Below, one piece after another: positions 1 through 64,000 of a stretch of DNA of 64,000 nucleotides. Both the position numbers and the translations under genes were made by a program. This stretch comes from Alphaproteobacteria bacterium (GTDB lineage: Bacteria; Pseudomonadota; Alphaproteobacteria; UBA828): NCBI GenBank assembly GCA_022826665.1, contig JAJDUK010000103.1, positions 124,001-188,000 on the forward strand. The letters are read 5' to 3'. Under the pieces are notes generated by a model. It saw only the letters and a program-made list of their open reading frames with translations. It was not told the DNA's origin and did not search any database. How positions within the stretch are numbered: the stretch's first letter is position 1; each line of letters starts with the position of its first letter.

Positions 1-2648
1 GCCGCGGCCTCGCGCGCCTCGCCCAGGGTCGCTTCGGCCTGCTTGAGCGCGCTCGCGGTCTCCTTCGCCTCCCTCTCGGCGTTCGCCAAGGCATCGACGG
101 CGGCACGGTGTTCGCCCTGCGCCTGCTCGATCGTGCCCAGAAGCCCGGCGCGCCGCGCCTCGAGCTCGGCCGGTCGTGCATCGAGCGCCGCTTGCTCGGA
201 TTGAGCCTCGTCAAGACGGTCGGCGAGCTCGCTGAGTCGCTTCCGCGCGCTGTCTGCGCGCGCCGCCCAGCCCTCGCTTTCCCGCACCAGCTCGGCGATC
301 CGGGCGCCGCGCCCGTCCGCCGCTTGCGCCACCTTGTGGTGGTGCTGCGCTGCCTCCTCGTGGCGCGCGCGCAGTCTCACGAGAGCGGTCCGCAGCCGCT
401 CGCTCTCGTCCTCGCCCTCGGCACCCTCTGCGGGAAGCGCGTCAAGCACAGCACGGGCTGCGCGCTCCGCCTCCCTGGTCTCGGTGATCTCGTGTTCGAG
501 CCGCGCCGCGGTTTCGTCAAGCGCCGTGAGACGCGAGCGCGTGGCCGTAGCCTCGGCCGAGGCCGTCGCGCGCACCTCCCGAGCCGCCCGCAAGGCCTCT
601 GCCGCCTCATCAGCACGTGAGCGGGTACGCTGGCACGCTAATTCGGCGTCTTCCCTGGCCGCTGCCGACGCCGTGACCGCGTTCTCCGCCGTGCGCTTGT
701 CGCCTTCCGCCTGAGCGCAGGTCTCCGCCAGCACGGCCAGTCGGTTGCGCGCCTCCAGCCGGCGGGCTGCGGCCGTCGGCGCCTCGGCGGCGACCGAGAA
801 GCCATCCCAGCGCCAGAGCGAGCCTTCCCGGCTCACCAGGCGCTGGCCGGTGCGAAGCTCCGCCTGCAAGCGGGCTCCGTCTGCCTCCGCCACCACCCCG
901 ATCTGTGCGAGCCGAGCGGCCAACGCTTCGGGCGCGCGCACCGCTTCCGCCAGCGGCGCGGCGCCTTCAGGCAGCGGTTGGGCATCGTCCGCATGCGCCA
1001 GTGTGCGCCAATGGACCGGGGCGTCGGTGTCCGTGCTGGCCTGGAGGTCGTCACCCAGCGCGGCGCCCACGGCCGCCTCGAAGCCGGGCTTGACCGTGAC
1101 CCGATCCCAGAGCGCCCGGCCGGGGCCGGCGGCCGGGTCGTCGAGCAGCGCGGTAAGGGCCGCACGCTCGGCCTCGCCGCCTGCAAGCGCGGCGTCCGCC
1201 TCGCGCAGCTTCTCGCGCAGCGCACGTTCGCGGTCTACGGCCTCCGCCCGCGCAGTCTCCGCCTCCTGCAGCGCGGCGCGCGCCGCCTCGAAGCTCTCGC
1301 TCCGGACACGTTCTTCTGCCTCGGCTTCCGACAACCGCCCATCGGCGGGCGCATCCCGCTCCAGCGCGGCGCGCTCCTCCCGCGCCCGCGCAAGCTCTTG
1401 CTCAAGCCGAGAACGTCGGGTTCGCGCTTCCTCGATCCTCCTGCCAAGCGCCTCGCGCTCCGCCTCGGCCCTAGCCTGTGTCTGGGCAAGCGCCGCAAGG
1501 CGTTGCTCCACCGCCTCGACCTCGGCGCGTGCCTCCTCCCGCGCACTGCGCGCCGCCGCCTCGGCTGCGGCATCGCCCTCGGCCGCACGGGCGAGCCTCT
1601 CCCGGATCTCGTCGACGCGCTCCTGCGCCGTCTCCGCATCCCGCGCGAGCGCCTCTTCACGCTCAACATCGGCGGCAATCTGGGAACGCTTGCGCGCATT
1701 CTCCTCACGGGCGCGCGCGACGCGCTCCTCCTCCTCGGCCAGCCGCTCATGCTCGATGCGCAACCGATGCAGGGCCGCAGCGCGCTCCGCTTCCTGCTGG
1801 CGGCGCTCAGGCAGAACCGCCTCGGCGTCCGCCTGGCGGCGCGCAGCCCCTGCGGCGGCTTCGGTCGCCTCGGCAACCCGGCGGGCGGCGTCATCGGCCT
1901 GACGCGTCACCTCTTCGACACGGGCTCGGGCCGCCATCCAGCGCACCAGCAGCAGTGCCGCCTCGGTCTCGCGAATCCTCTCCGAGAGACGCTTGTAGCG
2001 CTTGGCGTGGCGTGCCTGGCGTTCGAGATCGCGCAGTTGAGTCTCCAAAGTGCCGATCACGTCCTGGAGACGCTCAAGGTTGGTTTCCGCCGCCCTGAGC
2101 TTGAGCTCCGCCTCGTGCCGCCTGGCGTGCAGGCCGGTGATTCCGGCCGCCTCTTCGAGCAAGGCGCGGCGCTGGGCCGGCTTCGCGCCGATGATGTCGC
2201 CGATGCGCCCCTGCCCCACCAGCGCAGCGCTGTGCGCGCCGGTGGCGGCGTCGGCAAACAGGAGCTGCACGTCGCGAGCGCGGACCTCGTTGCCGTTCAC
2301 GGTATAGGTCGAGCCCTCGCCGCGCTCGATGAGGCGGGTCACCTCGATCTCGGCGGCGTCGCTCAACTCGCGCGGCGCCGTCCCGTCCGAGTTGTCGAGG
2401 CCGAGCGTGACCCCGGCGATATCATGCGCCGGGCGGCGGGTGGTGCCGCCGAAGATCACGTCCTCCATGCCGCCGCCGCGCATCTGGCGGGGCGCGGTCT
2501 CGCCCATGACCCAGCGCATCGCCTCGACGAGGTTCGACTTGCCGCAGCCGTTGGGGCCGACGATTCCGGTCAAGCCGGGCTCGATGTGCAGCTCTGTCGG
2601 CTCGACGAAGGACTTGAAGCCCGCGACCCTGAGCTTCGTTACCTGCAC
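1..2648 (-). CDS. smc: Chromosome segregation ATPase SMC (3' end cut by window)
   Basis: The frame is open from a GTG at 2648 to the window edge, about 882 codons, so the C-terminal head is missing. Residues 1-40 give the SMC head start FKSF and the Walker A motif GPNGCGKSN at 31-39. After about residue 170 it becomes long Glu/Arg/Ala-rich coiled coil, with a hinge-like segment (DRVTVKPGFEAAVGAALGDD) encoded near 1.05-1.1 kb. SMC forms the condensin ring with ScpA/ScpB and compacts the nucleoid. The start lies 15 bp after the DsbA-like gene, in the usual alphaproteobacterial order dciA-dsbA-smc. Many antisense open frames here are shadows of its biased codons. Confidence 0.95.
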   Translation of the reverse strand, partial: MQVTKLRVAGFKSFVEPTELHIEPGLTGIVGPNGCGKSNLVEAMRWVMGETAPRQMRGGGMEDVIFGGTTRRPAHDIAGVTLGLDNSDGTAPRELSDAAEIEVTRLIERGEGSTYTVNGNEVRARDVQLLFADAATGAHSAALVGQGRIGDIIGAKPAQRRALLEEAAGITGLHARRHEAELKLRAAETNLERLQDVIGTLETQLRDLERQARHAKRYKRLSERIRETEAALLLVRWMAARARVEEVTRQADDAARRVAEATEAAAGAARRQADAEAVLPERRQQEAERAAALHRLRIEHERLAEEEERVARAREENARKRSQIAADVEREEALARDAETAQERVDEIRERLARAAEGDAAAEAAARSAREEARAEVEAVEQRLAALAQTQARAEAEREALGRRIEEARTRRSRLEQELARAREERAALERDAPADGRLSEAEAEERVRSESFEAARAALQEAETARAEAVDRERALREKLREADAALAGGEAERAALTALLDDPAAGPGRALWDRVTVKPGFEAAVGAALGDDLQASTDTDAPVHWRTLAHADDAQPLPEGAAPLAEAVRAPEALAARLAQIGVVAEADGARLQAELRTGQRLVSREGSLWRWDGFSVAAEAPTAAARRLEARNRLAVLAETCAQAEGDKRTAENAVTASAAAREDAELACQRTRSRADEAAEALRAAREVRATASAEATATRSRLTALDETAARLEHEITETREAERAARAVLDALPAEGAEGEDESERLRTALVRLRARHEEAAQHHHKVAQAADGRGARIAELVRESEGWAARADSARKRLSELADRLDEAQSEQAALDARPAELEARRAGLLGTIEQAQGEHRAAVDALANAEREAKETASALKQAEATLGEAREAA

Positions 2649-2663
2649 GGCCGTGCGCTCCGT

Positions 2664-3284
2664 CTACGACCCCGCGAGGAGACGATCGATGTGCCTGGAA
2701 AGCGCATCGAAGGTCATCTTGCCGTCGTACTTTGCGCCGTTGACGACCAGTGTCGGTGTCCCGCTCACGTCGTACTCGGCCTGGCCGTCCACTATCGACT
2801 GGAAAATCGTGTTCTCGAGGTCCTTGTCGTTCAGGCACTCCTCGAACCGGTCCCGGCTCACGCCGCCCAGCTCGCCGATCTGCGCGAGCATGTCCGTGTA
2901 GTCACGCGAACTTGCCCAGTCGTCGAAGGTCTGGAACAGCACGTCGATGAAGGTGAAGTAACGGTCCCGGCCGGCGCAGTGGGCGAGCACCGCCGCCTCA
3001 ACGGCCGGCATGTTGAGCGGAAAGTCGCGGGCCACGAAGCGCACCTTGCCGGTGTCTACGTACTCCGGCTTCAGCCGGTTGTAGACGTTCTTGTGGAACC
3101 GCAAGCAACTGGGGCAGGTGAGTGAGAGAAACTCGATCACGGTGACCGGCGCGTCGGGGTCGCCGACCGCCATGTCGCCGGGCCTCTCGCCGATGCCGGC
3201 GGCACGGCCGGGCGCGACCGGCACCAGCACCGCGGCGGCTGGTAAGGCCGCCATTGCCCCAACCAGGAACCGTCGGGAAATCAT
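2664..3284 (-). CDS. Exported DsbA-family thiol oxidoreductase
   Basis: A 206-residue protein with an N-terminal export signal (MISRRF then a hydrophobic stretch, processed near AAG at 28-30). It has a thioredoxin/DsbA fold with active site CPSC at 57-60 and a cis-proline loop SGTPTLVV near the C-terminus. It probably acts in the periplasm on disulfide formation or isomerisation. Its ATG sits 10 bp after the methyltransferase stop, and the ribosome site GAGGA overlaps that stop, so the two are probably translationally coupled. A DsbA-like gene just before smc is a common alphaproteobacterial arrangement. The exact Dsb class (A, G or Com1-like) cannot be set from motifs alone. Confidence 0.9.
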   Translation of the reverse strand: MISRRFLVGAMAALPAAAVLVPVAPGRAAGIGERPGDMAVGDPDAPVTVIEFLSLTCPSCLRFHKNVYNRLKPEYVDTGKVRFVARDFPLNMPAVEAAVLAHCAGRDRYFTFIDVLFQTFDDWASSRDYTDMLAQIGELGGVSRDRFEECLNDKDLENTIFQSIVDGQAEYDVSGTPTLVVNGAKYDGKMTFDALSRHIDRLLAGS

Positions 3285-3294
3285 AACATTATCC

Positions 3295-4128
3295 TCATCC
3301 GTTGATGTCGCATCCGAGGAAGGTCCGGCCCTTCTGCCTGCACGCCTCCATGACTGAGAACGAGCCGGCCGCGGGATCGATGATCACGTCACCCGGATTG
3401 CTGACAGCCTCGATCAGGGCGCTCTGAAGCCCCACCGGCTTCGGATGGACACGGTCGCGCTTGCCGATGGTTTCGCTCCACACATCCGGGATGGTGTGGA
3501 CCTTCCACACGCCCTTGGCCTTGCGCGGCGCCTTCTGGAGCACGATCAGGTGCTCACTCGCGCGCCTGGTGCGGTAGCCCATGCCGATCCGCTTCTTGTG
3601 CCACGTGACCATGTCCACGATTTCGAGGGACGTGCCCTCGAGCCAGTCGCCGATCCCGGTGCAAAGGTGATACTTGTCGGTCCAGAGGAAGAGATGGCCG
3701 CTTGGCATCAGGCAGCGGTCGATTTCACGGATGAACGCAGGGATTTCGTCAGTCATCTGCGGTAGCGAGGCGCGGGCGGCGCCCCGGCGCACACCCTCGT
3801 TGCCGTAGGCGAGATGATCGAGCACGCCGCGATACTGCGGATCCAGGAACGCGACCGGAACGGCACCGGAAGGCAGCAGACCGAGGAAACGCAGCCCCTC
3901 CATCTCCAGCCGGCAATCGAAGGCGAGGCCCGGCGGCAACGCCAATGGCGGCTGGTCCACTTGCCGCACGGATGAGAACACCGAGACGCTTTCCGTGCTC
4001 GGCGGCTCTTCCAGCGGCGTAGAGACGTCGTTCACCATTCGCGCCGGACTGTACGCGTGCCCGCTACGAAAAGTATAGTTTTGCAAGTGGAGGAGCGACC
4101 GTGTCGCGCTGGCGCGCGGCAATTTCAC
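3295..4128 (-). CDS. Orphan amino-methyltransferase of DNA (beta-class layout)
   Basis: A 277-residue protein (247 if the Met at 4038 is the start). The catalytic motif IV is DPQY at 96-99, a variant of DPPY, followed by RGVLDHLAYGNEG. A SAM-binding motif I, DPAAGS, lies near the C-terminus. Motif IV before motif I is the order of beta-class N6-adenine/N4-cytosine DNA methyltransferases. No restriction gene is nearby, so it is an orphan. It sits between dciA and the dsbA-like gene and runs into the dsbA ribosome site. It does not look like CcrM: it is shorter and lacks DPPYN. The target sequence cannot be read from the gene. Confidence 0.8.
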   Translation of the reverse strand: MKLPRASATRSLLHLQNYTFRSGHAYSPARMVNDVSTPLEEPPSTESVSVFSSVRQVDQPPLALPPGLAFDCRLEMEGLRFLGLLPSGAVPVAFLDPQYRGVLDHLAYGNEGVRRGAARASLPQMTDEIPAFIREIDRCLMPSGHLFLWTDKYHLCTGIGDWLEGTSLEIVDMVTWHKKRIGMGYRTRRASEHLIVLQKAPRKAKGVWKVHTIPDVWSETIGKRDRVHPKPVGLQSALIEAVSNPGDVIIDPAAGSFSVMEACRQKGRTFLGCDING

Positions 4129-4142
4129 TCCAACTATATTTT
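4070..4142. repeat. Inverted repeat in an A/T-rich patch near the methyltransferase start
   Basis: An 11-base arm aaagtatagtt (4070-4080) is matched, with one mismatch, by the reverse complement of aactatatttt (4132-4142). The patch is clearly richer in A/T than the surrounding DNA. It lies between the dciA stop (4156) and the internal Met codon of the methyltransferase (4038). It could be an operator or promoter for a methyltransferase starting at 4038, or a scar of insertion into the operon. Function is inferred only. Confidence 0.35.
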
Positions 4143-4155
4143 CATTATCAATAGG

Positions 4156-4623
4156 TTACTTGGTCTGCGGCCGGGCGAGGACCACCCGGCCCAGGGCCGC
4201 AAGGGCCGACCTCAGGCGATGGTCTTGGGTGGAATCGACGGCAGTTTCGACACGTGCGGCCGACTCCGAGTCGATTTTCGGCAGCGTCCGGCGCTCCGAA
4301 TCCCGCGCTGGTTCTGGCGCTGGCGCGCGGTTTACATAGGCGATCCGCGTCACCGCGCGGTAGCCGTAAAAGGCGGCGATCCGTTCCAGAATCTGGGGTT
4401 CGAGATGCTGAAGCTCGACCGCGACCGGCCCGGAGACGCAGACCCTGAGCGTGCCGTCCCGCCCCAGGCGCTCGGGCCACGAGGACGCGGCCACGGCCTC
4501 GCCCACGATTGCCGGCCACTCAGTGGCGATCCCCGCCGCCACCAGCCCGCGCGACTCGAAGGACTTGGCGGTGATCTTACCGATCAGTGCGGCGAGCGGC
4601 TGCGCCTGGCGGGGTTTGCGCAT
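4156..4623 (-). CDS. dciA: DciA-type DUF721 protein (replicative helicase loader)
   Basis: A 155-residue protein starting at the ATG at 4623; the open frame extends upstream but only antisense to mutY. The DUF721 core is visible in the first 95 residues (LAALIGKITAKSFESRG, then WPAIVG and the LQHLEPQILERI helix), followed by a poorly conserved basic tail. DUF721/DciA proteins help load the replicative helicase in bacteria lacking DnaC or DnaI. It is divergent from mutY with a 75 bp gap, as in many alphaproteobacteria. The assignment rests on the DUF721 pattern plus synteny. Confidence 0.85.
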   Translation of the reverse strand: MRKPRQAQPLAALIGKITAKSFESRGLVAAGIATEWPAIVGEAVAASSWPERLGRDGTLRVCVSGPVAVELQHLEPQILERIAAFYGYRAVTRIAYVNRAPAPEPARDSERRTLPKIDSESAARVETAVDSTQDHRLRSALAALGRVVLARPQTK

Positions 4624-4698
4624 GGCTGAGGCTGGGAGTCGCAGGGTCCGGACCAAGGGTGTACGCCCTCCGGCGCCGGCTGTGAAGCACCGCCGCCC

Positions 4699-5793
4699 AT
4701 GAGCGCCTCCCAGCCCGCCTCGCCCGCGTCCCTCGCCCAGATGCTGCTCGACTGGTACGACCGCCACCGCCGCCGGCTGCCCTGGCGCGCCGCCCCTGGC
4801 GTTCGGCCTGCTCCCTACCGGGTCTGGCTCAGCGAGATCATGCTGCAGCAGACCACCGTCCCCGTGGTCGCCGGCTATTTTCGGCGCTTCCTGGAGCGCT
4901 GGCCGACCCTCGAGTCTTTGGCCGGTGCCGAGCTCGATGACGTGCTCCACGCCTGGCAGGGCCTCGGCTACTACGCCCGCGCCCGCAATCTGCACGCCTG
5001 CGCGCGCCTTGTGCTGGCCGAGCACGGCGGGCGCTTCCCGGCCGAAGAGAACGCGCTGCGGGACCTGCCGGGGATCGGGCGCTACACGGCGGCGGCGATC
5101 GCGGCCATCGCCTTCGACCGGCCGGCGACCGTGGTCGACGGCAATGTCGAGCGGGTGATCGCCCGCCTGCGTGCGGTGGATACCCCGTTGCCGCAGGCCA
5201 AGAACGCGCTCTACGCCCTCGCCGCCGAAATCACGCCCGAGGCCCGTGCAGGCGATTACGCCCAGGCGCTGATGGACCTCGGCGCGAGCGTCTGCACGCC
5301 GCGCAATCCCGGCTGCCTCGCCTGCCCCTGGCAGAACGCGTGCGAGGGCCGCGCGCAAGGCATCGCCGAGAGCCTGCCGCGCCGGGCGCCGAAGCGAGAG
5401 CGCCCGCTGCGCCACGGCGTCTCCTTCTGGCTCATGCGCTCCGACGGCGCCGTACTGCTGCGGCGCCGGCCGGATGAGGGCTTGCTCGGCGGGATGATCG
5501 AGTTGCCCACCACGCCTTGGCGGGACGAGCCCTGGGATTTAGCAGAAGCCTCTGCCCATGCGCCGCAGCCCTTGCCTTGGCAGGCGCTGCCGGAGCCGGT
5601 CCGCCACGGCTTCACCCATTTCGAGATCGAGTTGCTGGTGGCCGCAGCGGAAACCGAGGAGGGGGCCGCCGATGGCGACGACGGCGCCATCTGGTGCCCG
5701 CCCTCGCGCTTTTCGGAGCACGCGCTCCCGACGCTCACGCGGAAGCTCGTGCGCTACGCAGCGCGCCACCGGCCTGGCCTGGTAAGGAAGTGA
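4699..5793 (+). CDS. mutY: A/G-specific adenine DNA glycosylase MutY
   Basis: A 364-residue base-excision repair enzyme that removes adenine paired with 8-oxoguanine. Visible signatures are the catalytic-Glu segment SEIMLQQT, the helix-hairpin-helix LPGIGRYTA followed by the conserved Asp in VVDGNVER, and the four 4Fe-4S cysteines in CTPRNPGCLACPWQNAC (spacing 6-2-5). A NUDIX-like C-terminal domain for 8-oxoG recognition begins near RHGVSFWL. The length is normal for the family. It is transcribed away from dciA. No defect is seen. Confidence 0.97.
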   Translation: MSASQPASPASLAQMLLDWYDRHRRRLPWRAAPGVRPAPYRVWLSEIMLQQTTVPVVAGYFRRFLERWPTLESLAGAELDDVLHAWQGLGYYARARNLHACARLVLAEHGGRFPAEENALRDLPGIGRYTAAAIAAIAFDRPATVVDGNVERVIARLRAVDTPLPQAKNALYALAAEITPEARAGDYAQALMDLGASVCTPRNPGCLACPWQNACEGRAQGIAESLPRRAPKRERPLRHGVSFWLMRSDGAVLLRRRPDEGLLGGMIELPTTPWRDEPWDLAEASAHAPQPLPWQALPEPVRHGFTHFEIELLVAAAETEEGAADGDDGAIWCPPSRFSEHALPTLTRKLVRYAARHRPGLVRK

Positions 5794-5892
5794 AGCGCCG
5801 AGCGCGGCTGAGGCGGTGGCAGTCCGTGATAGCATCGCCTTCGACGTGCTTCGGGGAGAGTAACGGCGCTGACGAGCCACGGGAGCAAGACC

Positions 5893-6741
5893 ATGAACGA
5901 GCAACGGCGGCATCTCCCCCAGGAGGCGGGGTACAATTTGCGCCAGCGTCATCCGGACTTCGAGGACTACTTCGCGGTGTGGGAGGCCGAGAGCGTGCGG
6001 GTACGCGAGGCCTTCGCCTGTACCCTCGATGTCCGTTACGGCGCGGGCCCCAACATGACCGCCGATCTGTTCCCGGCGCCGGCGGCCGGCGCGCCGATCC
6101 AGGTCTTCATCCACGGCGGCTACTGGCGCGCCATGGACAAGGACGTGCACTCCTTTCCCGCCGAAGGCTTCGTCGCCGCCGGCGGTGCGGCGATCTCGCT
6201 CAACTACGCGCTGGCCCCGGCGGTGACCCTCGACACTATCGTCGAGCAGTGCCGCACCGCGCTCGAATGGGTCGCGGACAACGCCCGCCGGCTCAACGGC
6301 GATCCCGGTCGCATCTTCGTCTCCGGCCACTCCGCCGGCGGGCACCTCACCGCCATGATGCTCTGCACCGACTGGGCGGCGCGCGGGCGCCCCGCCGATC
6401 TCGTGAAGGGCGGCATTCCGATCTCCGGGATCTTCGACCTGGCGCCGATCCTGGAGACCAGCATCAACGACGATGTGCGGCTGGATGCCGAATCGGCCGC
6501 GCGCAACAGCCCGATCCATCATCTGCCGCAGACGGGAGCGCCGCTGATCGCGGCGGTCGGCGCGGCGGAAACGCCCGCGTTCGTCGCCCAGAACCGCGCC
6601 TTCGCCGAGGCCTGGCAGGCGCGCGGCTTCGAGGCCACGGTCATGGAGATCGAAGGTCTCCACCACTACAACGTGGTGAGCGAGATGGGCCGCCCCGGTA
6701 GCGCCCTCACCCAGGCGGCGCTCGCCCAGATGGGGCTGTGA
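5893..6741 (+). CDS. Alpha/beta hydrolase, BD-FAE / kynurenine-formamidase-like
   Basis: A 282-residue alpha/beta-hydrolase with oxyanion motif HGGYW at 74-78, nucleophile elbow GHSAG with Ser147, and a likely catalytic His in GLHHYNVV near residue 258. HGGYW together with GHSAGG is typical of arylformamidase-like and bacterial feruloyl-esterase-like carboxylesterases. The start ATG at 5893 is preceded by gggagca. The next gene is a class V aminotransferase 130 bp downstream on the same strand, possibly co-transcribed. No kynurenine-pathway neighbour is present, so the substrate is open. Confidence 0.82.
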   Translation: MNEQRRHLPQEAGYNLRQRHPDFEDYFAVWEAESVRVREAFACTLDVRYGAGPNMTADLFPAPAAGAPIQVFIHGGYWRAMDKDVHSFPAEGFVAAGGAAISLNYALAPAVTLDTIVEQCRTALEWVADNARRLNGDPGRIFVSGHSAGGHLTAMMLCTDWAARGRPADLVKGGIPISGIFDLAPILETSINDDVRLDAESAARNSPIHHLPQTGAPLIAAVGAAETPAFVAQNRAFAEAWQARGFEATVMEIEGLHHYNVVSEMGRPGSALTQAALAQMGL

Positions 6742-6871
6742 GGGAGCAACCATCGCGCCCCGCCCATCCCATGCCGTCGAGACACTGAACGACGGGCTTG
6801 CCCAACCGATGCGGGAGGAGTAGGGCAAGCGCCGGCGGCCCGCCCGACCGCCGAACTCCACGAGGTGTGCC

Positions 6872-8059
6872 ATGACCGTAAGCCGCGGCCGCGATTTCCT
6901 GGCCCTCCCCGGCCCCACCACCGTTCCGCACGAGGTGCTGCAGGCCATGCAGCGGCCGGCCGTCGACATCTACGGCGAGGAGCTGACCGCCGTCACCGAC
7001 AGTTGCCTGGACGATCTGCGGCACGTCTTCCGCACCGAGCAGGGCCGCACTTACATCTACATCGCCAACGGCCACGGCGCCTGGGAGGCGGCGCTCTCCA
7101 ACGTTCTCTCCCGCGGCGACAAGGTGCTGGTGCTGGAGAGCGGGCGCTTCGCCGTCGGTTGGGGTGAGATGGCGGAGCCACTCGGCATCGAGGTCGAGGA
7201 GCTGGAGGCCGAGCCCAACCGGGCGGTGTCGCCCGAAGCCCTGGAGCTGCGCCTCCGCGCCGACGGCGCGGGCGAGATCAAAGCCATCCTGGTGGTGCAG
7301 GTGGACACGGCCTCCGGCGTCGTGAACGACATTGCGGCGCTAGGCCAGGCCATCGCGCGGAGCGGTCACAGCGCGCTCTTCATGGTCGATGTCATCGCCT
7401 CGCTCGCCTCGATGCCGTTCGAGATGGACGCGTGGGGCATCGATGTCGCGGTCGGCGGCGCGCAGAAGGGGCTCATGATGACCCCCGGCCTGAGCTTCGT
7501 CGCCGCAAGGGAGAGGGCGCTGGCGGCCCACGCCGACGCCGGCCTCCGCACCCGCTACTGGGACTGGACCGTGCGCGAGGGCGAGCTTCACTACATGAAG
7601 TATTGCGGCACGCCGCCGGTGCACCTGCTGTTCGGCCTGCGCAAGTCCCTCGACATGCTGTTCGAGGAAGGTCTGGAGGCCGCCTTCCGCCGCCACGAGC
7701 TGCTGGCCGGCGCGACCCAGGCGGCCGTGGAGCGCTGGAGCGAAACCGGGCCGCTCTCCTTCAACATACCGGAGCCCGCCGAGCGCTCGCCCACCGTAAC
7801 CACGATTCTTCTGGAAGAGCCCCACCTGGGCCGCCTGCTCGACTGGGTCTGGAAGGTCTGCAACGTCAGCCTCGGCATCGGGCTCGGGCCGCTCTCCGGC
7901 CACGCCTTCCGCATCGCCCATATGGGCCACGTGAACGCGCCCATGATGCTCGGCACGCTCGGCGCCATCGAAACCGCCCTCGCCGCGCTCGACATCCCCC
8001 ACGGCAAAGGCGGCGTCTCCGCCGCCGTCGACTATCTAGGCAGCCGCCTGAAGGCGTGA
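6872..8059 (+). CDS. Class V aminotransferase, serine/alanine-glyoxylate type
   Basis: A 395-residue fold-type I PLP enzyme. It begins with FLALPGPTTVP, typical of alanine- and serine-glyoxylate transaminases. It has the PLP-phosphate region NGHGAWEAALSN, the aspartate region MVDVIAS, and the Schiff-base lysine in GGAQKGLMMTPG at about residue 198. These enzymes move the amino group of serine or alanine to glyoxylate, or of purine-derived (S)-ureidoglycine (PucG type). A ureidoglycine aminohydrolase lies in this window at 30.6 kb, but not adjacent. The exact substrate cannot be decided from sequence. Confidence 0.88.
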   Translation: MTVSRGRDFLALPGPTTVPHEVLQAMQRPAVDIYGEELTAVTDSCLDDLRHVFRTEQGRTYIYIANGHGAWEAALSNVLSRGDKVLVLESGRFAVGWGEMAEPLGIEVEELEAEPNRAVSPEALELRLRADGAGEIKAILVVQVDTASGVVNDIAALGQAIARSGHSALFMVDVIASLASMPFEMDAWGIDVAVGGAQKGLMMTPGLSFVAARERALAAHADAGLRTRYWDWTVREGELHYMKYCGTPPVHLLFGLRKSLDMLFEEGLEAAFRRHELLAGATQAAVERWSETGPLSFNIPEPAERSPTVTTILLEEPHLGRLLDWVWKVCNVSLGIGLGPLSGHAFRIAHMGHVNAPMMLGTLGAIETALAALDIPHGKGGVSAAVDYLGSRLKA

Positions 8060-8081
8060 CGCGAGTTTAGGAGTTTCAAAC

Positions 8082-8387
8082 ATGAGCAAACGAAACGGGA
8101 TGAGACCGGTGCACCCGGGAGAAATCCTGCGCGAAGAGCTCGACGCGCTGGGGCTGTCGGCGAACGCGCTCGCCAAGGCGCTGGGAGTGCCGGTAAACCG
8201 CATCACGCTGATCCTCAACGGTCAGCGGGGAATAAGCGCGGACACGGCGCTCAGGCTCGCACGCTATTTCGGGACGACGCCGCAACTCTGGATGAACCTG
8301 CAAAAGTCTTGGGAACTGCGTCGAGCGGAAATTGAGTCTGGCCGCGAGATTGCTGAACGCGTGACCCCTCGGCTCTCCGCGGCGTAG
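8082..8387 (+). CDS. HigA/VapI-type XRE antitoxin or regulator, no toxin visible
   Basis: A 101-residue HTH protein. It starts HPGEILREELDALGLSANALAKALGV, the signature of the HigA/VapI antitoxin family, followed by the recognition helix and RLARYFGTTPQLWMNLQ. Such antitoxins usually follow a HigB ribosome-dependent RNase of about 92 residues. Here the aminotransferase ends only 22 bp upstream and no HigB-sized frame is adjacent on either side. It is therefore either an orphan antitoxin that lost its toxin or a domesticated transcription factor. Confidence 0.85.
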   Translation: MSKRNGMRPVHPGEILREELDALGLSANALAKALGVPVNRITLILNGQRGISADTALRLARYFGTTPQLWMNLQKSWELRRAEIESGREIAERVTPRLSAA

Positions 8388-8423
8388 GAGCGCCAGGAGC
8401 GCCCTCGGTCCCCGAACTTCGGA

Positions 8424-8567
8424 TTATTGTTCAAACGCCTCCTGGGCCGGCGCCGGGCCGGGACCCGACGGTTCCTCGTCGGCAGGCTGCTTCAGGAACA
8501 TGGCAAGCGCGACCAGCACGGCGCCGACGAACAGCGCGACGGCTGCGTCCCTCAGGAAGCGCTTCAT
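8424..8567 (-). CDS. Small single-pass membrane protein (47 residues)
   Basis: A 47-residue frame starting one base after the TAG stop of the gene upstream on this strand. It has a basic start (MKRFLRD), one hydrophobic segment of about 18 residues (AVALFVGAVLVALAMFLK), then an acidic, proline-rich tail. The close spacing to 8569 argues for translational coupling and a real gene. I recognise no family. It may anchor or accompany the upstream cysteine-containing protein. Confidence 0.55.
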   Translation of the reverse strand: MKRFLRDAAVALFVGAVLVALAMFLKQPADEEPSGPGPAPAQEAFEQ

Positions 8568-8568
8568 G

Positions 8569-8829
8569 CTACGCGCCCACCTCCTCCGATGACTCTGGAT
8601 TGACATCCGAGGCGAGCTCCCGTGCAGCCGCCAGGGCAGCCTCCAGCGCCTTCTCGAAGTGACCGCCCACGATGGGCCCGTTGTGCCGGCGGTATTCACG
8701 CAGAATCTCCGCCTGCGCCTCGGCAGTGATGTCGCGCGCGAGGTCCATCCGGTATTCACAGACGTCGCAGACGAGCGCTGTATCGCCGACGACCGGCGTC
8801 CGCCACGCATGCGGGTTGCATCGTTCCAT
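8569..8829 (-). CDS. Small hypothetical protein with a CxxC pair
   Basis: An 86-residue frame from the ATG at 8829; an upstream in-frame ATG at 8877 would add 16 residues. It has a Cys and His in MERCNPHAW and a CDVC pair, followed by RMDLARDITAEAQAEIL and an amphipathic helix (FEKALEAALAAAREL). The Cys/His set could bind a metal, but the fold is not recognised. It is followed at once by the 47-residue membrane protein, and both read toward the HigA-like gene. Only moderate support that it is expressed. Confidence 0.5.
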   Translation of the reverse strand: MERCNPHAWRTPVVGDTALVCDVCEYRMDLARDITAEAQAEILREYRRHNGPIVGGHFEKALEAALAAARELASDVNPESSEEVGA

Positions 8830-8947
8830 CGGAATGCCCGCCCCGCTCTCCGTCCCCCTTCTCGCCGGCGACAGCATACGCGTTCCGCCTGCGGTGGCGA
8901 ACGATCCGAAGGGAGTCGTGAACGCTGGGATGGTGCTGGACGGCGCC

Positions 8948-10081
8948 TCAGCGCCGTCCGGCGCAATCGATGGTGCGGATGGCCTGTTCCGGGAACGCCG
9001 TCTTCCAGGCTTCGTCGAAGGCGGAGCGGTCTTCGCCCAGGCTCGCCTCGATTACATATTCGCTGACGGCCTTCATATTGGGTGCGGACACGACCGGATA
9101 GCCCAGCGCTCTGATCTCGGCGACGCGGCGGCGCATGTAACGCTCGTTCCGGAAGACGCCCAGCGAAACACCGTTGGCCCGCTCACCTTCACGGAAGATC
9201 CAGATGTCGCTGACGCCCCGGGTTCGAAGCTCGTCCGCCACTTCGGAAGCGGCTGCGCGGCTCGCAAGCGGCGGAATGTACACGTGGTGGTTCTTGATCG
9301 CCTCGCGCTCTTCCTGGCGCACCTTGATTTTCGTTGCTCCGCGCGCGCGCAACCATGCAGCCATCTCGTAGGCAGCATCGGAGGCCTTGAACCATTCCGC
9401 GCGAATGCAGTTCTCGATCGACGCTTGGGCAGGCGACACTTCGGGCTCGTCAGGAACTTCGGGCTTCTCCGCCTCTGCGGTCCCTACTTTCGTTTCGGCC
9501 TGCGTCGTCGGAACTGCGGCAGGCTCTTCCGCCGTCGGCTCTGGGCTGGCGGCGGCCTGTTCGCTCCCCTCAGCCGCTGGAGAGCCCTCCACGCGGAGCT
9601 CATGGGCGCGCATGTAGGCCTTCTCCGCGAGCTGCAAATAGACGTCACCCAGATTGGCGTACACGACCGCGTCCGGCCTCAGCTCCAGTGCCGCAATGAG
9701 CGTCTCCCGCGCATCGTTCAACCGTCCGAGTTTGGCGTAGAGCACGGCAAGGTTGTTGTGCGCCTCGAACATGGCGGGATGATCGTCTCGAAGGCTTTCG
9801 AATATGGCGATTGCCTCGGCGAAGTTTCCTTCGCGCGCATTCAGGATGCCTTGAATGAGCCGCACGCCGGGCGCATTGGGCTCGCGCTCGACCAGCGGTT
9901 CGAGCGCTTCGTGCGCTTCCGCGTAGCGCTCCTGGGCGACCAGGGAGAGTGCGTCCGTGATCGGGTCACCGGCGAGCGCATCGGCGCACGCCATGGCCGC
10001 CAGCACACCGCATGCGATCGCCGTCCGCCTGAGCCATGCCTTCGCCGGCACTTTTGGCTCGGCAAGTGCCGTGCTATCCAC
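8948..10081 (-). CDS. Exported TPR protein with SPOR-like C-terminal region
   Basis: A 377-residue protein starting at GTG 10081 (aaagg just upstream). An N-terminal hydrophobic segment ([19 protein letters not shown]) looks like a signal peptide or anchor. Residues about 45-165 hold three or four tetratricopeptide repeats ([53 protein letters not shown]). A Glu/Pro/Ala-rich linker follows. The C-terminal part, with paired repeats like [24 protein letters not shown] and [10 protein letters not shown], resembles a peptidoglycan-binding SPOR domain. This suggests a periplasmic scaffold for cell-wall or division proteins. It is divergent from guaA; no operon partner is evident. Confidence 0.75.
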
Positions 10082-10175
10082 GACCGCGACCTTTCCGCTT
10101 CCCGTGCCGCTTTACGATAGGCGGCAACCGTACCGCAGTCCATCGCACGCTGAAGGTCGCGCCGAAGACCGCCTC

Positions 10176-11720
10176 ATGACCGAGCAAATCCTGATCCTCG
10201 ATTTCGGCTCGCAGGTGACCCAGCTCATTGCCCGGCGGGTGCGCGAGGCCGGGGTCTACTGCGAGATCAGGCCTTACACGACCCCGGCGGCGGAGATCGA
10301 GCGCATGGCGCCCCAGGGCGTCATCCTCTCGGGCGGCCCGGCGTCGGTCACCGAGGCCGAGGCGCCCCGCCCCGATGAGGCAATCTACGCGCTCGGCATC
10401 CCGCTCCTCGGCATCTGCTACGGCCAGCAGGCGATGTGCGCGGCGCTGGGCGGCGCCGTGGAATCCACGTCGCAGCGCGAGTTCGGCCGGGCGCACCTCG
10501 ACATCGTCGAGCCCTGCGCGCTCTTCGACGGCGTCTGGCAGGTGGGCGCGCGCGAGCAGGTCTGGATGAGCCACGGCGACGCGGTGGTGGCGGTGCCAGA
10601 GGGCTTTCGCGTGGTCGCCCGCACCGACTCCGCCCCCTTCGCCGCCATCGCGGACGATGCGCGCCACTTCTACGGCATCCAGTTCCACCCCGAAGTCGTG
10701 CACACGCCCCACGGCGCCGCGCTCTTGCAGAATTTCGCGCGCCGGATCGCGGGCTGCGACGGCACCTGGTCGATGGCCTCGTTCCGCGCCAGCGCAATCG
10801 AAGCGATTCGCGCTCAGGTGGGCGACGGGCGGGTGATTTGCGGGCTCTCCGGCGGAGTCGATTCCTCGGTGGTGGCGGTCCTCCTGCACGAGGCGATTGG
10901 CGACCAACTCACCTGCGTGTTCATCGACACCGGCCTGATGCGCCGGGGCGAGGCCGAGGAGGTCACCAGCCTCTTCCGCGGCAACTACAACATCCCGCTC
11001 GTCCACGAGGACGCGCAGTCCGTGTTCCTGGAGCGGCTCGCGGGCGTCACCGAGCCCGAGGAGAAGCGCAAGATCATCGGCGCCACCTTCATCGACGTGT
11101 TCGAGGAGGCCGCGCGTGGCGCGGGCGATGCCGACTTCCTGGCCCAGGGAACGCTCTACCCGGACGTGATCGAATCGGTCTCCGTCAGCGGGCCGAGCGT
11201 CGTCATCAAGTCCCACCACAATGTCGGCGGGCTGCCTGAGCGGATGAACCTCAGCCTGGTCGAGCCGCTGCGCTCGCTGTTCAAGGACGAAGTGCGTGCC
11301 CTCGGCCGTACTCTCGGGATGCCCGAAGCGCTGACCGGGCGCCACCCCTTCCCCGGCCCCGGCCTCGCGATCCGTATCCCGGGCGAGGTGACGGCCGAGA
11401 AGGTCGCGGTCCTGCAGCAGGCCGACGCCATCTTCATCGAGGAGATCCGCAACGCCGGCCTCTATGATGCCATCTGGCAGGCCTTCGCGGTGCTGCTTCC
11501 GGTCCAGACGGTGGGCGTGATGGGCGACGCGCGCACCTACGAGCACGTTTGCGCGCTTCGCGCCGTCACGTCGGCGGACGGTATGACCGCCGACTTCTAC
11601 CACTTCGACATGGGCTTCCTCGGCGGTGTCGCGAACCGCATCGTCAACGAGGTGAAGGGCATCAACCGCGTGGTCTACGACGTGACCTCGAAACCGCCGG
11701 GAACGATCGAATGGGAGTGA
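10176..11720 (+). CDS. guaA: GMP synthase (glutamine-hydrolysing)
   Basis: A 514-residue enzyme converting XMP to GMP with glutamine and ATP. The start at 10176 gives [13 protein letters not shown], the normal N-terminus. The class I glutaminase has the nucleophile Cys in GICYGQQ and the His/Glu of HPEVVH. The ATP-pyrophosphatase P-loop SGGVDSS follows, and the C-terminal dimerisation domain ends in KPPGTIEWE, the canonical GuaA terminus. It overlaps the following Sel1-repeat gene by 10 bp, so the two are likely co-transcribed. Confidence 0.98.
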
Positions 11721-12421
11721 ACAGGCGAATGCGCCGGCGCACACGCTGGGCGCTCGCGGCCCTCATCGTCGCAGCGCTCGCGTTTGGCACCGGGCCCGCC
11801 GCCGCGGACTGGGACACGGGCCAGGCCGCCTTCGAGCGGGGCGATATAGCCGCTGCGCTCGAGGCGTGGCAGCCGCTCGCCGAAGCGGGCGACGCGCGGG
11901 CGCAGGCGGCGATCGGCAGCCTCTACATCCACGGCCAGGGGGTCGCGGTCGACTATGCCAAGGCGCTGCGCTGGACCCGGCGCGCCGCCGAGCAGGGCGA
12001 CGTCACTGGGCAGTTCAACATGGGCACCATCTATGCCGGCGGCCTCGGTGTCGAGCGTGACTACGAAGCGGCGGCGGAGTGGTTCAGGCGCGCGGCCGAG
12101 CGGGACGATGCGGCCAGCCGCTTCAATCTCGGCGTGCTCTATGCGCGCGGCCTCGGCGTGCCCAAGGACGACGAGGAAGCGATCTTCCTTCTCAGCACCG
12201 CGACCATCATCGCCGGCGACCCGGAGGCCAACCTGCAGGAGATCGGCGCCGCTGCCGAGAACTATGCCTACATCGTGATGATGACGATGGAGGAGCCGGA
12301 GCTGACTCGGGCGCTCAAGCGCACCCGCGCCTGGGAGAAGGAGTTCCTGCGCCGCTACCTGTCGCGCAGGATCAGCCCGGCCGAGCCCAGGAGCGGCCTC
12401 GATCCACTCCCCTACGAGTAG
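11711..12421 (+). CDS. Exported Sel1-repeat protein
   Basis: A 236-residue protein whose ATG at 11711 lies inside the last codons of guaA; a second Met is at 11729. A basic start and hydrophobic run ([20 protein letters not shown]) form a signal peptide ending near AAADW. Four Sel1-like repeats follow (for example [25 protein letters not shown] and [19 protein letters not shown]). Sel1-repeat proteins act as periplasmic or signalling scaffolds. The C-terminus is Arg-rich and not recognised. A link to purine metabolism is suggested only by the guaA overlap. Confidence 0.85.
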
Positions 12422-12439
12422 TTGGGCGCCGCACCGGCG

Positions 12440-13234
12440 TCAGACCAAGACGTATTCCAGCCGCTGCGACTCCGGCAGCGTGAGCAGCGCGCGGATGTGG
12501 CCGGCGAGGCGCTCGGCCCAGGCTTCGACCGCCTCCGACGTGCGGATTTCGTTATTGCGGATTTCGATGAGCAGCGACGGCAGACCGCGCTTCTCAGCGT
12601 GAACGGGCAGTGTGTGGTCGGTGAGCACGCCGAAGTCGTAAGGCTCGTTGGCCCCGACGACGAGCCCCTCAGCCCGCAGCCGCTCGATCAAGGGTGTCGA
12701 CATGCGCTGGTCCTTGTCCCAGCAGATGCCGATCTCCCAGGGCCGCGGATCGCCGCCGACAAGCTGTGGGGTGAAGCTGTGGACCGCTACCAGAAGCGGC
12801 ACCCGGCCAGCAGCGGCCATGCGGTCCAGCGCAGCGGCGATCGCGTCGTGATAGGGCTCGAAGATCTCGGCAATCCGCGCGTCCTCTGCCGCCTGATCGA
12901 GGTCCATGTTGCCGGGCACCGGCACCGTGTCGCTCACCGGTGGAATCCGGTCCGGCGCGCCCACGGGCCGGTTGCAGTCGATCACCAGGCGGGAATAGCC
13001 GGCGAGGATCGCCTGCGCGTCGATTAGTGCCGAAAGCCGCCGGGCCACGGCCCCTGCCCCGATATCCCATCCGATGTGCTCGGTGCGCTCGGTCTCGCTC
13101 AGGCCGAGGTCGTCGAGCGCGGCGGGAACCCGGCAGCTCGCGTGGTCGCAGACAAGCAGCACCCGCGACGCGCCCCCCCGGTTGAGGGTCTCGAAGGGCG
13201 GCGGGTCGCCCGGCCCGAGCAGCGTCGCCGTCAT
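12440..13234 (-). CDS. N-formylglutamate amidohydrolase-like enzyme (FGase family)
   Basis: A 264-residue protein of the FGase/HutG family. The N-terminal VLLVCDHASCRVP, the middle DCNRPVGAPDRIP, and VAVHSFTPQL carry the conserved Asp/His/Arg residues thought to bind zinc and substrate. The start ATG at 13234 lies 8 bp after the stop of the amidohydrolase gene. No other histidine-degradation gene is near, so N-formylglutamate is not certain. In this setting it may hydrolyse an N-acyl glutamate or other amide released by the two upstream enzymes. It is the third gene of a three-gene operon. Confidence 0.83.
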   Translation of the reverse strand: MTATLLGPGDPPPFETLNRGGASRVLLVCDHASCRVPAALDDLGLSETERTEHIGWDIGAGAVARRLSALIDAQAILAGYSRLVIDCNRPVGAPDRIPPVSDTVPVPGNMDLDQAAEDARIAEIFEPYHDAIAAALDRMAAAGRVPLLVAVHSFTPQLVGGDPRPWEIGICWDKDQRMSTPLIERLRAEGLVVGANEPYDFGVLTDHTLPVHAEKRGLPSLLIEIRNNEIRTSEAVEAWAERLAGHIRALLTLPESQRLEYVLV

Positions 13235-13242
13235 CTGTCGGC

Positions 13243-14385
13243 CTAGACCTCGTAGATGCGCCGGGCGTTCTCGACGCCGATCAGAGCCGCGATGCGCTCG
13301 GCGTCCGCCACCGAGCACTCGTCCTCCTCCACCCAGCGCCCGAGCGCGCGGGCGAGCGCGGTGCGGAAGCGCAGCGCGCCCAGGTAGTAGAGCTCCGCGA
13401 GGCCGAAGGCGTCGGTGCTGAAGAGCTGCTTCGTGAAAGGCACGAGCTCCAGCGCCTCGTCCATGATCCGCTGATAGCTCGGCCCCACCCAGTTCAGCGC
13501 GAAGCCCACGTCGAAATAGACGTACGGGAAGTTCTCCGACATCAAGCCCGCTTCGCGGTGGAAGGGGTAGCAGTGCAGCAGCGTGATGGGAAAGCCCCAG
13601 GGCTCCACCGCCTTGATCCAGGGCGTGAGGTGGCTCGGGTCCACCCGGTGCAACTCGATGTCGGGATCGCCGATGCCGATATGGAACTGGATCGGGAAGC
13701 CCCGCTCCCGCGCAATGTCGGCGCCGGTCCAAATCAGGTGCCGCTCGAGCACCGGATCGGTGAGGCGCGCCGTGCTGGTCTGCTCGATCTCCGCGAGCCA
13801 GCGGCCCGCCGCCGCCTCGACCTCGATATCACTCGGCTTCTCGTAGTCGATGCGGAGTGTCGCGCGGTACGCCAGGATCGACTTGAGGCCGACCACCCCC
13901 TCCCCCAGGGAGCCCCGCAAGGCCGCCTCGAATGCCTGCGCGAAGCCCGCCGCCGAGACTCCGCCCTGCGCGACCCTTTCGGCCACAGATTCCATGCGCA
14001 CGATCTCCCGCGCTGGCGCCCCGGCAATCGCGCCCACCTCGGCGACACTGCAGAGCTCCTCCGGCCGGTTGCCGCTATCCACGATGTAGGTTCCGATCCC
14101 CGCTGCGGCGAGGAAACGCCGGTTCACATCCGCCGCGCCGATCTCCCGGCGGCGCGCGGCGTACTCCGCCGGCGCGCAGAACGGCTCCAGGTCCAGCAGC
14201 GGCGCACACCGGCGCCGGACGCTGAGCGCCACCGGCTTGTCCCAGTGGTTCGTGCCGGGAGGCGCCGGCGCAAACGCCTCGCTCAGCGAATCCGCGAGCC
14301 GCTCGTCATCCAGGTCCACAGGGAACAGGCCGTGGCAGTGATGGTCCACCAGCGGCAGCGTGGCGGCGATGTCGTCAATAGGCAT
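13243..14385 (-). CDS. Amidohydrolase-2-type TIM-barrel hydrolase
   Basis: A 380-residue metal-dependent hydrolase. The N-terminal VDHHCHGL supplies the first metal ligands, IQFHIGIGD the mid-barrel His, LLHCYPFHREAG another, and LFSTDAFG the late Asp. This set resembles the amidohydrolase domain fused to glutamine-synthetase domains in FluG-type proteins. The start overlaps the ligase stop by 11 bp, so production of both is probably coupled. The expected reaction is hydrolysis of a C-N bond, or a decarboxylation, on a small acid or amide. The substrate is unknown. Confidence 0.82.
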   Translation of the reverse strand: MPIDDIAATLPLVDHHCHGLFPVDLDDERLADSLSEAFAPAPPGTNHWDKPVALSVRRRCAPLLDLEPFCAPAEYAARRREIGAADVNRRFLAAAGIGTYIVDSGNRPEELCSVAEVGAIAGAPAREIVRMESVAERVAQGGVSAAGFAQAFEAALRGSLGEGVVGLKSILAYRATLRIDYEKPSDIEVEAAAGRWLAEIEQTSTARLTDPVLERHLIWTGADIARERGFPIQFHIGIGDPDIELHRVDPSHLTPWIKAVEPWGFPITLLHCYPFHREAGLMSENFPYVYFDVGFALNWVGPSYQRIMDEALELVPFTKQLFSTDAFGLAELYYLGALRFRTALARALGRWVEEDECSVADAERIAALIGVENARRIYEV

Positions 14386-15739
14386 CGAGATAACTCCGGA
14401 TCACTGTGTCGGGAGAGCGCTCGGTCACCGCCGCAAGCTCATGACGCTTGAGCGAAACATAGGCCTGCCAGAGGGGATCTGAAAACCAGCCGCGCACCGC
14501 CTCCTCTGCCTCCGCCGCCGCAAGCGCCTCCTCGAGCGAACGCGGCAGCCAGCGCACGTCGAGCGCCTCGCGCTCCTCATCGCTCAGATCGGATGGATCG
14601 CGCTCGACCAGGGGCGGCGTCGGCAGGCCCTCGCGCAGGCCTTCGAGCCCCGCCTGGACCAGAACGGCCAGCGTCACATGGGGCGAAGCGGCGGCATCGG
14701 CGGGGCGAAACTCGAAGTTGTACTGGTCAGGGTCGACCCCGCCGGGCCCATGCCGGCCAGCGCATATGCGGAGTGCCGCCTCGCGGTTGTCGGCGCCGAA
14801 GGCCGCGGCCCCGCCCGCCCAGTGGCCCGGCGCGAGCCGCAGGTAGGAGACCGGCGAGGGCGCCGCGAACGCCGTGAGCGCGGGCAGACGGCGCATGATC
14901 CCCGCGACGAAGCTGCCGGCCTGCGCCGCAACCCCTGCCGGCTGTGCCGGATCGTGCGAGACCGGCGCGCCGTCGAGGTTCTGTAGGCTGAAGTGCACGT
15001 GAACGCCGTTCCCAAAACCCTGCGCCGCGATCATCGGCGTGAAGGTCGCGCGGTACCCTTCGCGCGTTGCGACGGCGCGCACGAGCTCGCGCACCAGCAG
15101 CGCCCGGTCTGCGGCGGCGAGGCCGAGCACAGAGCGACAGTTCACCTCGTACTGGCCGGGGCCGCCTTCCGGCTCGAAGGTCTCGGGCTCCAGCCCCGCC
15201 GCGCGCAACGCCGCCACCAGCACGGCGCCGAAACCCAATGCCTGCTCGTGGGCGATGATACTGTAGTTGGGTCCGAGCCGCTCCAGCCCCTCCACCAGGT
15301 AGAACTCCTGCTCGAAGGCGGCCATGAGCCGCAGCCCGAACTCTCGTTCGAGATCGTCCAGCGCCCGCCGCAGGAACTCCCGCAAGCAGGCCTCCCACGG
15401 CGTGCCGTCGGGCGCGATACCGTCGCAGATGTAGGCGTGGAACGGCGGCTGATCCGGCCACAGATCGACCCTGGCGTGGGCGTCGCGGTCGGCCACCAGC
15501 CAGACATCGCCGAGCGCGCCCCAGGGGCTCGGCGCAAGCGTGGAGACCGGGCCGATTGCCTGTGCCACCGGCACCCAGCCGATGCCGGTTTCAAGACGTT
15601 GGTCGAGATCGGCTGCCGGGAAGCCTCGCCCGCGCATGAGGCCGGCCAGGTCGGGCCACCCGAAAAAGACCAGCTCCTCGCCCCGCATCCGCGCCCTCGT
15701 CTCGCCGCGCCGCCACTCTAAGGGCGGTTGGCGAGTCAT
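14375..15739 (-). CDS. Glutamine-synthetase-like gamma-glutamyl ligase
   Basis: A 454-residue protein from the ATG at 15739. The beta-grasp region has FGWPDLAGLMRGRG. Catalytic-domain motifs are FEQEFYLVEG (metal Glu pair), EGGPGQYEVN, and FGNGVHVHFSLQN (ATP-binding His). The adenylylation-site region of true GlnA is not evident. Together these point to the gamma-glutamylpolyamine or gamma-glutamylanilide synthetase-like branch rather than housekeeping GlnA. It probably ligates glutamate to an amine. First gene of the ligase-amidohydrolase-FGase operon, divergent from an SDR with only 34 bp between. Confidence 0.82.
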   Translation of the reverse strand: MTRQPPLEWRRGETRARMRGEELVFFGWPDLAGLMRGRGFPAADLDQRLETGIGWVPVAQAIGPVSTLAPSPWGALGDVWLVADRDAHARVDLWPDQPPFHAYICDGIAPDGTPWEACLREFLRRALDDLEREFGLRLMAAFEQEFYLVEGLERLGPNYSIIAHEQALGFGAVLVAALRAAGLEPETFEPEGGPGQYEVNCRSVLGLAAADRALLVRELVRAVATREGYRATFTPMIAAQGFGNGVHVHFSLQNLDGAPVSHDPAQPAGVAAQAGSFVAGIMRRLPALTAFAAPSPVSYLRLAPGHWAGGAAAFGADNREAALRICAGRHGPGGVDPDQYNFEFRPADAAASPHVTLAVLVQAGLEGLREGLPTPPLVERDPSDLSDEEREALDVRWLPRSLEEALAAAEAEEAVRGWFSDPLWQAYVSLKRHELAAVTERSPDTVIRSYLDAY

Positions 15740-15773
15740 GCTATCGTCCGGCCGCAACCGGCGGGAGGGAAGC

Positions 15774-16553
15774 ATGGCGATCACGTTACAGGGCAAGGCC
15801 GCGATCGTGACCGGCGCGGGCCGCGGTATCGGCAAGGGCATCGCGAGCGTGTTCGCGAACGAGGGCGCCAGGGTGCTGGTGGTGAACCGCAGTGCCGAGG
15901 CGGGCCAGGCCACGGCCGAGGAAATCACGACCGCCGGCGGCGATGCCTCGTTCCTCCAGGCCGATGTCAGGCAGCGCGCCGACATGGAGCGCATGGCCGC
16001 GGCCTGCGTCGAGCGCTACGGCGCCATCGACGTCTTCTGCGCCAATGCCGGGGTCTTTCCCACATCTCACATCGTGGACATGGACGACGAGACCTGGGAC
16101 GACGTGATCGACACCAACCTCAAGGGCGTCTTCTACGGTGTCCAGGCATGCATCCCGCAGATGAAGGCGCAGGGGCAGGGCCGCATCGTGGTGATCTCAT
16201 CGATCACCGGCCCCAACGTGGGTTGGCCGGGGCTTGCCCACTACATGGCGTCCAAGGGCGGCGTGAACGCCTTCGTCATGGGTGCTGCGCTGGAGCTCGC
16301 CAAGCACAACATTACGGTTAACGCGATCTCCCCCGGCTCGATCATGACGCCGGGCCTGGTCGAGCTGGGCGGGGACCAGGTGGAGGAAATCAGGTCTGTC
16401 ATTCCGGCCGGGTACATCGGCGAGACCGAGGACATCGCCTACGCCGCCGTCTACCTCGCCAGCGATCAGGCGCGCTACATCACCGGCCAGGCGCTGGTGC
16501 TCGACGGCGGCCAGATTCTGCCGGAGAGCCCGGCGGCCCTCGCCGACGCGTGA
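15774..16553 (+). CDS. Short-chain dehydrogenase/reductase
   Basis: A 259-residue classical SDR. It has the NAD(P)-binding TGAGRGIGKG near residues 14-23, the NAG motif in CANAGVF, a catalytic Ser in VVISSITG, and YMASKGG (YxxxK). The C-terminus ITGQALVLDGGQ is typical. The ATG at 15774 follows ggaggga at good spacing. It is divergent from the glutamine-synthetase-like operon across 34 bp, so shared control is likely and it may oxidise a product or precursor in the same pathway. The substrate cannot be assigned. Confidence 0.9.
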   Translation: MAITLQGKAAIVTGAGRGIGKGIASVFANEGARVLVVNRSAEAGQATAEEITTAGGDASFLQADVRQRADMERMAAACVERYGAIDVFCANAGVFPTSHIVDMDDETWDDVIDTNLKGVFYGVQACIPQMKAQGQGRIVVISSITGPNVGWPGLAHYMASKGGVNAFVMGAALELAKHNITVNAISPGSIMTPGLVELGGDQVEEIRSVIPAGYIGETEDIAYAAVYLASDQARYITGQALVLDGGQILPESPAALADA

Positions 16554-16596
16554 CGTGACTTCGCCGCACGCCCGACCGCACTGCGAGCCGGCCCGA

Positions 16597-16624
16597 TTGA
16601 CAAACGCCGCGCCGCCGCTATCGA
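16597..16624 (+). promoter_or_regulatory. Sigma70-type promoter for tRNA-Arg
   Basis: A perfect -35 TTGACA at 16597-16602, a 16-base spacer, then TATCGAT as -10 at 16619-16625. Transcription would begin about 5 bases before the mature tRNA at 16635. It lies between the SDR stop and the tRNA, so the tRNA has its own promoter. Confidence 0.65.
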
Positions 16625-16634
16625 TGGCACCGGA

Positions 16635-16711
16635 GCGCCCGTAGCTCAGCCGGATAGAGCACTTGATTCCTAATCAAGGGGTCGCAGGTTCGAGTCCTGC
16701 CGGGCGCGCCA
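16635..16711 (+). tRNA. tRNA-Arg (anticodon CCT)
   Basis: A 77-base cloverleaf. The acceptor stem GCGCCCG pairs with CGGGCGC, the D arm is GCTC/GAGC, the anticodon stem CTTGA/TCAAG encloses the loop TTCCTAA, the T arm is GCAGG-TTCGAGT-CCTGC, and CCA is encoded. The anticodon CCT reads AGG, a rare arginine codon in this high-G+C genome. All stems pair fully. Confidence 0.97.
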
Positions 16712-16833
16712 ACTAATTCAGCGACAGTTTATTCGGCCGAGCGCAATTGGGAGGCGGAGTCCGGGAGCTGGGTCCTGGCCGATCGCGGGTCCGCCTCACC
16801 CCAGTAGTCTGTCGCTCGCCGGCGGGTGCGGGA

Positions 16834-17280
16834 CTACTTCAAGAAGATCACACCCCACTGGTTGTCGACCACCTCGCCGGAGCCGCTTACCGTGAAATTG
16901 GAGGTGATGATCCCGGTCGCGCCTTCGAATATGCCGGTGCCGGAATCGACCTGCCAGCAGATCCCGCCGTGCGTCAGGTTCGAATCCGCACTCGGCCCCA
17001 TCGCCCCTGTTCCGCGCGTGCTAAAGGTGAAGCTGTTGCCTCCGCCGAAGTCGATCGTACCCGATTCCGTGAAGCTGCCATCCTCATTGGGAAAGACGTC
17101 CGATTCGAAGCTCACGCTGTTACCCGCGATGGCCTCGATGGTGGCGTCAACCGCACCGTCGTCCACGGCCGTGGAAATTCTCGACGCTGACCCGCTCGTC
17201 GAGGCGCTCAAGACACCTTCCACGCCCTCCTTGGGGCCGGCAGTTCCGCGAAACTGGATGACGTAACTGATCTGCTTCAT
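16834..17280 (-). CDS. Small beta-rich protein resembling allene-oxide-cyclase barrels
   Basis: A 148-residue protein with no signal peptide. It has alternating short polar strands rich in Gly, Ser and Thr. The C-terminal GTGIFEGATGIITSNFTV resembles the segment seen in AOC-barrel-like and DUF3224-type proteins. It stands alone between the tRNA and the transaldolase-like gene. No catalytic residues are recognised, so the function is unknown. Confidence 0.6.
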   Translation of the reverse strand: MKQISYVIQFRGTAGPKEGVEGVLSASTSGSASRISTAVDDGAVDATIEAIAGNSVSFESDVFPNEDGSFTESGTIDFGGGNSFTFSTRGTGAMGPSADSNLTHGGICWQVDSGTGIFEGATGIITSNFTVSGSGEVVDNQWGVIFLK

Positions 17281-17485
17281 GGTCTGGCCTTTCGTTCCTC
17301 GTCGGGCCGCACGCCGATGCGACCGGCCTGCATGGGATGGCTCGGTCTGGATGTTAGTTGAAGGGTGTCAGCAAGACCATGTCCGCTGTTCAGCGCGGAA
17401 GTCGGACGCCGTTCGGTACTGTAGCCAATCAAGAAGGCTTGACTCTGGGGGAGGGCAGAGTTCGATGCCTACTCACAACTGTAGG

Positions 17486-18262
17486 CTATTCCCGCCGGAC
17501 GGGCACGCCTTCCAGGAGTCCGTTGCGGTCCATGTCTTGCCAGGCGTCCATGAAGACCTCGTTCCACTGCGCGGTCATGGGATGGTCCATCATGTCGCGG
17601 TAGACCGTCCACATGGTGACGAGCTCGTCGGCGCCGTCGCGGAAAGCGGCATAGGCGGTCTCCACCGTCCGGACGAGGGCCGCCATGATGAAGGGCCGCT
17701 GCTCCCAGCCGCCGAACACTTGGGCGCACTCGCGGATCAGCTTCGTGGGATCACCTCCTGCCTCCTTGATCGGCTCGCAGAAGGGGAGGATGTGATCGAC
17801 GCCCGCCTGGGCCACGGCGACGGCCTGGGGCAGGGAGAAGACGGTGGTGCAGCAAGTCTCCACACCCTCTTCCCGGAGCGCGGCGAACGCCTTCAGCGCG
17901 TTCACCGAGCACGGGATTTTCAGGATGATCTGGTCGGAGAGATCGGTGAACGCCCTGCCCACCTCCAGAAGCTCGTCGAGCGAATGTCCGTCGATCTCGA
18001 CGACGATGGGCTTGTCCGTGAGGTCGAGGTACTTCTTGATCACGTCGATGGCGCCGCCATGGGCCTTCGCGTACTGATTGTGCACGACCGTGTTCGTGAC
18101 AATTCCAGCGATGCCGAGGGGCATCCACTCCTTGAGGTCGTCAGGGTCGCCGGCGAGCCAGACGGCGGGACCACGGCCCTGGCGACGAGCGGCCGGAACC
18201 GGGCCGATGTCCGACTCCTCGGCGATTGATGGAGCAAGGGGGACAGCGCTTACAGTCCTCAT
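17486..18262 (-). CDS. Transaldolase / fructose-6-phosphate-aldolase-like enzyme
   Basis: A 258-residue class I aldolase-like protein. ATG at 18262 is preferred because AGGAGGA lies 8 bases upstream, at the end of the regulator gene; a GTG at 18268 would overlap the regulator stop. It contains IAGIVTNTVVH (TNPS-like strand), the probable Schiff-base Lys in IILKIPCS, and TTVFSLPQAVAVAQAGVDHILPF, typical of the transaldolase barrel. It is coupled to the MocR-type regulator. As FSA relatives cleave or form C-C bonds in small phosphosugars or keto compounds, it is likely a catabolic aldolase of the divergent pathway. Confidence 0.78.
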   Translation of the reverse strand: MRTVSAVPLAPSIAEESDIGPVPAARRQGRGPAVWLAGDPDDLKEWMPLGIAGIVTNTVVHNQYAKAHGGAIDVIKKYLDLTDKPIVVEIDGHSLDELLEVGRAFTDLSDQIILKIPCSVNALKAFAALREEGVETCCTTVFSLPQAVAVAQAGVDHILPFCEPIKEAGGDPTKLIRECAQVFGGWEQRPFIMAALVRTVETAYAAFRDGADELVTMWTVYRDMMDHPMTAQWNEVFMDAWQDMDRNGLLEGVPVRRE

Positions 18263-18264
18263 GA

Positions 18265-19824
18265 TCACTTCCTCCTGGTCAATTGCGATGATGTTAAAGC
18301 GAACTGGCTCGGTCTAGCTGACTGACTCGCGCCGGATTTCGAATCCCGCGCGTTGGGCACCGCTTTGGCAATCTTGTCGATGCCTTCCGCAATGAGTGAT
18401 TTCTCGATCACCGAATAGCCCAAACGGATGTGATTTCGATTGTTTCTTTCGTCGGAAAACGTGAACCCGCCTGTCTCGAAGAATACGCCCTCCGCGTCTA
18501 CCATTTTGCGGAGAATGCCGGCATCCGCCCCGTCCGGCAGCCTGAGCCAGATGCTGCCCCCTCCGTATTCTGCCTTGGTGGACGCCCCCGGAAAGTGCCT
18601 TTCCAACGCTTCGTGCATCACGGTGCAGCGCTCCTTGTAGATGCCCGTAATCTTGGCGACGAAGCGGTCGAAATAGCCTCGTTGCAGGAACAGCGCGACG
18701 CTTCTCTGATTGTTGACCGGCGGGTGTCGCAGGATATGGTGCCGCATCGCCCGCGCTTCTCTGACGAACTCTCGATCCGCAACCAAGTAGCCGATGCGCA
18801 GCCCGGGCAATAGGGATTTCGAGAGGCTTCCCGTGTAGATGACATTGCCCCAGGTATCGAGGCTCTTGAGAGCACGCGGGGGAGTCTTGTTGAAGCTGAT
18901 GTCGGCTTCGTAATCGTCCTCGATGACGAACTGGCCGTTTCTCTTCGTGAAAGCGAGCAATTCGACCTTACGGTCGAGCGGCATCGTAACAGTTGTCGGA
19001 AACTGGTGACTCGGCGTCACGAACAGGCATTTGCAGCCAGAAATATTGCTGGAGAGAACGAGTCCCTTTTGATCAATGGGAAGTCGCCTTACCGAGATTC
19101 CCTCAATTTCCGCCATGTTGATGACATCCGGATAACCGGGATCCTCAACACCGATGATTTCACCGGACTTCAGGAGAAGCTTGATCGCGATGTAGAGCGC
19201 CTGCTGGCCGCCAACCGTGACCAGGACTTCGTCGGGATGAGCGACGATACCGCGCTTGGCGAGTACGCGTTGGATCAGCTGCTCGATCAACATGTCATCG
19301 TCGATTGCGGAGTAGTCGGTCGCCCAATTGGCGAGCTCGATGACATTGACGGAATCGCGCACGCACTCGCGCCAGCTCGTAATGGGGAAGAGCGACGGGT
19401 CAGTCAGACCACAGACGAACGGATAACGATATCTGACCAAAACATCCGAAGGCTTCACGACGCGTTGAAGGTTGAAGCTTCGGTCCCTGAAGAATGCCCT
19501 GTAGTCCAGCGTCGCCAGTGGCGCGGCGAGATCGGCCGGCACATCGGGCTTGAGGGCATGGCCCGGTTCGGTGAGCACGTCCTGGTTGACGTAATACCCT
19601 GAACGGTTCCTGGCCTCGACGAACCCGTCCTGCTTCAGCGCCTCGTAGGCCAGGGTCACAGTCGTCACGCTCACGCCGAGGTCTGCGGACAACTGGCGTA
19701 TGGACGGGAGCGGTCGGTGCAGCGGGTATTGCCGGTTGACAATGCCGATCGCGATCTGACGCCGGATTTGCTTCTGCAGGCTCTCCGGTGCCCCGCGGTC
19801 AATCACGATCATGTTCTCGTACAT
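18265..19824 (-). CDS. MocR/PdxR-type GntR regulator with aminotransferase domain
   Basis: A 519-residue protein from ATG 19824. It has an N-terminal winged helix of the GntR type (YPLHRPLPSIRQLSADLGVSVTTVTLAYEALKQDG), a linker, and a class I aminotransferase-like domain with the PLP region LVTVGGQQALYIAIKLLL, FVIEDDYEADI (Asp) and the PLP lysine in YTGSLSKSLLPGLRIGY. MocR regulators sense an amino compound or PLP adduct and bind direct repeats. Such repeats are visible in the upstream gap. The gene is coupled to the transaldolase-like gene and divergent from the dehydratase operon it probably controls. Confidence 0.92.
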   Translation of the reverse strand: MYENMIVIDRGAPESLQKQIRRQIAIGIVNRQYPLHRPLPSIRQLSADLGVSVTTVTLAYEALKQDGFVEARNRSGYYVNQDVLTEPGHALKPDVPADLAAPLATLDYRAFFRDRSFNLQRVVKPSDVLVRYRYPFVCGLTDPSLFPITSWRECVRDSVNVIELANWATDYSAIDDDMLIEQLIQRVLAKRGIVAHPDEVLVTVGGQQALYIAIKLLLKSGEIIGVEDPGYPDVINMAEIEGISVRRLPIDQKGLVLSSNISGCKCLFVTPSHQFPTTVTMPLDRKVELLAFTKRNGQFVIEDDYEADISFNKTPPRALKSLDTWGNVIYTGSLSKSLLPGLRIGYLVADREFVREARAMRHHILRHPPVNNQRSVALFLQRGYFDRFVAKITGIYKERCTVMHEALERHFPGASTKAEYGGGSIWLRLPDGADAGILRKMVDAEGVFFETGGFTFSDERNNRNHIRLGYSVIEKSLIAEGIDKIAKAVPNARDSKSGASQSARPSQFALTSSQLTRRK

Positions 19825-19921
19825 CGTCGTCAGCTCCGTGCTCCGTGGAGCGGTAGCCGAACAAGGCAGGGGTAGCGCAGGCACGGCGGTGCCATCAAGC
19901 GCGTCTCGGTATCCGTAATCG

Positions 19922-19989
19922 CTGTACCCACAAAATTTCTCAGCTGTATTTAGCCGCCTGCGCCCAAAACGTTTCTCAACTGTATGTAG
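19922..19989. promoter_or_regulatory. Direct repeats, likely MocR operator
   Basis: Two 18-base elements tttctcagctgtatttag (19936-19953) and tttctcaactgtatgtag (19972-19989) differ at two positions and are spaced 36 bases start to start. A third core CTGTA lies at 19922-19926. They sit in the 269 bp gap between the MocR-type regulator and the divergent IlvD-like gene. MocR proteins of the GabR and PdxR type bind direct repeats. The gap holds no other gene. Confidence 0.6.
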
Positions 19990-20093
19990 GTGCGCTCCGG
20001 GTGGGACGGTAGGTTTTATCGGCAAGAAATTAATCGAGGCGCAGGCTGAGTGTTCAATCGCCTTGCAGGCCGCGACACAAAGAGAAAGCAACC

Positions 20094-21749
20094 GTGCGTA
20101 GCGACGAACAATATCTCGGGATCGAGCGCTCACTACAGCGTGCTTGGGCCAAGGGAGCAGGGCTGATCGACGAGGAGTTCGAGCAGCCCATGATCGCGGT
20201 CGTTAACACTTATCAGGAGTTTTCGCCGGAGAACATTCACCTCCGGCAAGTCGGCGAGGCGGTCAAGGCGGGAATTCGCATGGCAGGCGGAACGCCGTGC
20301 GAATTCAATACGTTCCACGTTACCGATAGCGAGACCTTTGCCTCGGTCGGCATGCGCTATGTGCTGCCGAGCCGGGACCTCGTGGCCGACATGATCGAGC
20401 TCATGGTCGAAGGCCATCGCTTCGATGCCATGGTGCTGATCGGCTCGGGCGACAAGGTTATGCCCGGAATGGTCATGGCGGCGGCACGCATCGACATACC
20501 TGCCATTGTGCTTTACGGCGGCCCCACGAAAGCCGGAACTTATAAGAACAAAAAAGTGTTTCTGGAGACGGTTTATGACGGAGTCGGCGAACACCTTCTC
20601 GGAAAGATTACTGAAGAAGAATTAAAGGGTCTGGAAGACAATCACTTCCCCTTTTCCGGCGCCTGCGACACAGCGACCTCCGGCAATACCGCCGGTATCT
20701 ATACGGAAGCGCTGGGTCTCTCACTACCCCATTCGGGCACTTATCCAGCGGGAAGCAACTACCAGCTTCGGGCGGCGAAATACGCCGGGATGCGGATCAT
20801 GGACCTGGTACGCGATGACCTGCGTCCGTCGAAGATTCTGACACGGGACGCATTCGAAAACGCCATGCGCGTCGGACTGGCGGTCGGCGGCTCCACCAAC
20901 ATGGTCCTTCACATGATCGCAATGGCGAAGGAAGCCGGTGTCGGGGTGAACTTCGACACCTGGGATCGCCTCAGCCGGGAGACGCCGACGCTGGTCAAGC
21001 TCGCGCCCTCAGGACCGTGGGGCGTGACGGAGCTCGGCGAGGCGGGCGGCACGCCCGCAGTCATGAAGGCGCTGGGCGCTCTCGTCCACCCGGATACGTC
21101 CACCGTGAGCGGAAAGACGACCGGGGAACTGATCGCCCAGGCGGAAATCCAGAACCCTGAGTGCATTCGCGACAAGAACGATCCCGTCGAAGAAGACGGC
21201 TCGATCTACATCCTCAAGGGTAGCCTCGCCCCCGGCGGCGCGGTCGTGAAGGCTTCCGGCGTCAGCCGCGACATGTGGGAAGTCGTGCTGCCTGCGCGCG
21301 TCTTCGAAGACGAAGAGGGCGCAATCGGCGCACTCCGGCACAACGAAATTTCGCCCGGCACCTGCGTCGTGATCCGCAACGAGGGCACGCGGGGCGGCCC
21401 CGGTATGCGCGAGATGCTGGGTGCCACCTCCGCGCTGATGGGAGCCGGCCTCGGCAATAGCTGCGCACTCGTCACCGATGGGCGCTTCTCGGGCGCCACT
21501 CACGGCCCAGCCATCGGCTACGTCACCCCGGAGGCCGCCCGAGACGGACCCATCGCCCTGGTGGAAGACGGCGATCTGGTCCGGATCGATCTGGCGGCGC
21601 GCACGCTGGACTTTGAGGTGGCTCCGGAGGTGCTCGCGGAGCGCCGCCGACTCCACACACCGATGCCGCCGCGAGTCTCGCGCGGCTATCTCAAGCACTA
21701 CGCCGAGCATGTGGCGCCCGCCTCCGAAGGGGCGGTGATGCCGCGCTAA
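20094..21749 (+). CDS. IlvD/Edd-family dehydratase lacking two Fe-S cysteines
   Basis: A 551-residue protein from GTG 20094 (agagaaag upstream). It is full length for dihydroxy-acid or aldonate dehydratases and keeps IHLRQ, the Asp-Lys pair in GSGDKVMPG (Lys121, normally carbamylated), Cys191 in SGACDT, and the catalytic-Ser loop [11 protein letters not shown]. The usual cluster cysteines in TPCN and GCDK are replaced by Glu46 (SPEN) and Gly119 (GSGDK). A normal 2Fe-2S or 4Fe-4S cluster therefore cannot form in the usual way. It may use a metal ion alone or have a different reaction. First gene of the MocR-controlled operon. Confidence 0.85.
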
Positions 21750-21752
21750 GTC

Positions 21753-22799
21753 ATGAACGCGCTAACCGAATTCGCCGTCGTCACCAATGCCGCCTCCACC
21801 GGCATCAGGATCGACCGCGCACAGTTGAAGTCGCTCGCCCGCCGCAGTGACAGGCCGGGCCTCACCTATCTGGCTCTCTGGGCGCTGGCGCTGGCGTTGG
21901 CCGGCGCAGCGCTCTGGGTCGCCTTGGGTAGCGCGTACGTCTGGGCGGCGGTCTTCGTCTTCGGCGTCGTCATGTCGGTGCCGTCCTACGCGCTCAGCCA
22001 TGAGACGGCACACGGAACCGCCTTTCGCACGCGCTGGCTCAACGAGACCGTCTTCTGGTTCACGTCGCTGCTCTACGGCGAGGAGCCACTGCACCGGCGC
22101 TACACCCACACCAATCACCACACGTACACCTGGTACGTGGGTCTCGACAGCCAGATGCCCTTCGACACGCCGCTCACCTTCAAGGGCTGGCTCTACGACA
22201 TCAGTGGACTGTCCATACACAGGTTCCAGTTCCGGGTGCTCTGGCAGCTGGCGACCAAGCGATACACGCCGCTCATGCGGGAGGTATCGCCTGAGGCGGA
22301 GCTGCCGAAGATGACCCGCAACGCGCGTCTCTTCTGCCTCATCTACCTCGCCGTCATCGGCCTGATCGCCTCCGGCTACGGCTGGCCGCTGCTCTGGTTC
22401 TACGTGCTGCCGCGGTTCATCGGCGGCCCGATCATGCTGATGTTCAACATCATCCAGCATGCCGAGATGCAGGAGAACTCGCCCTCGATCGTTGACAGTA
22501 CGCGGACGTTCCGGACGAACTGGGTGGGGCGCTTTCTCTATCTCAACATGAACAACCACGTGGAGCACCACCTCTACCCGCAGGTGCCGTTCTACTCCCT
22601 CCCCAGGCTTCACGTGGCCGTCGCCGAGCGGACGCCGGAGCCAGATCCGGGTTTTTGGGCCACCAATCTCGATCTGCTCTGGGTCGTCATCCGGCGATCG
22701 CTCGGGCGCAGCACCAAGGCCGCATGGATCCGCCAGGCCCCGCACATGGTGAGCGCCGGCGGGGCCTGCACGACGATCTCGAAGGCGACGATGCAGTGA
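21753..22799 (+). CDS. Membrane di-iron fatty-acid-desaturase-like hydroxylase
   Basis: A 348-residue integral membrane protein with the three histidine boxes of the desaturase/hydroxylase superfamily: SHETAHG, HRRYTHTNHH and HVEHHLYP. Hydrophobic segments lie near residues 33-75, around FWFTSLLYG, and at LFCLIYLAVIGLIASGYGW. The ATG is 3 bases after the dehydratase stop, and the gene overlaps the next by 4 bp (GTGA). These enzymes insert oxygen or a double bond using electrons from a ferredoxin, and a Rieske ferredoxin is two genes downstream. The substrate is probably a small water-soluble molecule, given the neighbours. Confidence 0.85.
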   Translation: MNALTEFAVVTNAASTGIRIDRAQLKSLARRSDRPGLTYLALWALALALAGAALWVALGSAYVWAAVFVFGVVMSVPSYALSHETAHGTAFRTRWLNETVFWFTSLLYGEEPLHRRYTHTNHHTYTWYVGLDSQMPFDTPLTFKGWLYDISGLSIHRFQFRVLWQLATKRYTPLMREVSPEAELPKMTRNARLFCLIYLAVIGLIASGYGWPLLWFYVLPRFIGGPIMLMFNIIQHAEMQENSPSIVDSTRTFRTNWVGRFLYLNMNNHVEHHLYPQVPFYSLPRLHVAVAERTPEPDPGFWATNLDLLWVVIRRSLGRSTKAAWIRQAPHMVSAGGACTTISKATMQ

Positions 22800-23638
22800 C
22801 GCGCAGGCGCATCTACACCTACGGCGGCAGGCCGGCTAGGCGCAACTTCACCGTGGCCGATCTGATCGCGCTCAAGGGCACTGTCAGGCTTTGCCAGACC
22901 TGCCCGGCGACGGAGGAGGAAGCAGCGGCCTGCGAAGCGGTCGGCATCGACGTGCTGAACACGTCGGACGCGGACCTTCCCGCGGTCCGAGCCGGCGCGC
23001 CCGAGACCTTCATCATCGCCGATCTCCCGATGACGGCACACCGGACGCCCGACGACATCATGCGCGCTGCCGTCAGGGCGGCGGAGATCGGCGCGGACGC
23101 GGTCTACACCCCGCGCAGCCTGCGCATGGTCGAGATGCTGGCCAAGGAGGGGCTTGCCGTTCAGGGCCATCTCGGCCTGGTGCCGAGGCTCTCGACCCGG
23201 CGCGGGGGCTTGCGGATCGTCGGCAAGACGGCGGAGGAAGCCGTCGAGCTGGCAGAGGATTTCCGCCGCCTCGAGGACGCCGGCGCCTACGCCGCCGAGG
23301 TCGAATGCGTGGCGGCCGAGGCGCTCGCAGCGATCAATCCGCTGACGAAGCTGGTCACGCACTCCATCGGCGCCGGGTCCGCCGGCGACGTCATCTTCAT
23401 GTTCCTGGTCGATATCTGCGGGGAGTCCGACCGTCCCCCGGGTCACGCCAAGGCCTTCGCCGACCTCAATTCGATCCGTGCGCACCTCGCCGTCGAACGG
23501 CGGCGGGCCCTGAGCGAATACCGGCACGCAGTCATAACCGGCGCCTATCCCGACGCCGCGACCTCGGTCTCGATGCTGCCGAACGAGCATCAAAGGCTTT
23601 TGGAGGCGCTGGATGCGCGCCCGGTCTTCAACACCTAG
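22796..23638 (+). CDS. PanB-like (ketopantoate hydroxymethyltransferase superfamily) enzyme
   Basis: A 280-residue protein from GTG 22796 in a GTGA overlap with the hydroxylase stop. It follows PanB along most of its length: FTVADLIALKG, IIADLPM (metal Asp), GHLGL (catalytic His), RRGGLRIVGK, AEVECV (Glu) and GAGSAG. The PanB segment VKIEGG, with catalytic Lys and metal Glu, reads VYTPRS here (about residues 102-107). True PanB joins 2-ketoisovalerate with methylene-tetrahydrofolate. The altered residues and setting argue against pantothenate synthesis and for a related C-C lyase or aldolase acting on a keto acid. Confidence 0.75.
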   Translation: MTRRRIYTYGGRPARRNFTVADLIALKGTVRLCQTCPATEEEAAACEAVGIDVLNTSDADLPAVRAGAPETFIIADLPMTAHRTPDDIMRAAVRAAEIGADAVYTPRSLRMVEMLAKEGLAVQGHLGLVPRLSTRRGGLRIVGKTAEEAVELAEDFRRLEDAGAYAAEVECVAAEALAAINPLTKLVTHSIGAGSAGDVIFMFLVDICGESDRPPGHAKAFADLNSIRAHLAVERRRALSEYRHAVITGAYPDAATSVSMLPNEHQRLLEALDARPVFNT

Positions 23639-23648
23639 GAGAGCAACG

Positions 23649-23957
23649 ATGGCCGACTGGGTCCGCGCCTGCGCCTGCGACGACATCGAGGACGAGGACC
23701 TCATCCGCTGGGACCACGCGGGCCGCACCTACGCGATCTACAAGGCCGAGGACGGCTTTTACTGCACCGACGGCATGTGCACGCACGAGGAGGAGCACCT
23801 CGAGGAGGGGCTTCTGACCGGCCACGTCATCGAGTGCCCACTTCACCAGGGCCGCTTCGATATCCGGACGGGAGAGGTGATCTCGCCGCCACCCTTCGTC
23901 GATCTCAACACCTATCCCGTGAAGGCGGAAGGCGGCCAAGTCTACGTGAAGGTCTAG
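23649..23957 (+). CDS. Rieske-type 2Fe-2S ferredoxin
   Basis: A 102-residue soluble protein. The Rieske cluster ligands are C44-T-H46 and C63-P-L-H66. The fold follows ring-hydroxylating-dioxygenase ferredoxins (IYKAEDGFYCTDGMCTH ... LHQGRFDIRTGEV). It lies 10 bp after the PanB-like gene. It is the likely electron donor for the di-iron hydroxylase encoded at 21.8-22.8 kb. No ferredoxin reductase is in the cluster, so a host reductase must serve. Confidence 0.93.
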   Translation: MADWVRACACDDIEDEDLIRWDHAGRTYAIYKAEDGFYCTDGMCTHEEEHLEEGLLTGHVIECPLHQGRFDIRTGEVISPPPFVDLNTYPVKAEGGQVYVKV

Positions 23958-24025
23958 GGGCGATTTGAAGGGAGTGCCCCTGGAATTTGTTTCGACAACC
24001 GGTGCAACGAAGAGGAGATGGAACG

Positions 24026-25054
24026 ATGAATACCCCACTTCGCAAATTAGTCTTGCCCGGTCTGACCGCGGCGGGAATTGCGCTCGGCGCGATGGCTTTT
24101 CAGGCCGAGACTCAGAAGGCCGAAGCGGCGGAGAACTTCATCTTCGCGCACGCGATGAACGTCGATCACGTGTTCCACGCCATCTCGGAACGGTACATCG
24201 CCGACCTGGCGGACCAGAGCGGGATCGAGATCGAGTATCACCCGGGCGGCGATCTCGGCGACTGGACGTCGCTGTTCGAGCAGGCCATGCAGGGCGTCGT
24301 GCCGATGACGCTGACCTGGGCTTCGTCGGAATTCGACTCGCGGCTGGACCTCATCTACCTGGGCTACATCGTCTCCAACTGGGAGGACGCGGAGGCGCTC
24401 TACGGCCCCGGCGCCGGCATGCTCGGGGTGTACAACGACATGCTGGCCGACCTCGGCCTGTACGCTCTCGGAATCATTCCGACCGACTTCGGCTCCGTGG
24501 TGATCCGTAAGGGCGTCGGCGAGCTTCCGATGAACTTCCCCAATGACCCGGCCGGCATGAAGATCCGCGTGCCGGGGCTTGCGATCGCGGTCGACCGCTT
24601 CAACAGCTTCGGCTTCGCCGCAGTGCCCATTCCGCTTTCCGAGGTCCACACGGCCCTGCAGCTCGGGACCGTGGATGCGCGTTCGTTCTCGACCGCGGTC
24701 GAGACCTACACGCTGCGTGACGTGCTCGAGGCCAACATCCTTACCAACGACTACTTCGAGGTCGCCTTCTGGCTCGTGAACAAGGACTGGTGGGACGGCC
24801 TTTCCGAGGAAGATCGGACCGCCTTGCAGGCCGCCGCCGACAACACCATCGGCTGGTCCTGGACGGAAGCCAAGAGCAAGAGCGACGAGTTCCTGCAGAA
24901 GGCGCGCGATGCCGGCATCAACGTGGTCGAGTTGAGCGACGAGCAGATGAGCGCCGCAAAGCAGATCGTCTACGACAACGAGTGGCCGGCGATGGAAGCC
25001 GTCGTCGGCAAGGAGATCATGGACAAGATCCGGCAGATCGTCGGCGTCGAGTAG
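24026..25054 (+). CDS. dctP: TRAP transporter solute-binding protein (DctP family)
   Basis: A 342-residue protein with a signal peptide (LRKLVLPGLTAAGIALGAMAF, cut near AEAAEN). The DctP fold is seen in FIFAHAMNVDHVFHAISERYIADLADQSG and GMKIRVPGLAIAVDRFNSFGFAAVPIPLSEVHTALQLGTVDA, where an Arg usually clamps a substrate carboxylate. The strong ribosome site aggagatgg precedes ATG 24026. The substrate is probably an organic acid or zwitterion used by the neighbouring enzymes. It is separated from dctQ by a hairpin that can raise its expression relative to the membrane subunits. Confidence 0.93.
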   Translation: MNTPLRKLVLPGLTAAGIALGAMAFQAETQKAEAAENFIFAHAMNVDHVFHAISERYIADLADQSGIEIEYHPGGDLGDWTSLFEQAMQGVVPMTLTWASSEFDSRLDLIYLGYIVSNWEDAEALYGPGAGMLGVYNDMLADLGLYALGIIPTDFGSVVIRKGVGELPMNFPNDPAGMKIRVPGLAIAVDRFNSFGFAAVPIPLSEVHTALQLGTVDARSFSTAVETYTLRDVLEANILTNDYFEVAFWLVNKDWWDGLSEEDRTALQAAADNTIGWSWTEAKSKSDEFLQKARDAGINVVELSDEQMSAAKQIVYDNEWPAMEAVVGKEIMDKIRQIVGVE

Positions 25055-25082
25055 TGACTCCCGGTTGTACTCCAGTGACTGC

Positions 25083-25106
25083 GTCCGGGTGCTTCGGCAC
25101 CCGGAC
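25083..25106 (+). terminator. UUCG-capped hairpin between dctP and dctQ
   Basis: A perfect 10-bp stem gtccgggtgc / gcacccggac closes the stable tetraloop TTCG (25093-25096). Only a weak T-run (ggcttctt) follows, so it is more likely an mRNA-stabilising or partial-termination element than a full stop. Such a device raises binding-protein output over permease subunits. Confidence 0.6.
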
Positions 25107-25132
25107 GGCTTCTTGATCGGGGACTCGCCGAC

Positions 25133-25777
25133 GTGAGCCGGAAGTCGGACCTTCACTCCCGATCTTCCGAGGGTGCCTCGTCAACAATCGATGATCCCGA
25201 TTATGACCGGTCCGAACCGCCCGAGCGCCTGAGCCCACTGCCCACGGGCGCATTGGCGGAGAAGCTGCGCTGGGTGCTCTCCGTCGAGACCATCGTCCAG
25301 CGCATCCTCTACGTCTTCATCATCGTCTTCGGCCTCGCCCTCGCCGGGCTGATGTTCACCCAGGTCGTGCTGCGTTACGCCTTCGCCTCGCCGTTCGTGG
25401 GGATCGAGGAGCTGTCGCTGCTCTTCGGCGCTTGGTTCTATTTCCTCGGCATCGCCTACGTCACCCGCGACGGCGAGCACATCCACGGCGGCATCCTGAC
25501 CATGGTTGTGCGCAATCCGACCGCCGTGCAAACCGTCCGCTTGGTCGTGACCGTGCTCAGCGTCGGCGCATGCGCGATCTTCGGCTACTTCGCGATCAAG
25601 TATGCGCTCTTCGAGATCGGGACCGGGCGGCTCAGTTCGTACATGCGCTGGCCCAAGGGGTTGTGGTCGGCCTCGCTCATCGTCGGCTTCGTCGCGACCA
25701 CGGTCTACATGCTGCTTCAGGCGGTCCATCAGTTCCTGGACCTGCAAGCCCGCCTCCGCGCGTCGAGGCGGAGCTAG
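25133..25777 (+). CDS. dctQ: TRAP transporter small membrane subunit (DctQ family)
   Basis: A 214-residue protein starting at GTG 25133. It has a hydrophilic N-terminal extension of about 55 residues, then four hydrophobic helices (ILYVFIIVFGLALAGLMFTQV; FGAWFYFLGIAYV; LVVTVLSVGACAIFGYFAI; SASLIVGFVATTVYMLLQ). The motif LLFGAWFYFLGIAY with conserved Arg and Glu nearby is typical of DctQ. It works with DctM in sodium-driven uptake. Its stop is 2 bp before the dctM start. Confidence 0.92.
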   Translation: MSRKSDLHSRSSEGASSTIDDPDYDRSEPPERLSPLPTGALAEKLRWVLSVETIVQRILYVFIIVFGLALAGLMFTQVVLRYAFASPFVGIEELSLLFGAWFYFLGIAYVTRDGEHIHGGILTMVVRNPTAVQTVRLVVTVLSVGACAIFGYFAIKYALFEIGTGRLSSYMRWPKGLWSASLIVGFVATTVYMLLQAVHQFLDLQARLRASRRS

Positions 25778-25779
25778 CC

Positions 25780-27084
25780 GTGCTCGTCTTTCTCGGCTCT
25801 ATCGCGCTCGTCGTCATCCTGCTCTTGTCGGAGATGCCGATCGCGTTCGCCTTCGGCATCGGCGCGCTGGTGTTCGGCCTCGCGTCGGGCTCGGACATCT
25901 CCTTCCTCATCCCCTTCGCCTACCAAACGACCTCGAGCTTCGCCCTGCTCGCGCTGCCGCTCTTCGTGATGGCCGGCACCATCATGGCTGAAGGGGGGAT
26001 GTCCGATCGCCTGCTCAACTTCGTGAACGCGCTGGTCGGCAGGCTGAAGGGCGGGCTAGGCGCCGTGACCATCGTCACTTGCGCGCTGTTCGGCGCGATC
26101 TCCGGTTCGTCGTCGGCGGCCATCGCCGCCATCGGGTCGATCATGATTCCGCGCATGGTCCGGGAGGGATACCCGCCCGGCCATGCGACCGCGCTGGTGG
26201 CTTGCTCATCGGTGCTCGCGCTGATGATCCCACCCTCCATTCCCATGATCGTCTTTGCCGTCACTGGCGGAATCTCGGTGGGTGCAGCCTTTCTCTCAAC
26301 CATCATTCCCGGCGTCTTGCTGACGGTCGTCTATGTCGGCTTGAACTTCCTGTTCCTGCGCAAGGTGAAGACCATCACGGTCGAGGAACGGGTTCCGGCC
26401 CGCGTCGCGGTGCGCCGCGTGGGCACCACGGGCGCCAAGGCCTTCTGGGCGCTGCTGCTGCCGGTCTTCATCCTCGGCAGTATCTACTCCGGCATCGCGA
26501 CACCGACCGAGGCCGCCGCGATCGCCTTCGTCTACACGGTGGTCGTGGGCTTCGTGTTCTACCGGGGCCTCACATTGCAGAACTTCCCCAAGGCCATCGG
26601 GCGCGCGGCGGTCACGACTGGATCGATCATCGCAGTGCTGTTCTTCCTGTTCGTCATGAGCCGCGCGATGATTCTGGAACAGGTGCCGAAGGACGTGGCG
26701 GACGCACTGATCGCGCTGACCGAGAACCGCATCTTCGTGCTCCTGATGATCAACCTGATCCTGCTGCTGATCGGCATGATCGTGGATGATGTATCCGGCA
26801 GCGTGCTCGCGGCGATCGTGCTGCTGCCGGTGGCGACGAAGATCGGCGTCCATCCCATCCACTTCGCCGCGATCGTCGGCACCAATCTCGGGCTCGGCAA
26901 CGTCTCGCCGCCGTGCGCGCCGATGCTTTACATGGCTGCGGGGATCAGCAAGCTCTCGCTGGACAAGTATGTCGTGCCGACCATGAAGCTGTTGTGCTTG
27001 GGTCATCTGCCCATGGTGCTGATCGTCACCTTCATTCCCGACCTCTCGCTGGCACTGCCCAGGCTGGTCATGGGGATTGAATAA
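25780..27084 (+). CDS. dctM: TRAP transporter large membrane subunit (DctM family)
   Basis: A 434-residue, about 12-helix permease from GTG 25780, two bases after the dctQ stop. Family motifs are LPLFVMAGTIMAEGGMSDRLLNFVNALVG, GALFGAISGSSSAAIAAIG, MIPPSIPMI, GIATPTEAAAIAF and LGNVSPPCAPMLY. It forms the transport channel with DctQ and takes solute from DctP. The next gene starts 134 bp downstream, so the proline-racemase-like gene may be on the same transcript. Confidence 0.95.
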   Translation: MLVFLGSIALVVILLLSEMPIAFAFGIGALVFGLASGSDISFLIPFAYQTTSSFALLALPLFVMAGTIMAEGGMSDRLLNFVNALVGRLKGGLGAVTIVTCALFGAISGSSSAAIAAIGSIMIPRMVREGYPPGHATALVACSSVLALMIPPSIPMIVFAVTGGISVGAAFLSTIIPGVLLTVVYVGLNFLFLRKVKTITVEERVPARVAVRRVGTTGAKAFWALLLPVFILGSIYSGIATPTEAAAIAFVYTVVVGFVFYRGLTLQNFPKAIGRAAVTTGSIIAVLFFLFVMSRAMILEQVPKDVADALIALTENRIFVLLMINLILLLIGMIVDDVSGSVLAAIVLLPVATKIGVHPIHFAAIVGTNLGLGNVSPPCAPMLYMAAGISKLSLDKYVVPTMKLLCLGHLPMVLIVTFIPDLSLALPRLVMGIE

Positions 27085-27218
27085 GCGACGGCGCTCCTCC
27101 GTGAGCGCGTGCGCGACGACCGCTCTTGAGCGATCGGGCACGGGCCACATCACTGCCCGTCGCCGACGATCCGGACGCGGAGATCAGCGCCGGCACCGAC
27201 CTCATCGTGGAGTGAACA

Positions 27219-28298
27219 ATGCGATCGCAACGCCTTGTGCAAATCGTCGGCTGCCATGCAGAAGGCGAGGTGGGCGATGTCATCATTGGCGGCGTCGCCC
27301 CGCCGCCGGGTGACACGCTCTGGCAGCAGTCCCGCTTTATCGCTCGCGACCAATCCCTGCGTCGCTTCGTGTTGAACGAGCCCCGCGGCGGCGTGTTTCG
27401 CCACGTCAACTTGCTGGTGCCGGCGAAGGATCCTCGCGCCGACATGGGCTTCATTATCATGGAGCCCGAGGACACGCCGCCGATGTCGGGATCGAACAGC
27501 CTCTGCGTCGCTACGGTGCTTCTGGAAACCGGCATCCTGCCGATGACCGAGCCCGAGACGGTGATGACTCTGGAAGCACCGGGCGGGCTTATCCGGGTAC
27601 ATGCCGCCTGCAGTGACGGACGCGTCGAGTCTGTCCGCGTGCACAACGTGGCCTCCTTCGCGGAACGGCTTGGGGCCGCGCTCGAGGTAGAGGGTCTGGG
27701 CACGCTTACGGTGGACACGGCTTACGGCGGCGACAGCTTCGTGCTGGTGGACTCGGAGGCGTTCGACTTCGCGCTCAGCCCCGACGAAGCGCGGGACATC
27801 GTCGAGACGGGGATTCGGATCACCCGTGCTGCTAACGAGCAGCTGGGATTCGCCCATCCCCAGAACCCCGATTGGCGCCATATCTCGTTCTGCCAGATCG
27901 CCGCGCCGCTTCAGAGTATCGACGGCGTTCCGACGGGCCGCAACGCCGTGGTGATCCGGCCGGGCAAGATCGACCGCAGCCCGACAGGCACCGGCTGCTC
28001 GGCACGCATGGCCGTGCTGCACGCTCGGGGCGAGCTTGAGATCGGCGACCGCTTCCGCGGAGTTTCGATCATCGATTCCGTTTTCGACTGCCGCATCGAG
28101 GGGGAAACCACGTTGGACGGACGCCGGGCGATTTTGCCGTCGGTCTCGGGTCGTGCCTGGCTGACCGGTACGACCCAGCTCCACCTCGACCCGCGCGATC
28201 CGTGGCCGGAGGGCTATCGGCTCAGCGACACCTGGCCTCCCAGCGCGGAGGCCCCTGCCCCCGCTCCCAACGATGGCGCTCACAGCAGCCACGATTAG
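27219..28298 (+). CDS. Proline-racemase-superfamily enzyme of the Ser-Cys type
   Basis: A 359-residue protein of the proline racemase / hydroxyproline epimerase / trans-3-hydroxyproline dehydratase superfamily. The first active-site residue, Cys in MCGH of racemases, is Ser90 in MSGSN. The second is Cys260 in SPTGTGC with nearby Asp252. Members with Cys-Cys epimerise, and members with Thr-Cys dehydrate trans-3-hydroxyproline. Ser-Cys members have been linked to hydroxyproline epimerisation, so the substrate is likely an imino acid or analogue. The C-terminal 20 residues are Ala/Pro-rich. It follows a TRAP transporter that may import the substrate. Confidence 0.88.
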
Positions 28299-28319
28299 CA
28301 AGCAAGACGCGTATCGTTC

Positions 28320-28588
28320 TCGCCCTCGGACGCCGCCCACCGGATAGGTCCCGAGCATGTCGGATTCGAGATCGATCTCGTCTACGACGTCGAAGGCTTC
28401 ACCCGCTTCTTCGGGGCAAACAAGGAAAAATGCTGGGTAGACTACGAGGAGTCGCTGACCGCGTTCTTCCAGCCTGAACAACTGCCCGAGGTGACCGAAG
28501 GCCTGCTGGAGCGCGGATACGCCGAGCAGGAGGTGCGGGTATTCTGGGCGAGAACTACTTGCGCGTGGTCCGCGCGGTGTGGCGCTGA
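28320..28588 (+). pseudogene. Remnant of a membrane dipeptidase (peptidase M19)
   Basis: Only the C-terminal 90 residues or so of an M19 dipeptidase can be read. The segment RIGPEHVGFEIDLVYD is followed by FFQPEQLPEVTEGLLERGY and EQEV, then a one-base deletion near 28534. In the shifted frame the family ending GILGENYLRVVRAVW and a TGA at 28586 appear. No N-terminal metal-binding part (HxD) exists upstream. The gene is therefore truncated and frameshifted, a decayed member of the cluster. M19 dipeptidases often accompany proline-racemase-family genes. Confidence 0.75.
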
Positions 28589-28686
28589 AAGAACATCAGT
28601 CTCGCTTATGCTGACGATGTTGGCGGTAGCTTTGTGGCTCGAGGATCAGCCCGGCGCGGCGGCAACCGCGTGGGAAGGAGAGGTCG

Positions 28687-29634
28687 ATGACTGTCCCTGC
28701 AACGCTCGATACCGTCGCCGTCGTGGGCAACGGCCTCGTCGGCCACGGCATGGCCCAGATTTTCGCGGCTGCGGGCCACCGGGTCGTCATGATCGGCCGG
28801 CGCGAGGGGAGCCTCGCCGCGGCGATGGACAATATTACGAAGAGCCTCGCCGCCTTCGAAGCACACGGGCTCGTCACGTCCGGTGGCGTGAGCGCCACCC
28901 TGGGACGCATCCGGACCTCCACCGATCTCAAGGACGCGGCGGAGGCGCAACTCGTCCTCGAGGCGGTGCCAGCCGATCGTGCGGTCCAGGACCAGGTGTA
29001 CGGGAGGCTCGATGCGATCTGCGCGCCGCCCGCCGTCTTCGCCTCTGGGAGCGGGCAGCCCGCGAGCGAGCTCGTGTCTAACGTCACGCATCGCGGGCGT
29101 GTGGTCGCCGCCCACTTCTGGTACCCGCCGCAGCTCATTCCCCTGGTCGAAGTCTGCGCCGGACCGGAGACCGACCCGGACGTGGCGCCCTGGCTCTGCG
29201 ACGTGCTCCGGGCAGCTGGAAAGGAACCGGTGATCGTCGACAAGGAGGTTCCGGGCTTTATCGGCAACCGGCTTCAGTACGCGATCCTACGCGAGGCCTG
29301 GGCGCTGTGGGCGGAGGGGGCGGCCTCGGCCGAGGCGATCGACACGGTAGTGAAGGCCTCCATCGGACGGCGTCTCGCGATCACCGGGCCCATCGAGTCC
29401 GCCGACGTAGGCGGCCTCGATACGCTACACGCGTTCGGCGCGTACCTCATCCCGCACCTGAATACGGGCTCCCAGCCCGCCTCTGCGGTGACCGCGCTGG
29501 TTGAGGCGGGGCATCGCGGTCTGCCCTCAGGCCGGGGGGTGTACGACTGGAGCGCGCGCGACGGCGCGGCGTTGCTCAAGGCACGCGAGGAGGAGCTGTT
29601 CCGTCACCTTGCCAGGGACAAGGCCCGACGCTGA
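28687..29634 (+). CDS. 3-hydroxyacyl-CoA / L-carnitine dehydrogenase-like NAD enzyme
   Basis: A 315-residue protein with the N-terminal Rossmann motif VVGNGLVGHGMAQIFAAAGH and a C-terminal helical domain starting at PGFIGNRLQYAILREAW. The catalytic His lies in AAHFWYPPQLIPLVEV, close to the HFxxPPxLIPLVEV pattern of carnitine dehydrogenase and short hydroxyacyl dehydrogenases. It would oxidise a beta-hydroxy acid or its CoA ester with NAD. It starts 98 bp after the dipeptidase remnant on the same strand and is probably the last gene of the catabolic locus. Confidence 0.85.
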   Translation: MTVPATLDTVAVVGNGLVGHGMAQIFAAAGHRVVMIGRREGSLAAAMDNITKSLAAFEAHGLVTSGGVSATLGRIRTSTDLKDAAEAQLVLEAVPADRAVQDQVYGRLDAICAPPAVFASGSGQPASELVSNVTHRGRVVAAHFWYPPQLIPLVEVCAGPETDPDVAPWLCDVLRAAGKEPVIVDKEVPGFIGNRLQYAILREAWALWAEGAASAEAIDTVVKASIGRRLAITGPIESADVGGLDTLHAFGAYLIPHLNTGSQPASAVTALVEAGHRGLPSGRGVYDWSARDGAALLKAREEELFRHLARDKARR

Positions 29635-29738
29635 CTCCGCCCGCCATCTCGAATACGCGACATCGGGCGTAGAGAATCGAGCCTCTTGGTCTGCGTTCCT
29701 GAACAAGTTTCGTCACCGCACGGAGGCGGCCGAAGAGT

Positions 29739-30533
29739 TCAGGATACCCTGTCGAAAAAGTCTACAACCGTGCTGGCCAGCGCGTCGCCGCGCGTCTCCG
29801 GTAGCATGTGGCCGCCGCCCTCCAGCGCGCAGTGAGCCGCACCGGGGATCAGCGCCGCGAGTTCCGCGCCCAACCAGAGCGGCATCAGCTGGTCATCGGC
29901 CGCAGTCACGACGAGGGTGGGGCAAGTCAGGCCCGGTGCCAGCGGTCGAGCGTCGAAATCCAGGATCGCCTCCAGCCTGCCCTCGATCCGGTCGGCGTCC
30001 TGCGGCGCCGCGTTCCTGGCTAAATTCTTGAATGCCTCTGCGTGCGCGCGACGGTAGTCAGGCGGGAACAGCAGGCTGGCGTTGAACCAGGCGTAGCGGT
30101 ACGGGTCGAGCTCCCGCGCCGCCGCCACGCGCAGACGTTGCATCGTCGTCAGATGCGCGTCGCCATGGCTCCACGGATTAGCCAGAACCAGCCCGGCAAC
30201 CCGGTCCGGGCAGGCCGCAGCCAGCGACAGGCCGATGCCGCAGCCGGTGGAGTGGCAAAACAGGTGCGCTCTTTCGATCTCCAGTGCGTCGAAAAGCTGC
30301 GCAAGTTCTGCCGCGCGGCCCGCCATGGTCATGCGCTCGGGCACGGCCACGGGTGCGCTGCGGCCGGTGCCGCGCTGGTCGTAGCGGACCACCCGGAAGC
30401 GTTCCGCCAGCCTGTCCTGAAACGGACGCACACCTACCGGCCCGGCACTCAGCGGCAGCAGCATCGCCAGAACCGCGCCGCTGCCGCTTTCCTCGTAGTA
30501 GATGTCGCCGCCTTCGATCTGCGCCAGGGGCAT
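29739..30533 (-). CDS. Alpha/beta hydrolase of the enol-lactonase / RutD-like group
   Basis: A 264-residue protein from ATG 30533; the open frame continues upstream but that part overlaps the next gene antisense. Motifs are YDQRGTGRS, the nucleophile elbow CHSTG with Ser95 (first Gly of GxSxG is Cys93), a likely acid Asp in TAADDQLMP, and His in GGGHMLPE. It is 89 bp downstream of the ureidoglycine aminohydrolase gene on the same strand. Its substrate is not evident; a role in ureide or pyrimidine-like breakdown is possible. Confidence 0.8.
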   Translation of the reverse strand: MPLAQIEGGDIYYEESGSGAVLAMLLPLSAGPVGVRPFQDRLAERFRVVRYDQRGTGRSAPVAVPERMTMAGRAAELAQLFDALEIERAHLFCHSTGCGIGLSLAAACPDRVAGLVLANPWSHGDAHLTTMQRLRVAAARELDPYRYAWFNASLLFPPDYRRAHAEAFKNLARNAAPQDADRIEGRLEAILDFDARPLAPGLTCPTLVVTAADDQLMPLWLGAELAALIPGAAHCALEGGGHMLPETRGDALASTVVDFFDRVS

Positions 30534-30622
30534 GTGCAGGGTGTCCGTCGTCCACGACAAGGGGACAGTCGGTTCTGGGCGACCCTCGCCCAGGACTTCC
30601 GTCAGCGACGGACCGCCTGGCC

Positions 30623-31468
30623 CTACGCGGGCGCGGGCGCTCCGGGGACGGGGAGCGTCGGGATGCGATTCACATCCTTGTACAGCAGGTAACGGAAGAG
30701 CCCCGGCCCGCCGGCGTAGCAGGCCTGCGGACAGAAGGCGCGTAGCCACATGTAGTCGCCGGCCTCGACCTCTACCCAGTCCTGGTTGAGCCGGTACACC
30801 GCCTTACCCTCGAGCACGTAGAGCCCGTGCTCCATGACATGGGTCTCGGCGAAGGGAATGGACCCTCCCGGCTGGAAGGTCACGATGTTCACGTGCATGT
30901 CGTGGCGCAGGTCGCCCGAGTCTACGAAACGCGTGGTCGCCCAGGCACCGTCCGTGTCCGGCATCGGCACCGGCTCCACGTCGTGGTCGGACGTCACGAA
31001 GCACTCGGGCGCATCGATACCGTCCAGGGGCTGATACGCCTTACGGATCCAGTGGAAGCAGGCGGGCTCGCGCCCAGCGTTCGCCACCGACCAGCGCGCG
31101 GCCGGCGCGACATAGGCATAGCCGCCGGGCGCGAGCGTGTGCTTGGCGTTGTCGAGCGTGAGCCGCAATTCGCCGGCCATGACGAAGAGCACGCATTCGA
31201 CGTGCGCGTCCGGCTCGGGCCGCTCGCTGCCGCCGCCCGGCTCGAGCTCGACGATCGACTGGGAAAACGTCGTCGCGAATCCCGCGACCGGACGCGACAG
31301 CACCCACGCGCGAGCGCTCTGCCAGTGCGGAAAGTAGCTGGTGACGATGTCGCGCAGCACACCGCGCGGAATGACCGTGTACGCCTCGGTAATCACGGCG
31401 CGGTCGGTCAACAGCGTCTGCTGCGGCGGAAGGCCCGCCACCGGCGTGAAGTAGCTGCGTGCGCTCAT
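30623..31468 (-). CDS. allE: (S)-ureidoglycine aminohydrolase, bicupin
   Basis: A 281-residue two-cupin protein from ATG 31468. The N-terminal RSYFTPVAGLPPQ...LTDRAVITEAYTVIPRGVLRDIVTS and the C-terminal HDMHVNIVTFQPGGSIPFAETHVMEHGLYVLEGKAVYRLNQDWVEV match AllE/YlbA, whose second cupin binds Mn through the Glu/His set in this stretch. It releases ammonia from (S)-ureidoglycine in allantoin degradation. Other allantoin genes are not in the window apart from the possible glyoxylate aminotransferase at 6.9 kb. Confidence 0.92.
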   Translation of the reverse strand: MSARSYFTPVAGLPPQQTLLTDRAVITEAYTVIPRGVLRDIVTSYFPHWQSARAWVLSRPVAGFATTFSQSIVELEPGGGSERPEPDAHVECVLFVMAGELRLTLDNAKHTLAPGGYAYVAPAARWSVANAGREPACFHWIRKAYQPLDGIDAPECFVTSDHDVEPVPMPDTDGAWATTRFVDSGDLRHDMHVNIVTFQPGGSIPFAETHVMEHGLYVLEGKAVYRLNQDWVEVEAGDYMWLRAFCPQACYAGGPGLFRYLLYKDVNRIPTLPVPGAPAPA

Positions 31469-31598
31469 CGGTCGGCCAATGCTTGCCGAATGCTCATCAC
31501 GCACGTCCCCCCTTGCCAAGTCATTGCATCGTGCATGGCCGTCCGTCCCCCTGCCCAGCCGACATCGCGCGGACTCTGGCCTTGGGTTGGCGGGAAAA

Positions 31599-31675
<77 letters not shown>

Positions 31676-31833
31676 ACCGGCCCGCACGACGCAGCGTGTC
31701 GCTGCCGCGGGGCCGCGCGCACTATAGCGCCCGGCTCCGGGCACGGCCAATTCTTCGCGTCAGCGCCTGGCAGTGGAGGCAAGCGTTTGGGCAAGTCCTT
31801 GACTCGGGGCCCTGTCGTGGTTTCTAGTTCGCT

Positions 31834-31890
31834 CACGTGGCGATTTGAGCGACCGGCTTGCGGCCACGCTAAACAAGCGCGCTAAAAGGT
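31834..31890 (+). ncRNA. SAM-II riboswitch (metA motif)
   Basis: The conserved alphaproteobacterial SAM-II core is seen in order: cgtggcgatttg (from 31836), accggcttgc, ggccacgctaaac, and gcgctaaaagg. The P1 stem pairs cgtgg (31836-31840) with ccacg (31864-31868), and the 3' gctaaa closes the pseudoknot. It precedes metZ, the classical target. Binding SAM should lower metZ expression. Confidence 0.88.
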
Positions 31891-31902
31891 CGAAGGGAGG
31901 GA

Positions 31903-31928
31903 CCCCGGCCAGCGCGGCCGGGGTTTTT
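31903..31928 (+). terminator. Intrinsic terminator between the SAM-II riboswitch and metZ
   Basis: An 8-bp G/C stem ccccggcc (31903-31910) / ggccgggg (31916-31923) with loop agcgc is followed by five T. It ends 4 bases before the metZ ATG. Placed just after the SAM-II aptamer, it is probably the expression platform, ending transcription when SAM is bound. The gaagggagg ribosome-like sequence lies on its 5' side. Confidence 0.8.
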
Positions 31929-31932
31929 GCAT

Positions 31933-33132
31933 ATGGGGCGGAGGACACGCGAGCGGGCCTGGTCACAGGCCACACAACTGGTGCGGGGCGGAATCGAGCG
32001 CTCGCAGCATGGCGAAACCAACGAGGCGCTCTACCTGACCTCGGGCTTCGTTTACGAGTCCGCCGCACAGGGCAATGCGCGCACGGCGGACGAAGAGGCC
32101 GGCTACGTCTACGGCCGCTTCGGCAACCCCACCGTCACCATGTTCGAGGACCGCCTCGCGCTGATCGAAGGCGCGGACGCCTGCCAGGCGACCGCCACCG
32201 GCATGGCGGCGGTCTTCGCGTCCCTGATGAGCCAGCTTCGCGCGGGCGACCACGTTGTCGCATCCCGCGTCATGTTCGGCGCATGCTACGTGGTGATCGA
32301 CCAGCTGCTGCCGCGCTACGGCATCGAGACCGATCTCGTGGACGGCACCGACCTCGGCGCGTGGGAGCGCGCGCTCAGGCCGGAGACCCGCTGCATCTTC
32401 CTCGAAAGCCCCGGCAACCCGACCATGCCGGTCGTCGACATCGCTGCGGTCTCGGCACTCGCGCACGGCGTCGGCGCCCGCGTCGTCGTGGACAACGTGC
32501 TCGGCATGCCGATCGTTCAGCGCCCCCTCGCCCTCGGCGCCGACGTCGTCATCTATTCCACGACCAAGCACATCGACGGCCAGGGCCGCTGCCTGGGCGG
32601 CGCCATCCTGGGCGACGAGACGTTCTTCGCGGACGATCTCGTGCCCTTCATGCGCACCACGGGCCCGGTCATGAGCCCCTTCAACGCCTGGGTCATGCTA
32701 AAGGGCCTGGAGACCCTGGAGCTGCGCACGGCCCGCATGTGCGAAACGGCGGAGCGGCTCGCGGCGTTTCTCGAAGGCCACCCCGCCGTGGCTGCCGTTC
32801 ACTATCCCGGCCTCGCGAGCCATCCCCAGCACGCGCTTGCGGCGCGCCAGATGAGCCGGGGCGGCAGCGTGATCGCGTTCGAGCTCGCGCGTGGGTGGGA
32901 CGCCGCCTTCCGCTTTCTCGATGCGCTGGAGCTGATCGACATCTCCAACAACCTCGGCGATGCCAAGAGCCTCGCCACCCATCCCGCCAGCACCACGCAC
33001 CAGAAGATCGGCGCGGACGCGCGGGCAACGCTTGGAATCGGCGACGGCCTTGTGCGCCTCTCGGTCGGGCTGGAGGCGGAGGAAGACCTGCGCGCCGACC
33101 TTGAGCAGGCCCTTGCTGCGGCCGGGGGCTAA
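31933..33132 (+). CDS. metZ: O-succinylhomoserine sulfhydrylase
   Basis: A 399-residue Cys/Met-metabolism PLP enzyme from ATG 31933. It has YVYGRFGNPTVTMFE (cofactor Tyr/Arg), ATATGMAAVFASLM, the Asp in VVVDNVLG, and the Schiff-base Lys in YSTTKHIDGQGRCLGG; the ending THPASTTHQ...GLVRLSVGLE is canonical. STTKHIDGQGR marks the MetZ branch, which makes homocysteine from O-succinylhomoserine and sulfide. The SAM-II riboswitch and terminator upstream support methionine biosynthesis. Confidence 0.93.
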   Translation: MGRRTRERAWSQATQLVRGGIERSQHGETNEALYLTSGFVYESAAQGNARTADEEAGYVYGRFGNPTVTMFEDRLALIEGADACQATATGMAAVFASLMSQLRAGDHVVASRVMFGACYVVIDQLLPRYGIETDLVDGTDLGAWERALRPETRCIFLESPGNPTMPVVDIAAVSALAHGVGARVVVDNVLGMPIVQRPLALGADVVIYSTTKHIDGQGRCLGGAILGDETFFADDLVPFMRTTGPVMSPFNAWVMLKGLETLELRTARMCETAERLAAFLEGHPAVAAVHYPGLASHPQHALAARQMSRGGSVIAFELARGWDAAFRFLDALELIDISNNLGDAKSLATHPASTTHQKIGADARATLGIGDGLVRLSVGLEAEEDLRADLEQALAAAGG

Positions 33133-33226
33133 GCCGCCCCCGCACACGATCTCTTATGGCGCAGCGCGCGGTGCGGGTTTAGGCTGCCGCATGTCACGAT
33201 TGCGAGTCTGAACCGCCGCAGCGCCC

Positions 33227-33979
33227 ATGAGTCTGCTCGAAGTTCGCGAACTGTCCCGGCATTTCGGCGGCTTGGCCGCCGTGAACAACCTCACCTTCAC
33301 CGTGGACGAGGGCGCGATTCACGGGCTGATCGGCCCCAACGGTGCCGGCAAGACCACGACCTTCAACGTCATCAGCGGCTACTACAAGCCGACCGCCGGC
33401 GACATCGTGTTTGGCGGCCGCAAGATATCCGGGCTGCGCCCGAGCCGGATCGCGGCGCGGGGCGTGGTCCGCACCTTTCAGGCGACCACTCTGTTCCAGG
33501 AACTCACCGTCCTGGAGAATGTGCTGATCGGCTGCCACATGCAATCGAAGGTGGGCCCGTTCAGCGCGTTGCTGGGCACCAGTCGTCATGCCGAACGGGA
33601 GTCGGAGGCACGCGCCATAGAAATTCTCGAGTTCATGGGACTGGGTGAACGCCGCGACGACGAGACGGTCAACCTGCCGCACGGCAACCAACGGGCTCTG
33701 GGCATCGCGGTGGCGCTAGCGGCCGAGCCCAAGCTGATATTGCTCGACGAACCCTTCACCGGCATGAACCCCGAAGAGACGCGGCAGATGATGGTGCTGG
33801 TCGAGCGCGTGCGCAGCCAGGGCGTGACCATCCTCCTGGTCGAGCATGACATGCAGGCGGTCATGGGTCTTTGCGACCAGATCACGGTGCTGAGCTTCGG
33901 CGAGCTGCTGGCGGAAGGCACGCCCGACGAAATCCGGTCCGATCCGGCCGTGATCGAAGCCTATTTGGGAACCGCCTGA
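33227..33979 (+). CDS. ABC transporter ATPase of the LivG type
   Basis: A 250-residue ABC ATPase with Walker A GPNGAGKTT, the Q-loop region TFQATTLFQELTVLENV, and the LivG-type insertion between Q-loop and signature. The signature is LPHGNQRALGIAVALA, a variant of the LivG LPYGQQ form. Walker B is LILLDEPFTGMN, and the H-loop is VEHDM. LivG couples ATP hydrolysis to branched-chain amino acid or other amide and amino acid uptake. It is immediately followed by livF. No permease or binding-protein gene is adjacent. Confidence 0.88.
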   Translation: MSLLEVRELSRHFGGLAAVNNLTFTVDEGAIHGLIGPNGAGKTTTFNVISGYYKPTAGDIVFGGRKISGLRPSRIAARGVVRTFQATTLFQELTVLENVLIGCHMQSKVGPFSALLGTSRHAERESEARAIEILEFMGLGERRDDETVNLPHGNQRALGIAVALAAEPKLILLDEPFTGMNPEETRQMMVLVERVRSQGVTILLVEHDMQAVMGLCDQITVLSFGELLAEGTPDEIRSDPAVIEAYLGTA

Positions 33980-34687
33980 ATGCTGTTCCAGATCAAGTCG
34001 CTCTCGGTCCATTACCACAAGGTGCGCGCGCTGCGTGCGGTCTCGATGGAGGTCGACGAAGGCGACATCGTCACCCTGATCGGGGCCAACGGCGCGGGAA
34101 AGAGCACGACGCTGCGCACGGTCTCGGGCCTCGTGCGCGCGAGCGCAGGCGAGATCTGGTTCGACGGCGCACGCATCGACAAGCTCCCGGCCGACGAAGT
34201 GGTCAAGCGCGGCATCGCCCATGTGCCCGAGGGCCGGCACGTCTTCCCCGAGCTTACGGTCTTCGAGAACCTGAACACGGGCGCCTTCCTCCGCCGCGAC
34301 AGGGACGGGATCAAGCAGGACCTCGAAGCCGTCTACGAGCGCTTCCCGCGTCTCAAGGAGCGGCGCACCCAATACGGCAAGACACTCTCCGGCGGCGAAC
34401 AACAGATGCTGGCGATCGGCCGGGCCCTCATGGCGCGGCCCAAGCTGCTGCTGCTGGACGAGCCCTCCCTCGGGCTCTCACCGGTGATGGTGCAGGAGAT
34501 CGCCAAGATCATCGTCGATATCAATGCGCGCGGCGTGCCCGTAGTGCTGGTCGAACAGAATGCGGAACTCGCGCTCAAGCTCGCGCGCTACGCCTACGTG
34601 CTGGAAACCGGCCGCGTCGCGCTCGAAGGCGAGGCCGAACGGATTCGCGATGATCAGCATGTCCGCAAGGTGTACCTCGGCGGCTGA
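33980..34687 (+). CDS. ABC transporter ATPase of the LivF type
   Basis: A 235-residue ATPase whose ATG directly follows the livG-like stop. It has Walker A GANGAGKST, GIAHVPEGRHVFPELTVFENL (typical of LivF), signature LSGGEQQML, and Walker B LLLLDEPSLGLSPVMV. It pairs with the LivG-like protein. The following gene starts 31 bp downstream on the same strand, so LivGF, the ETF-beta fusion and ETF alpha may form one operon. The substrate is therefore possibly an amine that is later oxidised through the ETF system. Confidence 0.9.
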   Translation: MLFQIKSLSVHYHKVRALRAVSMEVDEGDIVTLIGANGAGKSTTLRTVSGLVRASAGEIWFDGARIDKLPADEVVKRGIAHVPEGRHVFPELTVFENLNTGAFLRRDRDGIKQDLEAVYERFPRLKERRTQYGKTLSGGEQQMLAIGRALMARPKLLLLDEPSLGLSPVMVQEIAKIIVDINARGVPVVLVEQNAELALKLARYAYVLETGRVALEGEAERIRDDQHVRKVYLGG

Positions 34688-34718
34688 CGGTCAGGCCTCG
34701 TGAAGGCCGGGTGAGTCT

Positions 34719-37700
34719 GTGGAAACCCGCGAGCTCTTCTGGGAGATAAGCTCCCTCGGCCACACGCTCTTCTTCGTGGTGGCGGGCGCGGCGATGGCAG
34801 TCGCCTTTGCCGGCGTCGTCTGGCACGTCTACCGCTACGCCCGCGCACGGCGCAGCCCGGTCCCGGTCCACCCGTGGCGCGGCTTTTGGCGCATGGTGTT
34901 CGACGTCTTCTCGCAGCGGACCGTGCACCGGCGCGACCGCTCCGCCGGTCATGCCCACACCCCGATTCTCTACGGCTTCCTCCTGCTGCTGGCCGCCACC
35001 AGCATCATCACGGTCGAGTACGACATTTCGGAGCCCTTCTTCGGCTTCACCTTCTGGCACGGCGACTTCTACCTCGCCTTCAGCCTGATCGCCGACCTCG
35101 CCGGGCTCGGTCTCATCGTCGGCGTCGTCTACATGATGTGGCGCCGATGGCAGGTCCGGCCCGCGAAGCTCGCCTACCGCCGGGAGTATCGCGGCGAAAC
35201 GGAGACGCGCCCCCGCGCCCGCGCCTGGGAGTGGGACGACACGCTGTTCCTCTGGGCGCTGCTGCTGATCGGGGTGACCGGCTTCCTGCAGGAGGCCGTG
35301 CGGCTCGCCATGGATCAGCCGCCTTGGGGCCCGTGGTCGCCGGTCGGCTGGGTGCTCGCCCAGATCTTCCTCGGGCTCGGCATGGACGAGGCCGCCGCCG
35401 CTGCGATACGACGTGCCAACTGGTGGATCCACGGCATCGCAGCCCTGGCCTTCATCGCGGGCATCCCCTGGACCAAGGCCAAGCACATCCTCGCCGTGCT
35501 CGGCTCGCTCTCGACCCGCGACGCCCTCGCTCTGCGCCGCCTGCCCAAGCCCGCGCCCGCCCGCGCGGCCGCCGCAGACGACACCGAGCCGGAGCCGGAG
35601 GTCGGCTTCGGCAGCATCGCCCAGTTCTCGTGGAAGGACCTGCTCAACCTCGACGCCTGCACCAAGTGCGGCCGTTGCCACGAGGCCTGCCCGGCCACTG
35701 CCAGCGGCGCACCGCTCAGCCCGCGCGACCTGATCCTCGACCTGCGCGCCCACGCCGCGCAGAGCGCCTTCAGGCCGGGGGCGAATGGTGCTGCGCTGAT
35801 CGGCGACGTGATCGAGGCGGAGACGCTCTGGTCCTGCCGCTCCTGCGGCGCCTGCATGGAGATCTGCCCGGTCGGCATCGAGCACCCGCCGATGATCGTG
35901 CAGATGCGGCGCCAGCTGGTCGAGGACGGCGCCATGGAGCAGCAGCTCCGCGACACCCTCGACATGATCGCCAATCGCGGCAACAGCTTTGGTGAGAGCC
36001 CGCGCAGCCGCGGCGGCTGGACGTCCGCCCTGGAGTTCCCGGTCAAGGACGTCCGGGCCGAGCCGGCCGAAAACCTCTGGTTCGTGGGCGACTACGCCTC
36101 CTACGACCCGCGCAACCAGGACGTCTCGCGCACCGTCGCGCGGCTCTTCCGCGCTGCCGGCCTCGACTTCGGCCTGCTCTACGAGAGCGAGCGGACCGCC
36201 GGCAACGACGTGCGTCGCGTCGGCGAGGAAGGGCTCTTCGAATCCCTCGCCGAGCACAACCTGGAGGCGATGGGCGCGGCCAAGCAGTTCGACGCGATCG
36301 TGACCACCGACCCCCACAGCTACAACACCATCCGCAACGAGTATCCGGACTTCGGCGAGGTCGCGCCGATCCGCCACTACACGAGCGTCCTCGCCGAGCT
36401 GCTGGAGAGCGGGCGGCTCACCGTCGTCAAGCCGCTCGGCAGGCGGGTGACGCTCCACGACCCCTGCCATCTCGGCCGGTTCAACGGCCACTACGACGAG
36501 CCGCGCCGGGTGCTGGAGCTGATCGGCTGCGAGCTGGTCGACATGCCCCGCTGCCGCGACAACTCCTTCTGCTGCGGCGCCGGCGGCGGACGCATCTGGA
36601 TCCCCGATCCCGTCGGCAAGGAGCGCCCAGCCGAGAACCGGATGCACGAAGCGGCGTCTCTCGGTAATCTCGACGCCTTCGTCGTCTGCTGCCCCAAGGA
36701 CATGACCATGTTCGAGGACGCCCGCAAGACCAGCGGCCACGAGGGCGACTTCGTCGTCCAGGACCTGGCGGAGCTGGTCGCCGAGGCCATCGACCTGAAG
36801 AGCATCGACCTCAAGGAGGTGCCGGCGCTGGTCGATCGCATCACCGAGGCCGCCGCGACCCGCATCGCCGACACCGTGGCTGACCGACTGGCCGAGCGTC
36901 TCGCCGAAACCGTAACCGAGCGGGTGCTGAGCGAGCTTGCCGACCGGGCCCCGACGCTTACCGCAGCCGCCGCGGCGTCGCAACCGGCGTCGGCGCCAAA
37001 GCCCGAGCAGCAGGCTGAGGCGGCGCCCGCCTCCGGCCCGTGGCGCGCGGCCCCGGTCACTGCGGCGACGCTGCCTCCCTACGAGGTGCCGGCGAAGGAA
37101 GGCCCCCGCCTGCTGGTCGCGGTCAAGCGGGTCGGCGAGCTGAACCCCGACTTCGCCATCGATGAAGCCGGCGGCACGATCGCCGACGAGCACTTCGAGT
37201 ACGAGTTGAACGAGTGGGACGAGGCGGCACTGGAGGAGGCGCTGCTGCTGACCGAGCGGCTCGAGGCGGGTGAGGTGGTCGCCGTCACCATCGGCCCGGA
37301 CGATGCCGAAGAAACCCTGCGCCGCGCGCTCGCCAAGGGCGCGCACCGGGGCGTCCGGGTGTGGGACGAGAGCCTGCGCGACGCCGACCCGGTAACCCTC
37401 GCCCGTGTGCTCGCGGGAGTCGCCGCGCAGGAGACGCCGGACATCGTACTCACCGGTGCGCAGTCGGCCGATCTCGGCCACGGCGCCACGGGCTCTGCGC
37501 TGGCCCGCATCCTCGGCCTGCCGCATGCGGCGGTCGTACTCGGCATCGAGTGGGACGGCGCAGACGCGATGACCGTCACCCGCGAGCTGGAAGGCGGCAT
37601 GCGCCAGCAGCTCACGCTGCCGGCGCCAGCGCTGCTCACCGTCCAGACCGGCGGTAGCACGCCGCGTTACGCCACCATGCGCATGATCAAGCAGGCCAGG

Positions 37701-37877
37701 AAGAAGCCAATCGCCGTGGTGGATGGCGCGGGCGTCGGCCTCGAACAGGCGGGCGCCGTCGTGCGCCGGCTCTACGAGCCGCCCAAGTCCGGGCGCGCCG
37801 CGATGATCGAGGGCGACGCAGAAGCAGTCGCCAAGGCCATCGCGGACATCATTCGAGACAAGCGGGGAGAGGTGTGA
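34719..37877 (+). CDS. Fusion: DgcB-like membrane Fe-S oxidoreductase + ETF beta
   Basis: A 1052-residue protein from GTG 34719. Residues about 1-270 hold several membrane helices of the NarI/DsrM-like cytochrome or DUF3483 kind. Two 4Fe-4S motifs follow, CTKCGRCHEACP (from 314) and CRSCGACMEICP (from 373). The HdrD-like CCG region has CHLGRFNG, FCCGAGGG (618-625) and VVCCPKD. An amphipathic helix (LVDRITEAAATRIADTV) and Ala/Pro linker lead to a complete ETF beta domain from about residue 795 (LLVAVKRVGELN, VAVTIGPDDAEETLRRALAKGA, ARKKPIAVV). In Pseudomonas dimethylglycine catabolism DgcB and EtfB are separate. It should pass electrons from flavin dehydrogenases to quinone in one polypeptide. 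Confidence 0.9.
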   Translation: METRELFWEISSLGHTLFFVVAGAAMAVAFAGVVWHVYRYARARRSPVPVHPWRGFWRMVFDVFSQRTVHRRDRSAGHAHTPILYGFLLLLAATSIITVEYDISEPFFGFTFWHGDFYLAFSLIADLAGLGLIVGVVYMMWRRWQVRPAKLAYRREYRGETETRPRARAWEWDDTLFLWALLLIGVTGFLQEAVRLAMDQPPWGPWSPVGWVLAQIFLGLGMDEAAAAAIRRANWWIHGIAALAFIAGIPWTKAKHILAVLGSLSTRDALALRRLPKPAPARAAAADDTEPEPEVGFGSIAQFSWKDLLNLDACTKCGRCHEACPATASGAPLSPRDLILDLRAHAAQSAFRPGANGAALIGDVIEAETLWSCRSCGACMEICPVGIEHPPMIVQMRRQLVEDGAMEQQLRDTLDMIANRGNSFGESPRSRGGWTSALEFPVKDVRAEPAENLWFVGDYASYDPRNQDVSRTVARLFRAAGLDFGLLYESERTAGNDVRRVGEEGLFESLAEHNLEAMGAAKQFDAIVTTDPHSYNTIRNEYPDFGEVAPIRHYTSVLAELLESGRLTVVKPLGRRVTLHDPCHLGRFNGHYDEPRRVLELIGCELVDMPRCRDNSFCCGAGGGRIWIPDPVGKERPAENRMHEAASLGNLDAFVVCCPKDMTMFEDARKTSGHEGDFVVQDLAELVAEAIDLKSIDLKEVPALVDRITEAAATRIADTVADRLAERLAETVTERVLSELADRAPTLTAAAAASQPASAPKPEQQAEAAPASGPWRAAPVTAATLPPYEVPAKEGPRLLVAVKRVGELNPDFAIDEAGGTIADEHFEYELNEWDEAALEEALLLTERLEAGEVVAVTIGPDDAEETLRRALAKGAHRGVRVWDESLRDADPVTLARVLAGVAAQETPDIVLTGAQSADLGHGATGSALARILGLPHAAVVLGIEWDGADAMTVTRELEGGMRQQLTLPAPALLTVQTGGSTPRYATMRMIKQARKKPIAVVDGAGVGLEQAGAVVRRLYEPPKSGRAAMIEGDAEAVAKAIADIIRDKRGEV

Positions 37878-38842
37878 TGGCCGGAATCCTCGTCGTCGCC
37901 GAGCACTTCGATGGTGTCCTGCGCGACGTCACGCTCGAGATGATCGGCGCTGCCGCCGAGATCAAGGACGGCCTCGGCGGCCCGCTCGCCGTCCTCGTCA
38001 TCGGTCAGGATGTAGACGCGCTCGCCTCTGCGGCCAACCTGGAGGGAGTCGACGAGATCGTCACCGTCGCGCAGGCGGACGCGCACTTCGATCCCGCGCT
38101 CTATGAGGAAGCGGTTTGCGCCGTCGCCGAGGCGCGGCAGGTCCGGCTGGTCCTGATCGGCCACACCGCCGCCGGCATGGCCTTTGGGCCGGCGGTCGCC
38201 GCGAGGCTCGGCTCGGGCTTCGCCTCCGACGTCTTCGGGCTCACACTCGACGGTGCTGAGCCCATCGCGACCCGCAGCGGTTACGGCGGCAAGGTCTCGA
38301 TGGACCTCGCCTTTCCGGACAAGCCCGTGATCGTGCTGACGCTTCGCGGCGCGACCTTCAAGGCGCCAGAAGAGGCGGGCAGCGCGAGCATCGCTTCCTT
38401 CACGGTCGAGCTCGACGCCGTGCCCGGCGCCGGCACCCACATTGATTATCTGCCCGCGCCGCCCGCCGACGTGGATATCGGCAAGGCGGAGTTCATCCTC
38501 TCGGTCGGCCGCGCCCTCGGCGAAGACACGAACCTGCCTCAGTTCTCGGCGCTCGCAGAGCGGCTCGGCGCCACCCTCGGCTGCTCGCGTCCGGTCGCGG
38601 ATTCGGGCTGGCTGCCCAAGGCCCACCAGGTCGGCCAGTCCGGCACGATCGCGGGCAACTGCTCACTCTATCTGGCCTTGGGTATCTCCGGCGCGGTTCA
38701 ACACCTGGCCGGCATGAAGCACGTGGACACCATCATCGCGGTCAACACCGACCCGGAGGCGCCGATCTTCAACGTCGCCCACCACGGCGCCTGCGTTGAC
38801 ATCTTCGAACTCGCCGAGGCCCTGGAGCGCGAGTTCAACTGA
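37877..38842 (+). CDS. etfA: Electron transfer flavoprotein alpha subunit
   Basis: A 321-residue protein. ATG at 37877 overlaps the fusion gene stop by one base (TGATG); a GTG at 37874 is an alternative start. The N-terminal domain begins ILVVAEHFDG. The FAD-binding domain carries GCSRPVADSGWLPKAHQVGQSG, ALGISGAVQHLAGMK and IIAVNTDPEAPIF, all canonical. It must dimerise with the ETF beta domain fused to the membrane Fe-S protein, since no free etfB is nearby. Its stop faces the BBOX-like gene stop 15 bp away. Confidence 0.95.
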   Translation: MAGILVVAEHFDGVLRDVTLEMIGAAAEIKDGLGGPLAVLVIGQDVDALASAANLEGVDEIVTVAQADAHFDPALYEEAVCAVAEARQVRLVLIGHTAAGMAFGPAVAARLGSGFASDVFGLTLDGAEPIATRSGYGGKVSMDLAFPDKPVIVLTLRGATFKAPEEAGSASIASFTVELDAVPGAGTHIDYLPAPPADVDIGKAEFILSVGRALGEDTNLPQFSALAERLGATLGCSRPVADSGWLPKAHQVGQSGTIAGNCSLYLALGISGAVQHLAGMKHVDTIIAVNTDPEAPIFNVAHHGACVDIFELAEALEREFN

Positions 38843-38857
38843 CCCGACGCCCTGCCC

Positions 38858-39952
38858 TCACTGCAGCGGCGCCGCGCGCTCCAGCACGCGAATTCGGCTG
38901 AAGAGCTGGTCGCGGTCCACGTAGCAGCCCTGCAGATGCCGCGCCCCGGTCGTGGGGTCGAACGCAGCGCGGCCGTGCAGGACCCGGCGATTGTCGAAGA
39001 TCAGAAGTTCGCCCGGGCTGAGCCTGTAGTGGCACTCCAGCGCCGGGTCGCGAATCACTTCCGCGAAGGCGCGCAGCGCGCGACAGAGCGCCCCCATCCG
39101 ATTGGCCGGCGCCCGAACGGCTCCCATCACGGCGAAGTTGAACCGCACTTCCGCGACCGAGCCGGCCTCATCCAGAGCAATGGCCGGCGCCCGGAAGCGA
39201 ATGTCCGACTCGCTGTCCTGGAAACGGAAATCGATTGGTGTCCCACTAAGAAGTCGGAAGGCAGCGGGCTCTTGCGCGCGCAGCGTCTCCGCCGCCCGAA
39301 AACCGTCCACGAGGATCGAGTCGCCGCCCTCGGCGTCGTTCTCCAGGCAGTGCAACAACTGGTAGTCCGGCGGCCGCTCCCAGTTGGGGAGGTCGGTATG
39401 GCACAGCAGCCCGAGCGCCGTATAGGCGTTGCTGTTGGGCTCCTGCTTCGAGAGCACGTCGAAGTGCTCGCCGAAATTGGTCGCCCGTGCTGGGCCAATG
39501 AGACCCGCGAGGGTGAGAACGCTGAGCGGCTCACGCGGCGTGTCGCGCAGGACAGCGATGCCGAAGTCGCGCAGGAGACGGAGCCAATCGAGAAGAGCGC
39601 CGTGATCGCTCGTGACCTCACCATAGTCCGCAGCCGGCATCGCTTTCGACAGCTCCGCGCCCCATGTGACGGGGACCGGGGCTAGCTGCGAACCTTCGTC
39701 GCTGCCGCCGCGATGCTCCCTGAGCCAGTCAGAGTCGTAGTCGCTGACATGACCCTCGGGCCTCCATTGGACCCGCAGCCCGCCCGCGTCGGTGATCGAG
39801 ACCGGCCCGGCGTCGAGGTCGGGCGGCACGGAGAGCGGATCGAAGATCCGTTCCAGGGTGTCGGGGTGCCGGCATTGCGGACAACGACAGTTGTCCCGCA
39901 ACCAAAGGTAATGGAATGTCCCGGCGGTGCCGTCGTCCCAGGTAACGCGAAT
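38858..39952 (-). CDS. Gamma-butyrobetaine-hydroxylase-like 2OG dioxygenase (start uncertain)
   Basis: About 364 residues. The N-terminal DUF971-type zinc domain shows VTWDDGTAG, LWLRDNCRCPQCRH with three Cys and a His. The C-terminal TauD-like domain has the iron HxD in CHTDLP, a distal His in VLHGRAAF and the 2OG Arg in GARHLQG. This is the architecture of gamma-butyrobetaine and trimethyllysine dioxygenases. No ATG, GTG or TTG lies in frame where the domain begins. An ATT at 39952 (aaggcgg about 13 bases upstream) fits, and the nearest in-frame ATG is at 40102, deep in the oxygenase gene. Probably co-transcribed with the Rieske oxygenase. Confidence 0.8.
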   Translation of the reverse strand: MRVTWDDGTAGTFHYLWLRDNCRCPQCRHPDTLERIFDPLSVPPDLDAGPVSITDAGGLRVQWRPEGHVSDYDSDWLREHRGGSDEGSQLAPVPVTWGAELSKAMPAADYGEVTSDHGALLDWLRLLRDFGIAVLRDTPREPLSVLTLAGLIGPARATNFGEHFDVLSKQEPNSNAYTALGLLCHTDLPNWERPPDYQLLHCLENDAEGGDSILVDGFRAAETLRAQEPAAFRLLSGTPIDFRFQDSESDIRFRAPAIALDEAGSVAEVRFNFAVMGAVRAPANRMGALCRALRAFAEVIRDPALECHYRLSPGELLIFDNRRVLHGRAAFDPTTGARHLQGCYVDRDQLFSRIRVLERAAPLQ

Positions 39953-39969
39953 GGAGCGCGTCTGCCGCC

Positions 39970-41046
39970 TTACGCTGCGGAGCCGACGGCCTCCCGCACC
40001 ATCTCGTGAAAGTAGAACACGCCGTTCTCGTGGAGCGGGCTGAGCGGGCCCGCATCGTACACGCCGGCCTCTAGGTTCTCCTGAATGATCGGCGTGATCC
40101 ATTGGTCCTCCTTCGAAACCTGGACGCCGTATTCCAACGTCGCCTCGAAGTCCTCCATGCTGACAGAGTCTGGCCGCCAGTAGTCGTAGACCAGGCGCGT
40201 CTGGCGCGGGCCGACCGGCTCCATCCGCATGAAAGAAAGCCCGTCCGGATAAGAGTTGAACGCAAAATGGGGAAAACGCCAACCGAAAGCGCCGGGGTGG
40301 TTCGAGCTCCCCTTGGTCGGAGCCTCGTGAAGGCTGCCGCCCTCGAAGTTGATGACCCTGTAGCGCTTCCAGTCGAGGTCGCGATGCAATCCGGGGTGCA
40401 GCGGAGGGATGTGATAGCCCTCCTGGTAGTTGTCGACATAGGTCTTCCAGTTGCAGTCGACAAGAAACTCCAGCCGGCGTCCAAAATCGGCACGTGCCGG
40501 TGCGGTTCGCTCCACTGCGTCCTCGATCGGGCCAAGCCACTTAATGAGCGGCTGCGCCTCCGGGTCCAGGCACACGAAGACTTGGCCGCGCCAGACATCG
40601 ACCGAGATCGGGAACAGAGACAACTCATCCGTCGGAAAGTTTGGCGCCTCGCCGAACAGCGGCACATGGTCTAGCGCGCCATCTGACCGATAACGCCAGC
40701 CGTGATAAGGGCATTCGAGGGTGCGGCAACGCCCGCTCGGCTCGGTCAGCAGCTTCGACGCCCGATGCCGGCACACGTTGTGGAAGCCGTGGAGCGCGCC
40801 GTCTTCCGAGCGGCGAACGAAGAGCGGAAACTCAGCGGGAGCGGCCGTGATGTATTGTCCCGGCTCCGCCACGTCGCCCTCGCGCCCGATCCAAAGCCAA
40901 TGGCGCGAGAAAATGCTCCGTCGCTCGATCTGATAGATGTCGGGATCGGCGTACCAGCGCGCCGGCAGCGCCCACACGGTGGCCGCTTCCATCCGCTCGT
41001 TGATGCCACCGACGAGGTCGTTGGCCGATCGTCCGGCAGACGCCAT
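39970..41046 (-). CDS. Rieske non-heme iron oxygenase, large subunit
   Basis: A 358-residue oxygenase. The Rieske ligands are C-R-H in VCRHRASKL and CPYHGWRY. The catalytic iron triad lies in NWKTYVDNYQEGYHIPPLHPGLH. The length and VDNYQEGYH pattern fit the choline-monooxygenase, carnitine-oxygenase and glycine-betaine-monooxygenase group, which hydroxylate N-methyl or quaternary amines, although aromatic ring demethylases are also similar. It is followed by the gamma-butyrobetaine-hydroxylase-like gene, supporting a trimethylammonium substrate. No reductase gene is adjacent. Confidence 0.87.
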   Translation of the reverse strand: MASAGRSANDLVGGINERMEAATVWALPARWYADPDIYQIERRSIFSRHWLWIGREGDVAEPGQYITAAPAEFPLFVRRSEDGALHGFHNVCRHRASKLLTEPSGRCRTLECPYHGWRYRSDGALDHVPLFGEAPNFPTDELSLFPISVDVWRGQVFVCLDPEAQPLIKWLGPIEDAVERTAPARADFGRRLEFLVDCNWKTYVDNYQEGYHIPPLHPGLHRDLDWKRYRVINFEGGSLHEAPTKGSSNHPGAFGWRFPHFAFNSYPDGLSFMRMEPVGPRQTRLVYDYWRPDSVSMEDFEATLEYGVQVSKEDQWITPIIQENLEAGVYDAGPLSPLHENGVFYFHEMVREAVGSAA

Positions 41047-41081
41047 CGCACGCCCTCACCCTTCAGCCGCAGCGGCCGTCG

Positions 41082-41888
41082 TCACGTGTCGATCCGGTCG
41101 ACTGCCCTACCTTCAGCGTCGAAGCAGGCTGCGGTCAAGGTGCCGCCGAATCCCGCGCCGCCATCCACCGTCGCCACGTAGCCGTCGAGGCTGACGCCCC
41201 CCTGCGACGGGTCGAAGCCCCGAATGATCTTCTTGTATTCGGCGTAGGGCGGCGTGAGCTGCGCGAGCTGATCGGCACCCCACCAAAAGGCATCTCTCTG
41301 GGCATCGATCGGACGCGACGGATCGAGCCCCGAATTCACGAAGAGCAGCGCTCCATCGTCGGTGACGGCCGCCTGCCGCACGCTGGCGAGCAATTCCTGA
41401 TGCCCTGGATACAGCTCCATCCTCGCACGCACTTCGCCAAGCCAGCGCGCGATCTCCTGGGAGCCGTTGCCGATCCGCTCCTGCGCCTGGGCGGCTCCCC
41501 ACCCATAGGCCGCGAGAGTCTGCTGCACGCCCTGATTCATCATCCAGGTCAACACGTCCGCCGGCTCGACCGAGAGGTGGAGGCGAAACAGCTTCTGCCA
41601 CATCTCTTCCTGGCTGCCGCGCAGGTAGGCCACGTCGCAGACGTTCATGTGCGGCACTGCGAGCAACGCGCTGCGGAAGGCCACCATCTCGTCGAGGGTG
41701 GCGGCGACCTCGCGGCCGTGACCGAGAAAATTACCGAGGTAGACGATGCGGTCGCCGGCCTCGAACCGCTCTTCGATGCCGCCGTGCAGCTCGGCCAGCC
41801 TCGACGCTTCGCCGTGGATAGCGCCGACGGCCCAAATTCGACCACCGCTGCGGATCGTCACGAACCGTTCGTTGGTGGCGCAGCCCAC
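41082..41888 (-). CDS. PPP-family phosphatase homologue lacking metal-binding residues
   Basis: A 268-residue protein with the layout of PPP-type metallophosphatases but changed motifs. GDxHG reads GAIHG (Ala23 for Asp), GDxxDRG reads GNFLGHG (53-57, both acidic residues lost), and GNHE reads GSQE (91-94). The rest of the fold appears intact and uninterrupted. It is likely a pseudoenzyme or binding protein. It lies 21 bp downstream of carD on the same strand, so it may be co-transcribed and act in the same regulation. Confidence 0.7.
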   Translation of the reverse strand: MGCATNERFVTIRSGGRIWAVGAIHGEASRLAELHGGIEERFEAGDRIVYLGNFLGHGREVAATLDEMVAFRSALLAVPHMNVCDVAYLRGSQEEMWQKLFRLHLSVEPADVLTWMMNQGVQQTLAAYGWGAAQAQERIGNGSQEIARWLGEVRARMELYPGHQELLASVRQAAVTDDGALLFVNSGLDPSRPIDAQRDAFWWGADQLAQLTPPYAEYKKIIRGFDPSQGGVSLDGYVATVDGGAGFGGTLTAACFDAEGRAVDRIDT

Positions 41889-41909
41889 TTGTTGAGGGGA
41901 GGCCCGCTC

Positions 41910-42818
41910 CTACGCCGCGCGTAGGACGTCCTCGAGCTTGTTCGCGGCCTGCTCGGTATCGGTATTGTCGACCGCTGCGAACTCCCGCGCCAGGCGATCC
42001 AGCGCCGCCTCGTACATCTGACGCTCGCTGTAGCTCTGGTCCGGCTGGCCGACGTTGCGGTGCAGATCCCGGACGACCTCCGCGATCGAGACCGGATCGC
42101 CGGAGTTCAGCTTCGCCTCGTACTCCTGCGCGCGCCGGCTCCACATCACGCGGCGCTGGCGTGCCCGTCCCCGCAAGGTGGTGATTGCCGCATCCATGGT
42201 CTCTTTCGAGCTCAGCCGGCGCATGCCTGCCGACTCCACCTTGTCGGTCGGGACCATGAGGGTCATCTTGTCCTTCTCGAAGGCCACGACGAACATCTGC
42301 AGGGTCTGGTCGGCCACCGCCCGTTCGTCGATGCCGGTGATCCGACCCACACCGTGGGCCGGATAGACCACGTGATCGCCCACAGCAAATCCGTTGACCT
42401 CTGTCGGGGCCTTCTTCTTGCGCCGCGCCTCGGCGGCCGTACCTGCCTTAGCCGCGGGGACTGCCTTGTTGGCCCGCTTGGCCCTGGTCCCACCTTTGGC
42501 TTTAATCTCCCTGGCGGCTTTGGCGTCCTTGCCGTTCTTTGCAGTCTTGGCGGCCTTGGCGCTCTTCGCGCGCCCAGCCGCACCTGCCGGCTTCACCGTG
42601 TCCCCCTCCTGTGCCTCCGGCTGCTTCGCCTCCGGCCGGGCCGCGGGGCGCCGCGCGCCAGACGCAGTGCCGGTGGTCTTCTTGGCCGCAGTCCGAGCGC
42701 GCGCCGATGCCTTCGATCGCGCTGCTGTGCTCGGGGAGGAGGAAGACCGTTTGCGGGTCTTGGCGGTGGTCTGTTCTTTAGCGGAAGTCTTCGATTTCGA
42801 CGGCGCCTTGCTGCTCAC
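41910..42818 (-). CDS. carD: CarD-family transcription regulator with long basic N-terminal tail
   Basis: A 302-residue protein. Residues about 1-140 are almost wholly Lys, Ala, Arg, Ser and Thr, like a histone H1 tail. The CarD/CdnL core begins at about 142 (FAVGDHVVYPAHGVGRITGID), has the RNA-polymerase-binding Tudor-like part, and ends in the helical domain with VMWSRRAQEYEAKLNSGD and MYEAALDRLAREFAAV. CarD binds RNA polymerase beta and stabilises open complexes. Alphaproteobacterial CarD proteins are usually near 170 residues, so the tail is a large addition. It sits between fdxA and the phosphatase-like gene. Confidence 0.93.
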   Translation of the reverse strand: MSSKAPSKSKTSAKEQTTAKTRKRSSSSPSTAARSKASARARTAAKKTTGTASGARRPAARPEAKQPEAQEGDTVKPAGAAGRAKSAKAAKTAKNGKDAKAAREIKAKGGTRAKRANKAVPAAKAGTAAEARRKKKAPTEVNGFAVGDHVVYPAHGVGRITGIDERAVADQTLQMFVVAFEKDKMTLMVPTDKVESAGMRRLSSKETMDAAITTLRGRARQRRVMWSRRAQEYEAKLNSGDPVSIAEVVRDLHRNVGQPDQSYSERQMYEAALDRLAREFAAVDNTDTEQAANKLEDVLRAA

Positions 42819-42850
42819 TGTATCTCGAATTCCCTGTCCGATTGAGATAA

Positions 42851-42868
42851 GGCCGCTCTCGAGCGGCC
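42851..42868 (-). terminator. Hairpin between fdxA and carD
   Basis: A 7-bp stem ggccgct / agcggcc with loop ctcg; on the minus strand it is followed by ttatct. It lies in the 169 bp gap after fdxA. It may be a weak terminator or attenuator. A separate 7-base inverted repeat attgcac (42937-42943) / gtgcaat (42959-42965) lies upstream, where carD's promoter region would be. Confidence 0.45.
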
Positions 42869-42987
42869 CTACGCCAGCGGCGTTCGGTCAGCGTTCCGCC
42901 GCAGTCGGCCGGGCGCCGATCGCCCCGCCGCGTTGCATTGCACAATACCAGAGTCGCGGTGCAATTTCCAGGGTTTGGCCCGCGCGC

Positions 42988-43332
42988 TTAATCCCCTTCG
43001 CCCGGCTTATCCGAAAAATACTTCTCGAACTTGCCCGATTCGTCCTTGTAATCGTCCGCGTCCCCCGGCGGATCGCCTTTGCGCGTGATATTGGGCCAAA
43101 TCTCGGCAAACTTTGTGTTGATCTCCAACCACTTCCCCTCATCGTCGTCGCCGGCGGTATCGGGAATAATGGCCTCGACCGGACACTCCGGCTCGCACAC
43201 GCCGCAGTCGATGCACTCGTCCGGGTGGATCACCAACATGTTCTCGCCTTCATAGAAGCAATCCACCGGGCACACCTCGATGCAGTCCATGTACTTGCAC
43301 CGAATGCAGGACTCGGTCACCAGATACGTCAT
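42988..43332 (-). CDS. fdxA: 7Fe ferredoxin FdxA
   Basis: A 114-residue ferredoxin. [39 protein letters not shown] and [15 protein letters not shown] carry the ligands for one 3Fe-4S and one 4Fe-4S cluster. The C-terminal half, after about residue 60, is the usual acidic extension ([14 protein letters not shown]). It transfers electrons in the cytoplasm. The carD-fdxA neighbourhood is conserved in alphaproteobacteria. Length and motifs are normal. Confidence 0.96.
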
Positions 43333-43380
43333 TCGCTTAGTGCTCCGTGCTTCGCTTGTGGATGCGCCGCTGCCGGCTGC

Positions 43381-43860
43381 TCACGTGGCGGCCGCTCGCT
43401 CCGCTCCCTGTCCGACTCGGGCGAGGACACGTTTGCGCGCTTCCCCTCGTTCCCGGTCCGTGATGTGAAGCAAGCCGCCGATGCGGCGAATCAGATTGGC
43501 TTCGTATGCGTGAAGCCGACCATCAGCATAAACCACCTCCCACAGCATCTCCATCACCGCGAGACGATCCGCGTGGTCGTAGCGATCGTTTATGGCGCGC
43601 GTGAAGCGGTGGAGATCGGTCGCTTCGTGGTGGGCAGCTTCGGCCTCCTCGATCAGAGTGCCGGCCTCAGCATCGTTAAGCCCGAAATGCGCTCCCAAGG
43701 CCGCACAAATCGCGTCGCGCTCGTCGCCGTCGAAGTGTCCGTCCATACACGCCGCCTCGACCAGCAGCGCCGCCGCCGCGAGCTTCGGCGCTTCGACTTC
43801 CACCGGCTCGTCGCCGATGGCGCCCGCACCGCTCAGAAGAATCTTGATCCTGTCAATCAC
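43381..43860 (-). CDS. TerB-family (tellurite resistance) helical protein
   Basis: A 159-residue protein with the TerB pattern: AAAALLVEAACMDGHFDGDERDAICAAL in the first half and DRLAVMEMLWEVVYADGRLHAYEANLIRRIGGLLHI in the second, each with conserved acidic residues that may bind metal. It is cytosolic and all-helical. It lies between fdxA and the S4 protein gene, as in related genomes. Function is not established; co-location suggests a stress or redox role. Confidence 0.88.
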   Translation of the reverse strand: MIDRIKILLSGAGAIGDEPVEVEAPKLAAAALLVEAACMDGHFDGDERDAICAALGAHFGLNDAEAGTLIEEAEAAHHEATDLHRFTRAINDRYDHADRLAVMEMLWEVVYADGRLHAYEANLIRRIGGLLHITDRERGEARKRVLARVGQGAERAAAT

Positions 43861-43932
43861 GGGCGCTGCGTATCATAATGGCGGCGACCGACTCAAGGGT
43901 CACCCGGAGGCGCCGGCCATACCAATTTCGAC

Positions 43933-44217
43933 CTATTCCTGCTCAATTTCCTCGTAGAGTTTGCGCGCCTCGGGCGCAGGCCCGCGCCTTTCCGCCACCG
44001 CCAAGATGCGCACGATTTTCACCATTCTGCCTTGTGCGAAGGTCAGCACGTCGCCGGGGCCGACAGTCCGGTGCGCCTTGGTGATGCGGCGGCCGTTGAC
44101 GCGGATGCGCCCGGTTTCGCAGGCCTTCTGCGCGAGCCCCCGGGTCTTGAAGAACCGCGCGTACCAAAGCCACTTATCCAGCCGGCTCACGGCGAGAGCG
44201 GGAGCGTCGCGCGTCAC
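43933..44217 (-). CDS. HslR-like RNA-binding S4-domain protein
   Basis: A 94-residue protein from GTG 44217 that overlaps the helicase stop by 4 bp (GTGA). The S4 domain is clear: RLDKWLWYARFFKTRGLAQKACETGRIRVNGRRITKAHRTVGPGDVLTF. HslR/Hsp15 binds free 50S subunits carrying nascent chains after heat stress. The coupling to a helicase gene suggests a joint role in RNA handling. Start choice is by the overlap; a start at the inner GTG (VSRLDKW) is possible. Confidence 0.88.
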   Translation of the reverse strand: MTRDAPALAVSRLDKWLWYARFFKTRGLAQKACETGRIRVNGRRITKAHRTVGPGDVLTFAQGRMVKIVRILAVAERRGPAPEARKLYEEIEQE

Positions 44218-46751
44218 GACGGGCGCGCGCCTCCGGTGACAAGCTCGCTGAGCTTCGCGAACGGAGAATCGGGATCCACTCCCCTCCCCCTGCGGCGTGT
44301 CTTCTCTGCGGGCCGGCGCGGGCGCGTGCCGCTCCGCCCATAGCGCGGCAGGCCGTCGGTGCCCAGTCCCACCGTTGTGTAGCCAAGTGCAGCGAGGACG
44401 TCGTCGAACTTGGCGCGCTTGCAAGCGGCCAGCTTGAGCAAACCGGGGTCGACGGCGAAGGGCTCCTTGCGCGCCGCCTTGCGCAGCCGCGCGGCGAGGC
44501 GCTCCGCGATATCCGCACGGAGCACCTGGGAGCCCAGGGGCACCAGGCCGAGCGCCGCGTAGCACGCGTCGGGGACGGCCGGGTCGCGGTCCATCGAGAC
44601 CGCGGAGCCCGGCGCGGGCGGCGGCGTGCCGGCACCGCTCCAGGCCCACCAGAGAAGACCTGCGCAGCGCGAGCGCGCCGGTTTCAGCATGGCGGGCAAG
44701 AACACGGTGAGCGCGCCGAGCCGGACGCCAGCCGCGCCGAGGGCGCGCCGCCCCGCAGCGTCCAGCGCGGCGATCTGGGGGCTAAGCGAGCGCCGGGGCA
44801 CGCAGCCGAGCGCTTCGCTCAGTGCAAAGGCAATGCCGCGGGCCGAGCCGTCCAGCGCCGCCTCACGCAGCGATACCAGGGGCCCTGCGTCGTGCGCGAT
44901 GCGCCGATCGAGCCACGACTGAAGGCGCCTGCGCACGCGCTCCCGCTGCGCCGCGCTCAGATGATCCTCGCCGATCAGTGCAATCTGCGGTCGGAGCGGC
45001 GTGTCGCCCTGCCCGAGACGCGCAATTGATGCACCTTGCCAGGCGATCTCGCCCCAGCGGGGCGCGTCTTCCCGCCCCGCCTCAAGCCCGAGCGTGAACG
45101 CACCGTCGCCGTCAGACACCGCGGCCGCGACCCGCCGCGCCACCTCGCGCTCGACCACGCGGTTGGCGGCCGCGAGAATCTCTCGGCTGCGCTCGGCCTC
45201 CGTGTCCGGTCGAAAACGGAAGCCGTCGAACGCGCCGGCCCGCTCGCCTTCCACCGTCACCGCGCCGTCCTCGCCGACCAGCGCGAAGAGCGCCTCGTCC
45301 GCGCGCCTGCCGAGACGGGCCATTCGCGCTCTCCGATTGACGAAGAGCTGGGTCAACTGCGCATGGAGAGCATCGGAGAGCGAGTCCTCAAGCGAGCGCG
45401 TGCGCTCCTGCCATCCGCGTGCGTCGTCCACCCAATCGGCGCGGTGGGACACGTAGGTCCAGGTCCGTACATGGCTGATCCGGGCGGTCAGCGTGTCGAT
45501 GTCGCCCTCGGTGGGCGCCAGCCGCTCGATCGAACGGCCGACCCAGTCCGGCGGCAGGCGCCCACTTTCGACCAGGGAGAGGTAGATACGGCGCACCAAG
45601 CCGACGTGATCCTCCGCCAGGGTCTTTCGGAAATCGGGGATTTGACAGACTTCCCAGAGGAGCGCGACGCGGTCCGCACCGGTCAGCGTCTCCGCGATTG
45701 CCGGATCGCGGGCCAACACGAGCAACGTGCGATGGTCGTCCGCATCGTGGGTGCGGCGAAGACCGGGCAGCGGCGGCGGTTCGGCCAAGGACCGGACCAG
45801 TTCAGGCAGCGAGTCGAAGCAAAGCGCCGCGTTGCGCCAATAGGCCCGGCGCACCGACGGAAACCGGTGATTCTCGACCGCCTGTACGAGGGAAGGCTCG
45901 AAGGGTTCGACACCCCCGGTCGTACCGAAGCTGCCGTCCCTGAGGTGGCGACCGGCGCGGCCGGCGATCTGCGCGGTCTCTGCGGACGTGAGCATCCGCG
46001 TCGTGCGGCCGTCGAACTTCTGATAAGCCGAGAATGCGACGTGATCCAGGTCCAGGTTGAGCCCCATGCCGATGGCATCGGTCGCCACCAGACTGTCCAC
46101 CTCGCCCGCCTGATAGAGACCCACCTGCGCATTGCGCGTGCGCGGGCTCAGCGCGCCCAGCACCACGGCGCATCCGCCTCGTAGCCCCCGGATGCGCTCG
46201 GCAAGGGCGTAGACCGATTCGATCGAGAAGGCGATCACCGCGTTGCGGGGCGCGAGCCGCGCGAGCTTGCAGTGCCCCTCGTGCGCAAGCGTGGAGAGCC
46301 GGGGGCGGCTCGTGAACCGCGCTTCGGGGACGAGAGTGCGGATCAGCGGGCGCATGGTGTCCGCGCCGAGGAACATGGTCTCCGCCGTGCCGCGTGCGCG
46401 AAGGAGCCGGTCGGTGAAGACGTGGCCGCGCTCGCGGTCGCCCGCCAGTTGAATCTCGTCCACGCCGACGAACTCGACCTGCCTATCAAGGGGCATCGAC
46501 TCGACGGTGCAGACGAAGTAGCGGGGCTCCTCCGGGATTCGCCGCTCTTCGCCCGTCACCAAGGCGACGGCTTGCTCCCCCTTCTCCTCGACCACACGGT
46601 CATAGATTTCGCGGGCGAGGAGGCGGAGCGGGAAGCCCATCATGCCGGTGCGATGGGCCAACATGCGCTCGACCGCCAGATGGGTCTTGCCCGTGTTGGT
46701 CGGGCCGAGCAGCGCGGTGACGGCGGCGTTTTCGGCGTCGTGCCGAACCAT
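44214..46751 (-). CDS. SUV3-like superfamily 2 RNA helicase
   Basis: An 845-residue helicase. It has Walker A GPTNTGKTH near residue 16, the DEAD-box variant VDEIQLAGD, helicase motif III-like MFLGADTMRPL, and in the C-terminal RecA domain the motif VI QIAGRAGRH. A SUV3-like C-terminal region follows, with a long Arg/Ala-rich tail. Mitochondrial Suv3 forms the RNA degradosome, and bacterial homologues may act in RNA turnover. It is the promoter-proximal gene of a run leading to the S4 protein and TerB. Confidence 0.9.
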   Translation of the reverse strand: MVRHDAENAAVTALLGPTNTGKTHLAVERMLAHRTGMMGFPLRLLAREIYDRVVEEKGEQAVALVTGEERRIPEEPRYFVCTVESMPLDRQVEFVGVDEIQLAGDRERGHVFTDRLLRARGTAETMFLGADTMRPLIRTLVPEARFTSRPRLSTLAHEGHCKLARLAPRNAVIAFSIESVYALAERIRGLRGGCAVVLGALSPRTRNAQVGLYQAGEVDSLVATDAIGMGLNLDLDHVAFSAYQKFDGRTTRMLTSAETAQIAGRAGRHLRDGSFGTTGGVEPFEPSLVQAVENHRFPSVRRAYWRNAALCFDSLPELVRSLAEPPPLPGLRRTHDADDHRTLLVLARDPAIAETLTGADRVALLWEVCQIPDFRKTLAEDHVGLVRRIYLSLVESGRLPPDWVGRSIERLAPTEGDIDTLTARISHVRTWTYVSHRADWVDDARGWQERTRSLEDSLSDALHAQLTQLFVNRRARMARLGRRADEALFALVGEDGAVTVEGERAGAFDGFRFRPDTEAERSREILAAANRVVEREVARRVAAAVSDGDGAFTLGLEAGREDAPRWGEIAWQGASIARLGQGDTPLRPQIALIGEDHLSAAQRERVRRRLQSWLDRRIAHDAGPLVSLREAALDGSARGIAFALSEALGCVPRRSLSPQIAALDAAGRRALGAAGVRLGALTVFLPAMLKPARSRCAGLLWWAWSGAGTPPPAPGSAVSMDRDPAVPDACYAALGLVPLGSQVLRADIAERLAARLRKAARKEPFAVDPGLLKLAACKRAKFDDVLAALGYTTVGLGTDGLPRYGRSGTRPRRPAEKTRRRGRGVDPDSPFAKLSELVTGGARPS

Positions 46752-46903
46752 GCCCGAAAGTTTGGCGGTCCTGCCCGATTTGGCAAGCCCAAGGAGTGAC
46801 CTCGTGGAGCGCAGCGTTCGACAATCTCGGGTATGTCAAACCTCGTAGTCGGCTAAAATGATTGCGCGTGGCAAACACGTTTTACTCGTTGGGAGGAAAT
46901 CGA

Positions 46904-47371
46904 ATGGCTCGTCTTTGGAAGATTGGAGCTGCCGGTTTGGCGGCTACGACCCTCGGTCTCGCTGTTGCCGCATGCCAGCCGTATGAGATGGCTGCGACGA
47001 CTCAAGACGCTGCAGTTCAAGATGCAGCCGCTCCGGCCGGTACGATGACCGTCGCGGAAATCCAGGAGCTTATCGTGGGAAACACCGTCATCAGCGTTGA
47101 AGCCAAGAGAAATATCGATGCGGCGGAGTATTTCGCTTCCGATGGAACAGCGAAATTGAAGGCGAAAACGCCATTCGGGACTTTCAACTATGACGGAACG
47201 TATTTCTTCGATGACGTTGGCCAATTCTGCACGAATTATCCAAGCATTCCGCTTGGCCCCAAGGAATTCTGCAAGTACGTCACGCCGCTAGGTGACGGCC
47301 GGTATGAACAGTCCGACGGCATCGTCATGGAACAGGTTCTCGAAGGCGAGCAGCTCGACGAGCTGGAATAG
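46904..47371 (+). CDS. Small lipoprotein of unknown function
   Basis: A 155-residue protein from ATG 46904, with gggaggaaa upstream. The lipobox LAVAAC has Cys24 after a signal peptide. The mature protein has an Ala/Gln-rich linker, then a globular domain with MTVAEIQELIVGNTV and NYDGTYFFDDVGQFCTNY, and further Cys residues. Codon use is less G+C-rich than its neighbours, which could indicate transfer or surface-protein bias. It is divergent from the helicase and upstream of htpG. I recognise no family. Confidence 0.72.
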   Translation: MARLWKIGAAGLAATTLGLAVAACQPYEMAATTQDAAVQDAAAPAGTMTVAEIQELIVGNTVISVEAKRNIDAAEYFASDGTAKLKAKTPFGTFNYDGTYFFDDVGQFCTNYPSIPLGPKEFCKYVTPLGDGRYEQSDGIVMEQVLEGEQLDELE

Positions 47372-47487
47372 GCCTTCGCTGCACCTGCCCTCGTCGCTCG
47401 AACAAGCGAGCACGGGCTTGAACCGCCCGCAGGTTCGTCACATATAGCGCTCCGAATCGACGGCGGACGGGCGCATCGGAGGGGTTG

Positions 47488-49425
47488 ATGGCGAACACCA
47501 GCGGGGAACGCCACGCGTTCCAGGCCGAGGTCAGCAAGCTGCTCGGCCTCATGGCCAACTCGCTTTATCGCGACAAGGAGATCTTTCTTCGCGAATTGAT
47601 CTCCAACGCGTCCGACGCCTGCGACAAGTTGCGCTACTCGGCAATTACGCAGCCCGACCTGCTGGGCGACGATGCTGCGCTCGCTGTGACCATCACGCCG
47701 GACAGCAAGAGCAGCGTGCTGGTGGTAGCCGACAACGGCATCGGCATGAACCGCCAGGAGCTGATCGACAACCTCGGCACCATCGCGCGCTCCGGCACCG
47801 AGGCCTTCGTCAAGCAGATGGCCGACTCGCAAGATGGCGACGGGAAGGACGGACAGGACGAGCAAAGCGAGCAGGAGGAACAAGACGGCTTGGCAGCCGG
47901 GCTGATCGGCCAATTCGGCGTCGGCTTCTACTCGTCCTTCATGGTGGCGAAACGCGTGGACGTCGTGTCCCGCAGGGCAGACGAGGCCGAGGGCTGGCGC
48001 TGGCGCTCCGACGGAACCGGGTCGTTCTCCATCGCGCCGGAGGCCGACGCCGCCCGCGGCACCCGAATCGAGCTCCACCTGCGCAAGGACGCACGCGAGT
48101 TCCTGGAGCCGCTCCGCATCCACACCATCGTCAGGGCCTACTCCGACCACGTCGGCCTGCCGATCTGGCTCGAAAACGAGAGCGGCCAGAAGGAAATGGT
48201 CAACGAGGGCTCGGCGCTCTGGAGCCGGCCTAAGAGCGACATCGACGAGGACCAGTACCGCGAGTTCTACCACCACATTGCCCACATGCCGGGCGACCCC
48301 TGGCACACCATCCACCTGCACGCCGAAGGGCGCATCGAGTACACGGCGCTGCTCTTCGTGCCGGACACCACGCCCTTCGATCTGTTCGACCCGATCCGCC
48401 GGCACCGTGTGCGGCTCTACGTCAGGCGCGTCTTCATCACCGACGAATGCGAAGGGCTGATCCCGCCCTACCTCCGCTTTATGCGGGGCGTGGTGGACTC
48501 CAGCGATCTCGCGCTCAACGTCAGCCGCGAGACGCTGCAGAATGACCCGATCCTCGCGAAGATCAGGACCGGCCTGGTCAAGCGCGTCTTCTCCGAGCTT
48601 GAGAAACGCGCCAAGAAGACCCCGGAGGAATACGCGTCGTTCTGGGACAACTTCGGCGCGGTGCTGAAGGAAGGGTTGTACGAGGACGCCGAACAGAAGG
48701 ACCGGCTGCTTCCCCTCGTCCGCTTCCGCTCCACGGGCGGCGGTGAGCGCTGGCTCTCGCTCGACGACTACGTAGACGCGATGCCGGAGCAGCAGGAAGC
48801 CATCTACTACATGAGCGGAGAGGATGCCGACACGCTGCGCCGCAGCCCGCAGATCGAGGGCTTCCGCGCCCGCGGCATCGACGTGCTGCTCATGGTCGAC
48901 CCGGTCGATCAGTTCTGGCTGCCCATGGTCGGCACCTACAAGGAGAAGCCGTTCCGCTCGGTCACTCAGGGTGCGGCGGACCTGGACAGGTTCGCGGTGA
49001 GCGACGAGGCCAAGCCGGATGAGGCCGACGCCACGCCGCCCGGCGAGATGGACAAGCTCATCGCCTTGGTGAAGCTGACGCTGGCGGATGCCGTGAAGGA
49101 CGTGCGGACCTCGGAACGCCTGACCGACAGTCCGGTCTGCCTGGTCGCCGACGAGGGCGATCTCGACATGCACCTGGAGCGGCTGCTGCGCCAGCACAAG
49201 CACGAGCTGCCGGAGCAGAAGCGGGTGCTGGAGATCAACCCATCACACGATCTGACCCGCGCGCTGGCGCGCATGGTCGGTCAGAAAGGCGCGAGCGAGG
49301 CGCTGGAGGACGCCGCACACCTGTTGATGGACCAGGCGCTTATCCTCGAAGGCGAGCCGGTGCCCGACCCTACGGCCTTTACCAAGCGCCTTTCCGGCTT
49401 GGTATCGCGGGCCCTCGCGGAGTAA
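47488..49425 (+). CDS. htpG: Hsp90-family chaperone HtpG
   Basis: A 645-residue chaperone from ATG 47488. The ATPase domain shows ELISNASDACDKLRY, DNGIGMNRQEL, GTIARSGT and GQFGVGFYSSFMV. The middle domain follows (LLFVPDTTPFDLFD, NVSRETLQND), and the dimerisation domain ends in LVSRALAE. A short acidic, Gln-rich insertion (DGDGKDGQDEQSEQEEQDG) sits in the lid region. It folds client proteins in the cytosol with DnaK. Not an operon with the lipoprotein gene by visible signals. Confidence 0.97.
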   Translation: MANTSGERHAFQAEVSKLLGLMANSLYRDKEIFLRELISNASDACDKLRYSAITQPDLLGDDAALAVTITPDSKSSVLVVADNGIGMNRQELIDNLGTIARSGTEAFVKQMADSQDGDGKDGQDEQSEQEEQDGLAAGLIGQFGVGFYSSFMVAKRVDVVSRRADEAEGWRWRSDGTGSFSIAPEADAARGTRIELHLRKDAREFLEPLRIHTIVRAYSDHVGLPIWLENESGQKEMVNEGSALWSRPKSDIDEDQYREFYHHIAHMPGDPWHTIHLHAEGRIEYTALLFVPDTTPFDLFDPIRRHRVRLYVRRVFITDECEGLIPPYLRFMRGVVDSSDLALNVSRETLQNDPILAKIRTGLVKRVFSELEKRAKKTPEEYASFWDNFGAVLKEGLYEDAEQKDRLLPLVRFRSTGGGERWLSLDDYVDAMPEQQEAIYYMSGEDADTLRRSPQIEGFRARGIDVLLMVDPVDQFWLPMVGTYKEKPFRSVTQGAADLDRFAVSDEAKPDEADATPPGEMDKLIALVKLTLADAVKDVRTSERLTDSPVCLVADEGDLDMHLERLLRQHKHELPEQKRVLEINPSHDLTRALARMVGQKGASEALEDAAHLLMDQALILEGEPVPDPTAFTKRLSGLVSRALAE

Positions 49426-49464
49426 TCGTCCGGCCCCGTACCTGCCACGGCCGGGGCCTACCCT

Positions 49465-50220
49465 TCAACTCTCGTCGAGCCAGACGATGTCCGCGCCCAT
49501 GATGCGGCCCTTGCCGCGATTCTCCTGGACGAGGACGGCACAGCCGTCGCCCATGCCATCGGCCATGCGCGATAGCTCATCCGGCCCGAACTCGAGGGTC
49601 ATGGCACCGCCGATCCAGCGCCCGATGGAGCGAAAATCGCGTACCACGTGATAGTTGGTCAGCGTGCGTCCCCGGTTCTCGCCGGCGTCGACCGCGGTCC
49701 TGTGCTCTCGATCGACGGACACGAGCCAGACCGTGGCCTCTCCGTAATAGCCGTCGGAGTGGCCGATCTCGACGGTTAGCTGGCCGGGGCCGCCCGACGT
49801 GAGCGCCACGGGGACCCGCCTCGCCTTCACGGCCTTTGACACGGCGATGGCCTCGCTCACGGCCCACTTGTTGGACCCCACCGCGTGGCGGGCGCCGTCG
49901 ATCACGAGCTGAGGCGTATAGACGTAGGCGATGCCGAGCGCACGGGCGTAGTCCCGCTGCCGGTCGGTCGTCTCCTCCGTCGCAAATCGATCTTCCCAGC
50001 CGATGTAATTCCAGTAGTCGACATGGAACGAGAGCGCGACCACATCGTCCCGCGTCGCCGCCAGCTCCCCGAGATAGGCATCGGCCGACGGGCACGATGA
50101 GCAGCCCTGGGACGTGAACAACTCCAGAACCACCTTGGGGTCGTCCGCGCGAACCGCAGCCGGAACGGCTACGAGCGCCGCGGCGAGAAGAAGAGCGCCA
50201 AGCTTCATTTTCGTAATCAT
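49465..50220 (-). CDS. Exported DUF1223 thioredoxin-like protein
   Basis: A 251-residue protein from ATG 50220; the start is set by the signal peptide (MKLGALLLAAALVAVPAAVRA). The DUF1223 core begins VVLELFTSQGCSSCPSAD with a CxxC pair at Cys40 and Cys43, followed by FHVDYWNYIGWEDRF, typical of the family. It resembles thioredoxin-fold periplasmic proteins but lacks an established role. It converges with htpG. Confidence 0.88.
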   Translation of the reverse strand: MITKMKLGALLLAAALVAVPAAVRADDPKVVLELFTSQGCSSCPSADAYLGELAATRDDVVALSFHVDYWNYIGWEDRFATEETTDRQRDYARALGIAYVYTPQLVIDGARHAVGSNKWAVSEAIAVSKAVKARRVPVALTSGGPGQLTVEIGHSDGYYGEATVWLVSVDREHRTAVDAGENRGRTLTNYHVVRDFRSIGRWIGGAMTLEFGPDELSRMADGMGDGCAVLVQENRGKGRIMGADIVWLDES

Positions 50221-50296
50221 GGCGCGATGGTAGCACGCGGGCACTTGACGAAATCGCAAGGCCAATCACGTTTGGGTGAAGGATGCGCCGCGTCTC

Positions 50297-51358
50297 TCAG
50301 CCCGCGCGCCCCTCGGTCTCCGGCTCCGGCGGATAGAGCCACGCCTTCGGCCGACCCTCGGACTCGCCAGCCGCCACTGCTTCCAGCCCCGGCGCACGCT
50401 GCTTGGTGAGCTTCATCGTGATGTGATCGCCCGAGGTCGTGCGTCCGTAGCGCGCCGGGTTGTCGGCGCTCACGCAGCTCGGCAGGCACTCGATCTCGGC
50501 GTCGTAGTTGGGCTGGTGAAAGAAGATCAGCGACAGCCGGTCGAGGTGCGCCTTCTCGCGGGGCGGATTGGTGATGCGGTGCATGGTCGAGCGCCAGCGG
50601 TCGTTGGTCCACTCGGCCATCAGGTCGCCGAGATTGACCGAGAAGCTGTCCGGAAACCAGGGCACGTCCTCCCACGCGCCTGCCTCGGTCTGAATCTGCA
50701 ACCCGCCCACGGCGGTGTCGCAATGCACGAGCGTGAGGCTGCCGTAGTCGGTATGGGCGCCGCCGCGAAGCTGCTCCGGCAGCGGCGCGTCCTGCTGCGA
50801 CGGATAGTAGATGGCGCTGAAGTTGGTGATGTGCTCGTCGATCTTGGCCCGGAAGAAGTCCTCGGGCATGTCGAGCGCCACGGCGAAGATGCGCATGATG
50901 TCGGCGGAGAGGCGCGTCATCTCGCGGTAATAGGCTTCCCACACCCTGGGCATGTCCGCGGGCCGGTCCGGCCAGATGTTAGGCGCGAAATAGCGCGCGC
51001 CGGCCGGGCCGTAGTGATACTCGTCGTAGACCGCATCCACCGGCCCCATGCTGTAGGCCTCCTTGAGGTCCGGCGGGCGCTCCTCGTCAAGGCTGTAGGC
51101 CAAGCTCTCCGTCCCAGGCGGCGTGTAGCCGCGATAACGGTCGGCCGGCATCTTGTGCTTCATCTTTTCCCAGTGGGGCCGCGAGAAGAAGCCGCGCGAG
51201 ACACCATGCATCTCGTCGATGAGCGATTTCGGCACCCCGTGACCCGCAACCACCAGCCATCCAAATTCGCGGCAGGCGTCGTCGAGCGCCCTGGCCGTGT
51301 GCGCCTTGTCCCCCTGAGAGCCGTGCAGGAAGGGTTCGATGTCGATCAGCGGGATCAT
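50297..51358 (-). CDS. 2OG-Fe(II) oxygenase of the isopenicillin-N-synthase group
   Basis: A 353-residue enzyme. The N-terminal DIOX_N-like domain has LVVAGHGVPKSLIDEM. The catalytic barrel has the HxD motif in GAHTDYGSLTLVHCD, a distal His in STMHRITNPP, and the family R-x-S-like region. Such oxygenases hydroxylate, desaturate or cyclise small molecules. It stands 65 bp downstream of the BKACE gene on the same strand, so the two could share a transcript. Substrate unknown. Confidence 0.88.
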   Translation of the reverse strand: MIPLIDIEPFLHGSQGDKAHTARALDDACREFGWLVVAGHGVPKSLIDEMHGVSRGFFSRPHWEKMKHKMPADRYRGYTPPGTESLAYSLDEERPPDLKEAYSMGPVDAVYDEYHYGPAGARYFAPNIWPDRPADMPRVWEAYYREMTRLSADIMRIFAVALDMPEDFFRAKIDEHITNFSAIYYPSQQDAPLPEQLRGGAHTDYGSLTLVHCDTAVGGLQIQTEAGAWEDVPWFPDSFSVNLGDLMAEWTNDRWRSTMHRITNPPREKAHLDRLSLIFFHQPNYDAEIECLPSCVSADNPARYGRTTSGDHITMKLTKQRAPGLEAVAAGESEGRPKAWLYPPEPETEGRAG

Positions 51359-51423
51359 GGTTTTTCGTTCATCGTCGCGGTTCGGGAACGGGTTCTACAC
51401 CGGTGTCGCGCGCTCCAGTCCAA

Positions 51424-52314
51424 TCAGTTGCGCGTGCCGAGGATCTCGCGGGCCTCCGCCGGCGTCGCGGGCTCCGCCCCCAGCATTCGGACCAGGGCCA
51501 CCACCTGCTCCACCAGCGCTGCGTTGGAGGGCGCGAGCGTGCCCCGCTCGAGGTAGAGATTGTCTTCGAGCCCCGTGCGAACATGGCCGCCGCTCAGCAC
51601 CGAGAGGCCGGCGATGGGAAGCTGGTCGCGGGAGATACCGAAGGCCGCCCAATGCGCGCCCTCCGGCAGCAGGCTCTTCATGTAAGAGAGCGCCTCCGGT
51701 GTCGCCGGCGCGCCCCATTCGATGCCTAAGCAGAGCTGGAAGAACCCCGGCGGCTCCACGTGGCCCTTCTCGATCAGGTTGGCCGCCAGCCGCACGCCGC
51801 CCACGTCGAAGACCTCCAACTCCGGCACCACGCCCCACTCGCGCATGTTGTCGGCCATGTAGCGCAGCTGCGGCGGCGAGTTGATCATGACGCTGTCGTC
51901 GCGCACGCCGCCCGAGTTCATTGTCGCCACATCGAGGCTGCAAATCTCGGGCCTGAGCTCACCCACATGGGCGATCCGCCGCGCCGGCGCCGTGAAGGTC
52001 GTGCCGGGCCCGTAATCGAAGGGGTCCTCCACACCGGGGCTGAGGCGCGCGCCGTAGCCCGTGGTGAGGTTCAGCACCACGTCGGTTTCGCTCTGGCGGA
52101 TGCGGCCGGCGGTCTCGCGGTAATGATCCAGCTCCATGCTGGCCTTCCCGGTCTCGGGGTCGCGGACGTGCACATGCACGATCGCCGCGCCCGCCTTGGC
52201 CGCATCGAGCGCGGATTGCGCGATCTCGGCCGGAGTCACGGGCACCGCCGGATTCTTGGCCACCGTGTCCGCCGAGCCCGTCACCGCACAGGTGATGATG
52301 ACCTTGCGCGCCAT
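51424..52314 (-). CDS. BKACE beta-keto acid cleavage enzyme (DUF849)
   Basis: A 296-residue TIM-barrel enzyme with zinc-binding HVHVRD (His47, His49) and the sequences VVLNLTTG and SLDVATMNSGG typical of DUF849/BKACE. These condense a beta-keto acid with acetyl-CoA, giving acetoacetate and a new CoA ester; known substrates include 3-keto-5-aminohexanoate and 3-dehydrocarnitine. The latter would fit the carnitine-type enzymes elsewhere in the window, but the genes are not clustered. The 276 bp gap downstream (52315-52590) holds nothing I can identify. Confidence 0.9.
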   Translation of the reverse strand: MARKVIITCAVTGSADTVAKNPAVPVTPAEIAQSALDAAKAGAAIVHVHVRDPETGKASMELDHYRETAGRIRQSETDVVLNLTTGYGARLSPGVEDPFDYGPGTTFTAPARRIAHVGELRPEICSLDVATMNSGGVRDDSVMINSPPQLRYMADNMREWGVVPELEVFDVGGVRLAANLIEKGHVEPPGFFQLCLGIEWGAPATPEALSYMKSLLPEGAHWAAFGISRDQLPIAGLSVLSGGHVRTGLEDNLYLERGTLAPSNAALVEQVVALVRMLGAEPATPAEAREILGTRN

Positions 52315-52590
52315 ATCTCCCCTTTCTCGTATCGCACTGCCGGAGCCAATGCCCCTTCAGCGATGATGGCACGATTGTCCGTGCCCCGCGACCGCCCCAC
52401 GACCCACGCGGCGCCCGGCTTGCGCTCGAACGACATGGCGCGATCCTGGCGCAGGGCGCGCGCGCCTTGCACCGCACCTTGGTCCGGGGGCACAGAGTGA
52501 GATGGAAGGGCTGCCTTATCGCTCCCGTCATCACTCGGGAGCGTATCGCGCCGCCGCGCGTCAGACTCGGACCTTTGCGAAACCTGCGTC

Positions 52591-54270
52591 TTAGCTCTGG
52601 CTCGCAGCCCGCTTCTGCGCCCGCGCCCATGAATCGCGCAGTCCCACGGTGCGGTTGAAGATCGGCCGCTCGAGCGTGGAGACCGGATCGGGGCAGAAAT
52701 AGCCCTGCCGCTCGAACTGCACCGTCTCGCCCGGCGCCGCGCCGGCGAGGCCCGGCTCGATCCGGCAGCCGGTCAGCACGGTGCGCGATGCCGGATTGAG
52801 GTCGTCCCACAGCGCACCGCCGTCCGTACCCGGCACAGGCTTGGCAAAGAGTGAGCCGTAGAGCCGCACCTCCGCCTCCACCGAGTCCTGCACCGAGACC
52901 CAGTGCAGCGCTCCCCTCACCTTGCGCCCGTCCGGCGCCTGGCCGCCGCGGGTCTCCGGGTCGTAGGTGCAGCGCAGCTCGGTGACGGCGCCCGAGGCGT
53001 CCTTGACCGCCTCCCGGCAGGTCACGAGATAGCCGTAGCGCAGCCTCACCTCGCGCCCCGGCGCCAGCCGGAAGAATTTTTTGGGCGGGTCCTCCATGAA
53101 GTCGTCGGCCTCGACGTAGAGGGTCCGGCTGAAGCGGACCTGCCGGATGCCGGCGTCCGGGTCCTCGGGGTTGTTGAGGGCGTCGACCCATTCGCCCTCG
53201 CCTTCCGGGTAATTCTCGATCGTGAGCTTGAGCGGGCTAAGAACGCCGAAGCGACGCGGCGCAGTCTTGTTCAGCCGCTCGCGCACCGCATGGTCGAGCA
53301 TGGCCTGCTCCACTAGATTGTCGCTGGTCTTGGAGATCGCCAGCAAGCCCACGAAATCGCGAATCGCCTCCGGCGGCACGCCGCGCCGACGAAGGCCGCG
53401 CAGGGTCGGCATCCGGGGGTCGTCCCAGCCGTCCACCCTGCCCTCCTCCACCATCTGCGTGAGTCGCCGCTTGGAGAGCACTGTGTGGCTGAGGTTGAGG
53501 CGCGAGAACTCGTATTGCCGCGGCACCATCGGCACCGGCAGGTGCTCGATCAGCCAGTCGTAGAGCGGGCGGTGATCCTCGAACTCCAGGGTACAGAGCG
53601 AATGGGTCACGCCCTCGATCGCGTCCGACTGCCCGTGCGCGAAGTCATAGGTGGGATAGATGCACCAGTCCTCGCCGGTGCGCGGGTGGGCGGCGTGCAG
53701 GATGCGGTAGAGCACCGGGTCCCGCATGTTGATGTTGCCCGACGCCATGTCGATCTTCGCCCGCAGCACCCGCGCGCCTTCGGGGAACTCGCCTGCCCGC
53801 ATGCGGCGGAAGAGATCGAGGCTCTCCGCCGCCGGGCGGGTGCGATAAGGGCTGTCGCGCCCGGCCTCGGTGAGCGTGCCGCGATGGGCGCGGATGTCCT
53901 CGGCTGAGAGGTCGTCCACGTAGGCGTCGCCGCTCTGAATCAGATGCTCGGCCCACTCGTAGAGCCGCTCGAAATGGTCGGAGGCGAAGTAGAGGTGGCG
54001 GCCCCAGTCGAAGCCGAGCCAGCGCACGTCCTCCATGATGGCCTCGATGAACTCGTGCTCCTCCTTGGTCGGGTTGGTGTCGTCGAAGCGCATGTGGCAG
54101 CGCCCGCCGAACTCCTGCGGCACCCCGAAGTTGAGATAGATCGACTTGGCATGCCCGATGTGCAGATAGCCGTTGGGCTCGGGCGGGAAGCGTGTCACCA
54201 CCTCGTCGTGCCGCCCGGTCGCGAGGTCGGCGCGGACCACCGCCCGAATGAAGTCGTCGCCTGCGCTCAT
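52591..54270 (-). CDS. glnS: Glutaminyl-tRNA synthetase
   Basis: A 559-residue class I aminoacyl-tRNA synthetase. It has TRFPPEPNGYLHIGHAKSIYLNFG (HIGH motif), DDTNP, CIYPTYDFAHGQSD, and LSKRRL (KMSKS-like), plus the beta-barrel anticodon-binding part. It is of the size of bacterial GlnRS without the yeast-type extension. Many alphaproteobacteria make Gln-tRNA by the GatCAB route instead, so a direct GlnRS is informative about the lineage. The VapC-like toxin gene ends only 1 bp before its start. Confidence 0.96.
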   Translation of the reverse strand: MSAGDDFIRAVVRADLATGRHDEVVTRFPPEPNGYLHIGHAKSIYLNFGVPQEFGGRCHMRFDDTNPTKEEHEFIEAIMEDVRWLGFDWGRHLYFASDHFERLYEWAEHLIQSGDAYVDDLSAEDIRAHRGTLTEAGRDSPYRTRPAAESLDLFRRMRAGEFPEGARVLRAKIDMASGNINMRDPVLYRILHAAHPRTGEDWCIYPTYDFAHGQSDAIEGVTHSLCTLEFEDHRPLYDWLIEHLPVPMVPRQYEFSRLNLSHTVLSKRRLTQMVEEGRVDGWDDPRMPTLRGLRRRGVPPEAIRDFVGLLAISKTSDNLVEQAMLDHAVRERLNKTAPRRFGVLSPLKLTIENYPEGEGEWVDALNNPEDPDAGIRQVRFSRTLYVEADDFMEDPPKKFFRLAPGREVRLRYGYLVTCREAVKDASGAVTELRCTYDPETRGGQAPDGRKVRGALHWVSVQDSVEAEVRLYGSLFAKPVPGTDGGALWDDLNPASRTVLTGCRIEPGLAGAAPGETVQFERQGYFCPDPVSTLERPIFNRTVGLRDSWARAQKRAASQS

Positions 54271-54271
54271 G

Positions 54272-54703
54272 CTATGCCGTGACGGCCAGGGGATGTCCGA
54301 TGAGTCGACGATCGTCGGTGAGGAGTTGTAGCCCCTCTTCCTGGGCCTGTACCAGAAGAAGCTCGTCGAACGGGTCCTTGTGAGGAATTGGGGTATCGAG
54401 ATCGCACGCGGCGTGCCGCGCGGTCATCGTCAGGAACGTCACCCCCTGCCTTTCGAGCGCGGCGACCACATCCTTCGGATCGTATGGGCTCTTGCGTGCG
54501 CCGGACGGATGGAGAGTCCGAAACTTGAGCCGCATCTCCCAAATCGACACGGCGCTCACGTAGAGCCGTGCCTCCCACTTGTCGAAAAACCGACGCTCAC
54601 GCTTCGAAATTCGAGCGTTAGCCCGCATGAGCATGTAGAGATAGGACGTATCGAGAAGTACGCGCACCGGTCGTCGTCCACTACTCTTCGTCTTCCAATC
54701 CAA
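54272..54703 (-). CDS. PIN-domain toxin of the VapC type
   Basis: A 143-residue protein (132 if GTG 54667 is the start, which would remove the antitoxin overlap). The PIN domain has the Asp of VLLDTSYLYM, the Glu in SIWEMRLK, KDPFDELL and LTDDRR, forming the usual acidic metal site of an RNase. It follows the Phd/YefM-type antitoxin gene with a 23 bp overlap from the ATG, and ends next to the glnS start. VapC toxins cut initiator tRNA or other tRNA/rRNA. Confidence 0.9.
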   Translation of the reverse strand: MDWKTKSSGRRPVRVLLDTSYLYMLMRANARISKRERRFFDKWEARLYVSAVSIWEMRLKFRTLHPSGARKSPYDPKDVVAALERQGVTFLTMTARHAACDLDTPIPHKDPFDELLLVQAQEEGLQLLTDDRRLIGHPLAVTA

Positions 54704-54956
54704 GCACCCGGCGGCTCAGCGCCGGATCGTGAAAGGCGGCAATCATCGCCTCGGCCTCTTCCGGAGAGGCGTCTTCGATCCCAAGGCGCCGGCGGTCCGC
54801 TTCCAGCTTATCGAAGTCGATTCCGCCCCGTCCTTGGCAGCGCACGAGTTCGACGACCGGCTCGCCATGCTTGGTGATGACCACGCGTTTGCCGTTCTGA
54901 GCGTCCTTGACGAGCTTTGAGAGGTGCGCTTTCGCGTCGCGCAAGGCGTATTCCAT
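54681..54956 (-). CDS. Phd/YefM-type antitoxin
   Basis: A 91-residue protein from ATG 54956. MEYALRDAKAHLSKLVKDAQNGKRVVITKHGEPVVELVRC is the standard Phd/YefM DNA-binding fold; the rest is an acidic helical tail that would wrap the toxin (EAEAMIAAFHDPA). It neutralises the downstream PIN toxin and represses its own promoter. The pairing with a PIN toxin is common. The gene lies between glnS and a LLM monooxygenase on the same strand. Confidence 0.9.
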   Translation of the reverse strand: MEYALRDAKAHLSKLVKDAQNGKRVVITKHGEPVVELVRCQGRGGIDFDKLEADRRRLGIEDASPEEAEAMIAAFHDPALSRRVLGLEDEE

Positions 54957-55063
54957 GGCCGGTGCTTTCAATGGCCCGAGCGATCTTAGGACCCTACGCC
55001 GCTTGATGGCCGTGCGCAAGACTACAGTGTGACCACATTGTCCAATTGTTGGGAAACTGGAGG

Positions 55064-56095
55064 CTACTGGAAGTGCGGCATCACCTCGCTGGCGAAGAGT
55101 TCGGCCGAGGCCATCGCGTCCGCGCCGGAAACGCCCGGCATGTGCATCCAGCAGATCATCTCGCTCGGGTTCACCGCCGCCTGGTAGTCCTGGATGCGGC
55201 GGATGGCGAACTCCGGATCGCCGATGATGTAGCGGTCCTTGAAGGTTGCGAACGCGACTTCGGTGGGGTCTTCGATCACGCTGCCGTCGTCCCGCCGCAG
55301 CACCCGGTCGCCAGCAGCAGACGCGGCGCCGTAAAGCACGCGGTAGAGGTAGTCCACCGCAGGCGCGGCCTTCGCCTCCGCCTCCGCCATGGTCGGCGCG
55401 ACGAAGACCTGGCGGATGACCGGCCGCTCCGGAATCTCCCAGCCGGCGTCGTTGGCAGCGGCCTCGTAGGGCCGGAAATGCTCCTCCAGCTCAGCGAGCC
55501 CGTGGCGCGGCGACATGATCTGCACGCAGCGACGCGCCGCTGCCCGGCGCAGCGAGCCCGGCGCCGAGACCCCGTACCAGATGGGCGGATGCGGGCTTTG
55601 CACCGGCTTCGGCGTCACCCGCCCCTCCGGCACCCGGTAGTAGCGTCCCTCGAAAGAAAACTGCTCTCCGGTCCAGGCCTGGATCATCAGGTCCAGCGCC
55701 TCCTCGAAACGGCCGACCCGCTCCTCCCGAGGCACGCCGTGGGCGGCGAACTCCTGCGAGACGTAGCCTGGCGCCACGCCGAAGACGAAACGCCCGCCCG
55801 ACAGGTTGTCGATCACCGCGACATCCTCGGCGAGCTTGAGCGGCGCATAGAGCGGCACCAGCAGCACCGCCGTGCCGATCCGCATCCGCTCGGTGACCGC
55901 CGCGGCCCCGGCCATCGCCACCAGCGGGCCGGGGCAAAAGCTGTCCTTCTGGACATGGTGGGAGCACTGGAAGGTCGAGACGTAGCCCAGCTCCTCCGCC
56001 CGCGGCAGGCAGCGCAGCATGTCCCGGTAGGTTTCCTGGCTCGCGATGCCGCTCTCCGGCGGCACCTGGTGAGCGAAGAGCAGACCGAACTTCAT
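55064..56095 (-). CDS. Luciferase-like (LLM class) flavin monooxygenase
   Basis: A 343-residue LLM enzyme from ATG 56095. It starts MKFGLLFAHQVPP and has the TIM-barrel landmarks TFQCSHHVQKD, RIGTAVLLVPLYAPLKLAEDVAVIDNLSGGRFVFGVAPGY and PKPVQSPHPPIWYG. It oxidises a small substrate with reduced FMN or F420. It lies 34 bp after an SDR and is preceded by a PPOX-family gene, so these three make a likely operon. The true substrate and cofactor cannot be told. Confidence 0.9.
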   Translation of the reverse strand: MKFGLLFAHQVPPESGIASQETYRDMLRCLPRAEELGYVSTFQCSHHVQKDSFCPGPLVAMAGAAAVTERMRIGTAVLLVPLYAPLKLAEDVAVIDNLSGGRFVFGVAPGYVSQEFAAHGVPREERVGRFEEALDLMIQAWTGEQFSFEGRYYRVPEGRVTPKPVQSPHPPIWYGVSAPGSLRRAAARRCVQIMSPRHGLAELEEHFRPYEAAANDAGWEIPERPVIRQVFVAPTMAEAEAKAAPAVDYLYRVLYGAASAAGDRVLRRDDGSVIEDPTEVAFATFKDRYIIGDPEFAIRRIQDYQAAVNPSEMICWMHMPGVSGADAMASAELFASEVMPHFQ

Positions 56096-56129
56096 CGCGC
56101 CGTCCTCGTCGTGTCTGCGGCCTCGGGCG

Positions 56130-56888
56130 TCAGGCGTGAGTGTCCGAGAACGCGGCACCCGAGATTCCGGAGAGCCAGCCGTCGTCCACGCGCAGATTGG
56201 TGCCGTGGATATGGGCGGCATCGTCCGAGCAGAGGAAGAGCACGGCTGCGGCGATATTGTCGGGCTCCATGTAGCCCTTGCGGGTGGCCAGCATACGGGC
56301 GAGGCCGGCGTTGAAGGCGTCGTCGGTCCATTGGTGCTCGGTCATCTGCGTGCGGATGAAGCCGGGTCCCACCGCATTGACGTTGATGCCGTCGGGCGCG
56401 AGCGCCATGGCCAATGCCTGTGTGAGGTTGAGGAGCCCGCCCTTCGCCGCGCAATAGGCCTGGGCGGTACCGAACCCCTGAATGGCGGCGATCGACGTGA
56501 TGTTGACGACGCGCCCGCCGCCGCGCTGGCGCATCTGCGGTACCACCGCCTGGATGAGGAAGAACACGCCCTTCAAGTTGATATCGACGTTGCGGTCCCA
56601 GTTCTCCTCGGTGGTCTCGTCGAACGGCGCCTGCTCGAACACGCCGACGCAGTTGGCGAGCAGATCGATGGGGCCGAGATCGGCCTCCACCTCGGCAGCG
56701 AGGCGCCGGCACTCCGCGACACTGCTGAGGTCCGCTTGGTAACAGCGCGCGCCGGCGACGGGACTCTCGCCCGAGACCGCATCCGCCAACGCCAACTCCG
56801 CCCCTTCGGCGGCGAATCGCTCGGCGACCTTGCGGCCGATGCCGCCCATCGCTCCCGTGATCAGTGCCCGCTTTCCCTCTAGCCTCAT
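56130..56888 (-). CDS. Short-chain dehydrogenase/reductase
   Basis: A 252-residue classical SDR with TGAMGGIGRKV, the NAG-like ANCVGVF (Asn-Cys-Val in place of Asn-Ala-Gly), the catalytic Ser in NITSIAAI, and YCAAKGG. It ends with HIHGTNLRVDDGW. It oxidises or reduces a hydroxy or keto substrate with NAD(P). It lies between the PPOX-like and LLM genes, 33-34 bp from each, in the same direction. Substrate unknown. Confidence 0.9.
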   Translation of the reverse strand: MRLEGKRALITGAMGGIGRKVAERFAAEGAELALADAVSGESPVAGARCYQADLSSVAECRRLAAEVEADLGPIDLLANCVGVFEQAPFDETTEENWDRNVDINLKGVFFLIQAVVPQMRQRGGGRVVNITSIAAIQGFGTAQAYCAAKGGLLNLTQALAMALAPDGINVNAVGPGFIRTQMTEHQWTDDAFNAGLARMLATRKGYMEPDNIAAAVLFLCSDDAAHIHGTNLRVDDGWLSGISGAAFSDTHA

Positions 56889-56921
56889 CGCTCATCTCCC
56901 CTCGTGTGGCGCAGGCAGCGC

Positions 56922-57317
56922 CTATTCCATGAGCGCGACCTTCTCCGGCTCGATCCGGACGATCACGCGCTGCTCTCCCTCCTGGCGGTAGGGATAGCTG
57001 TCCAGGTCCAGGTACTTCTTGGCCATCGCGTCGATGTGCGCATCGGCGCCCTCGTGCTCCATCGCCACCACGCGGCCCTGGATCATTGCCTGCTGGTAAG
57101 GGTTCTCCATGTCGAACACGGCGATCGCGACCCGCGCGTCGCGGCGCATGTTCTTGGGCTTCACGCGTCCTTCAGCCGTGTTGAAGACGATGTGGGGGCC
57201 GTCGGTGTGAATCCAGATGACGGACGCCTGGGGTCGGCCGTCGCCCATCACGGTCGCCACGGTCGCGAAGTTCTTCCCGTCCAGCAACCGTCTTGCCAGA
57301 TCCGGCAACTCAACCAT
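56922..57317 (-). CDS. Pyridoxamine-5'-phosphate-oxidase-fold flavin protein
   Basis: A 131-residue protein from ATG 57317. It has the split-barrel pattern FATVATVMGDGRPQASVIWIHTDG, NTAEGRVKPKNMRRDARVAIAVFD, and QGRVVAMEHEGADAHIDAMAKKYL. This is the PPOX class that uses FMN or F420. It precedes an SDR and a LLM monooxygenase on the same strand, so it may supply or recycle the flavin step. Its exact reaction is unknown. Confidence 0.86.
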   Translation of the reverse strand: MVELPDLARRLLDGKNFATVATVMGDGRPQASVIWIHTDGPHIVFNTAEGRVKPKNMRRDARVAIAVFDMENPYQQAMIQGRVVAMEHEGADAHIDAMAKKYLDLDSYPYRQEGEQRVIVRIEPEKVALME

Positions 57318-57397
57318 CGTGCTTCTCCCTGTCCGTCCCGCCGTCGCGGCGCCACCATACAGACGGTGCGCAACCTTAGCACGCCCCGCCAGCCGCC

Positions 57398-58585
57398 TCA
57401 GTCGCTGCGCTCCACAACGGCGGCGGCCTCCAGTTCGATCCCGCCGACACTCTTGAGAGGCATTGCCGTGATGGCGTCGGCGAGCGGATAGGCCCGATCC
57501 CCCGGATAGAGCACCCACAGGTGCTCCAGGCCCAGGTCCTTCATGACGACATGCATGGACTTCGTCGTGCGCGGCGCGTCGGTGCACTTAAACTCGAAGC
57601 CCCAGCGCCGTCCCCGCCGCAGCAACAGCAGGTCGAGCTCGGCTCCCCGCTGGGTGGCGTAGAAATATGCCTCGTGCTCGCCGTGCGCGAGCAGCGTCTG
57701 CTCCAGGGCAAACCCCTCCCAACTGGCGCCGTAGCGTGGATGCACCGGCAGGTCGGACGCCTTCTCGAGTCCCAGCAGGAAGTGCAGCACGCCGCTGTCG
57801 CGCAGATAAACCTTGGGTGACTTGACGATGCGCTTGCCGAGATTCTCGAACCACGGCGGCAGAATCCGGACCATGAAGGCGCCCGCCAGCAGGTCGCGAT
57901 AGCGGTTTACTGTGGTGACACCCACGTCCATCGAGCGCGCGAGCTCTGCCGCGTTCCAGGTCTGCCCGTGGTAATGCGCCAGCATCCGCCAGAATCGGCC
58001 CAGCGATTCGGGCGGCACCCGCGAGCCCAGCCCTGAGATGTCCCGTTCCAGGAACGTCCGGGTGAATGAGCGCATCCAGCGCGTCCACGCCGCCGCCGAA
58101 GGTGCCAGCCACGCGCGCGGAAAGCCGCCCCGCATCCATAATTTGTCCTGATTAGCGAGCCCCACCTCGGCCAGCGAAAACCCGCCCACATCAACGAAGA
58201 GAATCCGCCCCGCCAAGGTTTCGGAGACCCCCTGAATCAGGTCCCAGGACGCGCTGCCCAGCAGAAGAAAGACCGCATTCCGGTCCGGATCGTCGCAAAT
58301 CGGGCGCAGCACCTCGAAGAGCCCCGGCATGCGCTGAATCTCGTCGATAACGACGAGTCCTTCGCTGTTTCTCAGGAGCCTCTCGGGCGTGCCGGACAAT
58401 GCCTCTCGCGTCGCGGCCACCTCCAGGTCGAGAAGAGTGGACGGCCCCGGCCACTCTCCCGCAACCTGTCGCGCCAGCGTCGTCTTGCCCACTTGCCGGG
58501 CACCCAGCAAGGCGACCGCCGGCACTTCGGATAGCCCCTGGACGGCGGCAGCCAGGAGCGCGGGACGCTGGATAAATTGTTGCAT
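57398..58585 (-). CDS. AAA-type ATPase with DUF4143 domain
   Basis: A 395-residue protein. Walker A GARQVGKTT at about residue 28, Walker B in GLVVIDEIQ, and sensor-like LLGSASWDL make an AAA_14 ATPase. The C-terminal DUF4143 domain has WEGFALEQTLL and ELDLLLLRRGRRWGFEFK, a nuclease-like fold. Such proteins are widespread, often mobile, and of unclear role. It has its own promoter region in the 124 bp gap, which is A/T-rich just before the start. Confidence 0.88.
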   Translation of the reverse strand: MQQFIQRPALLAAAVQGLSEVPAVALLGARQVGKTTLARQVAGEWPGPSTLLDLEVAATREALSGTPERLLRNSEGLVVIDEIQRMPGLFEVLRPICDDPDRNAVFLLLGSASWDLIQGVSETLAGRILFVDVGGFSLAEVGLANQDKLWMRGGFPRAWLAPSAAAWTRWMRSFTRTFLERDISGLGSRVPPESLGRFWRMLAHYHGQTWNAAELARSMDVGVTTVNRYRDLLAGAFMVRILPPWFENLGKRIVKSPKVYLRDSGVLHFLLGLEKASDLPVHPRYGASWEGFALEQTLLAHGEHEAYFYATQRGAELDLLLLRRGRRWGFEFKCTDAPRTTKSMHVVMKDLGLEHLWVLYPGDRAYPLADAITAMPLKSVGGIELEAAAVVERSD

Positions 58586-58709
58586 ATCGTTCGTCTGATG
58601 TACGATTCACAACAATAATACGGTGAATGGCAGGACTGAGTCCAGTGCATTCATGCGCCTGATGGCGCAGAGCCGCCGGGCGTCTACAGAGGGCTGAGGA
58701 AGCACCCTC

Positions 58710-59579
58710 TCAAGCAACCCACTCGTTGGCCTCGTCGCTGTCGCCGGCGATGGTAGTGCGGACCATGCGGCGCGGCTGGTCGGCGGGATGGCCCAAGCCC
58801 CGGTGCAGCACGCAGCGGTTGTCCCATATGACCAGGTCGCCCACCTGCCACTTGTGAATGTGGATGCGGGGCGGCCGGCAGGCCTCGACGCACAGCTCCT
58901 CCAGAAACTTGCGGCTCTCGTCGTGGTCCTCGCCCACGATGTGGCTGGCATGGCGGCCGATATAGAGGTTGCGCCGCCCGGTCGCCGGGTGCGTGCGGAT
59001 CACGGGCTGCTCCACCGGCGGCAGATCGTCCCACTCGTCCTGGGTGATGCCGCCCATGCCGCCGACCTTGCCCTGGCTGTAGGCGTAACTGTGCACGGCG
59101 ATCTTGTCCGCGAGCCAGTCCCGCATGGCGGCATCGAGGGCGTCATAGGCCGCGCGCATGTCAGCGAAGGCGGTCTCGCCTCCGGTCCTGGGCACGATCT
59201 TCGCCGTCAGCAGCGAAGCCTTGGCCGGGATGCGCTTGTACGAGCTGTCAGTGTGCCAATAGTTGTTGCCCTTCAGCAGCCTGCCCGTGTCGCTGTCGGC
59301 GCCCCAGAGCGTGCCGTCCTTCTTGACGTTGGAGAGGTGGATGATCGCCGGGTCGCCTTGGGTGTGGGTCTTGGTGAGGCTGCGCTCCAGCGGGCCGAAG
59401 CGGCGGCTGAAGTCCACCTGCTCCTGCTCCGAGAGGTGCTGACCGGGGAAGATCAGGACCGCGTGGGCGTGCCACGCCTCCTCGATGGCCGCGAACGCCT
59501 CGCCGTCGAGCGCGGCGAGCCGGACATTACCGACCACCGCGCCGAGGGTGGCGTCGGTCGGCGTGATCTCAGGAGTCAT
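58710..59579 (-). CDS. TauD/TfdA-family 2OG dioxygenase
   Basis: A 289-residue enzyme with iron ligands His109-Thr-Asp111 (YWHTDSSYK), the distal His in CVLHRGLGHP, and the 2OG-binding Arg in RRMVRTTI. This is the alpha-ketoglutarate-dependent taurine / 2,4-D dioxygenase family, which opens sulfonates, phenoxyacids or alkyl sulfates. It lies 22 bp after the enolase-superfamily gene on the same strand, so they may share an operon. The substrate cannot be assigned. Confidence 0.9.
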   Translation of the reverse strand: MTPEITPTDATLGAVVGNVRLAALDGEAFAAIEEAWHAHAVLIFPGQHLSEQEQVDFSRRFGPLERSLTKTHTQGDPAIIHLSNVKKDGTLWGADSDTGRLLKGNNYWHTDSSYKRIPAKASLLTAKIVPRTGGETAFADMRAAYDALDAAMRDWLADKIAVHSYAYSQGKVGGMGGITQDEWDDLPPVEQPVIRTHPATGRRNLYIGRHASHIVGEDHDESRKFLEELCVEACRPPRIHIHKWQVGDLVIWDNRCVLHRGLGHPADQPRRMVRTTIAGDSDEANEWVA

Positions 59580-59601
59580 GGCGCCCTCCCGTTGCGTCGG
59601 C

Positions 59602-60756
59602 CTATTCCCTGGCCCAGCCGGGAATGTAGCAGGGCCCCGGAATCGCCGGATAGCGCTCCAGCACCGCCTCGTCGATCTCGATCCCGATGCCCGGCCCGTC
59701 GGGCGGCTCGATATGGCCGTCGACCACGCCCGTGTAACCCTTGGCGAGGTCGGTGCGGAACGGGTTCACCGTCGCCACGTCCGCCTCGTAAATCAGCCCG
59801 TTCGGGATCGCGCACAGCAGATGCGCGTTGCCGGCGGCGCTCAGGATGCTGTGGCTGGTGTGCGGCGCCATCGGGATGTGCCAGGCGGCGGCCATATCGG
59901 AAATCTTCTTGAGCTCGCTGAGCCCGCCCGACTTGCAGAAATCGGCCTGGCAGATGGAGATCGCCCGTCCCTCGAACAGCGCGCGGAAGGCCGGCCTCCC
60001 GTAGTGGTTCTCGCCGGCCGCGATGGGGATCGCGGTGCGCGTGCGCAGCTCGGCATAGGCCGGGATGTTGTCCGGCGTGAACGGCTCCTCCAGCCAGTAC
60101 ACCCGGTTCTCCTCGCAGTACCGCAGAACCTCCGGGATATCGAGCAGGTCGTAGCGGGTGGCGGCATCGACGGCGATGTCGAGATCGTCGCCAAAGGTAT
60201 TGCGGATGTGGCTCACGCGCATGGCATCCCGTGCCGGGTGATCGCCGACGCGCATCTTGATCGCTGTATAGCCCTCGGCCACCAGCGCGGCCACTTCTTT
60301 TTCCAGCTCTTCCGGCGGTTTGAAGCCGAGACTTAAACCCCCGGCATAGGCGCGAATGCGCTTCTTGGCCCCACCCAGCAGCGTGTAGACCGGCAAGCCC
60401 AGCAGCTTGCCCTTGAGATCCCAGAGCGCGTTGTCGATGCCTGCGAGCGCGGTAATGCTCCCGGCACCGAGGCCGTGGGTGACGATCTGCTGACGCTCCA
60501 GCCGGTGCCAGATGCCTTCGCTGTCCAGCGGGTCGGCACCGATGATTAGCGAGCCGATGCCGTCCTGGATCACCGTCGCCATCGCGGTCGGGTTCTGGCC
60601 GTGATGGGCCTCGCCCAGGCCGACCGCGCCGCTCTCGTCCGTGATCCGCACCAGCACGATGTCGCGCTTTGTGTTGGTGCCGAGGCCCAGGCGCACGAAG
60701 TTACTCTCGAACGGGCACGAATGTGCGCTTGCCCGAACCTCGACGATTTTGGCCAT
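59602..60756 (-). CDS. Enolase-superfamily dehydratase or racemase (MR/MLE type)
   Basis: A 384-residue protein from ATG 60756. The barrel shows the KxK-like IKMRVGDH, metal Asp in IAVDAATRYDL, Glu in WLEEPFTPDN, Glu in AAGENHYGR, and His in PMAPHTSHSI. These are the parts of a mandelate-racemase-type active site, acting on a carboxylate alpha-proton. The length fits sugar-acid dehydratases. It is upstream of a 2OG dioxygenase in the same direction, suggesting a two-step breakdown. Confidence 0.87.
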   Translation of the reverse strand: MAKIVEVRASAHSCPFESNFVRLGLGTNTKRDIVLVRITDESGAVGLGEAHHGQNPTAMATVIQDGIGSLIIGADPLDSEGIWHRLERQQIVTHGLGAGSITALAGIDNALWDLKGKLLGLPVYTLLGGAKKRIRAYAGGLSLGFKPPEELEKEVAALVAEGYTAIKMRVGDHPARDAMRVSHIRNTFGDDLDIAVDAATRYDLLDIPEVLRYCEENRVYWLEEPFTPDNIPAYAELRTRTAIPIAAGENHYGRPAFRALFEGRAISICQADFCKSGGLSELKKISDMAAAWHIPMAPHTSHSILSAAGNAHLLCAIPNGLIYEADVATVNPFRTDLAKGYTGVVDGHIEPPDGPGIGIEIDEAVLERYPAIPGPCYIPGWARE

Positions 60757-61013
60757 CCCCTTTTTCCTCCCCGGTCGCGGGCCACGGCGGTAGCGCGCCG
60801 AAGCTAAGCCGCGGCGGGGCCGCCCGCAAGCCGCGCCTTTCCTCCCTGCCGCTCTCCCGCGCGCACGACCCAGCGAGCGCGTCACCCCGCTGAAATCCGA
60901 GAAGCCGCGCCACCGGCATCAGCAAAATGCGTGGCGACAAATTTGAATCGTTTGGCTCAATTTGGACAATCAAATGGATAGTTCGATTCACAAGATTCAG
61001 AAAGGGTGTCGCA

Positions 61014-61793
61014 ATGACACGAGCACACGGGTTCCCCTGCCGCGCTGCGGCGATGGTGCTTGCCGTGCTGGCGATCGTAACCGCAAGCATCGCCGATTTC
61101 GGCCACGCCTTTGGCGCCGAGACCTGGCACGGCCTCGTCATCGCGCCGGAGCATCGCTGCGCGCCATACGACCGGGGCGATTACCGCTATTCGCAGTCGG
61201 TCGAGGCCGAGATCGTCGCCACCATGGGAGGCAGGGTCTACGGGCCCTACACGGGGCGGCACTATTCGACCACGCGACAAACCGATATCGAGCACATCGT
61301 CGCCGTCTCCGAGGCTCATGACAGTGGGCTCTGCGCCGCCGGCCCCGATCTTCGGCGGCGCTTTGCTTCCGACCTGCTCAACCTGACCCTGGCTGCGCCC
61401 GAGGTGAACCGTTGCGGAAGCGGCGGAAAATGCGCCTTCGATTTCGCAGAATGGCTGCCGCCGTTGAACCGCTGCTGGTACGCAGCGCGCATCGTCGCGG
61501 TCAAGCGCGCGTACGCACTGACCGTCGACCGGCGTGAGGCTGCCGCCCTCGAACGGGTTCTTTCGGGCTGCGCCTCCACCGAGATGATCGTCACCGCAGC
61601 GATTGCCGACTCCACGAACGCACAGCCTCGCACCGTCTCGGCGTCCGACGTGCTCGCTCTCTATGACGACAATCGCAACGGCCGCATCACGTGCGCGGAG
61701 GCACGACGCCACGGCATCGCGCCCGTACCGCGCGACCATCCGGCCTATCGCTACATGCGCGACGGGGACGGCGACGGGGTGGTCTGCGAATAG
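61014..61793 (+). CDS. Secreted HNH-family nuclease with calcium-binding tail
   Basis: A 259-residue protein from ATG 61014. A signal peptide (AAAMVLAVLAIVTASIADFGHAFGAE) is followed by a GmrSD/DUF1524-like HNH core: DIEHIVAVSEAHDSG (His94) and SDLLNLTLAAPEVNRCGSG. A disulfide is likely between paired Cys. The C-terminus has an EF-hand-like YDDNRNGRITCAEARRHGI and an Excalibur-like YMRDGDGDGVVCE, both calcium-binding types. It probably degrades extracellular DNA or RNA for nutrition or competition. It stands alone; a 257 bp upstream gap, A/T-richer than the region, probably holds its promoter. Confidence 0.85.
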   Translation: MTRAHGFPCRAAAMVLAVLAIVTASIADFGHAFGAETWHGLVIAPEHRCAPYDRGDYRYSQSVEAEIVATMGGRVYGPYTGRHYSTTRQTDIEHIVAVSEAHDSGLCAAGPDLRRRFASDLLNLTLAAPEVNRCGSGGKCAFDFAEWLPPLNRCWYAARIVAVKRAYALTVDRREAAALERVLSGCASTEMIVTAAIADSTNAQPRTVSASDVLALYDDNRNGRITCAEARRHGIAPVPRDHPAYRYMRDGDGDGVVCE

Positions 61794-61892
61794 AAGCCAA
61801 ACGCTCACCGCCCCCGACCGAAGTCCAGCTCGTTTCGCACACGAGCCGGTCGGGTCAGAATGCCGGCGACTCACCAGAGACGGGAGGGCGCC

Positions 61893-62579
61893 ATGGAGCC
61901 GGCACAGATCCCCCAGCATGTCATCGACCGCGTGGTGCGCCGGCGCGGCCGGCTGCACGCTTTCAAGAGCCTGGACGCGGCACGCACGGCGCTGCTGGTG
62001 GTGGACCTGCAGGTCCACTTCATGCGCGAGGGCAGCCCGTCCGAGATCCCCCACGCAAGGGCGATCGTGCCCACGGTCAATCGGCTGGCCGGCGCGCTCC
62101 GGGCCGCCGGCGGCCACGTCGTCTGGGTGGTCTCCACCTACGGCCCGGAGGCGGACAGGAATTGGGCCAACCTCGACACGATCCTGGGTGAGGAGGCAGC
62201 GGCGGTCTTTCGCGCCGGCCTCAGCGAAGGTGCCGAGGGCCATGCGATCTGGCCAGCGCTCGACGCGCGCGACGGCGATCCGGTGGTCCACAAGAACCGC
62301 TTCGGCGGCTTCATCGGCAGCCAGGGGCGTCTCGAGCGCGTGCTGCACGATCTCGGGGTCGACACGGTCCTGGTCGTCGGCACCGTCACCAACGTCTGCT
62401 GCGAGACCACGGCGCGCGAGGCCGCCGCCTACGACTTCAAGACGGTCATGATCTCCGACGCGAACGGCGGCCGCTCCGCGGAGGAAGACGCCTGGACCTA
62501 CGCCGTCTGCCTCGCGTCTTACGGCGACGTGATGACGGCCGACGAGGCACTCGAACGCCTGGTCCCGCCGGCTCATTGA
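61893..62579 (+). CDS. Isochorismatase-like cysteine hydrolase
   Basis: A 228-residue protein from ATG 61893. The catalytic triad of the family is seen as Asp in LLVVDLQVHF, Lys in VVHKNRFGGF, and Cys in GTVTNVCCETTARE. Such enzymes hydrolyse amides or vinyl ethers such as N-carbamoylsarcosine, nicotinamide or ureidoacrylate. It lies 100 bp after the nuclease gene. Given the hydantoinase B gene 1.1 kb further on, an amide such as N-carbamoylsarcosine is a fair guess but unproven. Confidence 0.88.
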   Translation: MEPAQIPQHVIDRVVRRRGRLHAFKSLDAARTALLVVDLQVHFMREGSPSEIPHARAIVPTVNRLAGALRAAGGHVVWVVSTYGPEADRNWANLDTILGEEAAAVFRAGLSEGAEGHAIWPALDARDGDPVVHKNRFGGFIGSQGRLERVLHDLGVDTVLVVGTVTNVCCETTAREAAAYDFKTVMISDANGGRSAEEDAWTYAVCLASYGDVMTADEALERLVPPAH

Positions 62580-62670
62580 TCCGCGCAGACGAAGACCCCG
62601 GCGCGAATTCCGGCTGCCGTCGTGGCGGCGCCCGCCGCGCGGGAGAGAGCGTGAGCTGAGGCGCGCCGAT

Positions 62671-63546
62671 CTATCCGGTCTGAAAAGGCCCCGCCGGGCT
62701 CTCGCGGCCGCGTGGCGTGCCGGTCCCGGCATGCGGCGATTCCGTTCCGGCTCCCGAATCGGCTTCTATGTCAGGCGTTTGCGCTGAATTGGCTTCGTTT
62801 TGCAAAAACGCCTTTTCGCCCGTGCGCCCGGCCTCGCCTTGGGCCTCGCCGCTATCGGGCTGCGGGCCCGCAGACGCAGGCGGGGGGACGTCGCGAGCCG
62901 GCGCAGGGTCGGGATCGGCCGGCGCGGCCGGCGGCGGCGCCTTCGATTCGGCTGTCGCAGCCGATGCGTCGCGCAAGCGGCGAAACTCGTCCAGCGTCCG
63001 GTTCAGCGACCGCTGCAGCATCGCCTCGTGGCGCGCAATCTGGTCGAAGGCGCGCGCACTCTGGCGCCGCTCCACCAGCACCTGAGCGGAGGGTGCCTGG
63101 GCCTGGATGTCCTCGTCGATCCTGCGCTTGAACCGTGCACACTTCTCCTGCAACTGCGTGACCTCCTTCGGCAGGTCGGCGAGACCCTGCAAGATGCTTG
63201 AAGAACGAAACGGGTCGCCCACCCTGTCGCGTATCACGGTGAGTTGGCCGTGAACGAAGAGCCCGGCTTCGAACCGGGCGACGCGGTCGAGGCGCCAGAG
63301 CAGCACGGCGACGCGATGCGCCAGCGCCTCCTGCAGCGCGCCAGCCGGCGCGAGGTCGGCGATCACACCCTCCCTGAGCCGCTCGAATTCATCGGGGTTT
63401 TCCTCCGGCAGCACCACGTTGTCGGCGGCCGTAAGGCCGTGGCTGAGCGCGTTTGCCGACGACGCGGCCTTGCCGGCCTCGGTCTTCGGGCCGGTGCTCG
63501 ATTGGGCGTTTCGGCGGTTGGCTTCGATCTGTCGCTGTGTGGCCAC
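62671..63546 (-). CDS. Uncharacterised protein with NRRNAQ-STGPKT motif
   Basis: A 291-residue protein from GTG 63546 with aaaggag upstream. Residues 9-41 carry the recurrent motif EANRRNAQSSTGPKTEAGK then SSANALSHGLTAA, seen in many uncharacterised proteins of diverse bacteria. A helical middle (LAHRVAVLLWRLDRVARFEAG; VTQLQEKCARFKRRIDEDI) looks like coiled coil. The last 90 residues are disordered, rich in Pro, Ala, Glu and Gly. No function is known. It is divergent from the hydantoinase B gene. Confidence 0.75.
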   Translation of the reverse strand: MATQRQIEANRRNAQSSTGPKTEAGKAASSANALSHGLTAADNVVLPEENPDEFERLREGVIADLAPAGALQEALAHRVAVLLWRLDRVARFEAGLFVHGQLTVIRDRVGDPFRSSSILQGLADLPKEVTQLQEKCARFKRRIDEDIQAQAPSAQVLVERRQSARAFDQIARHEAMLQRSLNRTLDEFRRLRDASAATAESKAPPPAAPADPDPAPARDVPPPASAGPQPDSGEAQGEAGRTGEKAFLQNEANSAQTPDIEADSGAGTESPHAGTGTPRGRESPAGPFQTG

Positions 63547-63703
63547 GATGACTCCTTTCGTATCGGACGAAACGGCGCATCGTGATGCCCGGCTGTCGCC
63601 ACCGCTACCGCACCATGGTGCGGGGTCTCCTGCTCGGCGCGAACGGACCCGTCCGCTTGCGCGATTCCTGAGCCTCGGGAACAATCCCGCGCCGGGAGGG
63701 ACC

Positions 63704-64000
63704 ATGACCGCACCCGCTAACCAGTCCGCCGCCGATCCGGTCACGCGCGAGATCATTCGCGGCAAGCTGCTCGCGCTTGCCGACGAGATGGGCATCGTCA
63801 TCGCCAAGACCTCCATGAGCCCCGTGATCTACGAGGTGCTGGACTTCGCCTGCGGCCTCTGCGACGCCGACGGCGAGCTCGTGGTGCAGACCAACGGCAT
63901 CACCCTCTTCACCGGCACCTTCGCGCCGCAAGTGCGCTCCATCGTGCGCCGCCACGGCGAGACCATGCGGCCGGGCGACGTCTTCATGACCAACGACCCC
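63704..64000 (+). CDS. Hydantoinase B / oxoprolinase family, 5' part only
   Basis: The gene begins at ATG 63704 (gggaggg upstream) and runs off the window, giving 99 residues. VTREIIRGKLLALADEMGIVIAKTSMSPVIYEVLDFACGLCDADGELVVQTNGITLF and PGDVFMTNDP are the typical N-terminus of N-methylhydantoinase B/HyuB. With a HyuA subunit it performs ATP-dependent opening of hydantoins or 5-oxoproline. Its HyuA partner may lie beyond the window. Confidence 0.9.
   Translation, partial: MTAPANQSAADPVTREIIRGKLLALADEMGIVIAKTSMSPVIYEVLDFACGLCDADGELVVQTNGITLFTGTFAPQVRSIVRRHGETMRPGDVFMTNDP

Follow-up and report, generated by a model that had tools for sequence, protein, structure and literature searches.

An EtfD-like membrane Fe-S protein naturally fused to ETF beta in proteobacteria, a candidate quinone link for trimethylamine dehydrogenase-type demethylases

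We identify a gene in which an EtfD-like membrane Fe-S protein of the quinone-reductase type continues, in one chain, into a complete ETF beta, with etfA directly behind it. The gene lies in a 64,000-nucleotide stretch (the window) of an alphaproteobacterial genome (GCA_022826665.1, contig JAJDUK010000103.1; Table 1). Sequence comparisons support its reading as a natural and conserved fusion with EtfA as its partner. We propose that the fusion probably acts as a membrane-tethered ETF:quinone oxidoreductase serving trimethylamine dehydrogenase (TMADH)-type amine demethylases, which offers a concrete candidate for how trimethylamine dehydrogenase is linked to quinone.

Table 1. Positions in the window of the fused gene, its parts and adjoining genes
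Feature	Position	Strand	Basis
livG-type ABC transporter ATPase	33227..33979	+	ABC_tran and BCA_ABC_TP_C; syntenic with tmd-fusion operons
livF-type ABC transporter ATPase, 31 bp upstream of the fusion	33980..34687	+	ABC_tran; best NCBIfam match LivF; syntenic with tmd-fusion operons
Fusion of an EtfD-like membrane quinone reductase (Fe-S/haem b) with ETF beta, 1052 aa	34719..37877	+	One open frame; Pfam domains; single frame in 34/39 related loci
Five long membrane helices, with His80 and His256 as predicted haem b ligands	34752..35513	+	AF2 helices; alignment to EtfD
Two 4Fe-4S sites (clusters D4 and D3): Cys314, 317, 320, 324 and Cys373, 376, 379, 383	35640..35879	+	Pfam Fer4_8/Fer4_9
CCG domain; Cys583, 618, 619, 658 for the predicted noncubane cluster D2; His533 just upstream	36447..36698	+	PF02754; site-by-site comparison
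Linker, residues 691-796	36789..37106	+	Linker comparison; AF2
ETF beta domain, residues 797-1052	37107..37874	+	PF01012; 1o94_C match; Foldseek
etfA, ETF alpha subunit (FAD-binding)	37874..38842	+	PF01012 and PF00766; overlaps the fusion stop codon

The frame opens with GTG and runs for 1052 codons with no internal stop. Its product starts with five membrane helices (AF2: residues 12-41, 74-108, 115-145, 165-199, and 224-265). Two 4Fe-4S sites and a CCG domain come next, and an Ala/Pro linker of variable length then leads into a complete ETF beta. Pfam places a Fer4 dicluster at residues 311-387, CCG at 577-660, and ETF at 820-1002, and phmmer aligns residues 60-807 with EtfD (9ojn) and residues 797-1050 with a complete ETF beta. 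An earlier note on this DNA had read the single frame and all of these domains from the letters, and AF2, Pfam, and phmmer agree with it. With pLDDT 72.9 and pTM 0.52, the AF2 model is moderately good and carries no reliable docking information.

We regard the chance that an assembly or sequencing artefact has joined two genes as negligible. The source is a draft genome in 106 contigs, and relatives exist in which the Fe-S protein and etfB are separate genes; however, a single uninterrupted frame recurs in 34 of 39 related loci, each from a separate genome, including the isolates Castellaniella defragrans DSM 12141 and Mesorhizobium sophorae, and is also present on a complete Shinella plasmid. 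This recurrence excludes a sequencing error in the linker, which the earlier note had named as a possible refutation. Of the remaining five loci, four reach a contig edge upstream of the ETF part, and the fifth, L068, is a true split. The fusion is rare, yet it occurs in alpha-, beta-, and gammaproteobacteria alike. In the tree, fusions make up one side of a well-supported branch (97/96), which is consistent with a single origin. That the fusion might prove widespread and already described was a second worry of the earlier note; a phylum-wide sample of 397 other genomes contained none, and a search of mostly open-access literature yielded no description of it.

The closest solved relative of the membrane half is EtfD of Mycobacterium (MSMEG_0690 / Rv0338c; 9ojn), the best match by sequence in phmmer and by structure in Foldseek (775 columns, TM 0.72 on target). 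Both proteins run from a membrane haem b domain through two 4Fe-4S sites to a CCG region, and haem and cluster ligand positions are conserved. The two predicted haem ligands align with EtfD His78 and His241 and are kept in every aligned relative having that column, and all eight cubane-cluster Cys (Cys314-324 and Cys373-383) are invariant among aligned relatives. EtfD differs in having no ETF beta domain and at two cluster sites. Its D2 cluster has five Cys and one His as ligands (PMC13083937); the fusion keeps four of these Cys and the His (His533), whereas EtfD Cys712 is replaced by Asp661. The adjacent Cys657 could take the place of the missing ligand. EtfD also has a linear 3Fe-4S cluster, D1, all four Cys of which are missing in the fusion, where the positions read D, T, D, and S. 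Since FadF and DgcB are without D1 as well (PMC13083937), this cluster is not required for the wider EtfD-like group. Being without the D1 Cys, the fusion protein is, on its sequence, not an EtfD in the strict sense; its pattern (haem His, cubane Cys, D2 Cys583/618/619/658, and His533 kept, D1 Cys absent) is that reported for FadF/DgcB in PMC13083937.

The DgcB/DUF3483 label given to the membrane half in the earlier note did not survive this comparison. The DUF3483 (PF11982) profile matched neither the window fusion nor two further fusion proteins, nor any of the split relatives that were scanned, whereas two ordinary DgcBs, used as a positive control, match it at about 1e-87.

The linker begins with one long helix (AF2, residues 698-739), continues as an Ala/Pro-rich stretch, as had been claimed, and ends in a conserved Trp/Pro/Tyr motif just before ETF beta. 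Where the fusion has this linker, EtfD ends in a disordered tail that is likewise rich in Ala and Pro. AF2 pLDDT falls below 50 over most of residues 695-777, and linker length ranges from 72 to 175 aa among fusions. Because the tether is long, variable, and predicted to be largely disordered, the ETF is probably kept near the reductase yet mobile; of the fixed complex suggested earlier, the proximity is retained and the fixity is not.

The fused ETF beta domain covers positions 3-177 of the 181 in PF01012. Its closest solved chain is 1o94_C (E 1.2e-58), and Foldseek matches it to 1o94/1o96 with a TM-score of up to 0.86 on target; EtfA, which has both ETF alpha domains, is closest to 1o94_D (E 1.3e-86). 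The nearest solved relative of both subunits is therefore the ETF of Methylophilus methylotrophus W3A1, solved in complex with TMADH (1o94); TMADH-family genes occur in this genome and in most relatives. In the solved W3A1 ETF, beta and alpha pair as two free chains, whereas the fusion carries its ETF beta covalently within a membrane protein. The fused gene and etfA overlap by 4 bp when the stop codon is counted; the one-base overlap described before is obtained when it is left out.

The contact between EtfD-type reductases and ETF is unsettled (PMC13083937), and M. tuberculosis EtfD pulled down EtfB, not EtfA (PMC8593149). The conservation of a natural reductase-EtfB fusion in three classes of proteobacteria is independent support for EtfB as the subunit that makes the contact, in line with that pull-down. 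It is also a ready single-chain construct for structural work.

In relatives, the genes around the fusion suggest a part in degrading trimethylamine-type compounds. A TMADH-family gene lies immediately 5' of the fusion locus in 23 of the 39 related loci, and four loci (L042, L047, L062, and L064) carry livKHMGF-tmd-fusion-etfA-gcvT as a single block. The window has the order livG-livF-fusion-etfA, and the tmd, gcvT, and livKHM genes of this genome sit on a different contig, C84. Nine of the 23 upstream genes, all on the fused side, retain the full set of tested TMADH pocket residues, and the upstream genes in alphaproteobacterial relatives retain the TMADH pocket. The TMADH of this genome keeps Cys30, Tyr60, Trp264, Trp355, and the four cluster Cys; speaking against the TMADH-linked reading, residues 442 and 344, which we take to be important for ETF contact, are changed in the alignment. 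In many of the betaproteobacterial relatives the TMADH paralogue has an altered pocket, so the donor substrate varies. Split clusters of Azoarcus sp. KH32C and a Paracoccus aminovorans plasmid have the same order of TMADH-family gene, Fe-S membrane protein (52-54% identical), etfB, and etfA, but there each is a gene of its own, and a leucine-rich-repeat-variant (LRV) protein is additionally encoded between the Fe-S protein gene and etfB.

The earlier note had implied a dimethylglycine setting for the fusion, and service to dimethylglycine/betaine demethylation by a DgcA-DgcB-type system, in place of TMADH, would fit several observations. The dgcAB-fixAB operons of Pseudomonas aeruginosa and Vibrio natriegens likewise combine a flavin demethylase, a membrane Fe-S protein, and ETF, there with separate ETF genes, and DgcA too has an NADH:flavin oxidoreductase domain (PMC12093977). 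This genome holds four further TMADH-family paralogues at 44-59%, and a GbcA-like Rieske oxygenase gene lies just 3' in the window, as it does in five near relatives. We nonetheless consider this role unlikely: the Rieske gene scores 135 bits against a GbcA cut-off of 670 bits, ordinary DgcBs have the DUF3483 domain that goes undetected here, the nearest ETF is a TMADH partner, and the genes adjoining the fusion in relatives are of TMADH type, with the pocket retained in alphaproteobacteria.

Less probable still is that the fusion is a general ETF hub taking electrons from a wide range of flavin dehydrogenases, those of acyl-CoA oxidation for instance, as homology to EtfD, whose role is in beta-oxidation (PMC8593149), and a 3-hydroxyacyl-CoA dehydrogenase-family gene at 28687-29634 in the window might suggest. 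For that task there is a free etfAB pair on contig C14 of this genome and an ETF-QO on contig C80. Around the fusion lie TMADH, GcvT-like, and Liv transporter genes, and the conserved neighbours identified include no acyl-CoA dehydrogenase. The earlier statement that no free etfB or ETF-QO is nearby holds for the window; both occur elsewhere in the genome.

For the TMADH-linked role, we propose that a TMADH-family demethylase, encoded elsewhere here and directly upstream in most relatives, would reduce the FAD held by EtfA, itself bound to an ETF beta that the EtfD-like reductase carries on its flexible C-terminal tether. The FAD would hand electrons singly to the noncubane cluster D2, from which an EtfD-like wire of two 4Fe-4S clusters, haem b, and a quinone site would lead to the quinone pool. 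Cofactor content, electron direction and route, the quinone used, and TMADH-type donors are what we infer. The wiring from TMADH to the fusion is not forced, because the fusion is not beside the TMADH gene here and the genome also has an ETF-QO and a second etfAB. More tentatively, and with some doubt on our part, the ETF of the fusion lineage may have ceased to diffuse and become a covalent, membrane-held relay dedicated to TMADH-type demethylases, with a changed D2 ligand set in which one EtfD Cys has given way to an invariant Asp.

A related arrangement is the DUF224/EtfAB system (EtfAB:quinone oxidoreductase) of Syntrophomonas wolfei, in which clustered genes include a membrane Fe-S protein proposed to pass electrons from EtfAB to menaquinone (PMC3582634); there the genes are separate, the pathway is butyrate oxidation, and PMC3582634 reports no fusion. 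Within the window, ORFs 30827-31636 and 31845-33104 have no Pfam match and were rejected as liv permeases; the likely gene, at 31927-33132 and read in another frame, is an O-succinylhomoserine sulfhydrylase.

The membrane Fe-S protein and ETF beta form a single gene followed by etfA (Table). Its open frame and Pfam domains bear out the earlier note's account of a continuous 1052-codon fusion with Fe-S, CCG, and ETF domains; etfA overlaps the fusion stop codon by 4 bp, and the fusion N-terminus (METRELFW/VETRELFW) is kept in relatives. A sequencing error joining two genes, raised as an alternative, is contradicted by 34 of 39 related loci carrying both halves in one frame. Four loci end at a contig edge ahead of the ETF part, and only L068, from Herminiimonas, is truly split; 39 is a lower bound, since the contigs were scanned for two exact membrane-region peptide patterns. 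The fusion gene occurs in five other genomes of the same genus at 85-96% identity (four complete, one broken over two contigs), and at 65-71% elsewhere in its family, order, and class. Hosts of the 39 loci include Rhodospirillales, Rhodobacteraceae, Mesorhizobium, Shinella (also on a plasmid), Hyphomicrobium, Castellaniella, Zoogloeaceae, Glaciimonas, and gammaproteobacterial MAGs. One copy, L035 (JAPPNP010000037.1), in a MAG labelled Chloroflexota, is 93% identical to the alphaproteobacterial gene, likely reflecting a wrong label or misbinning.

Features of the fusion locus and of other genes in the window
Feature	Position	Strand	Remarks
Fusion gene	34719-37877	+	1052 open codons, GTG start
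4Fe-4S dicluster domain	fusion residues 311-387		Pfam
CCG domain	fusion residues 577-660		Pfam
ETF domain	fusion residues 820-1002		Pfam
etfA	37874-38842		both ETF alpha domains (Pfam)
Proline racemase-family gene	27219-28298	+	above NCBIfam cut-off for trans-3-hydroxy-L-proline dehydratase
TRAP transporter genes	23987-27084		adjoin proline racemase-family gene
Rieske ring-hydroxylating oxygenase	39970-41046	-	weakly GbcA-like

Taxonomic mapping, as the earlier note had proposed, reveals a fusion that is rare yet spread over three classes. Of 289 genomes sampled from the class, 11 gave a match at 1e-60: about five carry the fusion, and in one (G265) the two genes are separate but adjacent. Among 398 genomes sampled from the phylum, only the window's own carries the fusion, and 30 others have a separate Fe-S protein. 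The possibility that the fusion is widespread and already described thus finds no support in these samples or in the literature searched. EtfD, DgcB with ETF, and DUF224 with EtfAB are known as separate systems, and no description of the fusion was found in the full-text literature searched, which takes in few subscription papers. In a tree of the Fe-S half, every fused row falls to the same side of a branch with support 97/96, recovered in 96% of bootstrap trees, the pattern expected from a single origin; this division is less well supported (72/23) in a wider tree that takes in long-branched rows.

By both sequence (9ojn, 1.1e-69) and fold, the closest solved relative of the membrane half is Mycobacterium smegmatis EtfD. 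A DgcB identity was rejected because DUF3483 was not detected in the fusion, while two ordinary DgcBs score about 1e-87. Five long membrane helices appear in the AF2 model (pLDDT 72.9, pTM 0.52). Compared with the EtfD ligands listed in PMC13083937, the fusion conserves both haem histidines, all eight cubane-cluster cysteines, and four cysteines and the histidine of the noncubane D2 site. None of the four D1 (linear 3Fe-4S) cysteines is present, and these are likewise reported absent from FadF and DgcB (PMC13083937). Asp661 (window 36699-36701) occupies the position of EtfD Cys712, the last D2 cysteine, in every fused row covering it, as well as in several split relatives; cysteine is kept in Paracoccus aminovorans, G265, and one haloarchaeon.

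For both ETF subunits, the nearest solved relative is the Methylophilus methylotrophus ETF in its complex with trimethylamine dehydrogenase (TMADH; beta 1.2e-58, alpha 1.3e-86). The tether, from residue 690 to ETF beta, usually runs from a regular helical stretch through an Ala/Pro-rich stretch, variable in length and sequence, to a short conserved Trp/Pro/Tyr motif. AF2 places a helix at 698-739. The earlier note envisaged ETF tethered in a fixed complex; tethering is supported, but fixing is unlikely, given a tether of 72-175 residues and low AF2 confidence to about residue 777. The tether probably holds ETF near but not rigidly. EtfD has a disordered tail at this position, through which an AlphaFold3-predicted ETF contact runs (PMC13083937). 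In the two annotated split relatives, the Fe-S protein and etfB are separated by a gene (L090:10015-11460, L091:10058-11443) for a hypothetical protein of about 460-480 aa bearing leucine-rich-repeat-variant (LRV) repeats; the fusions lack a separate gene at this point.

A TMADH-family flavoprotein gene lies immediately upstream of the fusion in 23/39 loci; one of these, L071, matches TMADH 1djn at 8.5e-303. The pocket and cofactor residues compared, numbered along 1djn alignments, were Cys30, Tyr60, Ser74, Trp105, Trp264, Trp355, His172, Asp267, and the four cluster cysteines. All are kept in nine upstream proteins on the fused side. In the betaproteobacterial proteins, residue 355 is Phe and residue 172 is Asp, making another substrate likely. 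Four loci (L042, L047, L062, L064) carry livKHMGF-tmd-fusion-etfA-gcvT as one block. In this genome, the window holds livG, livF, the fusion, and etfA; since a TMADH with the full residue set, a gcvT-like gene, livK, livH, and livM lie on contig C84, the window seems to carry half of a divided cluster, and synteny elsewhere suggests that the two gene sets may work together. Contigs C58 and C51 of this genome hold four more TMADH-family paralogues (L076-L079; 44-59%), whose pocket residues are altered.

Electrons from an amine would pass through the TMADH flavin and 4Fe-4S cluster to the FAD of EtfA, held by the tethered beta subunit, then through D2, D3, and D4 to haem b and quinone. In M. tuberculosis, EtfB but not EtfA came down with EtfD (PMC8593149), in agreement with beta-side attachment. 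Because this genome also encodes a further etfAB pair (C14) and an ETF-QO (C80), the fusion probably serves as a specialised route rather than the sole one. The TMADH-family enzyme of Agrobacterium S33 works with free EtfAB and ETF-QO (PMC7688666). The Rieske oxygenase gene lies downstream of the fusion in the window and five near relatives.
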